Both the position numbers and the translations under genes were made by a program. This document shows, piece after piece, positions 1 through 44,945 of a stretch of DNA of 44,945 nt (the stretch's first letter is position 1; each line of letters opens with the position of its first letter). The DNA lies in contig CALVDI010000014.1 of NCBI GenBank assembly GCA_944326225.1, forward strand, positions 1 through 44,945, in the 5' to 3' direction. The notes under the pieces were generated by a model. It searched no databases. It was not told where the DNA came from and saw nothing but the letters and a program-made list of their open reading frames with translations. The DNA is from an uncultured Bacteroidales bacterium. Its GTDB lineage: Bacteria > Bacteroidota > Bacteroidia > Bacteroidales > UBA932.

Positions 1-380
1 TTCCTGCCCTTTATCTTTTTGTTTCCGTCTATTCCCCTTTGACCATCAATATGATGGGAGGTCCTGACACTCCTTGAATCGATGATTCCAAGGCTGGGAC
101 TCTCCTCTCTGCCTGAAAGACGCCGCACAATGCCGCGGAGGGTGTCGAAGATCTCTTCCAGCAAGCCCTCGTTCTTCCACTTGCTGAAATAGTAATACAC
201 TGTCTGCCACGGAGCGAAATCCGAGGGGAGCATTCTCCACTGCACGCCGGTCTTCACGATGTACAGGATGCCGTCAAAAACAGAGCGCAGTGAATATTTT
301 CTGAATCTTTCTTTGGGGTCTAACATATTTTTTATAACTTGCCACTGTTTATCAGTCAGGTTGGTTGGGTACTTATGCAT
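1..380 (-). CDS. IS5-family transposase, N-terminal part (partial)
   Basis: DDE transposase of an IS5-type element, which cuts and joins the element's ends. The frame starts at ATG 378-380 (protein begins MHKYPTNLTDKQWQVI) and stays open to the window edge, giving about 126 residues. The N-terminal part matches the DUF4096-type domain of IS5 transposases (LTDKQW..I, then RSVFDGILYIVKTGVQWRML, then the WQTVYYYFSKW segment). The first catalytic Asp lies in the motif LGIIDSRSVRTS near residue 103. No frameshift is seen in the visible part. The remaining catalytic residues are outside the window, so I cannot say whether the enzyme is intact. Confidence 0.85.
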   Translation of the reverse strand, partial: MHKYPTNLTDKQWQVIKNMLDPKERFRKYSLRSVFDGILYIVKTGVQWRMLPSDFAPWQTVYYYFSKWKNEGLLEEIFDTLRGIVRRLSGREESPSLGIIDSRSVRTSHHIDGQRGIDGNKKIKGR

Positions 381-476
381 AACTTTAATGTCTTGATAAC
401 CATAAAGTTACGAAAAATATCCCAATTAACCTACTGATTTACAACTAATTATAAATAAATTTAAACAGATTCTAAC
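1..476 (-). mobile_element. IS5-family insertion sequence, 5' part (runs off the left edge)
   Basis: The first ~476 bases are the upstream end of an insertion sequence whose transposase reads leftwards out of the window. The probable terminal sequence lies at about 455-476: read on the minus strand it contains AGAATCTGTTTAAATTTA, which resembles the end sequence I remember for IS5-group (IS1031/IS427-like) elements of Bacteroidota. The exact boundary and target duplication cannot be fixed because the other end is outside the window. The element ends only a few bases before the start codon of the lipoprotein gene at 480. Confidence 0.65.
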
Positions 477-479
477 AGT

Positions 480-1181
480 ATGAAAAAGTTTATTTTAATT
501 TTAACGGCAATCATCACCATAGCGTCCCTGCTCTTCGCAGGCGGATGTGAGAAAAACAAAATCGGTACGGACAATAAGGCTAATCCAGACATTGTGGATA
601 TTGGCACAAGTGTTACAGGGCATTTCATAAACCTATATGTCATACCTGACAGCATAAGTATCGGTAATACTACCTACTTTGATACAGACAGTACCTGGAC
701 TCTGATATTCAAAGGCGATGACATTACGCATCAGTACAAGGACTCGGCCATGCTCAGGAAGCTCTCTGAGTCACTGGGAGACACATCCTACACAGAACCG
801 ACTACCCCTAGTTATGCAAGGGCCGTTGCGGGGACTGTATATTCGGTGGACGTCGTCTGCGACAGGGACTTTCTCGGTGTAGAGGCCGGCAAGAGTCTCG
901 GCGGTATAGTGATGCTGAGGGCCCTGTCGGCATACGAGTTCATCCAAAGCGGCTATACAGCCACATTCGACATGCCTTATTGGATAGACTATCCAAAGTC
1001 GAATCTTTATCCGATAGAGACCGTCGGAACGGAGATAGGCACTGACGGACTGAAAGCCATAGAGCCAAGGTGCCGACTGCATTTCACCGAGATACCCGAA
1101 GGTATAGGCGAGTGTACTTTCACCGTGACGGTCAGTGTAGATGACAGACAACTCCAATGCTCAGTCACGCAGAGTTTCTAA
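480..1181 (+). CDS. Hypothetical lipoprotein
   Basis: 233-residue protein of unknown function. It begins with a lipoprotein signal peptide: MKK, a hydrophobic stretch, and a lipobox AGGC with Cys23 as the probable lipidated residue, so it is expected at the cell envelope. The rest is rich in beta-type sequence with no motif I recognise; it resembles the many family-specific Bacteroidota lipoproteins of the DUF type. The ATG at 480 lies only a few bases from the insertion-sequence end, so the native promoter and leader are probably displaced and expression may depend on the element. A good hairpin terminator follows the stop codon. No partner gene is visible. Confidence 0.7.
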   Translation: MKKFILILTAIITIASLLFAGGCEKNKIGTDNKANPDIVDIGTSVTGHFINLYVIPDSISIGNTTYFDTDSTWTLIFKGDDITHQYKDSAMLRKLSESLGDTSYTEPTTPSYARAVAGTVYSVDVVCDRDFLGVEAGKSLGGIVMLRALSAYEFIQSGYTATFDMPYWIDYPKSNLYPIETVGTEIGTDGLKAIEPRCRLHFTEIPEGIGECTFTVTVSVDDRQLQCSVTQSF

Positions 1182-1200
1182 GCCACAATTATGCGCAAAG

Positions 1201-1241
1201 CGAAGAAAGCCTGCCGGATGTCCAGCAGGCTTCTTCGTTTT
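1201..1241 (+). terminator. Rho-independent terminator of the lipoprotein gene
   Basis: Inverted repeat CGAAGAAAGCCTGC / GCAGGCTTCTTCG (one bulged base) with a 10-base loop, followed by TTTT. It lies 20 bases after the lipoprotein stop codon. On the other strand it also sits directly after tRNA-Ala, so it may serve both genes. Confidence 0.8.
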
Positions 1242-1242
1242 G

Positions 1243-1316
1243 TGGAGCATACCGGAGTCGAACCGGTTACCTCGACACTGCCAGTGTCGCGCTCTAGCCA
1301 AATGAGCTAATGCCCC
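1243..1316 (-). tRNA. tRNA-Ala (anticodon GGC)
   Basis: 74-nt cloverleaf on the minus strand. The acceptor stem GGGGCAT pairs with ATGCTCC (one G-T pair), with discriminator base A. The anticodon arm is CGACA-CTGGCAG-TGTCG, giving anticodon GGC for GCC/GCU alanine codons. The T arm contains GGTTCGACTCC. No CCA is encoded. It stands alone, not in an rRNA operon, with its own promoter upstream. Confidence 0.93.
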
Positions 1317-1342
1317 GTCACCCACTCTCCTAAATGGGACTG

Positions 1343-1371
1343 CAAAGATAAGGCAATTTTTTTATTTACAA
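1343..1371 (-). promoter_or_regulatory. Bacteroidota-type promoter of tRNA-Ala
   Basis: On the minus strand a -7 box TATCTTTG (1343-1350) fits the TAnnTTTG consensus, with TTG (1369-1371) 18 bases further upstream. The predicted transcript start is about 20 bases before the tRNA 5' end. Confidence 0.55.
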
Positions 1372-1437
1372 AATATATTCATTTATACCGCAACTACCCT
1401 ATTCTCCGCATTTCTCCAAATGGGATACCGGCAAATA

Positions 1438-2013
1438 CTATCCAAGCAGTCCGTCAACGGCATTCCAGTCTACCAGACTCCACCATGCGTTGAGGTAGTC
1501 AGCCCTGCGGTTGCGGTAATCTATGTAATAGGCGTGCTCCCATACATCGACAGTCAGCAGGGGGCGTAGTCCCTTGCGCATGGGGTTTCCGGCATTCGGC
1601 TCCGCGGTGATCGAAAGATTCCCCTCGCCGTCCGATACCAGCCAGGCCCATCCCGAGCCGAACAGTGACACGGCTGTCTGAGTGAACTGCGTCTTGAAGT
1701 CATCGAAGCTTCCGAAGGCTTTCTCTATGGCTTTCAACAGCCTTTGAGGAATCTCCGGCTGTGATGGAGTGAAACCTTTGAAGAAAAATGTGTGGTTCCA
1801 GGTCTGGGCGGCATTGTTGAGAATGCCTCCTTCGGCTTTCATGATGATGTCCTCCAGGGAGGAACTCTCAAAAGGTGTTCCCTGAATCAGTCTATTAAGA
1901 TTGTCAATGTAGGTCTGCAGATGCTTTCCATAATGGAATTCCAATGTCTCGCGGCTCATTGCCGGTTCCAGTGCATCAAGCGCGTAGGGCAGTTCTGGTA
2001 ATAGATGTTTCAT
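1438..2013 (-). CDS. sodB: Superoxide dismutase [Fe/Mn]
   Basis: Converts superoxide to oxygen and hydrogen peroxide in the cytoplasm. The 191-residue length and motifs fit the Fe/Mn SOD family. The four metal ligands are in place: His27 (FHYGKH), His74 (TWNHTFF), Asp156 and His160 (DVWEHAYY). The family signature DVWEHAYY and the C-terminal W-rich segment are intact. Fe or Mn use cannot be settled by eye; anaerobic Bacteroidales SODs are often iron-loaded or cambialistic. The gene is monocistronic, with a promoter-like sequence 33-63 bases upstream of the start. Just beyond that promoter lies the 106-bp repeat array. Confidence 0.97.
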   Translation of the reverse strand: MKHLLPELPYALDALEPAMSRETLEFHYGKHLQTYIDNLNRLIQGTPFESSSLEDIIMKAEGGILNNAAQTWNHTFFFKGFTPSQPEIPQRLLKAIEKAFGSFDDFKTQFTQTAVSLFGSGWAWLVSDGEGNLSITAEPNAGNPMRKGLRPLLTVDVWEHAYYIDYRNRRADYLNAWWSLVDWNAVDGLLG

Positions 2014-2045
2014 GATACTAAATGGTTAAGTGCATTAATGATATC

Positions 2046-2076
2046 CCAAGATACGTACAATCTTCCGTCTTTCCAA
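2046..2076 (-). promoter_or_regulatory. Probable sodB promoter
   Basis: On the minus strand TATCTTGG (2046-2053) matches TAnnTTTG with one mismatch, and TTG (2074-2076) lies 20 bases upstream. It sits between the repeat array and the sodB start. Confidence 0.5.
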
Positions 2077-2103
2077 GAAAAACCAGGTATTTATTACATT
2101 TTC

Positions 2104-2574
2104 GGGGAAAGTGAACCGTTTTCGCCGAAATTCCCGGCACTTTCCCGGAGGTGGAAACGGCAAGTGCCGCCAGAGAGGCATGTGGAGCCGGTACCCCATC
2201 CGGCCGCGGGGGAAAGTGAACCATTTTCGCGGAAAAACCCGGCACTTTCCCGGGAGGTGGAAACGATGAGTGCGGCGAGAGAGGCCTGTAGAGCCGGTAC
2301 CCCGGCAGGCCACAGGGGAAAGTGAACCGTTTTCGCAGGAAAACCCGGCACTTTCCCCGGGGGTGGAAACGGCAAGTGCCGCGAGAGAGGCCTGTGGAGG
2401 CGGTACCCCGGCCGACCGCGGGGGAAAGTGAACCGTTTTCGCGGAAAAGTCCGGCACTTTCCCGGAGGTGGAAACGGCAAGTGCCGCCAGAGAGGCATGT
2501 GGAGCCGGTACCCCATCCCGCCGCGGGGGAAAGTGAACCGTTTTTGCGGAAAAGTCCGGCACTTTCCCCGGGGG
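2104..2574. repeat. Tandem array of ~106-bp imperfect repeats, 4 full copies plus a half copy
   Basis: The 578-bp gap between sodB and folA holds five copies of a segment starting GGGGAAAGTGAACC at about 2104, 2209, 2315, 2421 and 2526. The spacings are 105, 106, 106 and 105 bases. The last copy stops after ~49 bases. Each copy contains the arms GGGGAAAGTG and CACTTTCCC(C) around an inner TTTTCGCGGAAAA hairpin, then CGGCAAGTGCCG and GGTACC palindromes. Copies 1 and 4 are closest to each other (both have GGCATGTGGAGCC), and copies 2 and 3 share GGCCTGT and CCCCGGC. Open frames cross the array on both strands, but the copies change frame and no coding signature is seen. Confidence 0.9.
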
Positions 2575-2592
2575 TGAGTATTCCTTTATTCC

Positions 2593-3096
2593 TTAACGCC
2601 TGACGTAGGTTACAAATGAATAGTCATAGCCGGAGCGGTCATCGTGCCGGAGCTCAGAGCGCGTCATCTCCTTCCAGACAGCCGGGTCTATCTGAGGGAA
2701 AAACACCTCGGCGTCATCTATTACGGCCTCCACTTCGGTGATGTAAAGCCTGTCCGCCAGCGGCATGGCCTGACTGTAAAGCTGTCCTCCGCCTATGACG
2801 AACACTTCCTCCGCACCGAGTCCCGAGGCCTGAGCTTTGGCCAGAGCCTCCTCCAAAGTGCCGCAGAACTCCGCGCCACAACCTGCCGTAGCCGTATGAC
2901 GGCCGCTCACCACGATATTTTCCCTGCCCGGTAAAGGTCTCTCCCCAAGCGAAAGCCAGGTATTGTATCCCATAACGACAGGATGACCGTAAGTAACCTG
3001 CTTGAAGTATTTCAAGTCCCCGGATATGTGCCAGAGCATCTGATTGCCGCGTCCAATAGCGTTGTTACGCGCTTTTGCTACTATTATCGATATCAT
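2593..3096 (-). CDS. folA: Dihydrofolate reductase
   Basis: Reduces dihydrofolate to tetrahydrofolate with NADPH, regenerating the cofactor consumed by ThyA next door. The 167 residues fit bacterial DHFR. Visible signatures are IGRGNQMLWHISGDLKYFK, with Trp22 and the catalytic Asp27, then GYNTWLSLGERPLPGR and the cofactor-binding VIGGGQLYSQ. It is the second gene of a thyA-folA operon, 21 bases after thyA. The first repeat hairpin of the array lies about 20 bases past its stop, but there is no U-run to make it a standard terminator. Confidence 0.96.
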   Translation of the reverse strand: MISIIVAKARNNAIGRGNQMLWHISGDLKYFKQVTYGHPVVMGYNTWLSLGERPLPGRENIVVSGRHTATAGCGAEFCGTLEEALAKAQASGLGAEEVFVIGGGQLYSQAMPLADRLYITEVEAVIDDAEVFFPQIDPAVWKEMTRSELRHDDRSGYDYSFVTYVRR

Positions 3097-3117
3097 AGAC
3101 AGAGTTTTATTTTAAGG

Positions 3118-3912
3118 TTATACGGCTACCGGAGCCTTTATCGCCGGCCAGGGGTCGTAGCCCTCCAGAGTGAAGTCAGGATAATCAAAGTCGAAGACAG
3201 AATGTACGTCCGGATTGAGAATCATCCTGGGCAACGGTCTCGGAGTGCGGGAAAGCTGCTCACGCACCTGGTCGAAATGGTTGAGGTAGATATGCACGTC
3301 CCCGAAGGTATGTACGAAATCACCAGGGGTATATCCGCATTCCTGAGCGATCATCATGGTCAGCAGGGCATACGAGGCGATGTTGAACGGCACTCCCAGA
3401 AAGACATCCGCACTGCGCTGGTAGAGCTGGCAGGAGAGCCGGCCGTCGGCCACGTAGAACTGGAAGAGGGTATGGCAGGGGGGCAGGGCCATCCGGTCGA
3501 CTTCCGCCGGATTCCAGGCCGAGACAATATGCCTGCGGGAATCCGGATTGCGCTTGAGCGAGTCCAGCACCTGAGAGAGCTGGTCGATGGTCCGGCCGTC
3601 GGGAGCGGGCCAGGAACGCCACTGATGACCGTAGACAGGTCCCAGGTCTCCGTTCGCATCGGCCCATTCGTCCCAGATGGTCACCTTATGGTCATGCAGG
3701 TATTTGATATTGGTATCCCCCTTGATAAACCACAGCAATTCGTATATAATCGAGCGCAGATGGACTTTCTTCGTAGTCAGAAGGGGGAAACCCTCCGAAA
3801 GGTCAAATCTCATCTGATAGCCGAAAACAGACTTCGTGCCTGTGCCCGTCCTGTCGGACTTCACATGCCCGTGCTCCATGATATGCTGCAAAAGCTCCAG
3901 ATACTGCTTCAT
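3118..3912 (-). CDS. thyA: Thymidylate synthase
   Basis: Methylates dUMP to dTMP using methylene-tetrahydrofolate, releasing dihydrofolate for FolA. At 264 residues it has the same length as the E. coli enzyme, and the nucleophile Cys146 is at the identical position ([12 protein letters not shown]). The phosphate-binding RRH in [13 protein letters not shown] and the conserved [12 protein letters not shown] and [10 protein letters not shown] segments are intact. It leads the thyA-folA operon. A -7 box lies 22-29 bases upstream of its start, and its upstream gap is shared with the divergent ATPase gene. Confidence 0.98.
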
Positions 3913-3933
3913 GAGAAAATTCTAAAGTTCCTT

Positions 3934-3941
3934 CAAAGATA
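3934..3941 (-). promoter_or_regulatory. -7 box of thyA
   Basis: TATCTTTG on the minus strand fits TAnnTTTG. No clear TTG element is seen 19-21 bases upstream of it, so only the -7 half is supported. Confidence 0.45.
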
Positions 3942-3970
3942 GGCAATTTCTTTGAAAACGCCACTTCTCC

Positions 3971-4030
3971 GGCCAAGTGCCACATCAATTTTCGGCCAAG
4001 TGCCACATCAATTTCCGGCCAAGTGCCACA
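3971..4030. repeat. 23-bp direct repeat, 2.6 copies, upstream of the ATPase gene
   Basis: GGCCAAGTGCCACATCAATTT begins at 3971, 3994 and 4017, an exact 23-bp period. The first two copies are nearly identical, and the third diverges after GGCCAAGTGCCACA. The repeats lie between the thyA -7 box and the -33 element of the ATPase promoter, a position expected for operator sites. Confidence 0.9.
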
Positions 4031-4048
4031 ATGAATATTGTTAATATT

Positions 4049-4078
4049 TTGAAATTCAAAATATTATCTTTATTTTTG
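4049..4078 (+). promoter_or_regulatory. Promoter of the DUF4143 ATPase gene
   Basis: TTG (4049-4051), 19-base spacer, TATTTTTG (4071-4078): a full match to the Bacteroidota TTG-N19-TAnnTTTG pattern. It lies 21 bases before the ATG and about 20 bases after the last 23-bp repeat. Confidence 0.7.
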
Positions 4079-4098
4079 CTTCCACTAATTCTAAACAC

Positions 4099-5379
4099 AT
4101 GAATGATTATAAACCCAGAGTTGCCGACAGCCGTCTTACCGACCTTCTGGACGCTATGGGCGCAGTCCTGATAGAAGGCCCGAAATACTGCGGCAAGACT
4201 ACCCTTGCCGAACAGCATTCCGGCAGCATCCTGTATATGGCCGATCCCGAGATCAGGGAACAGAATATCACCATGGCCCAGACCAATATCAGCAGGCTTC
4301 TTCAAGGGACTGCACCGAGGCTCATAGATGAATGGCAGATAGCCCCACAACTCTGGGACGCGGTCAGAAATGAAGTGGATAAAAGAAAAGACGACGGACA
4401 ATTTATACTGACAGGCTCGGCTGTACCGCCGAAAACCGAAGAGATCTTTCATACCGGTACGGGCAGGATAGCGTGGCTGAGACTACGGACGATGAGTCTT
4501 TGGGAATCCATGGAGTCCACAGGTGATGTCAGTCTCGGAGCACTGTTCAGATCTGCTGATACTGTAGACGGAGCAAGTAATCTGGACATAGAACAGCTGG
4601 CATATATTATCTGCCGGGGCGGCTGGCCGAAGGCAGTATTGAAAAAAAGCCGGAAAGCCGCCTTGATACAGACTGAGGAATATTTCGAGACTGTAACACG
4701 GTTTGATATCTCCAGGGTGGACGATGTGGAGCGCGACCCTGAGACGGCACGGCGTCTCATGCGGTCCTACGCCCGCAATCAGGGCAGCCAGGCCAGTGCC
4801 GGTACAATACTGGCCGACCTGAAGGCCCATGAGGGCGACACTGTCAATGAAAACACTGTCTATTCCTATATCAAAGCCCTGAAGAAGATTTTCGTAATAG
4901 AAGACTCGCTCGCATGGAATCCCAACCTCCGCAGCAAGACCGCTGTACGTACTTCGGATACACGTTATTTCACCGATCCGTCCATTGCCACAGCCGCTCT
5001 GGGCCTCGGTCCGGAAGATCTTCTCAACGACCTCAATACTTTCGGGCTGCTGTTCGAGACACTGTGCATCAGAGATCTTAGAGTATATGCAGAGGCTATT
5101 GGAGGAAAAATATATCACTACAGAGACAAGAACAACCTTGAATGTGATGCCGTCATACACCTTAAGAACGGCAGATACGGCCTCGTAGAGATTAAACTCG
5201 GAGGCCACGACCTCATAGAGGAAGGAGCCGCGACTTTATCTGCTCTGGCAAATAAAATAGATACAGTCAAAATGCCTGCCCCGGCATTTATGATGATTCT
5301 GACCGGCACAGGCCAATATGCCTATAAACGTCCGAAAGACGGCATCCTAGTCGTACCTGTCGGATGTCTGAGAGACTGA
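4099..5379 (+). CDS. AAA-type ATPase with DUF4143 domain
   Basis: 426-residue protein of the widespread AAA_14/DUF4143 family. The N-terminal ATPase part has a Walker A motif GPKYCGKT (residues 27-34), a Walker B-like LIDEWQ near 75-80, and a sensor-like QFILTGSA. The C-terminal half fits DUF4143, with the nuclease-like segment Y-H-Y-R-D, ECDAVIHL, YGLVEIKLGG. That pattern (D-x(n)-ExK) resembles PD-(D/E)xK enzymes, but activity is not established for this family. Such genes are often multicopy and variably placed in Bacteroidota genomes. It is a lone rightward gene among leftward ones, and its last 33 bases overlap the end of the convergent downstream gene, which fits later insertion. Confidence 0.88.
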   Translation: MNDYKPRVADSRLTDLLDAMGAVLIEGPKYCGKTTLAEQHSGSILYMADPEIREQNITMAQTNISRLLQGTAPRLIDEWQIAPQLWDAVRNEVDKRKDDGQFILTGSAVPPKTEEIFHTGTGRIAWLRLRTMSLWESMESTGDVSLGALFRSADTVDGASNLDIEQLAYIICRGGWPKAVLKKSRKAALIQTEEYFETVTRFDISRVDDVERDPETARRLMRSYARNQGSQASAGTILADLKAHEGDTVNENTVYSYIKALKKIFVIEDSLAWNPNLRSKTAVRTSDTRYFTDPSIATAALGLGPEDLLNDLNTFGLLFETLCIRDLRVYAEAIGGKIYHYRDKNNLECDAVIHLKNGRYGLVEIKLGGHDLIEEGAATLSALANKIDTVKMPAPAFMMILTGTGQYAYKRPKDGILVVPVGCLRD

Positions 5380-6345
5380 GGGCAGCAGAAGCACTATGGG
5401 CAGATGGTCGCTGGCGCCGCCGTGCCACATCGGTCCGTAATAAGAGCGGCGCGGCTTGACTCCCAGGAATTTGCTGTCCTCCTCCAGGAGCATGGGATGG
5501 GAATATATCTCCATGACGGAGCCTTCCAGAGCCCCGCTCACGAGAAAATGGTCTATCAGCTCCCATCTGCCATTGTACTTCAGGCTCCCCTCCCCTCTTT
5601 CATACAGGTCAAGAGCCAGATTGACCAGACCTGTACCGGAGGCGAGGGACAATGCCGGCGGAGAATCCGGAGTGTCATTGAAGTCTCCTGTGACTATAAC
5701 GAAAGGCCGCTTTCCGCCAAGACTGTCCCTTAACGCCAGCACGGCCCGCGCCAGGGTGTCAGAGGCCGCCTGCCGGAAAGGCCGGGTGTACTCATCCCCG
5801 CCGAACTTTGAAGGCCAGTGATTGACAAATACATGAACGGTCTCCCCAGTCCCGGTCAGCACGCCCGCAACATAAAGAATATCCCTTGTGGGCCTGTCTC
5901 CACCTGTCAGCACTCCCAGCGTCCTGACATCCAGCACCCGGAAACCGTCCTGCCTGTAGATCAGAGCCACGTCTATCCCCCGGCGGTCCGGCGAATCCCG
6001 GTGTACTATACCGTATCCGAGCTTGGCCAGCGGAGTCCGCTCCACCAGCTGACGCAGCACCATCCTGTTCTCCACCTCGGCAAATGCCGCCAGCACAGGA
6101 AAATCCCCGTACCGGTCATGCATGGACAGCAGTGCCTTTGCTATCAGGTTGCGCTTATCCAGGAACTTGCTCCACGTCCAGTGCCTGTAGCCGCCAGGGG
6201 TAAACTCCTCGTCCACGGTAAGGCTGTCATCAAAGGGATCAAAATAATTCTCCAGATTCCAGAAAACCATATAGGGCCGCTGCCGGGCGCACACGGTTGC
6301 GGTCAGAAACACCGCAAATATCATCACTATTATCCTTCGCCTCAT
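5347..6345 (-). CDS. Secreted endonuclease/exonuclease/phosphatase-family protein
   Basis: 332 residues from the chosen start (MRRRIIVMIFAVFLTATVCA), which forms a signal peptide. An upstream in-frame ATG at 6393 lies inside the predicted promoter and terminator, so it is unlikely. Motifs of the EEP metal-dependent phosphoesterase fold are present in order: FWNLENYFDP, AEVENR, GIDVALIYR, VNHWPSKFGG, TGDFNDTPDS, ELIDHFLVS and the terminal GASDHLPI. The substrate is unknown; the family includes DNases, sphingomyelinases and phosphatases. It has its own promoter. The 3' end overlaps the convergent ATPase gene by 33 bases. Confidence 0.88.
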   Translation of the reverse strand: MRRRIIVMIFAVFLTATVCARQRPYMVFWNLENYFDPFDDSLTVDEEFTPGGYRHWTWSKFLDKRNLIAKALLSMHDRYGDFPVLAAFAEVENRMVLRQLVERTPLAKLGYGIVHRDSPDRRGIDVALIYRQDGFRVLDVRTLGVLTGGDRPTRDILYVAGVLTGTGETVHVFVNHWPSKFGGDEYTRPFRQAASDTLARAVLALRDSLGGKRPFVIVTGDFNDTPDSPPALSLASGTGLVNLALDLYERGEGSLKYNGRWELIDHFLVSGALEGSVMEIYSHPMLLEEDSKFLGVKPRRSYYGPMWHGGASDHLPIVLLLPSVSQTSDRYD

Positions 6346-6365
6346 ATCATACATGAATTTGGATA

Positions 6366-6395
6366 CAAACATACGAAAAACAGCCGGTCCCACAA
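6366..6395 (-). promoter_or_regulatory. Promoter of the EEP-family gene, inside the ppiD terminator
   Basis: TATGTTTG (6366-6373, minus strand) with TTG at 6393-6395, spacer 19. This is a full match to the Bacteroidota consensus. The -33 element falls in the loop of the ppiD terminator hairpin. It places the transcript start near 6360, which rules out the upstream ATGs at 6393 and 6372. Confidence 0.65.
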
Positions 6396-6410
6396 AGTGA
6401 AACCGGCTGC
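6375..6410 (-). terminator. Terminator after ppiD
   Basis: On the minus strand AGCCGGT, a ~13-base loop, ACCGGCT, then GTTTTTC. It lies about 20 bases after the ppiD stop and ends the mfd-to-ppiD block. Confidence 0.8.
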
Positions 6411-6431
6411 TGTATCGGAAAGCCTGCTCTC

Positions 6432-8525
6432 CTAGAAGAATCTGGCTCTGTTGTCCACAATCTTAGCCCTTTCAGTAAAGATGACGGGAAGGTTGTTAAT
6501 CTGATAGCTTTCTATCTGAGCAGCCTTGATCTTGGCATCATCCTCAGTATAGAAAGATCCTGTCTCGCGGTTGCCGACCTGAAGCACATACACTCCGATG
6601 TTGCCTGCCACAGGACCTGCTATCACACCGGGCTCGGCACCTGCCACTGCTCCTATAAACGCGGGTTCGGTAGAGTTACCGCTCATAGAGCCGAATGTTA
6701 TACCGGTCTTCGTGCTCACTGTCTGACCGAGAGTGTCGGCTATCACATTGAGGTCGGTAAGTCCGGCTATCTTGTCAGCCACTTCATTTCTGACTTTCTC
6801 AGCCCTCTTTTCATTGGCCAGACGGTAGCTGATAGAAGAAGACACTTCCTTGAGAGGAGTATGGCCCTCTTCGTGTATCTGCTTGAGAGCTACCACAAAA
6901 TATATATCGTTATTGACTGTGATGATGGGCGATACATCACCGACTTTAGTCTTGTCGTCATATATCCAGCGTATAACCTCCCTGACATCATCATATCTTG
7001 AGAGCTGACGCGCACTTTCAGCCACCCTGTTGGCAGGTATGACAGGAAGATCCTCCTCCTGTGTTATCTTCTCGAAATTCTCTATCTTGCCCTCGCTGCG
7101 GGAAGCCAGGTCATTGGCCTGAGCGTAGAAATCCTGGAATGTCTCCTTGCTGGGAAGAGCCTCCTTGGAAAGGATTGCGAGCTGAACCTTCTCCATCGGA
7201 GCTGTCCTTTCCGTAACTGTAACGATATGCAGACCGTAATCTGTCTCCATTTTGGCTACCGCACCGGGCCTCATGGCCAGAACATCCTGCATTCCGGGAA
7301 TCATGGCTGTCTGTGTCATCCAGCCTATATCTCCGGGGTTGGCAACGTTAGGATTCTGATCCAGGGAGAAACGGGATGCCAGGTCGGAGAAATCTCCTCC
7401 ATGATTCAGTTCGTTGATCAGACTGTCGGCAAGCTCACTGTCATCAAATGAAAGAAGGATATGCCGTACATAGGCCGAGTCAGACATCGTCTTGACATCA
7501 TTGACACGGGCCGCATAGAAAGTGTTGCCCTTCTGGAAAACAGGCAGTACTTCCGGATTCTCACTGAATGCGAACTCATCCACCTCCGGATACTCTGAGG
7601 CAAGCTCTCCCTGTTTGTAATAATACTCCTGGAGAGGCGTATCGGAGTTGAACGAGAGGAAAGACTTAAGGTTATCAGTAGTAGAGAACTCTGTAAAGAG
7701 GGCATTGATACCGTCCTCTGCGGCTTTTATATCCGCCTCGGAGGGAACAACCTCATAGGCTACAAACTCCACATCACGCGAAGCACTCTGACGGTAGTTG
7801 TCCTTATGGGCATTGTAATAGTCCTGTATCTCCTTGTCGGAAACCTTAATCGTAGTATCCTGCCTGAAACCGAAAGGCACCAGTACGAACTCTGCATCCG
7901 AGGATGTATTGTTCTCCTCTATCTGCCTGCGCAACTCTACAGGAGTAATGATATCACTGCCGGCCAGAATTGAAGAATACTTAATATAATACTGCTGGGA
8001 TTTCATGTTCTGCTCAAGGAAGTCCCAGTACGCCGCAAGGTTTCCGGAACCATCCGCAGATATGGCATGAATAAAATCCAACAACTTCTCTCTGCTGAAA
8101 TTACCGGAGGCATCGAGAAAAATCGGATCCTGAGCCAAAACAGGAGATATCTCCTTGCCCTGGCTGAGATCCACAAGTTCGTCCTCTCCAACGGTAAGTC
8201 CTGCCTTCTGTATCTGCGGTATCACATACCACTGCGAAATCAGGTTCTGCCATGCGGACTCATTGATGGCCTGCATTGCATCCTCCGACACTGACTGCGA
8301 ACCGGTTGTCAGGGTATAGATGTCGGTATAATAATCCACTTCTTTCTGGAACTCATTATAGCGTACCTTCTTGCCGTCTATCTTTCCGACATCGTACTTG
8401 GATGAGAAGTAGCTGAGAGTTGTCTCCAGAGTACCTGGATCTATAATAAACGATAACAGTGCGACTGCTATGAGCACTGTGATAAGAACACCGAGCTTGA
8501 CTCGAATTTTCTCTAAAACTGCCAT
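6432..8525 (-). CDS. ppiD: Peptidyl-prolyl isomerase / periplasmic folding factor (PpiD/SurA type)
   Basis: Membrane-anchored periplasmic chaperone and parvulin-type proline isomerase that helps outer membrane proteins fold. The 697 residues begin with one transmembrane segment (about 10-29, LGVLITVLIAVALLSFIIDP), then a SurA/PpiD N-terminal domain (~40-190). A parvulin domain follows at roughly 350-440 (AYVRHILLSF, FSDLASRFS, GDIGWM, YGLHIVTV). A second region resembling a degenerate parvulin (~490-600) follows. Length and order match Bacteroidota PpiD-like proteins, which are often called SurA N-terminal domain proteins. It sits 54 bases after lptC, in line with a shared role in outer membrane assembly. 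Confidence 0.9.
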   Translation of the reverse strand: MAVLEKIRVKLGVLITVLIAVALLSFIIDPGTLETTLSYFSSKYDVGKIDGKKVRYNEFQKEVDYYTDIYTLTTGSQSVSEDAMQAINESAWQNLISQWYVIPQIQKAGLTVGEDELVDLSQGKEISPVLAQDPIFLDASGNFSREKLLDFIHAISADGSGNLAAYWDFLEQNMKSQQYYIKYSSILAGSDIITPVELRRQIEENNTSSDAEFVLVPFGFRQDTTIKVSDKEIQDYYNAHKDNYRQSASRDVEFVAYEVVPSEADIKAAEDGINALFTEFSTTDNLKSFLSFNSDTPLQEYYYKQGELASEYPEVDEFAFSENPEVLPVFQKGNTFYAARVNDVKTMSDSAYVRHILLSFDDSELADSLINELNHGGDFSDLASRFSLDQNPNVANPGDIGWMTQTAMIPGMQDVLAMRPGAVAKMETDYGLHIVTVTERTAPMEKVQLAILSKEALPSKETFQDFYAQANDLASRSEGKIENFEKITQEEDLPVIPANRVAESARQLSRYDDVREVIRWIYDDKTKVGDVSPIITVNNDIYFVVALKQIHEEGHTPLKEVSSSISYRLANEKRAEKVRNEVADKIAGLTDLNVIADTLGQTVSTKTGITFGSMSGNSTEPAFIGAVAGAEPGVIAGPVAGNIGVYVLQVGNRETGSFYTEDDAKIKAAQIESYQINNLPVIFTERAKIVDNRARFF

Positions 8526-8579
8526 TTTATTTCAATTTACAACATTCTGAAAATAGGCTGCGAAGATAATAATTTTATT

Positions 8580-9221
8580 TTATCTCTTGTAATTCGGACC
8601 AATAAAATTCACTGTATCGATATATCCTGTCCCCGTCGTGTCATCCGATATTATACCATAACTGTCAAACGGACGCAAAAGTCTTGCATCTCTTGCCATC
8701 TCGTCGGATTCCATCCCATATCCCTGCATAAAACCGTCCGGCGATGAGAGCCTGACGTAACAATCTGTATATATCATCTGCCTTGCACGATCCCAGTAAA
8801 GAGTGTCAGTCTCTATTTTCTGGCCTTTTATATAGTTGTTTATCACTACGTTGCCATATGCAGACCATTGTTCATTACCATCATTGACAGTGTGAAGCGC
8901 CACATCTGACACTATCTGAGTCTCCAACAGTCCCTCCTCGTTGTAAGCCAAGACTAGAAATCCTTCTGGAAATATCTCTCTTGTGTTCTCATTGGCATCC
9001 TCATACCTCTCCATTCTACGGGCCTTTAAGCGCATCTGAATCATTCCGTTTTCAGTCTGCGCCGCATCCATGTTCAGAACGACTTGAGTAGGAGCCTCCG
9101 ATATCTTCTCCGAGTCTATATTCTTGAGTTTGTTGCCGCATGATACAGCAATGGCAGCAGTCATAAAAGAAAAGACTGCCGCCATCGTCAAAGTGTACCG
9201 TGTACCAGTAAAGCGCATCAC
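8580..9221 (-). CDS. lptC: LPS export ABC transporter periplasmic protein LptC
   Basis: 213-residue lipoprotein of the LptC/OstA-like family, linking the LptBFG transporter to LptA in lipopolysaccharide export. A signal peptide ends in a lipobox IAVSC with Cys28. The mature part shows the beta-jellyroll features of the family: MRLKARRMERYEDANENTRE, FPEGFLVLAYNEEGLLET, GNVVINN and the metal-independent ETDTLYWDRARQMIYTD segment shared with LptA/OstA. The start codon abuts the stop of the TPR gene (stop 9222-9224, ATG 9219-9221), so translation is probably coupled. Lipidated LptC is usual in Bacteroidota. Confidence 0.9.
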   Translation of the reverse strand: MMRFTGTRYTLTMAAVFSFMTAAIAVSCGNKLKNIDSEKISEAPTQVVLNMDAAQTENGMIQMRLKARRMERYEDANENTREIFPEGFLVLAYNEEGLLETQIVSDVALHTVNDGNEQWSAYGNVVINNYIKGQKIETDTLYWDRARQMIYTDCYVRLSSPDGFMQGYGMESDEMARDARLLRPFDSYGIISDDTTGTGYIDTVNFIGPNYKR

Positions 9222-10538
9222 TTATTTCTGGGTCCTTACTGTAGTGGTCTCCCTCAAACCGTTGCAGGATATCTCATACCTGTCTCCATCGACAAGATCG
9301 TACATAAATGCATCGGACTGGAGAGGATAATACTGAGCGTAAGTGGAGATATGCTTGTTGGCATCCTCGGCAAGAGCTGCATCGGCATTTCTGGCCTTCA
9401 CCATATAGTCTGTGGCTACCCAGTAATGAGCACGCTCCTCTATAGGATTGCCGTTGCACTTGGACACACTCCATATGGTTCCGATCAGGAAATATGCCTT
9501 GCCTGCCCAAGTCTGTGAGAGAGAAGCCGCCTGCTTCGCAGCTGCCAGAGCCTCCGCTCTTCTGTCAAGCTTGGAGAAGAGATAACTTGCAAGCTCAAAG
9601 TTGAACTGAGCATCCATCTCAGCGTCCGAATCCTCATAGGCAATGGCCTCGTTCATATACTTGACAGCATTGTCACCTCCGTCAGGAAGAGCCGAGTAAA
9701 GCTGGAACAGCAGGTACGCAGTGGTAGCTGAAGGAGTTATCTTATACAGTCCTTCTACTGCATGACGGAACAGATCCTGATCTGTACATCCGGTGTAATG
9801 GAAAAGCTGAGCGATATTGGAGAGCAGCGCCTCATCTTCGGGAGCAGCATCATAGCGGGGCTGGAACACAGCCACCAGGTTCTCACAGCTGGCTACTCCG
9901 CTGGAAGCGAACATTGTCTCGATATCAGCTATGGCATCGTCAACCATCTTGGAAGGCTTGGCCTTCTTGACAAGTTCCAATGTACCTACACTTTTTTCGA
10001 AAGCATCGAAAACTCCCTGGTCCATCATCTTACCTGCCTTATAGAGCGCGATCGCATAGTCCATGTATCTTACTGCGACTGTAGTAGATGACTTCTCCTT
10101 AGCCACGTCCAGAGCCTCTCCCAGCGCATCGAACACCTCCTGCTCTTTTCCGGTTTCTGAATAGTTGATCATATCCACTGCCTTGTTGGTAGTTGCAGTA
10201 ACGGCATACTTGGGATAATTGTCTATCCTCATCTGATGAAGCATCATAAGAGTATCCACCAGTTCCTTCTTCCTGATAGGATTGCTGCGGAACTTGGCAA
10301 TCTCCTTTCTCATTATCTTCATACCGTCAAGCAGCATATTCTGGCTGGCTGTAGGAGGACAGTACTTGATGGCATTGCGCCAACTGGGGGCCGCACCATC
10401 CAGATCTCCCTGCTTTACATACTGCTGATAAAACGAGAGATACCTGACACACTCGGCACTGTCAGCACCGAATCTTCCCTGTCCGAAAACAAAGACGGAG
10501 ATCAATAATGCAACTGTTGTTAAAAGAATACGTTTCAT
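9222..10538 (-). CDS. Secreted tetratricopeptide-repeat protein
   Basis: 438 residues with a signal peptide (MKRILLTTVALLISVFVFGQ), expected in the periplasm or at the outer membrane. The body is alpha-helical and degenerate-TPR-like (ALGEALDVAKEK, YAIALYKAGKMMDQG, ALAAAKQAASLSQTWAGKAYFLIG). No enzymatic motif is seen. It lies between an outer membrane barrel gene and lptC with gaps of 28 and 0 bases, so it is probably part of the same transcript and may serve envelope assembly. Proteins with this context are common in Bacteroidales but I know of no defined role. Confidence 0.75.
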   Translation of the reverse strand: MKRILLTTVALLISVFVFGQGRFGADSAECVRYLSFYQQYVKQGDLDGAAPSWRNAIKYCPPTASQNMLLDGMKIMRKEIAKFRSNPIRKKELVDTLMMLHQMRIDNYPKYAVTATTNKAVDMINYSETGKEQEVFDALGEALDVAKEKSSTTVAVRYMDYAIALYKAGKMMDQGVFDAFEKSVGTLELVKKAKPSKMVDDAIADIETMFASSGVASCENLVAVFQPRYDAAPEDEALLSNIAQLFHYTGCTDQDLFRHAVEGLYKITPSATTAYLLFQLYSALPDGGDNAVKYMNEAIAYEDSDAEMDAQFNFELASYLFSKLDRRAEALAAAKQAASLSQTWAGKAYFLIGTIWSVSKCNGNPIEERAHYWVATDYMVKARNADAALAEDANKHISTYAQYYPLQSDAFMYDLVDGDRYEISCNGLRETTTVRTQK

Positions 10539-10566
10539 GTGTTTAGATTTAATTATTTATTTCAAT

Positions 10567-11865
10567 TTAGTCGTATCTATATTTGACAAACCAGATGTCG
10601 TGAAGGTTTATATTGATGATGAAATTTATGTATCTTTCCCTCACCAGATTGTGACGCAGGGTACCGCGCTGGCCGATATCCACAGCGACACTTACTGCAT
10701 TGTGCCATCTGTAGATCGGAAATGACGCTCCGAAAGTAATGCCGAAAGAGTTGACCTGATGACCGTTCACTTTCATATATGACTGTTCGAAATAAGCACC
10801 GGCCCTGTAGGTCACCCTTTTCATATAATACCTTATGTCATACATATTGGGGGTAAACTCAAAACCGGCCCTGTAGTATCTGGCATCAGCCGCCGAGAAA
10901 TTGGTCCACATACTGTTGTCTGGAAAAGAACTGCCGTACCAGTTCTGCTGTACATAATCCACCCCTACGGCCCACTTGTCATTGACCCTGTAAGAGATGC
11001 CCACACCCAGCTCGTCCGCTATGTCAAGAGATGCCTTGCCGGCTCCGTTATAAAGCACGGTATCGGCAGCCGAAAAAGCATATTTGACCATATCTCCTTT
11101 GAGATTGTTGCCCAGTCTGTAAGTTCCGCCGATGACAAGCTGGGAATTGTTTCTCTTGATCGGCTGTATATACTGCAGTCCGAACTTTCCTGAAAAACAG
11201 TGTACCTTATAGTCCCAACCTGTGTATATGGTATTGTACATGGACGAGGAGTTGAACAGGATATCATTGTGTTTGTTCAGATAACCGAAATAATATATTG
11301 CCTGGGCTCCTATCGAGATACGGTCAAAAAGCAATACTGCTCCACCGAAGAAAAGCTGGTAGATACTGCCCGTGCCGTACTTCCTGTACTTGACATCACC
11401 CATCGAGGCTACTATATCGGGATCGGTCTCCGTATACTGGAACTTGTAGCCGACGTCACTGAACGGTGATATTCCCACGATAAAGGCAGATTTCTTGTAG
11501 ATAGGAAAAGTAAACGCCACGTTCTGCATATTGAATACATTGTACGCAGACCTGGTCATATTGTCCTTATTGTAATGATTCTGCTGATTCAGACCGAAAT
11601 CAAGCATAAACGAAAGAGTGTCCCTTGCTGTAATGGCGGCAGGATTGACATAATTGATATAACCGTTGTCCCTCATGCCTATGCCTATGCCTCCCATGGC
11701 GTGATTGTATGCGGAACCCTCATAGGACATCTTGCCTATACCGAAAATGGAATAAGGGGAATACGAACCCAGAGCATCGACATCCTGTCCCACGGCTTTA
11801 AAACCACAAAGACTTGCAATCAACGCACTGAGAGCTGCTATACGGATCTTGTTCCCTTTAAACAT
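10567..11865 (-). CDS. Outer membrane beta-barrel protein (FadL/UPF0164-like)
   Basis: 432 residues with a signal peptide ending near Gly25-Gln27 (FKAVGQ). The mature protein has alternating beta-strand pattern through to a C-terminal aromatic-rich end (FIININLHDIWFVKYRYD), typical of an outer membrane barrel. The N-terminal part (SYSPYSIFGIGKM, HAMGGIGIGMRDNGYINYVNPAAI) resembles the plug-like segment of FadL/PorV-type proteins found in Bacteroidota. The substrate is unknown. Its start overlaps the end of coaX by 8 bases, so translation is coupled to that gene. Confidence 0.78.
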   Translation of the reverse strand: MFKGNKIRIAALSALIASLCGFKAVGQDVDALGSYSPYSIFGIGKMSYEGSAYNHAMGGIGIGMRDNGYINYVNPAAITARDTLSFMLDFGLNQQNHYNKDNMTRSAYNVFNMQNVAFTFPIYKKSAFIVGISPFSDVGYKFQYTETDPDIVASMGDVKYRKYGTGSIYQLFFGGAVLLFDRISIGAQAIYYFGYLNKHNDILFNSSSMYNTIYTGWDYKVHCFSGKFGLQYIQPIKRNNSQLVIGGTYRLGNNLKGDMVKYAFSAADTVLYNGAGKASLDIADELGVGISYRVNDKWAVGVDYVQQNWYGSSFPDNSMWTNFSAADARYYRAGFEFTPNMYDIRYYMKRVTYRAGAYFEQSYMKVNGHQVNSFGITFGASFPIYRWHNAVSVAVDIGQRGTLRHNLVRERYINFIININLHDIWFVKYRYD

Positions 11866-12604
11866 TATTTAATTGCGCAATTTTGAACAACCCTTTCAAA
11901 ACAAGGTTGAAAGTTACAAATATCGGGGATTTTAACTTCTTTGCAAAAAAAAGTGAGTCTCCTCCTGTAAAAATAATCCTGCAGTGAGGATTATTTTCAA
12001 TGTATTTCCCTACCTCAAACATTATGCCTAACACGGCTCCGTTACTGATAGCCTCCGATGTACTCCTCCCATACTCCCTGACCGGATCCGCCGGTTCCAC
12101 GAGCGGAAGCCGTCCTGTATGCTCATGCACTGCATTCAGGCGCATGACAAGACCAGGTGATATATTGCCTCCCATGAATCTCCCGTCAGACGACACGAAA
12201 TCCACGGTAACAGCCGTTCCGAAATCAAAGATCAGACAGTCCTCGCCTGGAAAAAGCTCAGCAGCACCCAGAGCGGCGGCAATCCTGTCAGCCCCCAGTG
12301 TCCGGGGAGTATCATACTCTATCTCCAACGGCATAGGAGTAGACGGACCAAGCATTATAAGTCTGCGGCATGAGGCTGTAAGCCCTGCTTCCAGAGCCGG
12401 ATCATCCGCAGCAACGGAAGAGACGCATATGACATCCACATCTTCACGTACATTCTCCTCTTTCACTGCATTAATAAGCTCAGCCCGGGCAAGCCGTCGT
12501 ACACTCAGAATCGAACTGCCGTCCGAGACCGCCAGCTTGCAGTGGGAAGAGTTCCCTATGTCTATCAGCAGATTCTTCACAGACAATGACTTTAAGGCCG
12601 GCAA
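11858..12604 (-). CDS. coaX: Type III pantothenate kinase
   Basis: First step of coenzyme A synthesis, phosphorylating pantothenate with ATP. The 248 residues carry the CoaX motifs: LLIDIGNSS (phosphate-binding, residues 12-20), TPRTLGADRIAA (pantothenate/phosphate site), DFGTAVTVDFV and GGNISPGLVMR. The type III enzyme belongs to the ASKHA fold and needs a monovalent cation. The start is 7 bases after the mfd stop. The N-terminus is about 8 residues longer than usual, but no closer ATG is available. The 3' end overlaps the outer membrane protein gene. Confidence 0.95.
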   Translation of the reverse strand: MPALKSLSVKNLLIDIGNSSHCKLAVSDGSSILSVRRLARAELINAVKEENVREDVDVICVSSVAADDPALEAGLTASCRRLIMLGPSTPMPLEIEYDTPRTLGADRIAAALGAAELFPGEDCLIFDFGTAVTVDFVSSDGRFMGGNISPGLVMRLNAVHEHTGRLPLVEPADPVREYGRSTSEAISNGAVLGIMFEVGKYIENNPHCRIIFTGGDSLFFAKKLKSPIFVTFNLVLKGLFKIAQLNNV

Positions 12605-12610
12605 AGATAG

Positions 12611-15600
12611 TTACAATTTCTGTATGAGGTTATAAGCACCTTCGATAGTTTTCACATTTTTCACCGTTATGTACAGCTTGTCATTATTCTCCTTGAGCAT
12701 ATACCTGGACGGATCCCGGTGCTGGATATTCTTGATGATATCCGAGAATCTGCTGCTGCGGTAGAACGGAGACATGGAGTTGGAGATAAAATACATCACC
12801 ATCGCACCGTTCTTGAGCACTATCTTCTCGAATCCCCTCTCGCGGGCGGCCATCCTGAGCCGAACCACGAATATGAGCTGCTTGAACTCCTCCGGTATGG
12901 GACCGAAACGGTCCTCGATATCGGCGATGAAACGCTGCAGCGAGGCCTCGTCCGATATCGAGTCCAGTTCCTTGTAGAGCCTGATCTTCTCCGCCGTTAT
13001 ATTAATATAAGTATCGGGTATCAGTATCTCCAGGTCTGTATCCACAACACAGTCTGTCACATAGGTTTGATCTTCCTCCTTCATGCCCGGCAGGTCCGGT
13101 ACTGTGCCCTTGATCTCCTCAAAGGCCTCGGCCAGGATGCGCTGATAGGTCTCGAAGCCCATCTCGGCGATATATCCGCTCTGCTCGGCACCCAGCATAT
13201 TGCCCATACCGCGGATATCCAGGTCACGCATCGCTATGTTGAATCCGCTGCCCAGGTCAGAGAAAGCCTCTATGGCATCCAGCCTGCGTTTCGCGTCATC
13301 CGAAAGGCTGGTCATCGGAGGCACTATCAGATAGCAGTAGGCCTTGCGGCTGGACCGCCCTACCCTGCCACGCAGCTGATGCAGGTCGCTCAGACCGTAG
13401 TTCTGAGCCTGATTGATGATTATCGTATTGGTATTCGGAATATCTATTCCGTTCTCTATGATGGTGGTGGCTATCAGCACGTCATAGTCTCCGGACATAT
13501 ATTCAATAATCTTGTTCTCCAGCTCCTTCGGCTCCATCTGACCATGAGCCACGCAGGTCTTGATGCCGGGCACTATCCTGCGGATGATATCCTCCACCTC
13601 ATAGATGTCCTGTACCCGGTTGTGCACGAAGAATACCTGTCCTCCCCTTCCGGTCTCCTCGTTGATGATATCCCGGATAGTGTCCTCGTTGAAGTCTATG
13701 ATCTCCGTCTGTATCGGGAGCCGGTTGGGCGGAGGAGTGTTGATGATCGAAAGATCCCTGGCACCGAGCAGGGAGAACTGAAGTGTCCTGGGTATAGGAG
13801 TAGCCGTCAGTGTCAGAGTATCCACAGACAGTTTCAGACGCCGCAGGGCTTCCTTGGCCGCCACTCCGAACTTCTGCTCCTCGTCGATAATCAGCAGACC
13901 CAGATCCTTGAAGGCAATGCTCTTGCTCAAAAGCCTGTGAGTACCTATTATGATATCTATCTTGCCGTTTTTGAGTCTCTCCGTTATGTCCGCAACTTCC
14001 TTGGCAGTCCTCAGACGGCTCAGATAGTCGATCGTACACGGGAAATTACGCAGTCTGTCCCGGAAAGTATTGTAGTGCTGCAGGGCCAGAATGGTGGTCG
14101 GCACCAATACGGCGACCTGCTTGTTGTCTGCCACGGCCTTGAAAGCCGCCCTCATGGCCACCTCGGTCTTACCGAATCCCACGTCACCGCATACCAGACG
14201 GTCCATCGGGCAGTCGCTCTCCATATCCTTCTTAACGGCCTCTACAGCCTTTATCTGGTCCGGAGTCTCCTCATACTGGAACGAGGACTCGAACTCCTGC
14301 TGCAGGAATGAGTCCGGACTGAATGCGAATCCCTTGGCCACCCTGCGCTGCGAATAAAGCCGTATCAGATCCTCGGCTATGTCTTTGACCTTGGATTTGG
14401 CACTGCTCTTGAGCTTCTCCCAGTTGCCCGTACCGAGCTTGTTGATCTTGGGAGGCTTGGTAGAGTCTCCTGAACGGTACTTGGATATGCGGTGCAGTCC
14501 GTGTACCGATACGAACAGCACATCATTGTCCCTGTAGATAAGCTTTATGGCCTCCTGTACCTTACCGTTGATACGGTTTTTGACAAGACCGCCGAAACGT
14601 CCTATACCGTGGTCAATATGAACGATATAGTCTCCCTCCTTGAACGAGTTGATATCGTTCATCGTCAGTCTCTCGCTTCTCTCAACTGTCCTCTTGAGCC
14701 TTATACGGCGGTAACGGTCGAATATCTGATGGTCGGTATACAGGCATATATTAGAATCATGGTCTATGAAGCCTTCCTGTATGGTGTACTCCATATACTT
14801 GAGGCTAAGGTCAAAAGACGAGAATATATTGCGCAGACGTTCTATCTGACTACGGTTCTCGCTCATGATATACACTTCATAGCCGTCACTTCTGCGGGAC
14901 TTTATATCAGAAGCCAGAAGCTCGAAATTCTTGTTGAAAGCCGGCTGTGGAGACGTGTTGAAGTCTATCTCCACATCCGCTTCAGGCTTGTGCAGCGGAG
15001 AAAGATACACCCTCTTATGCCTTGAATCCCCGTCCTCGGTAAAGTTCTCCACACCCGAAATCCATATAACTGAGTCATCGGGAAGAACACTGTATATGGA
15101 GCAGAAATCATCGTTTCCGTCAGCATTGGTCGAAGTAATATTGGGATAGACATTCAGCACCTCCAGTTCGTCTCCCGCAGTATGCTGGGTGTTGACATCG
15201 AACATACGGATCGAATCCACCTCATCCCCGAAGAAATCCAGACGATAGGGTTTGTCATTGTTGTACGAGAAAAGGTCTATGATACCTCCTCTGACAGCAT
15301 ACTCACCCGGTCTGGATACAAAATCCACTCTGGTAAAACCGAGTCCGTACAGATCATCCTGCAGTTTCTCAAACGGGACAGTAGCCCCCCTTACTATCTT
15401 CAGCACTGCCGTAGACAGCTCTTTCTGACTTGGAACATACTCGTCAAACGCATCCTTATAGCCGGCTATTATCAGAAAGTCACTATTGTACGTTCCATCC
15501 CTGTAATCGGCGAGGGCACTTACTGCAGCAGTACGCTGTACCTTGGCCGACATATCCTTCATCGTCCCCTTGACAGTCCTGACATCGGAAGTCGGGAAAA

Positions 15601-15838
15601 AATATACATTCCCGTCACCTATTATATTATATAGGTCATTAACACAGGCAGCAGCCTCGTCCTTTCCCTGGAGCACTACCAGATGGACTCCGCTCTCTAT
15701 AGTATCAGATATCGCAAAAGCCTTGGCCGATGAATACAAACCATTGACATTAACTGACTTAATACTCTTATCCTGTAAAGATTTACGGAGCAGTCCGATA
15801 CTCTCTCTTTTCAACAATCCTTCTATTTTACGGTTCAT
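12611..15838 (-). CDS. mfd: Transcription-repair coupling factor
   Basis: ATP-dependent translocase that removes RNA polymerase stalled at DNA lesions and recruits UvrA. The 1075 residues show the usual order: UvrB-like N-terminal modules, a CarD-like RNA polymerase-interacting domain (FKEGDYIVHIDHGIGRFGGL, near 395-460), and a RecG-like helicase with Walker A CGDVGFGKTEV and DEEQ in LLIIDEEQKFG. The motor also has TATPIPRTL and the QLRGRVGRS motif, and a C-terminal TRCF domain follows. Length is slightly below the E. coli protein (1148). It heads the leftward block mfd-coaX and onward, all with short gaps or overlaps. Confidence 0.97.
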   Translation of the reverse strand: MNRKIEGLLKRESIGLLRKSLQDKSIKSVNVNGLYSSAKAFAISDTIESGVHLVVLQGKDEAAACVNDLYNIIGDGNVYFFPTSDVRTVKGTMKDMSAKVQRTAAVSALADYRDGTYNSDFLIIAGYKDAFDEYVPSQKELSTAVLKIVRGATVPFEKLQDDLYGLGFTRVDFVSRPGEYAVRGGIIDLFSYNNDKPYRLDFFGDEVDSIRMFDVNTQHTAGDELEVLNVYPNITSTNADGNDDFCSIYSVLPDDSVIWISGVENFTEDGDSRHKRVYLSPLHKPEADVEIDFNTSPQPAFNKNFELLASDIKSRRSDGYEVYIMSENRSQIERLRNIFSSFDLSLKYMEYTIQEGFIDHDSNICLYTDHQIFDRYRRIRLKRTVERSERLTMNDINSFKEGDYIVHIDHGIGRFGGLVKNRINGKVQEAIKLIYRDNDVLFVSVHGLHRISKYRSGDSTKPPKINKLGTGNWEKLKSSAKSKVKDIAEDLIRLYSQRRVAKGFAFSPDSFLQQEFESSFQYEETPDQIKAVEAVKKDMESDCPMDRLVCGDVGFGKTEVAMRAAFKAVADNKQVAVLVPTTILALQHYNTFRDRLRNFPCTIDYLSRLRTAKEVADITERLKNGKIDIIIGTHRLLSKSIAFKDLGLLIIDEEQKFGVAAKEALRRLKLSVDTLTLTATPIPRTLQFSLLGARDLSIINTPPPNRLPIQTEIIDFNEDTIRDIINEETGRGGQVFFVHNRVQDIYEVEDIIRRIVPGIKTCVAHGQMEPKELENKIIEYMSGDYDVLIATTIIENGIDIPNTNTIIINQAQNYGLSDLHQLRGRVGRSSRKAYCYLIVPPMTSLSDDAKRRLDAIEAFSDLGSGFNIAMRDLDIRGMGNMLGAEQSGYIAEMGFETYQRILAEAFEEIKGTVPDLPGMKEEDQTYVTDCVVDTDLEILIPDTYINITAEKIRLYKELDSISDEASLQRFIADIEDRFGPIPEEFKQLIFVVRLRMAARERGFEKIVLKNGAMVMYFISNSMSPFYRSSRFSDIIKNIQHRDPSRYMLKENNDKLYITVKNVKTIEGAYNLIQKL

Positions 15839-16131
15839 TTCCTATTGATAACCCTGTTAATATCTTGCAATAAATTTTTTTCGTCTTTCAAAAACTAAAT
15901 ATATGAAAAAGACATTCGATATTTCAAAAATATTTCAGATGTTTTTTTCAATTTTTTTTAAACAATTATCAACATCTTTTCGTCACCATAATTTATGCGT
16001 AACAAAAATATCAAGTTTTATTCATATTATTGATAATTCGGTTATTTTTTGAAAACATCATCTGACATTACAGATTTTGTCAACATATCCACAGGCATAA
16101 AACATAATCAAGAAATTTTTAAAAAACTATA
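15839..16131. other. AT-rich divergent gap between mfd and ruvB
   Basis: About 300 bases with GC near 25%, far below the flanking genes. I see no convincing gene; a 49-codon frame from about 15903 is low-complexity and unsupported. The gap holds four sequences close to a DnaA box: TATTGATAA at 15843-15851 and 16028-16036, TTATCAACA at 15966-15974 and ATATCCACA at 16085-16093. None is an exact TTATCCACA. It must contain the mfd promoter, but I cannot place it. Confidence 0.6.
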
Positions 16132-16139
16132 TATATTTG
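16132..16139 (+). promoter_or_regulatory. -7 box of the ruvB operon
   Basis: TATATTTG matches TAnnTTTG exactly, but no TTG lies 19-21 bases upstream. A transcript from it would start near 16146, inside the first in-frame ATG (16144), which supports the ATG at 16159 as the real ruvB start. Confidence 0.45.
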
Positions 16140-16158
16140 TATTATGTTTGAAAGCGGT

Positions 16159-17187
16159 ATGAATAACGATGATTTTGACGCCAGGGCACAAAGTGCTGCC
16201 AAAGATAGTGATTTTGAGGGTAAGATCCGACCACAGGACTTCAAAGATTTCTCTGGTCAGGACAAGATCATTGAGAATCTGAAGATTTTCGTAAAGGCCG
16301 CCCTGCTCAGGGGAGAGGCCCTGGATCATATTCTTCTGCACGGGCCTCCGGGACTGGGCAAGACCACACTGGCACATATTGTAGCCAATGAGCTGGGAGT
16401 CAATATGAAGATAACCTCAGGCCCGATACTGGACAAGCCGGGAGACCTGGCCGGTCTGCTGACGGGACTGGAGACCGGGGACGTGCTGTTCATAGACGAG
16501 ATTCACCGTCTCTCGCATGTAGTCGAGGAGTATCTGTACTCGGCCATGGAGGACTTCACTATCGACATCATGATAGACAAGGGTCCTGGTGCGCGTTCCG
16601 TGCAGATAGGCCTCAATCATTTTACACTTATCGGTGCCACTACCAGAAGTGGTCTGATAACGTCTCCGCTAAGGGCCAGGTTCGGCATCACTGCACATTT
16701 GGAATACTATGACGCTCCTGTATTGAAGAACATCATAAAGCGCAGCGCCTCTATTCTCAATATAGAGATTGAGGACAGGGCCGCGATGGAGATAGCCATG
16801 AGAAGCCGTGGAACACCGCGTATTGCCAATTCGCTTTTGCGCAGGGTCAGGGATTTCGCACAGGTCAAGGGTTCCGGTTTCATCGATCTGGAGATAGCCT
16901 CCTATGCCCTCGACGCACTGAATATCGACAAGCGCGGACTTGACTCTATCGACAACAAGATACTCAATACCATTATCTACAAGTTTAAGGGCGGCCCTGT
17001 GGGACTGGGTACGATAGCTACCGCCATAGGTGAGGACCCCGGTACTGTGGAAGAGGTGTATGAGCCTTATCTGATAAAAGAAGGTTTTATCCACCGTACT
17101 CCCCGAGGACGCGAGGCCACTGACCTGGCCTATCAGCATCTCGGTGTGGATAAATATGCTCCTGACAGTTTATTCAATACATTATGA
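16159..17187 (+). CDS. ruvB: Holliday junction branch migration ATPase RuvB
   Basis: Motor that drives branch migration of Holliday junctions together with RuvA, whose gene is also in this window at 36.7 kb. From the chosen start the protein has 342 residues ([11 protein letters not shown]). An in-frame ATG at 16144 would add five, but the -7 box at 16132 makes it unlikely. Motifs are Walker [10 protein letters not shown], Walker [11 protein letters not shown], sensor [10 protein letters not shown], the arginine finger region PLRARFG, and the C-terminal winged helix with [12 protein letters not shown]. The stop overlaps the next ATG by 4 bases, so ruvB leads an operon with glycosyltransferase genes. 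Confidence 0.96.
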
Positions 17188-18287
17188 AAGTATTGATGAC
17201 AGCGGATGCGCGCAGTGTCCATACCCGCAGATGGGCAGTATCGCTGCAAGCCGGCGGTGTGGATATTGTTTTGTATTCACTTTATCCCCCGCATGATAAT
17301 TTTTTCGAGGAACACGGAATAAGGCTCTATGTATTCGATCTGTTTACATACAAGCAGTTGAAAGGCATATGGTCTGTTATCTCAATGATAAGCAAACACA
17401 GGGAGGCAGTCCGTTATCTGAGATCTGTCATAGACTCGGAGTCGCCTGATATCCTGCATGCCCATTACGCGACGAGTTTCGGTCTTATAGCTGCTCTGAG
17501 CGGTTTTCATCCTTTTATTATATCAGTGTGGGGCAGTGATGTCTATGAATTTCCGAATAAGTCTTTTTTGAACCGTCAGTCTGTAAAGTTCATCATGCGC
17601 CGTGCGGACAGGATACTTTCTACGAGTCATATCATGGCCTGCAGGACGGCATTGTATACGTCCAAGCCGATTTCGGTTACTCCTTTTGGGGTAGATACCT
17701 CTTTATTCAGGAAACTTTCCGTAAATCGTGCCGGAGATTTTGTCGTAGGAAATGTCAAGACACTTTCTCCAAAGTACGGTATAGACGTTCTGATACGGGC
17801 TTTTAAGATAGTCAGGGAGCGCAATCCCCGGCTCCGTATGTCTCTTGTCATAGTGGGTGATGGACCGTGTCGTAAAGAGTATGAGGACCTTGCGGCCGGA
17901 CTTGGTATAAGCGGGGATGTCAAGTTTATCGGAAAAGTCCGCAATGATCTTCTGCCTGAATATTACAATTCTTTTTCAGTGGCTGTGTCTCTGTCTGACA
18001 GCGAGAGTTTCGGAGTAGTTGCGGTGGAGGCTATGGCCTGTGAATGCCCTGTAGTAGTGTCGGATGCGGATGGTTTTACAGAGGTGGTGGAGGACGGTGT
18101 TACCGGATTTATAGTTCCAAGGCGCAATCCGGAAGCGGCGGCCGCAGCTATTCAGAAATTTATCGACAATCCTCGGTTGAGGGAAAAAATAGGGACTGCC
18201 GGACGTGCCAGGGTTTCCGGACTATATGACTGGAAGGACAATGTGGCTTTAATGATCGATATATATTCGGAGGTGAGCAATGGCTGA
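17184..18287 (+). CDS. Glycosyltransferase family 4 (GT-B fold)
   Basis: 367 residues; transfers a sugar from an activated donor to a glycan or lipid-linked acceptor at the cytoplasmic face. The N-terminal acceptor domain has [24 protein letters not shown] and WGSDVYEFP. The C-terminal donor domain starts near [19 protein letters not shown] and has the family E-x7-E motif in [10 protein letters not shown] (GT4). Donor and acceptor cannot be named. ATGA overlap with ruvB and an 8-base overlap with the following flippase gene show tight coupling. It probably adds sugars to a capsule, O-antigen or exopolysaccharide unit. Confidence 0.9.
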
Positions 18288-19734
18288 TGATCTGAAAACC
18301 AAAACGGCTAAGGGAGTGGGCTGGGGATTTGCCGATAATATACTCGGTCTGGGAATCACGGCTGCGGCAAATATTATACTGGCCAGGATTCTCTCGCCTG
18401 CCGATTTCGGTATCATCGGTATGACTGCTATTTTTATGACATTGTCTACTTCTCTGGTGGACAGTGGCTTTACAGGTGCTCTTACAAGAAAGAAGGATGC
18501 TGTCAAGGCTGATTTTGATACTGTATTCTATTTCAATCTTGCAGTAAGCTGTCTGTTATATGCCGTACTGTTTTTCTGTTCGCCTTTCATAGCAAGGTTT
18601 TTCAGGGAACCGATACTGATCCCCGTTATCAGAATATTGGGTATATCCCTTATTATCAATGCCTTCGGAATAGTGCAGAAAATTATCCTGGTGCGCAGGA
18701 TTGACTTCAGGACTCAGGCTTGGATATCTCTGGTCTCATCATTTGCCGCAGCAGTTGCCGCTGTTGCAATGGCATTTTACGGATTCGGGGTATGGAGTCT
18801 CGTAGTGCTTCAGGTAGGCAAACTGGCTGTGAATACTATTCTGCTTTGGTCTGTGTCGAAATGGCATCCGGGCCTGTGTTTTTCCCGAAAGAGTTTCAGG
18901 GATATGTTCTCTTTCGGAGGACGGCTTTTGATAACCTCCATCATCAGTACGATCTGGAGTGAGATGTATTCGTTCATAATAGGAAAGATGTATTCTTCAT
19001 CCGTTCTCGGTCAGTATTCGAGGGCTGATAAAGTCAAGAATATGGTCACCTCCAATGTAAGCTCGGTTATGCAGAAAGTAAGCTATCCTGTTCTTGCCTC
19101 TATCCAGAATGAAGGTGAAAGGCAGATCAATGTCTATAGAAAAGTCTTGAAAACCACTGTGCTTATATCATTTACCGCTGTTTTCGGAGTATGGGCCGTA
19201 GCTGGTCCCTTTATACTCACTGTTTTCGGTGATCAGTGGCTTCCTGCCGTTGGTTATCTCCGTATCATGTGTTTTTCAGGTCTTTTTCTGCCATTGATGA
19301 TGTGCAGTGCCAATGTCATAAATGCCGACGGGCGTTCTGACATAACACTTGTTCTGGAGATTTTAAAGACTGTAATGGGACTGATTCCTGTAGTTTTCGG
19401 AATTATATTCAGTGTGGAGGCTCTTTTATGGAGTATGGTGGGTGTCTCGTTCATTCTGTTTGTCGTCCATGCCGCATATGTATCGAAGGTGATTCATTAT
19501 TCCGTGGGCCGTCAGCTGGCGGACATTCTCCCCACCTTGTGTGTGTCCATAGTCATGGCTTTGATTGTCAATGCTATGAATATGCTTGCCATACCTCAAT
19601 GGCTATTGCTGCTGCTGCAGATCTGTGCAGGGGGTACGATAGTTGTCCTTGCATACGAGTTTGTGTATAAAAGCACTGAATACAGGGATATTAAAAATGA
19701 GCTGTTCCGCTTGATAAGAAAGATAGGAAAATGA
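18280..19734 (+). CDS. Polysaccharide flippase (MOP superfamily, Wzx/WzxC type)
   Basis: 484 residues, very hydrophobic, with about 12-14 membrane helices; predicted to flip lipid-linked oligosaccharides across the inner membrane. The N-terminus GVGWGFADNILGLGITAAANIILARILSPADFG is shortened here as its typical core LARILSPADFGIIGM, a hallmark of this family, followed by RKDAVKADFDTVFYFN. Length fits WzxC-like flippases. It overlaps both neighbours (8 and 4 bases), so the three sugar genes form one unit. No polymerase, ligase or further transferases are visible, so this set is incomplete for a full pathway. Confidence 0.9.
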   Translation: MADDLKTKTAKGVGWGFADNILGLGITAAANIILARILSPADFGIIGMTAIFMTLSTSLVDSGFTGALTRKKDAVKADFDTVFYFNLAVSCLLYAVLFFCSPFIARFFREPILIPVIRILGISLIINAFGIVQKIILVRRIDFRTQAWISLVSSFAAAVAAVAMAFYGFGVWSLVVLQVGKLAVNTILLWSVSKWHPGLCFSRKSFRDMFSFGGRLLITSIISTIWSEMYSFIIGKMYSSSVLGQYSRADKVKNMVTSNVSSVMQKVSYPVLASIQNEGERQINVYRKVLKTTVLISFTAVFGVWAVAGPFILTVFGDQWLPAVGYLRIMCFSGLFLPLMMCSANVINADGRSDITLVLEILKTVMGLIPVVFGIIFSVEALLWSMVGVSFILFVVHAAYVSKVIHYSVGRQLADILPTLCVSIVMALIVNAMNMLAIPQWLLLLLQICAGGTIVVLAYEFVYKSTEYRDIKNELFRLIRKIGK

Positions 19735-20546
19735 GAAAAGAAGTCTCGGTAATTATCGTCAATTACAATACCTCAGAGTTGCTTTGCAACTGTCTCAGAA
19801 GCATCAGGCGCAGTCTGTCCGTAGACTATGAGGTAATAGTGGCGGATAATGCATCTACAGATGATTCAATTGCCTTGTGTTCCGATTTTAAGGAAGATCC
19901 CAGGTTTATTTTCAAGATACTTGACTCCAATTATGGATTTGCCAAGGCCAATAATATTGCTGCCGGTGCGGCTTCGGGAAAGCTCCTGCATTTTCTCAAT
20001 CCGGATACGGAGATAGAGGAGGAGATGAGTGACGACTACAGGACAGCATTGAACATGCCTGAGACAGTTTTTGTCAATCCTCTTGTCAACAGAGACGGTT
20101 CTGTTGAGAACAGGCCGAAACCGATACCGGTGCTCAGGGATATGTTTTTCTGGTATTTCTGCAGGAAAAAGGCGAGGGTGTGGTATAAGGGAGCATCGGT
20201 AATTATGTCTCGGGAAGTCTTTGAAAAAGTGGGAAAATGGTCTGAGGATTATTTCATGTATGCTGAGGATCTGGATCTGTTCTACAGTCTGTCGCTTGCC
20301 GGAATCCCGGTGCGGAGTCTTTCTTCGGCTATCAGACATTACGGTGGAGGAAGCAGTTCGAGAAGATGGACAAATCTGGAACGCGAAGTGGTAGTGCAGC
20401 GTTCTACGAGACTGTTCTACAAGAAGTATTTTTCTAATTTTCAGTATGTTGCAATTAAATTATATTTCGTTTTCCACTATCTTCTGAAAGACCCCGGGAG
20501 GGTTCCTGCAGATATAAAGGCGTGGAGGTTGAGCGGTAAGAAATGA
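19731..20546 (+). CDS. Glycosyltransferase family 2 (rhamnosyltransferase-like)
   Basis: 271 residues with the GT-A fold: VSVIIVNYNTSELLCNCLRS at the start, VIVADNASTDDS for nucleotide binding, and LDSNYGFAKANNIAA as in WbbL-like enzymes. LHFLNPDTEIEE carries the DxD-like metal site (here NPDTE), and MYAEDLDLFYSL is the acceptor-side ED motif. WbbL-type members often transfer rhamnose, but the sugar here is not known. It overlaps the flippase gene by 4 bases and is the last gene of the ruvB-led unit. A 64-base gap with a new promoter separates it from frdA. Confidence 0.9.
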   Translation: MRKEVSVIIVNYNTSELLCNCLRSIRRSLSVDYEVIVADNASTDDSIALCSDFKEDPRFIFKILDSNYGFAKANNIAAGAASGKLLHFLNPDTEIEEEMSDDYRTALNMPETVFVNPLVNRDGSVENRPKPIPVLRDMFFWYFCRKKARVWYKGASVIMSREVFEKVGKWSEDYFMYAEDLDLFYSLSLAGIPVRSLSSAIRHYGGGSSSRRWTNLEREVVVQRSTRLFYKKYFSNFQYVAIKLYFVFHYLLKDPGRVPADIKAWRLSGKK

Positions 20547-20551
20547 AAGTT

Positions 20552-20582
20552 TTGCAAAAGTGCTGAAAAGTAAGTAACATTG
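20552..20582 (+). promoter_or_regulatory. Probable frdAB promoter
   Basis: TTG (20552-20554), 20-base spacer, TAACATTG (20575-20582), one mismatch to TAnnTTTG. It lies 28 bases before the frdA ATG. A separate strong promoter fits the marked codon bias of frdA and frdB. Confidence 0.5.
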
Positions 20583-20610
20583 CACCAAATTTTAATTCTA
20601 TTGATACATT

Positions 20611-22557
20611 ATGGAGGATAAGTTAATTTCCAAAGTACCCGAAGGTCCTTTGGCTGAAAAATGGACTAAGCATAAAGCCGCTATCCGTGTTGTCAGCCCT
20701 GCCAATAAAAGAAAGCTGGACATCATAGTCATAGGTACCGGCCTTGGCGGAGCCTCAGCAGCTGCCACTCTCGGAGAACTCGGTTATAATGTCAAGATTT
20801 TCTGCATCAGCGACTCTCCCCGCCGTGCGCACTCTATTGCGGCTCAGGGAGGTATCAATGCAGCCAAGAACTATCAGAACGACAATGACTCTGTGTACCG
20901 TCTCTTCTACGACACCATCAAGGGAGGCGACTACCGCAGCCGTGAGGCCAATGTCTACAGGCTTGCAGAGGTCAGCAATCTGATTATCGACCAGTGTGTG
21001 GCTCAGGGAGTTCCTTTCGCACGTGACTACGGCGGACTGCTCGACAACCGCTCCTTCGGCGGTGCTCAGGTAAGCCGTACATTCTACGCCCGCGGTCAAA
21101 CCGGACAGCAGCTTCTCCTCGGAGCCTACGCTTCCCTGAACCGTCAGATCGCAAAGGGTACTGTCAAATCCTATCCCCGTCATGAGATGCTGGAGCTCGT
21201 GGTCATCAACGGCGAGGCCCGCGGTATCATCACCCGTAACCTCGTAACCGGCGAGATCGAGCGTTTCGGAGCTCACGCAGTAGTACTTGCTTCCGGAGGA
21301 TACGGCAATACTTATTTCCTCTCAACCAATGCCATGAACTCCAACGGATCGGCCGCATGGCACTGCTACAAGAAAGGCGCATATTTCGCCAATCCCTGCT
21401 TCGCTCAGATTCACCCTACCTGTATCCCCGTACACGGTGACCAGCAGTCCAAGCTGACCCTTATGAGTGAGTCCCTCCGTAATGACGGACGTATCTGGGT
21501 TCCCAAGAAGATGGAGGATGTCAAGAAGCTCCGTGCAAAGCAGATCAAGGGCTCCCAGATTCCCGAGGAAGACCGCGACTACTATCTCGAGCGCAGGTAT
21601 CCCGCTTTCGGTAATCTCGTTCCCCGTGACGTGGCTTCCCGCGCCGCAAAGGAGAGATGCGATGCCGGCTACGGTGTAAACGAGACAGGTCTGGCGGTGT
21701 TCCTGGATTTCTCCTCAGCCATTCAGAGACTCGGAAAGGATGTCATCACAGCCCGTTACGGCAACCTTTTCCAGATGTACGAGAAGATTACAGGCGTCAA
21801 TCCCTACGAGGAGCCGATGATGATATATCCCGCCATCCACTATACTATGGGAGGTATCTGGGTAGACTACAACCTCCAGACCACTATTCCCGGTCTGTAC
21901 GCCATCGGTGAGGCCAACTTCTCCGACCACGGCGGCAACCGTCTCGGTGCATCCGCCCTCATGCAGGGTCTTGCAGACGGATATTTTATCCTTCCTTATA
22001 CTATCGGAGATTACCTTTCTCACAAGATTCAGGAGCCCAAGGTCAATACAGATACTCCTGAGTTTGCCGAGGCCGAGAAAGCCGTTAAGGAGCGTATCAA
22101 CTACTTCCTCAACAACAAGGGTACTCAGCCTGTGGACTACTACCACAAGAAGCTCGGTCACATCATGTGGGAGAAAGTCGGCATGGCCCGTGACAAGAAA
22201 GGTCTTGAGGAGGCTATAAAGGAGATTCACGAGCTCCGTGCCCAGTACATGAAGGACGTATATGTACCCGGTACCAACGAGGAGTTCAACCCGGAGCTGG
22301 AGAAAGCCCTCCGTGTGGCTGACTTCTTCGAGATCGGTGAGCTGATGGCCCGTGACGCCCTCAACAGGAACGAGTCCTGCGGCGGTCACTTCCGCGTCGA
22401 GATGCAGACTCAGGACGGAGAGACCCTCCGCGATGACGAGCACTATCAGTATGTAAGCGCATGGGAGTATGCAGGCGAGGGCAAGGAGCCTATATTCCAC
22501 AAGGAAGACCTTGTATTTGAATTTGTTAAGCCTTCAACACGTAACTATAAAGACTAA
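20611..22557 (+). CDS. frdA: Fumarate reductase / succinate dehydrogenase flavoprotein subunit
   Basis: Catalytic subunit that interconverts fumarate and succinate; in anaerobic Bacteroidota it is the terminal step of fumarate respiration and the source of succinate. The 648 residues fit the Bacteroidota/epsilon-type enzyme. FAD-binding GTGLGG (42-47), the covalent FAD histidine His74 in [11 protein letters not shown], the active-site segment [20 protein letters not shown] and the [18 protein letters not shown] motif are present. Codons are strongly biased (CGT/CGC, GAG, AAG, CTC), as in highly expressed genes. frdB follows after 14 bases. The cytochrome b subunit gene, expected just upstream in the usual frdCAB order, is not here. 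Confidence 0.96.
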
Positions 22558-22564
22558 GGAGGGG
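22556..22564 (+). promoter_or_regulatory. Strong Shine-Dalgarno site of frdB
   Basis: AAGGAGGGG overlaps the frdA stop codon and ends 7 bases before the frdB ATG at 22572. Such a perfect ribosome binding site is rare in this window, where most genes have none. Confidence 0.75.
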
Positions 22565-22571
22565 TATTATT

Positions 22572-23351
22572 ATGAATTTTACTTTGAAAGTATGGCGTCA
22601 GCAGAACGCTAAAGCAAAAGGACATTTCGAAACATACAAGGTATCCAATATCTCACCCGATACCTCATTTCTCGAGATGCTCGATATCCTCAACGATCAG
22701 TTGATACGTGAGGGCAATGACCCTGTTGCTGTCAACAAGGGCTGTAAGAATTCAGGACCTATAGCATTTGACCACGACTGCCGCGAGGGTATCTGCGGTA
22801 TGTGCTCGCTCTATATCAACGGCCATCCTCATGGACCTGACAGTGAGATTACTACCTGCCAGCTCCATATGCGTAAGTTCAAGGACGGCGACACTATCAC
22901 CATCGAGCCGTGGAGAAGTGCCGGATTCCCTATCATCAAGGACCTGGTAGTCAATCGCGGAGCCTTTGACAAGATCCTTCAGGCCGGTGGATTCATCTCC
23001 GTCAATGCCGGTTCTGCTCAGGATGCCAACGCAATACCTATTCCCAAGCAGAAAGCCGACGAGAGTATGGATGCGGCTGCCTGCGTAGGCTGCGGTGCAT
23101 GTGTGGCTACCTGCAAGAACGGTTCGGCCATGCTCTTCGTAGCGGCCCGCGTAAGTTCTCTGGCTCTGCTGCCTCAGGGCCGTCCCGAGGCTGCACGCAG
23201 GGCAAAGGCCATGGTGGCCAAGATGGACGAGCTGGGCTTCGGTGCCTGCACCAACACCCAGGCTTGCCAGAGTGAGTGCCCTAAGGGTATCACTGTCAGT
23301 CATATCGCTCGTCTGAACCGCGAGTTCCTCTGTGCGAAACTGAAAGACTAG
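22572..23351 (+). CDS. frdB: Fumarate reductase / succinate dehydrogenase iron-sulfur subunit
   Basis: Electron-transfer subunit passing electrons between the membrane quinol site and FrdA. The 259 residues carry a plant-type [2Fe-2S] site (Cys70, Cys75, Cys78, Cys96 in CREGICGMC and TTCQLHM) and the C-terminal cluster ligands [11 protein letters not shown] (171, 174, 177, 181) and [12 protein letters not shown] (226, 232, 236) for the [4Fe-4S] and [3Fe-4S] clusters. The strong ribosome binding site and codon bias suggest high expression. An alpha/beta hydrolase gene begins 2 bases after its stop. The membrane anchor subunit must be encoded elsewhere. Confidence 0.96.
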
Positions 23352-23353
23352 CT

Positions 23354-24145
23354 ATGGAGTACTTTGTCACCTGCAACGGTATACCGGTTCATGTTTCCGA
23401 GACTGGAAAGGGTGACAAGGCTATAATTTTGCTCCACGGCTATCTGGAGACACTGTATATATGGGAAGAGTTCCGGAGTCTTCTTCCGGACTCTTCCCGT
23501 ATTGTTTCTATAGACCTGCCCGGGCTTGGACTGACCGGCTCCGATCCCTATGTCAATTCAATGCAGTTTGACGCCAAGGTTCTACTTGACCTGCTGGACA
23601 AACTGTGCATCATGCGTCCTTATATCATCGGGCATTCCATGGGAGGATATGTCGGTCAGCGTTTTCTGAGGGATTATCCGGGACGTCTCGCAGGTCTGGT
23701 CAATATCAACTCTGTCCCTTATGCCGATGATCCGGCCAAGCAGTCCGACCGGCAGAGGGAGATAGACTTCATTCTCAACGGCAAACTGGTGCAGTTGGCT
23801 CAGATAGCGGTGCCCAATATGTACTGCAAGGACAATCTCCGCAAGCTGGACGAGAAGATCACCGAGACTCTGGAGATATGCGAGATGCATGATCCTCAGG
23901 GAGTAGCAGCCGTTGTCCGCGGCCTGGTCTCCAGGGATGACAATGTGGATATACTCGCTTCTCCGCAGGTACCCGTGATGTTTATCCATGGCGATTCGGA
24001 TGTGTACTGTCCTATAGCAAAAATAGACCGTATAAAGGCTGATTTACCCGGCTGTAATCACTTCGTAGTCCCTCGGACGGGACACAATACCTTTATCGAG
24101 GAACCGGCCTCTACAGCCGCTCTAATTCTCGATTTTATTCAATAA
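23354..24145 (+). CDS. Alpha/beta-fold hydrolase
   Basis: 263-residue cytoplasmic hydrolase with an intact triad: nucleophile Ser95 in GHSMGG, Asp216 in IHGDSDVYCP, His244 in RTGHNTF. The oxyanion segment LLHGYLETLYIWEEF fits the BioH/haloperoxidase-like subfamily. The substrate is unknown; a small ester or thioester is likely. It starts 2 bases after frdB, so it probably shares the frdAB transcript, but its codon use is less biased than frdAB. Its stop overlaps the convergent hflX gene by 7 bases, leaving no room for a separate terminator. Confidence 0.88.
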   Translation: MEYFVTCNGIPVHVSETGKGDKAIILLHGYLETLYIWEEFRSLLPDSSRIVSIDLPGLGLTGSDPYVNSMQFDAKVLLDLLDKLCIMRPYIIGHSMGGYVGQRFLRDYPGRLAGLVNINSVPYADDPAKQSDRQREIDFILNGKLVQLAQIAVPNMYCKDNLRKLDEKITETLEICEMHDPQGVAAVVRGLVSRDDNVDILASPQVPVMFIHGDSDVYCPIAKIDRIKADLPGCNHFVVPRTGHNTFIEEPASTAALILDFIQ

Positions 24146-25323
24146 AGAAGGTTGTTGAAGGGGTATCTTCCTTCGTGTATCGAGCGGACCATCCCGTAGA
24201 GGTCTTGCCGCAGTTTCTCAATGTTGATCTTCTGCCTGGCCGATATGAATATGCAGGCAGTGTTCTCTTTTGCCACCCACATCTTCTCAAGGCGCTCCAG
24301 CGACACATTCTCCGGCTTCTCCTCCTCAAAGTCAAACTCGCTCTGCTCCCGATAGTTATAGGCATCAATCTTATTGAATATCATGTAGATGGGTTTGTCT
24401 TTGGCCCCGATATCCATGAGTGTCTCATTTACGGCCCTTATCTGCTCTTCAAAGTCGGGATGGGAGATGTCCACTACGTGCAGCAGTATGTCGGCTTCAC
24501 GTACTTCATCCAGAGTACTCTTGAATGACTCAATCAGCTGTGTTGGAAGTTTTCTTATGAAGCCGACCGTATCTGAAAGCAGGAACGGTACGTTGTCTAT
24601 GACTACCTTCCTGACTGTAGTGTCGAGGGTGGCGAACAGCTTGTTCTCGGCGAATACGTCGCTTTTCGAAAGCAGGTTCATCAGCGTGCTTTTGCCGGCG
24701 TTGGTGTATCCGACGAGAGATACGCGCACGAGGGAGCCTCTGTTTCCGCGCTGGGAGGACATCTGGCGGTCTATCTTCTTCAGCTGTTCTTTAAGCAGGC
24801 TTATCTTGTTGAGGATTATTCGGCGGTCAGTCTCGATCTGACTCTCTCCCGGGCCTCTCATGCCGATACCGCCGCGCTGTCTCTCAAGGTGAGTCCACAT
24901 ACGGGTCAGGCGGGGTAGGAGGTACTGATACTGAGCTAGTTCCACCTGTGTCTTCGCGTAGGCTGTCTTTGCTCTCTGAGCGAATATGTCCAGTATGAGA
25001 TTAGTCCTGTCCAGTATCCTGCACTGCAGCTCTCTTTCCAGGTTTCTAAGCTGTGACGGTGACAGCTCGTCGTCGAAGATGACCAGCTTGATCTCATGCT
25101 CCTCTATGTAGGATTTGATCTCTTCCAGCTTTCCAGTGCCTACGTATGTCCTGGAATTGGCCCGTTCGAGTCTCTGCGTGAATCTTTTCTCGCTCCTTAC
25201 GCCGGCAGTCAGGGCCAGGAACTCCAGTTCGTCCAGGTTCTCCTTTATCCTGCGTTCGTCAGTGCCTTGCGGAATCACGGATACGACGACTATCCTTTCA
25301 AATTCTTGCTCTTCTTTCTTCAT
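24139..25323 (-). CDS. hflX: Ribosome-associated GTPase HflX
   Basis: GTPase that binds the large ribosomal subunit and splits stalled ribosomes. From the chosen ATG (25321-25323, MKKEEQEFERIVVV) it has 394 residues. An upstream in-frame ATG at 25371 lies on the tonB terminator, so the longer form is unlikely. The HflX domain with SRTYVGTGKLEEI (57-70), the linker GGIGMRGPGESQIETDRR, and the G motifs GYTNAGKS (205-212), DTVG (251-254) and NKID are all present. The gene is convergent with the hydrolase gene and overlaps it by 7 bases. Confidence 0.95.
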   Translation of the reverse strand: MKKEEQEFERIVVVSVIPQGTDERRIKENLDELEFLALTAGVRSEKRFTQRLERANSRTYVGTGKLEEIKSYIEEHEIKLVIFDDELSPSQLRNLERELQCRILDRTNLILDIFAQRAKTAYAKTQVELAQYQYLLPRLTRMWTHLERQRGGIGMRGPGESQIETDRRIILNKISLLKEQLKKIDRQMSSQRGNRGSLVRVSLVGYTNAGKSTLMNLLSKSDVFAENKLFATLDTTVRKVVIDNVPFLLSDTVGFIRKLPTQLIESFKSTLDEVREADILLHVVDISHPDFEEQIRAVNETLMDIGAKDKPIYMIFNKIDAYNYREQSEFDFEEEKPENVSLERLEKMWVAKENTACIFISARQKINIEKLRQDLYGMVRSIHEGRYPFNNLLY

Positions 25324-25333
25324 TCTTTCAATC

Positions 25334-25370
25334 AAAAAAATGCGGCTGACTCTTTTCAGGGGCAGCCGCA
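25334..25370 (-). terminator. Terminator after tonB
   Basis: On the minus strand TGCGGCTG (25363-25370), a 14-base loop, CAGCCGCA (25341-25348), then TTTTTTT. It ends tonB transcription and lies just before the chosen hflX start, excluding the longer hflX reading. Confidence 0.85.
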
Positions 25371-25392
25371 CATAAATCGTACTGTGAACTGA

Positions 25393-26091
25393 TTAGTTTC
25401 TGAGCTGGAATACAATAGGGAAGCTGAAAGTAACCTTTACCGGCTTGTCACGCTGCATACCCGGTTTCCATTTCGGTGACTGCGACACAACTCTGATAGC
25501 TTCCTGATCAAGTGAGGGATCCACGCCTCTGAGTACCTTTACATTGGTCACAGAGCCGTCTTTCTCTACGGTGAACTGGATAAATACTCGTCCGGAGATA
25601 CCGTTCTCACGTGCAACATCGGGATACTCGAGCTGAGAGTAGACCCATTTAGGGAATTCGGTCTTGGCATCCTTACCGTTGAATGTAGGTCTGACTTCCA
25701 CAAAGTCAAAGGGAATGGCCTCCTCAACGATCTCTTCTTCGTACACTTCTGCGACATAGTCCATAATCTCGACTCCCATATCGGCATTGTCTTCAAGACT
25801 GACAAAAAGATCAGTATCAACAACTATATCATCGTCTACGACCTCTATCATGTCTGACAGTTGGGGGATCTTCGGGGCCTCAGGGGGTGGAGGAGGTGCC
25901 TCAGTGGTGATAGGTATCTCCTCTACTTCTATAGGTGCGAGTACCTCTTCCTGAATGACAGACTCGGCTTTCTCCGTAGTCTTCCACTCGAAAGCGGCCA
26001 GCACTACTACGAGAGCGACTATAAGTCCCAGCTCTCTGTAGAACATTTTCCTGTTCTCTAAGTTCGCTTTTTCGGATTTTTTAATTTCCAT
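25393..26091 (-). CDS. tonB: Energy transducer TonB
   Basis: Carries proton-motive-force energy from ExbB/ExbD to outer membrane receptors. The 232 residues have one N-terminal membrane segment (about 18-36, LGLIVALVVVLAAFEW), a short proline-rich linker (ITTEAPPPPPEAPKIPQ), an acidic periplasmic stretch, and a C-terminal TonB domain. That domain has YPDVARENGISGRVFIQF, VLRGVDPSLDQEAIRVV and SPKWKPGMQRDKPVKV. ExbB/ExbD and receptors are not in the window. It is monocistronic, with its own promoter and terminator. Bacteroidota carry several TonB paralogues, and which receptors this one serves is unknown. Confidence 0.94.
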   Translation of the reverse strand: MEIKKSEKANLENRKMFYRELGLIVALVVVLAAFEWKTTEKAESVIQEEVLAPIEVEEIPITTEAPPPPPEAPKIPQLSDMIEVVDDDIVVDTDLFVSLEDNADMGVEIMDYVAEVYEEEIVEEAIPFDFVEVRPTFNGKDAKTEFPKWVYSQLEYPDVARENGISGRVFIQFTVEKDGSVTNVKVLRGVDPSLDQEAIRVVSQSPKWKPGMQRDKPVKVTFSFPIVFQLRN

Positions 26092-26119
26092 TGTATTTGT
26101 AATTCTAATTTTCCAACTG

Positions 26120-26151
26120 TAAAATTAGATATTATTTCTGAATTACAACAA
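26120..26151 (-). promoter_or_regulatory. Probable tonB promoter
   Basis: TAATTTTA (26120-26127, minus strand; one mismatch to TAnnTTTG) with TTG at 26149-26151, spacer 21, or at 26146-26148, spacer 18. Confidence 0.4.
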
Positions 26152-26177
26152 ATTTTGTTGAAAAATCTGTTAAAAAC

Positions 26178-27119
26178 TTAGATCAGTCCGAGATCGTGCA
26201 GTATCTTGTTGGTGTTTCTCTGCTTTTCAGCACCCTCGTGGAATCTCTTCTTTTCCTCTTCAGATAGCTTGATTTTCACGATCTTCTCTACACCTTTGCG
26301 TCCTACTACAATGGGTACTCCAAGGCAGATGTCCTCTTCTCCGTATTCTCCGTTCTGAGGAACACTGCAGGGGATGATTCTCTTCTCGTCGTGGAGTATG
26401 GCCCTTACGATGCTTGCAGCACATGCGCCGGGAGCGTAAAATGCAGATGTACCCATGAGTTTGGTGATTGTGGCGCCTCCTACCATTGTGTCGGCGATTA
26501 CCTGCTCTCTCTTGGCTTTGCTGAGGATCTTCTCCACGTCTCCGCCTTTATATTTTACGCTGCTCATCAGAGGTACCATGGTGGCGTCACCGTGAGCTCC
26601 GATAACCATGCCGTCGATATCGCATACCGGGGCGTTCAGGGCCTTGCTCAGGTAGTAGTTGAACCTGCTGCTGTCGAGCGCACCGCCCATACCGATGAGG
26701 TGGTTCTTCTTGATGTTGCAGGTCTTGTATGCCAGATAGGTCATAGTGTCCATAGGGTTGGATACCATAACTATAAAGGCGTTGGGAGAGAATTTCACGA
26801 TATTGCCTACAACTTCGCTGACGATCTTTGCGTTTGTTCCGATGAGGTCTTCCCTGGACATACCGGGCTTGCGGGGCATACCGGAAGTCACAACCACTAC
26901 ATCTGAACCTGCTGTGGCCTTGTAGTCGTTGGTCACGCCTGTGATCTTCGAGTTGATGCCCATTATTTTTGCCGACTGCTGGATGTCGATGGCTTTACCC
27001 TCGGCATAACCTTCTCTTACATCGAGAAGTACAATTTCTTTTGCGATGTTCCATCCTGCGAGGACGTTGGCGCAGGTAGCTCCTACGTTGCCGACGCCGA
27101 TAACACTAACTTTTGACAT
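26178..27119 (-). CDS. mdh: Malate dehydrogenase (LDH-like type)
   Basis: Reversible NAD-dependent oxidation of malate to oxaloacetate; in fumarate-respiring Bacteroidota it runs towards malate and feeds the fumarate/succinate branch served by FrdAB. The 313 residues start with the Rossmann motif GVGNVGATCA (8-17), with Asp33 selecting NAD. Substrate-binding Arg83 and Arg89 (MPRKPGMSRE) mark malate rather than lactate specificity. Asp149/Arg152 in LDSSRF and catalytic His176 in GAHGD are present. Length and sequence fit the Chloroflexus/Chlorobium-type tetrameric MDH. It is divergent from ybeY, with 52 bases between the starts. Confidence 0.95.
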   Translation of the reverse strand: MSKVSVIGVGNVGATCANVLAGWNIAKEIVLLDVREGYAEGKAIDIQQSAKIMGINSKITGVTNDYKATAGSDVVVVTSGMPRKPGMSREDLIGTNAKIVSEVVGNIVKFSPNAFIVMVSNPMDTMTYLAYKTCNIKKNHLIGMGGALDSSRFNYYLSKALNAPVCDIDGMVIGAHGDATMVPLMSSVKYKGGDVEKILSKAKREQVIADTMVGGATITKLMGTSAFYAPGACAASIVRAILHDEKRIIPCSVPQNGEYGEEDICLGVPIVVGRKGVEKIVKIKLSEEEKKRFHEGAEKQRNTNKILHDLGLI

Positions 27120-27171
27120 AGTTGTAATTTGTTATTAAATTTACCAAAATTTTAAGCAAAAATCAGACCGC

Positions 27172-27666
27172 ATGATAAGATTTGAAGTCATAGACGCGAC
27201 CTTCAATTTGCGCCACAAAAATGCAATTAAAAATTGGATTAAGGAAATCATTTTGAGCAAAAATCGCAGAGTAGGGGATATTAACTATATTTTCTCAAAC
27301 GATGAATATGTCCTCGATGTCAACCGTAAGTATCTGGGACACGATTACTATACTGACATAATAACGTTCGATACTTCTGAGTATGAAGAGCAAATTGCAG
27401 ATAACCAGGTAGATAGAATCTCTGCCGATATCATAATCAGTCTGGATACGGTAGCGGCGAATGCAGTCACTTATGGTGCGGATTTTCCGCTGGAGCTTTA
27501 CCGCGTCATAATACACGGTATCCTGCATCTGATCGGGTACGACGATTTGAACGAGGCGGATTCCTGCAGGATGCGCAAGGCCGAGGATGAGGCGCTGGCT
27601 CTTCTTCCTAAGTTTGGTATCCTCGGCGATCAGGCTTATATTTGCCGCGCAAAATCCCAATGTTAA
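27172..27666 (+). CDS. ybeY: Endoribonuclease YbeY (rRNA maturation factor)
   Basis: Metal-dependent RNase for 16S rRNA 3'-end maturation and ribosome quality control. The 164 residues hold the zinc motif HGILHLIGYDD (HxxxHxxGyD) and the upstream family segments NRKYLGHDYYTDIITFDT and DIIISLDTVAANA. Length is usual. The stop codon TAA (27664-27666) overlaps the mnmG ATG by one base, so the two are co-translated. No strong promoter is visible in the 52-base gap shared with divergent mdh. Confidence 0.95.
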   Translation: MIRFEVIDATFNLRHKNAIKNWIKEIILSKNRRVGDINYIFSNDEYVLDVNRKYLGHDYYTDIITFDTSEYEEQIADNQVDRISADIIISLDTVAANAVTYGADFPLELYRVIIHGILHLIGYDDLNEADSCRMRKAEDEALALLPKFGILGDQAYICRAKSQC

Positions 27667-29639
27667 TGGAATCCAGGTACGATGTCATAGTAATAGGGGC
27701 CGGTCATGCCGGATGCGAGGCCGCGTCGGCAGCAGCGAGGCTGGGTGTCAAAGTGCTTCTTATCACGATGGATATGAACAAAATCGCCCAGATGTCCTGT
27801 AATCCTTCCATTGGTGGTATCGCTAAGGGTCAGATAATCAGAGAGATAGATGCTTTGGGAGGTTCCTCGGGGATAGTCACGGACGCTTCTACGCTTCAGT
27901 TTCGGATGCTAAACCGCTCCAAGGGCCCTGCTATGTGGAGTCCCAGAGCCCAGTGTGACCGTATGGCCTTTTCCATGAACTGGCGCTGGATACTGGAGAA
28001 TACGCCCAATCTCGTTTTCTGGCAGGATACAGTTACACATTTCAATTTTTCATCCTCCGGGGATATAGATTCTCTCGAGACATCGCTGGGGGGGCATTTT
28101 TCAGCATCGTATTATATCCTGACAGCGGGTACTTTTCTCAATGGCAGGATCTTCGTCGGTGACAGGACTACCGAGGGGGGTAGGGTAGCGGAACCGTCAT
28201 CGTATTTCGTTTCCCTTCAGCTGTGCGACCGGGGTATAGCAACCGCCAGGATGAAGACAGGTACGCCTCCCCGTGTGGATATCCGCTCTGTAAATGCTTC
28301 CGAGTTGATCCTGCAGCAGGGAGATGAGATACCGGAAAAATTCTCATTCCTGCCCTATCTTTCCTCTGCGCAGCGTTCGGACATTCCCCAAATGGATTGC
28401 TATATCGCCCATACCAATGCGACTGTGCATGATATCCTGCGGTCGGCTTTTGATAAGTCGCCCCTGTTCTCCGGCAAGATAACCGGTATCGGGCCGCGCT
28501 ACTGTCCGAGTATCGAGGACAAGTTGCGGACATTCGCTGATAAGGACTCACATCAGATATTCCTGGAGCCCGAAGGACGCAATTCGACTGAGTATTATCT
28601 GCAGGGCTTCTCTTCATCGCTCCCTTTTGAGACTCAGATAAACGCTTTGGTGCATGTGCCTGGTTTTGAGCACGTTCATTTGTTGCGTCCTGCTTATGCC
28701 ATTGAATACGACTATTTTGATCCTGTGCAGTTAGACCACACACTACGTTCCCGCGTAGTGTCCAATCTTTTCCTCGCAGGTCAGGTCAACGGTACGACCG
28801 GTTATGAAGAGGCCGGCGCACAAGGTATCATAGCCGGCATCAATGCTGCGCTCCGTGTTAAGACAGGCCAGGAGTTTACTTTGTCGCGTGATACTTCCTA
28901 CATCGGAGTCCTCATAGACGATTTGGTGACTAAAGGTGTGGATGAGCCTTACAGGATGTTTACATCCCGTGCCGAATATCGGATCCTCTTGCGTCAGGAC
29001 AACACTGATGAGCGGCTGACGCCACTCTCACATCAGATAGGCTTGGCTTCCGATTACAGGATGCGGGTTCTGGAGTTAAAGAAGAAGATTAAGGCACGGA
29101 TAAATTCTGCTCTTTCATCAACGCGGCCTACACTCGATGATCTCAACACCTATCTAGGAACAATCGGATCGTCTTCGCTTTCTTCTACTAGAACACTAGT
29201 TGATTTAATATCGCGTCCTGGTGTAACGATAAAAGATTTGTACCAATTTGTTCCACGTGGAACAAAGTCGTCTATCACGAAGCACTCTTATGTATCTACA
29301 CAGGAAATATCATCAAGTTTACCTGCCGTTCTTCCTGATTATTTCAAAATACTTTTTTCTGACAAATATTGCCTATTGAGTGAGTCGCTTAATTCGTGTG
29401 AGATTGAATTAAAGTACCGAGGTTATATTGATCGTGAGATCCAGCAGGCGCAAAAACTCAAGCGGCTGGAGAACCTCTCTATTCCTGATGAGTTTGATTA
29501 TGCGGCTTTGGAGTCATTGTCAATAGAAGCCCGAATGAAGCTGGCAAAGCACAGGCCACGCAATATCGCCGAGGCCTCCCGAATACCTGGTGTCTCGCCA
29601 TCTGATATATCGGTTCTGCTGATTTACTTCGGTCGTTGA
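27666..29639 (+). CDS. mnmG: tRNA uridine-5-carboxymethylaminomethyl modification enzyme MnmG (GidA)
   Basis: With MnmE, builds the cmnm5 group on wobble uridine of several tRNAs, using FAD. From the ATG at 27666 (MESRYDVIVIGAGHAGCEAA) the protein has 657 residues; an upstream in-frame ATG at 27642 lies within ybeY and is not needed. FAD motif GAGHAG (11-16), CNPSIGGIAKG, GTFLNGRIF, RMKTGTPPR, the GQVNGTTGYEEA segment and the C-terminal GidA-associated domain (RPRNIAEASRIPGVSPSDIS) are present. Its 3' part codes VPRGT with a perfect 16-bp parS-like palindrome. A second copy follows the stop. Confidence 0.96.
   Translation: MESRYDVIVIGAGHAGCEAASAAARLGVKVLLITMDMNKIAQMSCNPSIGGIAKGQIIREIDALGGSSGIVTDASTLQFRMLNRSKGPAMWSPRAQCDRMAFSMNWRWILENTPNLVFWQDTVTHFNFSSSGDIDSLETSLGGHFSASYYILTAGTFLNGRIFVGDRTTEGGRVAEPSSYFVSLQLCDRGIATARMKTGTPPRVDIRSVNASELILQQGDEIPEKFSFLPYLSSAQRSDIPQMDCYIAHTNATVHDILRSAFDKSPLFSGKITGIGPRYCPSIEDKLRTFADKDSHQIFLEPEGRNSTEYYLQGFSSSLPFETQINALVHVPGFEHVHLLRPAYAIEYDYFDPVQLDHTLRSRVVSNLFLAGQVNGTTGYEEAGAQGIIAGINAALRVKTGQEFTLSRDTSYIGVLIDDLVTKGVDEPYRMFTSRAEYRILLRQDNTDERLTPLSHQIGLASDYRMRVLELKKKIKARINSALSSTRPTLDDLNTYLGTIGSSSLSSTRTLVDLISRPGVTIKDLYQFVPRGTKSSITKHSYVSTQEISSSLPAVLPDYFKILFSDKYCLLSESLNSCEIELKYRGYIDREIQQAQKLKRLENLSIPDEFDYAALESLSIEARMKLAKHRPRNIAEASRIPGVSPSDISVLLIYFGR
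29249..29264. promoter_or_regulatory. parS: parS-like centromere site, copy 1 (inside mnmG)
   Basis: TGTTCCACGTGGAACA is a perfect 16-bp palindrome and differs only symmetrically from the parS consensus TGTTTCACGTGAAACA bound by ParB. Flanking bases extend the symmetry to 20 bp (29247-29266). It lies in the mnmG reading frame, where it codes for part of FVPRGT. Confidence 0.85.
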
Positions 29640-29645
29640 ATGTGT

Positions 29646-29661
29646 TGTTCCACGTGGAACA
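29646..29661. promoter_or_regulatory. parS: parS-like centromere site, copy 2 (convergent gap)
   Basis: The identical 16-bp TGTTCCACGTGGAACA lies 397 bases after copy 1. It fits between the mnmG stop (29637-29639) and the last base of the convergent acetyltransferase gene, whose stop codon begins at the next base (29662). Two identical sites this close argue against chance. Confidence 0.87.
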
Positions 29662-30483
29662 TTATTCCATTGTGAATGTAAATAGCGGGTGCTTTCCTGA
29701 AAAGAGATCCAGCCTTGTCTTACATAGCATATGCGCTTCTTTTTCATTTCCTGCTGGAGTAGTGATAATAGCAGTGCTGGAGTTCGGATATATGCCTTTA
29801 ATCCAGTAGGGGGTTAGAGAAGAACCGCTGTCCGTGACTTCTCCGTGCTCTTCACAGATAATGGTTCCGTTGTTCTCTGGATCAGGATAGCAGATTGCAT
29901 AACCTTCTCCATAGTTTATTGCAAATGCTTTGCCGTTGCAGTATTCGGTATATGAGAGCTGGTATCCGCACATATTCCGGCTTGATTCAAACAGCAGGCC
30001 GTCGCGGCACTGTCTGGCTCTGGCCGTATATAGTGTCTGGTCGGAAAGGGGCTCCAGAATGATTTCCGGGGGAATTAATGGCAGGGTTACTCTTTTGACA
30101 CTGCGATATAGAGTCGTATCATAGCACTGTTGCCTATAGTACTCAAATAAGGAATGTGAGGCCGGCCTAAGTATCATAAAATCCAGATCTTTGTCCAACA
30201 ACTGCTCCTCTGCATGTCTCAGCAAGGACACTGCGTGTCTATGTCCGCGATGTTCAGGGTGAGTGCAGACACCGTAAACATATCCTCCTCTGTGTCCTGC
30301 ATATTTGACAGGAAATATGCTCAAGGCAGAGACGATGCCAGCCTCTTTCTCCATCACGTATGTCCTGGTCAGTCCGTATCCCTTCTCAAAAAACAGGTCT
30401 AGAAATGCCCTGTCTGCATCAAAACACTTTCTCCAAAGCGTCCTTAGCTCCGGAACATCATCATCGTTGGAAAGCCTGAACAT
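29662..30483 (-). CDS. GNAT-family N-acetyltransferase (Eis-like architecture)
   Basis: 273 residues. The N-terminal half is a GNAT domain: FRLSNDDDVPELRTLWRKCF, then ALSIFPVKYAGHRGGYVYGV and the acetyl-CoA loop VCTHPEHRGHRHAVSLL, where RGHRHA replaces the commoner RGxGxG. The C-terminal half (from about residue 130) has no clear motif and may be a second, sterol-carrier-like domain as in Eis-type enzymes. The substrate is unknown. The ATG overlaps the stop of the acyl-CoA synthetase gene by one base (TAATG), so the two are probably one transcript. The 3' end abuts parS copy 2. Confidence 0.8.
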   Translation of the reverse strand: MFRLSNDDDVPELRTLWRKCFDADRAFLDLFFEKGYGLTRTYVMEKEAGIVSALSIFPVKYAGHRGGYVYGVCTHPEHRGHRHAVSLLRHAEEQLLDKDLDFMILRPASHSLFEYYRQQCYDTTLYRSVKRVTLPLIPPEIILEPLSDQTLYTARARQCRDGLLFESSRNMCGYQLSYTEYCNGKAFAINYGEGYAICYPDPENNGTIICEEHGEVTDSGSSLTPYWIKGIYPNSSTAIITTPAGNEKEAHMLCKTRLDLFSGKHPLFTFTME

Positions 30484-32258
30484 TATTTGTAGATGTCGTT
30501 AACTATGCCGGCATATCTGGACATTATCTTGGCCCGTTTCAGTTTAAGGGTCTGGGAAAGCATATTGTTCGCTGTGGTCCATTCATCGCAGACAAGTCTT
30601 TCCCTCTTTATATTTTCGTGGGGAGAGGTCTTGCTGTTTACCTCTTCCACCACGCTGTGTATCTTGGCCAGGACTTTAGGGTCTGTGATAAGTTCTTTGT
30701 TGTCTGTATAGTTGACACCGTGCTTTGCGGCCCAGAAGTGCAGCCTCTCAAAGTCGGGTACGATGATGGCTGATGCGAATTTCTGATTCTCTCCGATGAC
30801 TATGCAGTTCTGTATGAACGGGGATTCCTTCAACATATTCTCAATTACCTGCGGCGCCACGTATTTTCCAAGCGATAGTTTGAATATCTCTTTCTTTCGG
30901 TCTGTGATTTTCAGATATTTCCCGTCTGCCAGATGACCGATATCTCCGGTGTGCATGAAGCCCTCGCTATCGATGACCTCTTTCGTCGCCTCCGGATTCT
31001 TGTAGTATCCCAGCATTACGTGAGGACCTTTGGTGAGTATCTCACCGTCCTCGGCGAATTTCAGAGTCGTGCCTTCAAGCGGTGTGCCTACTGTACCGAT
31101 AACATTGATGCCACCTGCCGGGTTGTTTACGGCTATCACCGGCGAGGTCTCAGTCATTCCGTATCCCTCGAATATATGCAGTCTGGCGGCGTTGAACAAG
31201 CGGATGATCCTGGCTTGAATGGACGAGCCTCCGGATACAATCAGCATTTCGTGGCCGCCCAGATTCTCTCTCCATCTGCTGTAGACCAGACGGTCATACA
31301 GGTTGCGTTTCCAGTTGTAGAGCCGGCCTTTATGATAGTTGTCGTAATTGTTGGCGAAGTTCCAGGCCAGGTTATAGATGATTCTTTTGGCACCTTTCAG
31401 GTTTTTCCCGGCTGCCTCCAGTTTGGAGTACATCATCTCAAGCACTCTGGGTACAGCACAGAATCCGTCAGCATGGCAGTCGGCCATGTCTCTTGCGATA
31501 GTACCTAAACTCTCTGCGTAATAGATACTTATACCGATATACTGGTATTCGTAGTTCATGCTCCTCTCGTAGATGTGGCAGAGAGGCAGGAAGCTGAGCA
31601 TCTTCTGGTCCGGGCCTACTGTCTGCTTGAGAGCATGGCCGTAAGCATTGAACATCATATTGTGGTGGGAGAGCATTACGCCTTTGGGAGTTCCGGTAGT
31701 TCCCGATGTGTAGATTATGGACGCAAGTGAGTCCGTATCCGTCTCGGCCTTAATCTTCTCGATCAGCGGTCGCATCTTCTCTTCAGAAGCCTCGCCGATG
31801 CGATACAATTCTCTGATACACAGTATATTGTCTGAATCATCCATAAGGATAATGCGGGCAGGAGAATCCATCTTGGCTATGATCGGCTCCAGTTTCTTAT
31901 ACTGGCTCTGAGGACCTAGAAAGATGATCCTGGCATCGCTGTGATTGAAGATGTACAGATACTCGTCCGCGCTCAGGGTAGGGTAGACAGGCACATGCAC
32001 CATTCCGGCCATATTGAGTCCCATATCTACGAAGTTCCATTCCGGGCGGTTGTTGCAGATCGTTATGGCCTTGTCACCGTTTCCGTAACCCAGTGAGGCC
32101 AGCGCGTAGGCTATAAGGTGTGAGTTCCTGACATAGTCCTTGACACTGAACTTGATCCAGTCCTTTCCGCTGCGGCGGCAAAGCATGTCCTGTTTGTCGG
32201 GGAATCTCTCCTCCAGCTTCGTCAGGAGGTCAAAAGTGCGGGCAACTTCTTGTATCAT
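30483..32258 (-). CDS. Long-chain acyl-CoA synthetase (AMP-binding)
   Basis: Activates fatty acids to acyl-CoA through an acyl-AMP intermediate. The 591 residues have the AMP-binding motif IIYTSGTTGTPKG (181-193), the linker/adenine motif GYGMTETSPV, HTGDIGHLADGKYLKITDR and the C-terminal SLGKYVAPQ. Length and sequence match the FadD-like long-chain (FAA1) group common in Bacteroidota, which is shorter than eukaryotic forms. It is the first gene of a two-gene unit with the acetyltransferase. A -7 box lies 17-24 bases upstream of the start, which leaves a very short leader. Confidence 0.93.
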   Translation of the reverse strand: MIQEVARTFDLLTKLEERFPDKQDMLCRRSGKDWIKFSVKDYVRNSHLIAYALASLGYGNGDKAITICNNRPEWNFVDMGLNMAGMVHVPVYPTLSADEYLYIFNHSDARIIFLGPQSQYKKLEPIIAKMDSPARIILMDDSDNILCIRELYRIGEASEEKMRPLIEKIKAETDTDSLASIIYTSGTTGTPKGVMLSHHNMMFNAYGHALKQTVGPDQKMLSFLPLCHIYERSMNYEYQYIGISIYYAESLGTIARDMADCHADGFCAVPRVLEMMYSKLEAAGKNLKGAKRIIYNLAWNFANNYDNYHKGRLYNWKRNLYDRLVYSRWRENLGGHEMLIVSGGSSIQARIIRLFNAARLHIFEGYGMTETSPVIAVNNPAGGINVIGTVGTPLEGTTLKFAEDGEILTKGPHVMLGYYKNPEATKEVIDSEGFMHTGDIGHLADGKYLKITDRKKEIFKLSLGKYVAPQVIENMLKESPFIQNCIVIGENQKFASAIIVPDFERLHFWAAKHGVNYTDNKELITDPKVLAKIHSVVEEVNSKTSPHENIKRERLVCDEWTTANNMLSQTLKLKRAKIMSRYAGIVNDIYK

Positions 32259-32274
32259 AGCATAGTGTTTTGGA

Positions 32275-32282
32275 CAAAGATA
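32275..32282 (-). promoter_or_regulatory. -7 box of the acyl-CoA synthetase gene
   Basis: TATCTTTG on the minus strand matches TAnnTTTG; no TTG is seen at the expected distance. Confidence 0.45.
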
Positions 32283-32319
32283 AAAATTATTTGCAAAACA
32301 CCCGCAGCCTATTATGATT

Positions 32320-32359
32320 AAAGAGACTGACGGAAGGTGATTCTCCAGTCAGTCTCTTT
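32320..32359 (-). terminator. Terminator after the beta-propeller lipoprotein gene
   Basis: AAAGAGACTGAC and GTCAGTCTCTTT form a 12-bp perfect stem with a ~16-base loop, 15 bases after the lipoprotein stop. T-runs are short on both strands, so it may work in either direction. Confidence 0.75.
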
Positions 32360-32373
32360 TGGGAGATCGGTGC

Positions 32374-34290
32374 CTATTCAAAGACAGGAACGAATTGATT
32401 GACGAAACCGACACCGGTCGTGTAATAGCTTATCAGCTCTCCGTCAGCATTGAGAAATGCCACGTCCTCGCCTGAGCCTCCTACATAGACATCACCGGTC
32501 AGAGGATTGACATCGAAGCCGTAGACCATAAAGAATGGATTGTCAAGGGTTATAGGCAGTATGTCACCGGTCTGCATATCGTAGCGGTTGATAACATCCT
32601 GGAACGAAGAATAACTGAATTCCCCTGAATAGATATAGCGGTCAGTTATTCCAAGCCTTGATGCACGGAATCCTTCTATGGTCGTCACACTGCCTGTCTC
32701 AGGATTGAGACGGTGCAGTCCTGAAGGAGTGCCGGCATTGGGCCCGGTATATATCTCAAGTGTGCTGAAATAGATGTCTCCATTTGGTGCAGTCTTGATA
32801 TAAGTGGGATTCTGAGGAACAGTAAACTGCTTCTCAAGTTCAAAGGTCGCCACGTCTACTACTGATATTGTATTGCCGTTTCCCGATGAACTTATGCATA
32901 CATAGAGCTTACCGTCGTGATATGCAATGCCTTCTGGCTTGTCACCGACAGCAACCGAGGCTTCTACTTCATAAGTTAATGTATCTATGCGCATTACACC
33001 GCCGTGATACAGATAAGTGATGCCGTCACCTTTGCCTCCGCTGTAATACGAAGTCGCATAGATCTTGCCGTTATGAAATGCCAGCTGGCGCAGAACATCT
33101 CCTTCTCCATGGCTGTGGTCGCATCGCATGGGTATGGATTTGAGGAGTTCTCCTGTCCTGGCATCAAGTACTTTCAGATAGCTGCTTTGAGCATCAGGGT
33201 TTCCGGATATGGCTACGTATAGTTTTGAACCGTATATGCCCATATAGTTGGCAACCTGTCCAAGAGGCTCTCCGTTTTTGTTAGAGTAATATTTCTGAGT
33301 GAAAGTTCCCGTTGCAGCATCAAAATAGGCGAGATCAGCAGTAGGTTCATACGAGCTGCCTTCGCAAAGAACCCATACTCCTACAGTCTTCGGTTCTTCT
33401 GATACCATAACACTCATGGAGACAGTGGCGCTTCGTTTGTCACTGCTGAAATAAATAATGGAAATGTCTCCTTCAAGTTCAGCGCATCCGGCATGTTCGG
33501 CAGTCGGGGCGGTGACTGTAAGTATATTGTTGGATATGGATGCTTTCCATTCGTCAGGTTTTACTATGACAGTACTTTCTACCCCAATGCTTTCGATAGT
33601 AAAAGTTCTGGTCTGACCGAAAGTGAAATCAGCCGTTCCGTCAGGTGCGTCTGTAATGATCAGGTGAAAATCGGTAGAGATGGGGATGGTTACTGAGGTC
33701 CCGTCAGATAGCGTTATGACAAGACTGTCATTGACAATCTGTATGTCCGAGAAAATATTTCCTATTGCGGGAACAGGTTCTCCGTTTTCGTCCAATATTC
33801 TTTCGGGAGTGGAACCGTCATAGCTGATAGTCCAGTATCCCTCGCTGTCAACGCCCAGGACAGGGCATGTGTTCTCCGCCCTCAGCTTATTACCGTTGTC
33901 GTCAGTAAGCCATTGATAAGTACCGTCACTAGAGACCAGGATCCAGTAATATATACCGTCTGTGTCCTGCCGTACACTTATGGTAGGTGCATCTTTGCCG
34001 TCCGTACCGTTTTCTATGTCTATGTGACTCCCATCTGAGAATGTTATGCGGTATCCGTTATTTGTCTCAGTCACGTCTACGATAAAAAGCGAACCGTCTC
34101 CCTGAATGGATTCTATCAGTTCTGAGAGGGAGTTCAGGTCGGAATTGGTTTTTATGGCGTCTTCCTCTAGTTTTTCAATTCGTTCCTTAAGATCGTTCAG
34201 ATCCTGTCGCAGGAAAGAGTCGTCGTAAGCGGAACAGCTGCAGAATAAAGCCAGTGCAGCCAATGTTGCTGTCAGAGAATGATTTTTCAT
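32374..34290 (-). CDS. Lipoprotein with DUF4988-like N-terminus and DUF5074/YncE-like beta-propeller
   Basis: 638 residues. A lipoprotein signal ends at Cys17 or Cys19 (ALFCSCS). A coiled coil follows (25-62, DLNDLKERIEKLEEDAIK), then a DUF4988-like region (65-205, with ITFSDGSHIDIENGTDGKDAPTISV shortened to its core GTDGKDAPTISV), and an Ig/BACON-like segment (215-300). From about residue 302 (VGVWVLCEG) there is a repeat-rich domain with blade-like units (GSKLYVAISG, NGKIYATSYY, DGKLYVCISS, NGDIYFST, TGDVYVGGSG). This resembles the DUF5074/YncE propellers, a family that includes the surface B12-binding protein BtuG. No cobalamin riboswitch is seen, so the ligand is open. It has its own promoter and terminator. 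Confidence 0.8.
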   Translation of the reverse strand: MKNHSLTATLAALALFCSCSAYDDSFLRQDLNDLKERIEKLEEDAIKTNSDLNSLSELIESIQGDGSLFIVDVTETNNGYRITFSDGSHIDIENGTDGKDAPTISVRQDTDGIYYWILVSSDGTYQWLTDDNGNKLRAENTCPVLGVDSEGYWTISYDGSTPERILDENGEPVPAIGNIFSDIQIVNDSLVITLSDGTSVTIPISTDFHLIITDAPDGTADFTFGQTRTFTIESIGVESTVIVKPDEWKASISNNILTVTAPTAEHAGCAELEGDISIIYFSSDKRSATVSMSVMVSEEPKTVGVWVLCEGSSYEPTADLAYFDAATGTFTQKYYSNKNGEPLGQVANYMGIYGSKLYVAISGNPDAQSSYLKVLDARTGELLKSIPMRCDHSHGEGDVLRQLAFHNGKIYATSYYSGGKGDGITYLYHGGVMRIDTLTYEVEASVAVGDKPEGIAYHDGKLYVCISSSGNGNTISVVDVATFELEKQFTVPQNPTYIKTAPNGDIYFSTLEIYTGPNAGTPSGLHRLNPETGSVTTIEGFRASRLGITDRYIYSGEFSYSSFQDVINRYDMQTGDILPITLDNPFFMVYGFDVNPLTGDVYVGGSGEDVAFLNADGELISYYTTGVGFVNQFVPVFE

Positions 34291-34328
34291 AACAAGAATA
34301 TTAGAGGTTAGTAAATTCCAGTAGAATC

Positions 34329-34359
34329 CAAAATTATATTATACTGTATGAAAAATCAA
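34329..34359 (-). promoter_or_regulatory. Promoter of the beta-propeller lipoprotein gene
   Basis: TAATTTTG (34329-34336, minus strand) with TTG at 34357-34359, spacer 20: an exact consensus match. The leader is about 30 bases, too short for a riboswitch. Confidence 0.65.
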
Positions 34360-34392
34360 GCATATAATATGACTGAATCAGAAATTTCCGAA

Positions 34393-36099
34393 TCAGTCAT
34401 TCATTTTCGCCAGTTCGATGACTTTTTCTCTGTATTTAGCCGGTGACATACCCATCTTGTCATTGAAAGTTCTGTAGAAAACGGATAAAGATGTAAATCC
34501 CACATCCTGGGCTATGGCTTTTATCGGAGTATTGTGTTTCATGTCTGAAAGCAGACTGATGGCTTCATCTATCCTATAATTGTTTATGTAGTTTATCAAT
34601 GATTGTCCAGTGTTGGCGTTGACAGCCTGTGAGAGGTAAGCGCTGTTGGTGTTCAGAGCATCTGCAAGCTGTTTCTTGTTCAGCCCCTGGCGTCGGTAGA
34701 GATGTTGTTCCATCATCAGGTTTTCCAGTGCAGTGAAAAGCTGCTTCTCTTTTTCTTCTGTCATGGAGGATGAATACTTGTCAGAGGAAAGATGTTCCCG
34801 CAGGCGTTTTTCTCTTTGTATTGCTTCCTGGTATTGTTTTACAATAAGCAGATACATCCTGTTTTTATGTCTGTAGGACAGGTAGACGGCTATGAGGGAG
34901 AGGATGAGCAAAATTGAGATGAAAAGGGCAAGCTGCAGCCTGCGTTGTTGAAGAAGAAGCTGGGTTTTCTGCTGCTGGATCATTCTCTCACTCCGTTCAG
35001 CCTCATATTTTATCCGCATCTCTTCTATGGCTCTTTCTCGTTCTATGCTGAAAAGGCTGTCCGCTTCATGATGAAAGGCCTCGTAGTAGCGGAGGGCCTC
35101 ATCCGGCCGCCCAAGATGTTTATATGCTTCTGAGAGAGAATTATAAAGATTGTATCTGTATACGGAATTTTTAGAATGGAGCGATAATTCCACACCTTTT
35201 TTCAGAAAGCGGACAGCCTTTTCATAATTGCCGGTTTTAGAGAGAAACTTTCCGTAACTCAGATAGAAGCTTGTTGCGGAAGTGACTTCTGTGCGGTCAA
35301 CATAGCGCAGTGCCTTTAAGTAATACTGTTCTGCTTTGGAATCGAGGTTGAGTGCGCTTAAAATATTGGCATGGGTGCTGTATACACTTACCCTGTGATA
35401 AGCGTAATCCTCAAGATAGTGCTCTGCAGTCTTTATTCTGGCTAATGCTTTTTGATACTTGCCGCAAAGAAACAGCATATACGCAGAAGTAAATGCTCCT
35501 GAAAATGTCATGTAGTCATCATTGTGGGCAATACCGTAATCATAAGCTGTCTCAGCGTACCTGAGGCCGGTTGTATCCCTGCGCAGGTGGTATACGATGG
35601 CCAGATTGCACGCCAGGAAGGCATATTGCTTCATGTCATGGAACTGCTCTGCTGTTTTTATCCCATAAAGAAAGTAATCAATGCCTTTCTGGAAATCATT
35701 CTCTTTATTGATAGCAAGGATTCCAAGGTTGCTGCAGCTGGTGGTGATTCCCCATACATTATTTTGTTGAACGGCAAGTTCAAGGGCCTTGTTCAAATAT
35801 TCGGAACTGGTCGTAGTGTCATTGAGAAAGAGAGAGTTCTGACCAATCATTACGTAGGCGTAAAGCAGATAATCCTGATTGCCCGTGTGTGCTGCGATCT
35901 GCTCGATTCTTTCAGCTGTCTTTAGAGCCTCCCCTGAGTTGTCTTTCATATTCTGTACGTCACAGAGCTGTTTGAGTTGTTCAAGGCGTAAATCGACAGA
36001 GTCTTTCCTGTGTCTGTCATATGATAGAACTTCCTGCCGGCTGCCGGTAACGAAAAGCAGAATAAAAGTTGTCAGCAGTATGAAGAATCGTTTTTTCAT
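34393..36099 (-). CDS. Membrane-bound TPR protein with AraC-type DNA-binding domain
   Basis: 568 residues. A hydrophobic N-terminal signal or anchor (4-19) is followed by a helical TPR region (about 50-345, with NYEKAVRFLKKGVEL and RPDEALRYYEAF). Then come a coiled coil (350-388), one transmembrane helix (389-407), a second coiled coil, and a C-terminal AraC-type helix-turn-helix (473-560). The latter has KAIAQDVGFTSLSVFYRTF, MSPAKYR. The layout is that of Bacteroidota one-protein sensor regulators, with TPRs outside and DNA binding inside. The signal is unknown. It lies 102 bases upstream of the propeller lipoprotein gene on the same strand and is a candidate regulator of it. Confidence 0.87.
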   Translation of the reverse strand: MKKRFFILLTTFILLFVTGSRQEVLSYDRHRKDSVDLRLEQLKQLCDVQNMKDNSGEALKTAERIEQIAAHTGNQDYLLYAYVMIGQNSLFLNDTTTSSEYLNKALELAVQQNNVWGITTSCSNLGILAINKENDFQKGIDYFLYGIKTAEQFHDMKQYAFLACNLAIVYHLRRDTTGLRYAETAYDYGIAHNDDYMTFSGAFTSAYMLFLCGKYQKALARIKTAEHYLEDYAYHRVSVYSTHANILSALNLDSKAEQYYLKALRYVDRTEVTSATSFYLSYGKFLSKTGNYEKAVRFLKKGVELSLHSKNSVYRYNLYNSLSEAYKHLGRPDEALRYYEAFHHEADSLFSIERERAIEEMRIKYEAERSERMIQQQKTQLLLQQRRLQLALFISILLILSLIAVYLSYRHKNRMYLLIVKQYQEAIQREKRLREHLSSDKYSSSMTEEKEKQLFTALENLMMEQHLYRRQGLNKKQLADALNTNSAYLSQAVNANTGQSLINYINNYRIDEAISLLSDMKHNTPIKAIAQDVGFTSLSVFYRTFNDKMGMSPAKYREKVIELAKMND

Positions 36100-36128
36100 A
36101 GTCGTTTTGCGCAGGAGTGAATGTAATG

Positions 36129-36158
36129 CAAAATTAATAAAACTTGCAATGTCTGCAA
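36129..36158 (-). promoter_or_regulatory. Promoter of the TPR/AraC regulator gene
   Basis: TAATTTTG (36129-36136, minus strand), spacer 19, TTG (36156-36158): an exact consensus match 30 bases before the ATG. Confidence 0.65.
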
Positions 36159-36191
36159 TGGTTGCTTCGTCCGGGCTTTAGGAGGGGAATA

Positions 36192-36223
36192 AAAAAGCCG
36201 GACAGCTGACAACGGGTCCGGCT
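36192..36223 (-). terminator. Terminator after gcvH
   Basis: On the minus strand GCCGGAC (36217-36223), a 12-base loop, GTCCGGC (36198-36204), then TTTTTT. It lies about 25 bases after the gcvH stop. Confidence 0.85.
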
Positions 36224-36248
36224 TTATGATTATATATTCCGAATGAGT

Positions 36249-36623
36249 TTAGAGGATGGCGGCGTAGGCGTCTGCGTCCATGAGCTCTTCAACTTCGGCG
36301 GGGTTGGACATCCTGATCTTGATCATCCAGCCTTCTCCGTAGGGATCGCTGTTGACAGTCTGGGGAGCCTCCTCCAGAGCAGCGTTGACCTCGATGATCT
36401 CTCCGGATACAGGCATAAAAGCGTCTGCAACGGTCTTCACAGCCTCGATGGCTCCGAATACTTCTTCTTTGGCAAGATTCTCGCCCTGAGTCTGAATGTC
36501 TACGAAAACGATGTCTCCGAGCTGGTCCTGAGCGTAGTCAGTGATACCTACAGTAGCGATATCGCCCTCTACTTTGACCCATTCGTGATCTTTTGTGTAC
36601 TTCAAATTGCTAGGTATATTCAT
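36249..36623 (-). CDS. gcvH: Glycine cleavage system H protein
   Basis: Lipoyl-carrier protein that shuttles the aminomethyl group between the P and T proteins of the glycine cleavage system. The 124 residues carry the lipoylation site Lys63 in GAIEAVKTVADA, with KYTKDHEWVKVEGD at the start and GDIVFVDIQ before it; GWMIKIRM follows. All match full-length bacterial GcvH. No gcvT, gcvP or lipoate enzyme genes are in the window, so it stands alone. It has its own promoter and terminator although ruvA lies only 55 bases upstream. Confidence 0.96.
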   Translation of the reverse strand: MNIPSNLKYTKDHEWVKVEGDIATVGITDYAQDQLGDIVFVDIQTQGENLAKEEVFGAIEAVKTVADAFMPVSGEIIEVNAALEEAPQTVNSDPYGEGWMIKIRMSNPAEVEELMDADAYAAIL

Positions 36624-36653
36624 AACCGGTTATAATTAAATGTTAAACTGCTG

Positions 36654-36684
36654 CAAATGTATTAAAAAGTAGAAGACCCTACAA
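36654..36684 (-). promoter_or_regulatory. gcvH promoter
   Basis: TACATTTG (36654-36661, minus strand), spacer 20, TTG (36682-36684): an exact consensus match. The -33 element overlaps the last codons of ruvA. Confidence 0.65.
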
Positions 36685-37263
36685 GATTTTTAAGGCTTTT
36701 TTGATAATGTCCTCCAGACTGAGCCCCGGCTCCTTACGGACAATGGATGCAACGGCCTTTTCCACAGCATTTTTTGTAAATCCAAGCATGACCAGAGCCG
36801 AGCATGCCTCCTCTGTATCGGCACCGGAACTTCCGGACGAAAGGTCCAGAGCCGGACCGCTGCCGCGCGATATTTTGTCCTTCAATTCTATGATTACCTT
36901 TTGGGCAGTCTTGAGCCCGATGCCTTTCACGGCCTTTATGCGGTTGACGTCCCCGGTGGCCACTGCTGTGGACACTTCGTCCGGAGTCAGGGACGACAGC
37001 ATCATCCTGGCCGTATTGGGCCCTATGCCCGACACCGAGATAAGAAGAATGAATATGCGCCGCTCCTCCTTGTCGAAGAAACCGTACAGCGTCTCCTCGT
37101 CCTCCCTCACGTGATGATATACGTAAAGCCGTGCCTCGCGGGCATCCCGGAGTCTCTCGTAGGTATTCAGCGATATCTGCATCAGATAGCCTATGCCGCA
37201 GCATTCTATCACGGCCTCCGCCGGATTGAGCTCCTCGATGCTGCCTCTTATATAGTCGTACAT
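36679..37263 (-). CDS. ruvA: Holliday junction branch migration protein RuvA
   Basis: Binds four-way junctions as a tetramer and loads RuvB. The 194 residues fit the family: an OB-fold N-terminus (MYDYIRGSIEELNPAEAVIECCGIGYLMQIS, with core IRGSIEEL), YVYHHVREDEETLYGF, two helix-hairpin-helix motifs (LISVSGIGPNTARMML and IKAVKGIGLKTAQKVI), and a C-terminal RuvB-binding domain (ACSALVMLGFTKNAVEKAV). ruvC is not in the window, and ruvB lies 20 kb away, so the genes are not an operon here. It is transcribed divergently from sufS, with 64 bases between them. Confidence 0.95.
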   Translation of the reverse strand: MYDYIRGSIEELNPAEAVIECCGIGYLMQISLNTYERLRDAREARLYVYHHVREDEETLYGFFDKEERRIFILLISVSGIGPNTARMMLSSLTPDEVSTAVATGDVNRIKAVKGIGLKTAQKVIIELKDKISRGSGPALDLSSGSSGADTEEACSALVMLGFTKNAVEKAVASIVRKEPGLSLEDIIKKALKIL

Positions 37264-37289
37264 AATCCTGATACGTAAATATTATTGTG

Positions 37290-37307
37290 CAAAATTAATT
37301 ACTTTTG
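37290..37307. promoter_or_regulatory. Back-to-back -7 boxes of ruvA and sufS
   Basis: CAAAATTAATTACTTTTG holds TAATTTTG on the minus strand (37290-37297, for ruvA) and TACTTTTG on the plus strand (37300-37307, for sufS). Both match TAnnTTTG and only two bases separate them. No -33 TTG is clear for either. The sufS box places its transcript start near 37313. Confidence 0.5.
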
Positions 37308-37327
37308 TGAAATTTTTGAAAGACGGT

Positions 37328-38554
37328 ATGAACGCAGTGATAGAAAATATAAGAGCGCAGTTCCCGTATCTAGAGCGGACGGTAAAGGACGGCAGGCCGC
37401 TGGTGTATATGGACAGCGCGGCCACCTCGCAGAAGCCCCGCAGCGTCATTGAGCTTATGGGCGAATGGCTTGCAGAAGCCAATGCCAATGTCCACAGGGC
37501 GATATACGGTATGGCGGCCAAGGCTACGGAGAACTATGAGGCCGGCAGAGAGTCAGCCCGTGAGCTGCTCAACGCCGCGTCGAAGGACGAGATAGTACTC
37601 ACATCCGGCACTACGGCATCGATTAATCTGCTTGCCAATACTTTCGGAGCAAAATACATCAAGGCCGGGGACGAGATCCTGGTCTCGGAGGGCGAGCATC
37701 ACTCGAATCTGGTGCCCTGGCAGATGCTCTGTGAGCGCAGCGGGGCAAAGCTGAGATTCATTCCGGTGAACGAAAATGGCGAGTGGGACATGGGGGAGGC
37801 TGAGCTGATTCTCTCAGGTGGCAAGGTACGCTTGGTATCTGCGGCCCACATATCCAATGTGCTCGGTCTGGTCAATCCCGTGGAGGAGCTGACGGCCATG
37901 GCGCACAGGCACGGAGCCGCCGTACATCTGGACGGGGCGCAGGGCATAGTCCACGAGGATGTGGATGTGAGACGCATCGGCTGCGATTTCTACTCGTTCT
38001 CAGGGCACAAATTGTACGCGGCCACCGGCTCGGGAGTGCTTTACGGCCGCAAGGACCTGCTGGAGACACTGCCGCCGTGGATGGGCGGAGGAGAGATGGT
38101 CGATACCGTTACCTTTGAGAAGACTACTTATGCGCCTGTTCCATTAAGATTCGAAGCCGGTACGCCTAACTTTATAGCAGCAGCCACTTTAAGACCAGCT
38201 ATTGATTTTGTTACTTCAATACGAAACGAAGAAGTCAAAAGCAATGAGACTGAAATGACATCTTATCTGATGCAGGAGATGAAGTCTATAGATGGTCTGA
38301 GACTGTACGGTACAGGTACACACAAGGCTCCGCTGCTGTCCTTCACTGTGGACGGGGCGCACCACAGCGACATCGCGGTGCTGCTGGACAAGATGAACAT
38401 TGCGGTGCGCTCGGGCCTCATGTGCTCCGAGCCTCTTATCGGCAAGTTCGGACAGACAGGTATGGTGCGCGTGTCTCTCGGGCCGTACAACACTTTGGAA
38501 GAGTGTGAGTACTTTGTCAAGTCACTTAGAAGAACTGTTAATATGTTAAGATAA
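37328..38554 (+). CDS. sufS: Cysteine desulfurase SufS
   Basis: PLP enzyme that removes sulfur from cysteine as a persulfide for Fe-S cluster assembly. From the chosen ATG at 37328 it has 408 residues. An in-frame ATG at 37307 overlaps the -7 box, so it is unlikely. The PLP lysine is Lys228 in SFSGHKLYAATG, and the sulfur-accepting Cys366 lies in RSGLMCSEPL, as in group II enzymes (SufS/CsdA). YMDSAATSQKP and HHSNLVPWQ are typical. sufE follows with a one-base overlap. A 120-base stretch at 38141-38260 has only ~39% GC against ~61% just before it. Confidence 0.95.
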   Translation: MNAVIENIRAQFPYLERTVKDGRPLVYMDSAATSQKPRSVIELMGEWLAEANANVHRAIYGMAAKATENYEAGRESARELLNAASKDEIVLTSGTTASINLLANTFGAKYIKAGDEILVSEGEHHSNLVPWQMLCERSGAKLRFIPVNENGEWDMGEAELILSGGKVRLVSAAHISNVLGLVNPVEELTAMAHRHGAAVHLDGAQGIVHEDVDVRRIGCDFYSFSGHKLYAATGSGVLYGRKDLLETLPPWMGGGEMVDTVTFEKTTYAPVPLRFEAGTPNFIAAATLRPAIDFVTSIRNEEVKSNETEMTSYLMQEMKSIDGLRLYGTGTHKAPLLSFTVDGAHHSDIAVLLDKMNIAVRSGLMCSEPLIGKFGQTGMVRVSLGPYNTLEECEYFVKSLRRTVNMLR

Positions 38555-38979
38555 TGGAAGCAACTGTACAGGATGTCCAGCAGGAGATAGTGGACGAGTT
38601 CTCCGCTTTCGATGACTGGATGGACAAATACGAGTATCTCATCGAGCTGGGCAAATCATTGCCGGTGATAGATGAGAAGAACAAGCAGGAAGACCGTCTC
38701 ATCAAGGGCTGCCAGTCGCGGGTGTGGCTCAACACCGAATTGCGTGACGGAAGGCTGTTCTTCACGGCGGACAGCGACGCCATCATCACCAAGGGCATAA
38801 TATCGCTGCTCATACGGGTGTACAACGGCCGTACTCCGGAGGAGATACTGGCTGCGGACAACAGTTTCATAGACCGTATAGGGCTGAAGGAGAACCTCTC
38901 TCCGACCCGGGCCAACGGGCTGGTGTCCATGATGGACCAGATACGCGAGGACGCCCTCAGATACAGTAAGGAACAATAA
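38554..38979 (+). CDS. sufE: Sulfur acceptor protein SufE
   Basis: Takes the persulfide from SufS and raises its activity. The 141 residues show the family core: EEF-type start (DEFSAFDDWMDKYEYLIELGK), DRLIKGCQSRVWL with the acceptor Cys53, and the C-terminal LSPTRANGLVSMM. Length is usual. It overlaps sufS by one base (TAATG). Together with the next gene it forms a sulfur-mobilising unit without the sufBCD scaffold genes, which must be elsewhere. Confidence 0.95.
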   Translation: MEATVQDVQQEIVDEFSAFDDWMDKYEYLIELGKSLPVIDEKNKQEDRLIKGCQSRVWLNTELRDGRLFFTADSDAIITKGIISLLIRVYNGRTPEEILAADNSFIDRIGLKENLSPTRANGLVSMMDQIREDALRYSKEQ

Positions 38980-38989
38980 GTTGAACGAT

Positions 38990-39301
38990 ATGGACAAAGC
39001 AACACTTACCCGCGATGTCGTGCGGGCTCTCAGGCAGGTGTACGATCCGGAGATACCGGTCAACATCTACGACCTCGGCCTTATCTACGACATCACAATA
39101 GATGACGACCACAAGGTCTTTATCAAGATGACCATGACCGCGCCCAACTGTCCCATGTCGGACATGCTGCTGGAGGATGTGCATACGGCAGTGGCCGATA
39201 CGCCCGGGGTGACCGACGTGGCCATAGAGATTACGTTTGACCCGCCTTGGGACAAGTCCCGAATGAGTGACGAGGCATTGCTTGAGTTGGGACTGCTATG
39301 A
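38990..39301 (+). CDS. MIP18/DUF59-family Fe-S assembly protein (SufT-like)
   Basis: 103 residues from the ATG at 38990 (MDKATLTRDVVRALR); a TTG nine bases upstream is also possible but less likely. It is a single MIP18 (DUF59) domain with DPEIPVNIYDLGLIYDI and the conserved Cys54 in TAPNCPMSD, then PPWDKSRMSDEALLELGL. The family (SufT, PaaD-like, eukaryotic CIA2) helps deliver Fe-S clusters to target proteins. It lies 10 bases after sufE and overlaps folK by 4 bases (ATGA), so it belongs to the suf unit. Confidence 0.9.
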   Translation: MDKATLTRDVVRALRQVYDPEIPVNIYDLGLIYDITIDDDHKVFIKMTMTAPNCPMSDMLLEDVHTAVADTPGVTDVAIEITFDPPWDKSRMSDEALLELGLL

Positions 39302-39753
39302 CGCCTGAGAAAGAGCCGGTAAGAGTCTACCTTATACTGGGCAGCAACATGGGTGACCGGCGCCGCAACCTCAGCATGGCTGTCTCGCTGCTTGTCACCG
39401 AGTTGGCTCCCTGGCTTTTTTCCGATATCCGGGAGTCGGAGGTGCTTGAGACCGAACCGTGGGGTATGCCGGAGGGCACTGAGCCGTTCGTGAACCAGGC
39501 CATATCCTTTGAGACTACTGTCCCGCCGGAGGACCTGCTGAAAGTCTGCAAATGGGTGGAGCACAAATTAGGTCGTCCGGACCATGAACCGGAATATGCT
39601 CCGGACGGCAGCCGCGTATATCATCCCCGTATCATTGACATCGACATCGCCCTTTACGGAGACCGTCATATCGACACACCGGAGCTGACAATACCCCATC
39701 CCCAGGTCAGGGAACGCGACTACGCCGCCCGACTTCTGAACCAGATACTGTAG
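39298..39753 (+). CDS. folK: 2-amino-4-hydroxy-6-hydroxymethyldihydropteridine diphosphokinase
   Basis: Pyrophosphorylates hydroxymethyl-dihydropterin in folate synthesis. The 151 residues start with the HPPK motif YLILGSNMGDRRRNL, have SEVLETEPWG and FVNQAI for the pterin site, and the signature PRIIDIDIALYG with the metal-binding Asp pair, followed by TIPHPQVRERDY. Length is usual for a single-domain HPPK. It is the last gene of sufS-sufE-sufT-folK, with a 4-base overlap upstream. No terminator is clear; the following 425 bases are non-coding. Confidence 0.95.
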   Translation: MTPEKEPVRVYLILGSNMGDRRRNLSMAVSLLVTELAPWLFSDIRESEVLETEPWGMPEGTEPFVNQAISFETTVPPEDLLKVCKWVEHKLGRPDHEPEYAPDGSRVYHPRIIDIDIALYGDRHIDTPELTIPHPQVRERDYAARLLNQIL

Positions 39754-39829
39754 AAACCGGCAGATTTATACGGGCTTTGGCAGAAGATTACCCCGGATGC
39801 TGCTTTTTATTATTGCACGCAAAATAACT

Positions 39830-39845
39830 GCTAAATCGATTTAGC
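39830..39845. repeat. Perfect 16-bp palindrome
   Basis: GCTAAATCGATTTAGC is fully symmetric with no loop, 76 bases after folK. It fits a dimeric protein binding site better than a transcript hairpin. Confidence 0.8.
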
Positions 39846-39900
39846 GCTTAGCGAAGGTCACGATGTCTCCTGCTCAGCTGTCCGTCAATGTCCCTGCCGA

Positions 39901-39934
39901 GAGTGTACCGGGAATTCGCAAAATTGGTACACTC
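39901..39934. repeat. Inverted repeat, 9-bp arms
   Basis: GAGTGTACC (39901-39909) and GGTACACTC (39926-39934) pair perfectly across a 16-base loop that contains GAATTC. G-T pairs could extend the stem by two. Confidence 0.75.
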
Positions 39935-40014
39935 CCGCAGCCAAATAGAGGACCTGTCCTCGTGTGCTTTTGGCTATGGGGCTGTGGAACAAAAGGTTAT
40001 CTATGCAGGCACAA

Positions 40015-40067
40015 GGATAGGGGTGGCATCTTCTGGCTGTTTTGGCCGATTTGTGCCACCCCTATCC
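40015..40067. repeat. Inverted repeat, 14-bp perfect arms
   Basis: GGATAGGGGTGGCA (40015-40028) and TGCCACCCCTATCC (40054-40067) pair perfectly around a 25-base loop that includes a short GGC/GCC stem. It lacks a T-run on either side, so it is not a standard terminator. Confidence 0.85.
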
Positions 40068-40178
40068 CGTGGTGTAAAGTGTTAACGGTTTGCTATTCAG
40101 TGAATTAATTCCAAGAGGCAAAGGCAAGGTCCCAAAGGCCAGTGTCAGACAAGGGCTATTTGCAGCGGCAAGTGCGGA

Positions 40179-40562
40179 TTATCTCTTTTTATGATTCGGT
40201 ATTAATTCCGCGACGGCGAGCAGTAGAGCGGTTATCCAAAAACACATCGCTGCATTTGTTCCAAACGAGTAGTTTACAATGATTCCGACTATCGATATTG
40301 CAAGGTCATAGACATATTCCCGTCTGCCTCCGAAAACACGGCTGACAAAGTTCACGCGGTCCGTTTTGAGTACATAGATGGCGTAAACGAGTGTTATCAA
40401 GAATGACACTATGGCGATTGTTCCTAATGAATAGTACAGCCAGTCTATGGAGTAAGCCGCCGGCATGACTGCACACGACAGCAGCATCAGTCGTGTACAA
40501 TATCTTATCAGTTTGTTTACGTTTATAGTCTGCATTGGTCTTCTGTAGGATAAATGTTTCAT
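40179..40562 (-). CDS. Small hypothetical membrane protein
   Basis: 127 residues, no family recognised. Four hydrophobic stretches (about 24-40, 44-66, 86-102, 104-120) suggest a four-helix inner membrane protein, with positively charged ends (MKHLSYRRP and NHKKR). The first Met is at 40562; a second at residue 10 is possible. The gene has a full consensus promoter and a ~95-base leader with a stem-loop, unusually long for this window. It lies on the same strand as the outer membrane operon but is separated from it by 171 bases. Confidence 0.65.
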   Translation of the reverse strand: MKHLSYRRPMQTINVNKLIRYCTRLMLLSCAVMPAAYSIDWLYYSLGTIAIVSFLITLVYAIYVLKTDRVNFVSRVFGGRREYVYDLAISIVGIIVNYSFGTNAAMCFWITALLLAVAELIPNHKKR

Positions 40563-40621
40563 ACTTGTTTTCTTTTATGTGTTTTATCGTTCCTTTTTCA
40601 TGATTACCAGCTGCTCTACGG

Positions 40622-40659
40622 ACTAATTTCTCATAGGACACTGTCGTTATGAAATTAGT
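40622..40659 (-). promoter_or_regulatory. Stem-loop at the 5' end of the membrane protein leader
   Basis: ACTAATTTC (40622-40630) and GAAATTAGT (40651-40659) pair perfectly, with a small GACA/TGTC hairpin in the loop. It lies at the predicted 5' end of the transcript from the promoter at 40662-40692. Confidence 0.55.
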
Positions 40660-40661
40660 GT

Positions 40662-40692
40662 CAAATATAATATTTAAATTGCGAAGAAACAA
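40662..40692 (-). promoter_or_regulatory. Promoter of the small membrane protein gene
   Basis: TATATTTG (40662-40669, minus strand), spacer 20, TTG (40690-40692): an exact consensus match, about 100 bases upstream of the ATG. Confidence 0.65.
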
Positions 40693-40733
40693 GAACATAA
40701 GTCAAAGTCGTACCCTTGCCCTAATCTCACAAA

Positions 40734-41378
40734 TCAGAAGCGGTATCCGATACCGGCGGTGATGAGTCCCGAGGACATGATTCCGACCTGGAAGTTCCCG
40801 TAGAGTTTCCGTCCTACGGTTACTCCTACCGCGCATAGGTCGAACCAGGGCAGCATCCTCCATCTGTACGGCATCTCCGGGAGCATGTCCTCCCTAACCT
40901 CGTTGTCGTATTTGAGCAGGATTCCGGCCCCGACAGCCGAGTATAGCCTGACTTTCTCCCGGTTGAGCCAGTTGAACCTCACGCGCGCCATGACCTGCAT
41001 GTAGTGCGAGTGCTCTGTCCTGAGCAGCCCGTCCGCGCCGTCCTGCGGAATACTCACTGGAGTCTGATAGTAGCCGTAGTACACTCCAGCCCCGAATCCT
41101 ATGACGGTCGTGAGGTTGCTGCTGTACTCCAGCCCGAAGACCGGCAGGACGAGCCTTCTGTCGGTGTCCCTTACGGACTCCGCGTTGTATATTCCTGAAG
41201 TGGAGATCAGGTCTATGAACGGCCCCGGCAGCGGAGCGCCTACGGTGAGAGTCAGCTCGTCCGTACCGGTCCAGTCGTGGTTGGCTTTATTCTGTCTTTC
41301 CTGTCCATTGAGGGAGAGGGCGGACAGGCAGGGGCAGAGTGCGAGGCACATGGCATAAAAGAAGATATGTTTTTTCAT
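40734..41378 (-). CDS. Outer membrane beta-barrel protein, paralogue 1
   Basis: 214 residues with a signal peptide (MKKHIFFYAMCLALCPCLSALS). The mature part alternates beta strands and ends in Phe (GIMSSGLITAGIGYRF), a barrel-assembly signal, so a small 8-10-strand outer membrane barrel is likely. It is closely related to the next gene upstream: both share DWTGTDE/NWKGTHE near the N-terminus, RFNWLNREKVRLYSAVGAGIL versus RFYWLNREMVRLYSTLGAGIL (core WLNRExVRLYS), PWFDLCAVGVTVGRKLYGNFQ, and the same C-terminus. It is the last gene of a leftward operon. Function unknown. Confidence 0.8.
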   Translation of the reverse strand: MKKHIFFYAMCLALCPCLSALSLNGQERQNKANHDWTGTDELTLTVGAPLPGPFIDLISTSGIYNAESVRDTDRRLVLPVFGLEYSSNLTTVIGFGAGVYYGYYQTPVSIPQDGADGLLRTEHSHYMQVMARVRFNWLNREKVRLYSAVGAGILLKYDNEVREDMLPEMPYRWRMLPWFDLCAVGVTVGRKLYGNFQVGIMSSGLITAGIGYRF

Positions 41379-41397
41379 ATTGTCCTGTGTTGAATGA

Positions 41398-42036
41398 TTA
41401 GAAACGATAACCGATACCGGCGGAAATCACACCCGAGCTCATGGCCCCGAACTGGAAGTTCCCGTAGAGTCTCCTTCCTACTGTGACTCCGATGGCGCAG
41501 ATGTCGAACCACGGGATGACCTCCGTCCATATCGGGTTGTCGGGCAGCCTGTTCACGTCCAGCATGTTGCCGTGCTGAATGAGTATTCCGGCTCCGAGAG
41601 TTGAGTACAGCCTTACCATCTCTCTGTTGAGCCAGTAGAAGCGGAGCCTTACTGTCAACTGCATGCTGTTGATATGCTCGTTGAAGCTGACGGCATCGTT
41701 TATGTCGTCAATGACCGGCGTCTTGTAATAAGTGTAGTTGAAGCCCAGTCCGATGTTGAGCCAGCTGAGGACGTTGTATCCGTAGTCGACCCCGAAGACC
41801 GGCAGACTGGTCCTGCTGTTCCTGTCACGGCTGAATCCATTCAGGGGAGAGAAGTTGAGCGGCGAGGCGATATTCATGAACAGATTGGTCCGTGGAAGTC
41901 CTACTGAGATGGATGCCTCGTGCGTCCCTTTCCAGTTGTGAGGCTCTTTATTGCCTGCCATGCAATTAGAACTTGTTGCGGATACAAGCAGTGCGCCAAT
42001 AACTGTAGTGACTAATATCTTTCTCAAAAACTGCAT
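41398..42036 (-). CDS. Outer membrane beta-barrel protein, paralogue 2
   Basis: 212 residues, tandem paralogue of the gene 19 bases downstream. It has a signal peptide (FLRKILVTTVIGALLVSATSS) and beta-strand alternation to the terminal GVISAGIGYRF. The shared blocks LPVFGxxY, WLNRExVRLYS, PWFDICAIGVTVGRRLYGNFQ and AGIGYRF show an old duplication, with the first ~100 residues more diverged. It lies 41 bases after the lipase-like gene, so it is probably in one transcript with it. No ligand or enzymatic motif is visible. Confidence 0.8.
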   Translation of the reverse strand: MQFLRKILVTTVIGALLVSATSSNCMAGNKEPHNWKGTHEASISVGLPRTNLFMNIASPLNFSPLNGFSRDRNSRTSLPVFGVDYGYNVLSWLNIGLGFNYTYYKTPVIDDINDAVSFNEHINSMQLTVRLRFYWLNREMVRLYSTLGAGILIQHGNMLDVNRLPDNPIWTEVIPWFDICAIGVTVGRRLYGNFQFGAMSSGVISAGIGYRF

Positions 42037-42077
42037 AGTGATCGATAAAGTTAATTTATTTCTTGAAATCTCAACGT

Positions 42078-43496
42078 TTATTCGCCAGTCATGCTGACTG
42101 CTTCACCCGATATAACCACCGTTGACCGTTTTTTCATATTTAGGACTTTGTCGATAGCCTCATCTATGATATTCTTTAGGGGAGTGTCAAGCGCGCCCAT
42201 TTCAAGATGATTGACTCCTTGAACCGTATATTTGGCAATATTGCCGTTATTTATATATGCAGTATTGGCTCCAACGACTCCATCATGAGGGTCGTATACA
42301 AATACGGTCTCTATCCTGTCCTCATAGCCAATAAATCCGGCTGGCATGTCGCAGAATTCGTTTAAATCAGAGCCGTTTCCTCCACTTGACGGATTGTACG
42401 GATCAATCTGCGTTATTTCTGGATCATAAACCGGTACTCTGACAGTCCTTTGCTCATAGTGGCAAGCACCTATTTCCTCAGCCCAGTCGGTATGTACACC
42501 TATGTTGATATATCTCGCTAATGATTCCCAATTCTTCCGGGAGGGTATGATGACCTCTCTTGTAGCATACAGCCATGGCATGATTATTCCGGCCCATCCT
42601 AAAGCATCGTATGCCGCATTGTGGTAGTGGATGATCTCGGCAATGACATTCAGAGCTCCGTAAATGTATTGGTCAATAATTTCCATGTCATATCCCTGGC
42701 TAATCCCTGAAGTCTTGATTGTATTGAGGTTAATGGCGGTTCCGATAATTCTGAACAACTGCCATTTGTCCTCTTCTCCACCTATGCAGATTTGTGGAAT
42801 ATCGATGTCGGTTGAGTTAAGTTCCGTGATAAAATGACTGTCGGGTGCAAGATCCCAGAATAGTTGTTGGTCGGTGAAAGGTGATACGTATAAATCCAGT
42901 TCATTGTAAACATTATTTATAGCGTCATCTATATCGTTGCCGAGCGTGAAGTGGTAAACGACATTTATAATGGGAGCTACAAATGTCGTAAACGGAAATC
43001 CGCTTATGGCAAGTGCATTCAAGGTCTCATCTTCAAGAGTCCTGATTCTGTCCTCCAGTCTGTTAAGCACTTCCATGTATGATTCGGATTCCACTGAACT
43101 TACGATGCCGGCACCTTGATTCGGAGTTCCTACAGTGATGACACCTATAACATTGTCGTTCATGTCTGCAATCTGTCTTGCGATAACGCCTCCGGCACTG
43201 TGTCCGATGAGAACAATCTTTTTGTCTTTACGGATTTTCTTGTTCAGGTCTTTGGCTATTCCGGCAGCACCACCTTCATGACTGGAATTATATGAAAGGG
43301 TTATAGTACTCCCGTTGTTAGGCGTAAGTGAGTTGCACATGTGTTTCCAAAAGGCATAATCATCATTGAGACCGTGAATCCAGTAGAAATATACGTCTTC
43401 CCTTTGAACAGTAGTGGGCGGTAAAGAATATGCGTATGCGTTGTATGTGAATATGCCGAACAGAAAAACTGTCAATATAGCTCTTATGGTTTTCAT
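42078..43496 (-). CDS. Secreted lipase/esterase-like alpha/beta hydrolase (PGAP1-like)
   Basis: 472 residues with a signal peptide (MKTIRAILTVFLFGIFTYNAYA). The lipase fold is clear: oxyanion WIHGLNDDY (39-47), nucleophile Ser100 in IGHSAGGVIARQ, and TVGTPNQGAGIV as in PGAP1/GPI-deacylase and triacylglycerol lipase families. A large insertion (~140-380) follows, then probable Asp405 (YDPHDGVVGA) and His430 (QGVNHLEMG). The insertion probably forms a lid or binding domain. The substrate is unknown; a lipid or glycolipid ester is likely. It lies 10 bases after a lipoprotein gene and upstream of two barrel genes, so it probably works at the outer membrane or outside the cell. Confidence 0.85.
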   Translation of the reverse strand: MKTIRAILTVFLFGIFTYNAYAYSLPPTTVQREDVYFYWIHGLNDDYAFWKHMCNSLTPNNGSTITLSYNSSHEGGAAGIAKDLNKKIRKDKKIVLIGHSAGGVIARQIADMNDNVIGVITVGTPNQGAGIVSSVESESYMEVLNRLEDRIRTLEDETLNALAISGFPFTTFVAPIINVVYHFTLGNDIDDAINNVYNELDLYVSPFTDQQLFWDLAPDSHFITELNSTDIDIPQICIGGEEDKWQLFRIIGTAINLNTIKTSGISQGYDMEIIDQYIYGALNVIAEIIHYHNAAYDALGWAGIIMPWLYATREVIIPSRKNWESLARYINIGVHTDWAEEIGACHYEQRTVRVPVYDPEITQIDPYNPSSGGNGSDLNEFCDMPAGFIGYEDRIETVFVYDPHDGVVGANTAYINNGNIAKYTVQGVNHLEMGALDTPLKNIIDEAIDKVLNMKKRSTVVISGEAVSMTGE

Positions 43497-43506
43497 ATTG
43501 TTTTCT

Positions 43507-44547
43507 TTATAGGTTGTTGTTATATATGGTTATGCGATTTTTAGTGTAACTGGTTATTGTTGTGTGTACCATGGGAATCCCATTCTGAAGAACGAGCTGC
43601 ATTGTCTCTATCCTGCTTGGAAGGGGAATACGAGTCTCATTGCCGGTAATATTAACATACATGTCTCCGTCTGGCATGTATTTGTATGTTGAAAGTGAAA
43701 GCAGCTGCCCTCCGCTGAACGTATAAGTTTTGAAAACTTTGGATAAGTCTGTGGATAATACCGTTCTGCTAAAAACTGGAGTGTTGTTGGTAAGTTGTGA
43801 AGAAGAGAACTGAGGGGAGTTCGTATTGTGTGTTTGTTGTATTATGACACAGTTGTTTTCTAACGATACCGTGGCATTAGACATATCGAAACCTCTTTTT
43901 TGTAGACGCTGTGTTACTTCAGCGATATCCGTTGTACCGGACTTTGTTTCGGGTGACTCTCCAAGTTCTTCGCATAGGTTGACGTAATACTCAAGAGTGT
44001 CTTTAAACTCAGTAAGATCCGGTTGTGGACATTCTGCTTTGAACAGTATGTTGTTTTTAGGACCATACAGGGTCATTATTCCATCTGAATAGTTTGCCAT
44101 GGAAGGGATTTTGTCAAAATCCACTACGGATCCGGCTATGCTGAGTATGGCGTTGTATTCTTCGTCATCAATGATTTTAAATTTCATGGTATACTCAGTG
44201 GTGCCGTCAGAGAAAATAGATTGATCATGGCCATTGTACTTCCAAATAGGAATATTCTCTGTCTGCATTGTCAAGTATTCTGTCGTTGCTCCAGCCGCCT
44301 TATTCGCTTTTGCAACTGCTGCGGCTATTTGTGGAGAATAGAACGCCCCATGTTTGGCTTCATTCACAGGCTCAGTGATATCGACGGAATTGTATTCCTG
44401 TTCGGTATGCATGAGTAACTGTGGAAAGTCGGAACTATTGTCGGAGTTGGTCTGATTGATCAACCGCTCCTCGTCTATGGAGCATGACTGTAGGAGAAGC
44501 AGCAACATTGTGGCTGCCAAAGGGATGGGTTTGAATGATTTTCTCAT
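43507..44547 (-). CDS. Hypothetical lipoprotein of the lipase operon
   Basis: 346 residues, no family recognised. A lipoprotein signal with Cys22 (LLLLLQSC) points to the outer membrane. The N-terminal part is Asn/Ser-rich and probably disordered. The middle has an alanine-rich helix (IAAAVAKANKAAGATTEYL) and the C-terminal 130 residues are beta-rich (VFKTYTFSGGQLLSLSTYKY, DGDMYVNITG), possibly a folded domain. It is followed after 10 bases by the lipase gene, so an accessory, anchoring or substrate-binding role for that enzyme is possible. GC content is lower than in the barrel genes. Confidence 0.7.
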   Translation of the reverse strand: MRKSFKPIPLAATMLLLLLQSCSIDEERLINQTNSDNSSDFPQLLMHTEQEYNSVDITEPVNEAKHGAFYSPQIAAAVAKANKAAGATTEYLTMQTENIPIWKYNGHDQSIFSDGTTEYTMKFKIIDDEEYNAILSIAGSVVDFDKIPSMANYSDGIMTLYGPKNNILFKAECPQPDLTEFKDTLEYYVNLCEELGESPETKSGTTDIAEVTQRLQKRGFDMSNATVSLENNCVIIQQTHNTNSPQFSSSQLTNNTPVFSRTVLSTDLSKVFKTYTFSGGQLLSLSTYKYMPDGDMYVNITGNETRIPLPSRIETMQLVLQNGIPMVHTTITSYTKNRITIYNNNL

Positions 44548-44584
44548 AAAGCTAGATTTAGTGTGTGATTAAAATGTATTTTAT

Positions 44585-44945
44585 TTAATGGATTGTGAAA
44601 TAGCCTTCGTATTCGCTGTTGGCTCCAGTGAGGACGAGGCGGAAGAGGCCGTCGCCGATGCCGGAAAGGTCGTAGTCGTACTCCATGCCGTTGGCCGGCA
44701 TGGCGGATGAGTAGACGGTGACTCCGAAGTTGTCCTCTATATAGAGGGAGTACATGCCCGAGTCATCGAAGGAGACGGATAGCTCATCGTTACGGATGGA
44801 TGCTTCCGGGACATCGTCATCGGAGATACTGCGAGTGTTTAGGCCTGTTTTCCGTAAATGGATTATTGTTGTTAAACTATTATCTCCTGATGCAGGAAAA
44901 GGAGATGACAGAAACAGAGACGCGGCTATAAGAGCCGTTGCAAGG
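44585..44945 (-). CDS. DUF3244-like secreted protein (partial, start outside window)
   Basis: 119 residues are visible before the stop at 44585-44587, and the start lies beyond the right edge. The visible N-terminal part is the end of a signal peptide (ALIAASLFLSSPFPASG). The mature part has the features of small DUF3244-type Bacteroidota proteins: RNDELSVSFDDSGMYSLYIE, VTVYSSAMPANGMEYDYDLS and the final GLFRLVLTG...GYFTIH, a beta-sandwich close to secretion-tail (Por/type A) sequences. It lies 37 bases upstream of the lipoprotein gene on the same strand, probably in the same operon. The family call is by pattern only. Confidence 0.6.
   Translation of the reverse strand, partial: LATALIAASLFLSSPFPASGDNSLTTIIHLRKTGLNTRSISDDDVPEASIRNDELSVSFDDSGMYSLYIEDNFGVTVYSSAMPANGMEYDYDLSGIGDGLFRLVLTGANSEYEGYFTIH

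Follow-up and report, generated by a model that had tools for sequence, protein, structure and literature searches.

Why should a perfect 16-bp palindrome occur twice, once written into the reading frame of a tRNA modification gene and once just past its stop codon, in the genome of an uncultured Bacteroidales bacterium (GTDB lineage UBA932)? The stretch analysed here (44,945 nucleotides, hereafter the window) carries TGTTCCACGTGGAACA in two exact copies with starts 397 bp apart (Table 1), as had been noticed from the sequence alone. The original prediction took them for binding sites of the chromosome-segregation protein ParB. No third copy is found in the window at up to 3 mismatches, with 0.11 expected by shuffling, and two copies arise at this tolerance in 0 of 100 shuffles of the window. 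The whole draft genome (1,994,415 bp, 86 contigs, 83% complete) contains no further copy at up to 2 mismatches, the control pattern also giving 0. The first base of copy 1 completes a Phe codon, after which the mnmG frame reads V-P-R-G-T, in agreement with the FVPRGT read originally. Copy 2 was said to fill exactly the space between mnmG and the convergent GNAT gene. This needs correction, as the intergenic gap, from the mnmG stop ending at 29639 to the GNAT stop codon beginning at 29662, is 22 bp long and copy 2 forms its last 16 bp. The TTG start of mnmG was called mechanically, and the true start may lie a few codons further in. To note, an RNA family search of the window returns a tRNA-Ala (GGC) gene at 1242-1316 on the minus strand, and no other RNA family.

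Table 1. Features of the window around the two palindromes and the predicted origin
Feature	Position	Strand	Remarks
parS copy 1, TGTTCCACGTGGAACA	29249..29264	.	inside mnmG, frame (F)V-P-R-G-T, MnmG residues 537-541
parS copy 2, TGTTCCACGTGGAACA	29646..29661	.	6 bp past mnmG stop, touching stop codon of convergent GNAT gene
mnmG (gidA), tRNA uridine modification enzyme	27642..29639	+	Pfam GIDA 482.9 bits; solved relatives e.g. 3cp8
GNAT-family acetyltransferase gene, convergent to mnmG	29662..30483	-	Pfam Acetyltransf_9, 52.3 bits
Predicted oriC (inference)	15839..16143	.	305-bp, 78% AT gap between divergent mfd and ruvB, ~13 kb from parS

The palindrome fits the parS consensus and is identical to a published parS. 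The same 16-mer constitutes parS2 and parS3 of Pseudomonas aeruginosa, at the top of that species' ParB binding hierarchy in vitro (PMC4368675); it is bound in vivo in P. aeruginosa (PMC5098823) and is tabulated for P. putida (PMC7022226). The description as a symmetric variant of a known ParB site was therefore right about the relation and too modest about its degree, the 16-mer itself being a published site. The two palindromes very probably represent the chromosomal centromere (parS) of the window's bacterium, located at mnmG beside the origin, and they are almost certainly docking sites of ParB. The sequence evidence for this comprises, besides the identity with parS, the clustering of sites at mnmG, the location of mnmG at or near the skew-defined origin of relatives, a ParB of the parS type in the family, a constraint at the level of codons and, in one clade, the disappearance of the sites together with ParB.

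The association with mnmG is conserved across the family. TGTTNCACGTGNAACA is present exactly in 72 of the 149 family genomes sampled, the window's own counted. Sites at mnmG were scored at up to 2 mismatches to TGTTYCACGTGRAACA in 81 loci, namely that of the window and those of 80 among 126 family genomes in which MnmG was matched, picked down the match list blind to the sites and with whole genes favoured. A site lies in mnmG or within 350 bp past it in 76 of the 81 loci. It is inside the gene in 68, the same frame being used by 73/73 internal sites, and within 350 bp past the gene in 58, while none of the 81 has a site within 200 bp before mnmG. The 78 kb of family flank located more than 600 bp before or more than 3.5 kb after mnmG holds 0 sites. 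The 397-bp spacing of the two copies is seen again in G062, G087 and G141. Among the five loci lacking a site, G009 has sites 0.5-1.3 kb downstream of mnmG, and G051, G102, G113 and G124 are without ParB. MnmG itself ranges from ~616 to 774 residues across family loci L132-L211, varying by the linker that follows the site.

The genome-wide scan proposed with the original prediction finds the sites clustered rather than scattered. Besides the two copies of the window's own draft, 20 relatives (completeness 80-100%, 16 of them at least 90%) searched whole at up to 2 mismatches contain 40 sites, 38 of which are no further than ~3.5 kb from mnmG; the other two (G002:C11 and G004:C5) are non-palindromic. 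Sites are found in 19 of these genomes, one to three in each, the backward control pattern giving 13 matches. G051, the sole site-less genome, is also without ParB. Copies are thus few and clustered, as is typical of parS, in the own draft and in the relatives searched whole.

Is this cluster close to the replication origin? Strand-corrected third-codon-position skew, measured in twenty 20-kb samples per genome, was followed in the single-contig relatives G003, G010 and G077. In G003 the switch from negative to positive skew falls at 670-677 kb, between mfd and frdA, with mnmG at 686-688 kb. In G077 the switch falls at 1448-1500 kb and mnmG at 1508-1510 kb, and in G010 the switch is within ~40 kb of position 1, with mnmG at 0.2-2.3 kb and a best fit 20-40 kb from mnmG. 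When grid points are compared as origins, the one at mnmG comes first of 78 in G003, tied first of 84 in G077 and third of 93 in G010. Re-ordering of the samples on a coarser grid yields an equally good two-arm fit in 0, 0 and 1 of 200 cases, a procedure that probes the two-armed skew and not the position of the switch. The sites are therefore not far from the skew-defined origin, mnmG being at or near the switch in all three relatives. In the window itself, the cumulative GC skew reaches its minimum 13 kb away, at 16,000, inside the mfd-ruvB gap, single-gene skews being noisy. No other 250-bp segment of the window is as rich in AT as one in this gap, which also has 2 DnaA-like boxes (0.11 expected); the matching gap of G010 has one (0.2 expected). 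Together, these features make the mfd-ruvB gap the likely oriC of the window. The third-position AT skew also flips at this gap, but it merely follows gene strand and hence was not used to place the origin. The gene order mfd, ruvB, frdAB, hflX, mdh, ybeY, mnmG, ruvA, sufSE is shared wherever sampled.

The original prediction had remarked that no parB was in sight. In the three single-contig relatives parB is ~480-670 kb from mnmG, which places it well out of sight in the window. TIGR00180 matches 138 of the 149 family genomes, 137 of them above the cut-off, and 10/10 same-genus relatives above it, while the window's own draft, 83% complete, has neither a TIGR00180 nor a PF02195 match. In the close relative G087, ParB is encoded at C31:11942-12439. 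Contig C4 of the window's own draft has an end at the equivalent of position 8305 of G087 C31, and the next 8.7 kb, including ParB, are uncovered by any own-draft match listed, with 40 of 58 candidate stretches scored. Since the contig ends before the ParB region and the following stretch is uncovered, parB of this species is most likely unassembled and located in an assembly gap; its loss in the window's own species is, on the same grounds, unlikely.

The G087 ParB aligns with 6t1f, which we take to be the Caulobacter ParB. The Caulobacter residues R173 and G201 are among those separating parS from NBS recognition (PMC7383237), and R and G also occupy the equivalent positions in 85 of the ParBs compared from 86 family genomes, the remaining one being cut short. 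The ParBs of relatives thus carry parS-type recognition residues. Sites without a detected ParB are found in G158 (86% complete), G006, G086, G105 and G142, all drafts, and G085 (59% complete) has neither a site nor a ParB match. Outside the family, 50 of 80 named genomes were examined for ParB; two gave no match (L055 and L086), both being drafts with sites.

The copy inside mnmG allows the constraint on DNA to be separated from that on protein. VPRGT occurs in the linker of 54 of the 81 family MnmGs, and a close variant in 12. Within the motif, the codons that spell the palindrome far exceed the numbers expected from each gene's codon use: GTT in 66/66 (21.4 expected), CCA in 57/64 (12.5), CGT in 51/65 (11.8), GGA in 56/56 (18.1) and ACA in 53/65 (19.4). 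All five are used jointly in 29 of the 54 VPRGT genes, against 0.07 expected. The excess persists in 11 representatives less than 65% identical, with GTT, CCA, CGT, GGA and ACA in 11/11, 9/10, 9/11, 10/10 and 10/11 where 3.8, 2.0, 2.0, 3.2 and 3.4 are expected. The alignment of MnmG homologues, proposed earlier as a check, hence bears out a conservation of the VPRGT codons beyond protein need.

The protein context agrees with this. The motif begins where similarity to the solved MnmG 3cp8 ends (aligned to residue 535, resuming at 584), and residues 526-580 contain no invariant or nearly invariant position among 27 MnmGs, in an alignment from which five proteins were left out. In an AlphaFold model (mean pLDDT 84), the motif adjoins a linker of pLDDT below 50 at 547-576. 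In MnmGs outside the family, the motif is not seen at the linker position. Some family members carry several blocks: VPRGT occurs three times in G025 (L174), at codons 227, 525 and 544, and twice, again at different codon positions, in G123 (L185), while G043 (L173) has three variants. In L174, L173 and L185 the in-frame parS-like copies are located at codons ~227-233, 525 and 544-560. These comparisons indicate that selection preserves the in-gene copy as DNA; the centromere would in this way dictate five residues of MnmG.

A natural control is provided by genus g14. Among its 26 genomes, 13 have ParB over the cut-off and 13 are without, G051 having a sub-threshold hit only. The MnmG C-terminus is readable in 9 ParB-positive and 12 ParB-negative genomes: the palindrome and VPRGT are kept in 9/9 of the former and neither is present in 11/12 of the latter. 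Genome-wide, a site within 1 mismatch exists in 9/13 ParB-positive and 1/13 ParB-negative genomes; for the ParB-positive G066, G150, G160 and G161, which have none, no MnmG C-terminus was found. In an MnmG tree that includes a G162 row without C-terminus and excludes G033 as too short, 11 of the 12 ParB-negative rows form one clade (support 100/99) within ParB-positive lineages. G158 (ParB-negative, 86% complete) keeps its sites and groups with ParB-positive genomes. The joint loss of ParB, palindrome and VPRGT is essentially one evolutionary event, which makes it a good check of mechanism and a single case. Several genomes of the ParB-less clade, for example G051, G124 and G113, are more than 90% complete and have no parS at mnmG.

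Beyond the family, 79 mnmG loci of named Bacteroidota were compared, these being the nearest 80 of at least 584, minus L052 (the same part as G045:C4). Within this sample, mnmG is accompanied by a site in 73 of the 79 loci. There is one no more than 350 bp past the stop in 64 loci, one no more than 200 bp ahead of the match start in 40, and one inside the gene in 2. The position of copy 2 is therefore common and that of copy 1 mainly a family feature. As judged from these loci, mnmG beside the replication origin appears to be an old parS location in Bacteroidota, with a widespread copy just past the stop. The flanks of the named loci, 529 kb in all, contain a further 20 sites at a distance from mnmG, some of them probably additional parS. 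In the genomes of Chryseobacterium, Aquirufa and Aequorivita, every site among the matches listed is within ~5 kb of mnmG, as are the best 2 of 5 sites in Lentiprolixibacter; the control pattern gave 11 matches over the 12 genomes searched. Six of the 79 loci (L061, L082, L094, L109, L122 and L128) have no site at mnmG, some Bacteroidota with ParB being without one there. L082 has sites 3.5-4.9 kb downstream of mnmG, L122 has them 1.4-2.0 kb upstream, and in the L128 genome they are located elsewhere. None was found within 2 mismatches of the 16-mer in the genomes of L061, L094 and L109 (G170, G195 and G205), by a search in which certain TTTCACGTGAAA-type variants, that of L063 for one, escape notice. 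Many flavobacteria have a parS-like palindrome that runs into the start of mnmG or stands immediately before it (L084, L099, L118, L126 and L130, near 6000). One of the 80 nearest loci, L072, comes from a contig with the label Limnohabitans; its mnmG resembles those of Bacteroidota and is preceded at short distance by four parS-like sites, so that this is probably a mislabelled draft.

The centre of the site drifts within the family. Variation in family sites falls on positions 1 and 16 and also on 7 and 10, the latter two setting them apart from the sites of named loci. At positions 7/10, the 73 internal family sites show 21 changes and the 61 downstream ones 22; for named loci the counts are 3 among 76 sites and 0 among 52. 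Position 2 is G in all 134 family sites. Where a genome has two copies (49 pairs), both are canonical in 27, both drifted in 15 and mixed in 7; this agreement gives a Fisher p of 1e-6, uncorrected for kinship. In the internal copy the drifting positions are synonymous. Since the non-coding copy drifts likewise, protein constraint is not the reason. G201 cannot specifically contact the drifting base (PMC7383237; its mapping to position 7 is ours), which fits a tolerance of central changes. As a settled explanation, such tolerance is opposed by the weaker binding of CACGAG sites by P. aeruginosa ParB, whose authors hold the CACGTG core to be important (PMC4368675). A single ParB residue does not account for the drift either: the equivalent of Caulobacter 172 is N in 7 ParBs, several of them with drifted sites, but drift also occurs with K. 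An apparent asymmetry between half-sites (42 sites drifted in one half, 1 in both) is not claimed, because the search was limited to two mismatches.

Could the palindromes serve something other than a centromere? The in-gene copy might be conserved because MnmG needs V-P-R-G-T, its likeness to parS being a by-product, and the presence of the motif or a close variant in 66 of 81 family linkers is what such a need would give. A need for five residues leaves synonymous codons free, though, whereas here their choice is nearly fixed. The motif is, moreover, absent from this place in MnmGs outside the family, stands in a segment (526-580) devoid of near-invariant residues, is repeated at other codons in G025 (three times), G123 (twice) and, as variants, G043, and is dropped in the ParB-less clade; the non-coding copy has the same letters and the same drift. 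We regard this explanation as highly improbable. Closer still to negligible is the idea that copy 2 is a bidirectional terminator and copy 1 a chance occurrence. Its appeal lies in the location of copy 2 between two convergent stop codons, but a pattern search for an intrinsic terminator (a GC-rich hairpin followed by a T run) found none in 28900-30200, where shuffles give 1.1, neither the sites inside mnmG nor the upstream ones that 40 of the 79 named loci possess coincide with gene ends, and the conserved letters match parS.

In most loci the neighbour in common is mnmG, which would also suit an operator, in which a different dimeric regulator recognising CACGTG-type palindromes controls mnmG or its neighbours. 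Family sites, though, lie inside or after the gene, none of 81 loci having one within the 200 bp before it, and their low number (0-3 per genome), location at the origin and joint loss with ParB all argue against such a role, which is scarcely plausible. A further alternative accepts the sites as parS and supposes that ParB mainly regulates mnmG instead of segregating the chromosome. ParB can affect transcription in some bacteria, and both copies touch mnmG. Against this, the 20 relatives searched whole contain no other site cluster, and the one at mnmG is at or near the origin, so that mnmG regulation as the main role is very unlikely.

By analogy with established ParABS biology, the centromere reading suggests the following course of events. 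A ParB dimer would read each 16-mer through its helix-turn-helix, load there as a CTP-dependent clamp and then spread across the adjoining origin region; ParA, together with the condensin of these bacteria, whichever that may be, would separate the two newly replicated origins. The second copy would have been gained in the family within the poorly conserved MnmG linker, in the frame V-P-R-G-T or a close variant. In a broader and tentative reading, which we consider possible but slightly more apt to fail than to hold, mnmG would be the standing home of the centromere in Bacteroidota; in the family the centromere would be written in frame, dictating residues in up to three VPRGT blocks per protein, and ParB and parS would drift as a unit, the changes at positions 7/10, which scarcely vary in the rest of the phylum, in both copies of one genome representing natural intermediates in ParB recognition.

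Chromosomal parS is a known kind of object. What is new to us is the tie to mnmG in many Bacteroidota, a copy in frame by which enzyme residues are dictated, the joint loss with ParB and the central drift. Among the open-access papers searched we found none on parS at mnmG/gidA in Bacteroidota; the main survey (Livny et al. 2007), which stood outside this search, could report such sites. A review of ParABS (PMC7333895) leaves open what keeps parS sites together at one place, a question on which an mnmG-anchored parS bears. The dnaA gene is no safe guide to the origin in Bacteroidota drafts, and the condensins of the phylum are also unclear (PMC10197239); a sequence-defined centromere at a marker gene offers an origin-proximal anchor for such drafts and, for studies of ParB in the phylum, an immediate target. 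The locus also illustrates clearly how a function of the DNA overrides the sequence of a protein, the clade that lost ParB serving as a natural control. The central-base drift of the family provides a series for the study of how ParB recognition evolves.

Chromosomal parS sites within coding genes are known, as in Bacillus subtilis spo0J, which likewise has a ParB site within a reading frame. Here, by comparison, one MnmG linker and one frame are used in most of the family, and the site is gone with ParB in one clade. The P. aeruginosa ParABS system shares the identical 16-mer and has its principal sites near the origin (PMC4368675, PMC5098823). That species has ten putative sites and parAB at ~7 kb from the origin (PMC4368675), whereas the window's family has 0-3 sites per genome, nearly all at mnmG, and parB hundreds of kb away. 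The parS clusters of the OMM12 gut consortium, which includes Bacteroides caecimuris and Muribaculum intestinale, were likewise obtained by consensus search and cluster at the skew-defined origin (PMC10197239); the parts of that study available to us give no gene-level place, mnmG anchoring, coding constraint or central drift. Finally, Noc and its binding site NBS offer a parallel, as Noc and ParB belong to the same protein superfamily and NBS differs from parS at the base that drifts in the family (base 6 in that paper, mapped here to position 7/10; PMC7383237). Unlike the NBS system, the family ParBs retain the parS-type R173 and G201, and position 2 is G in 134/134 family sites.
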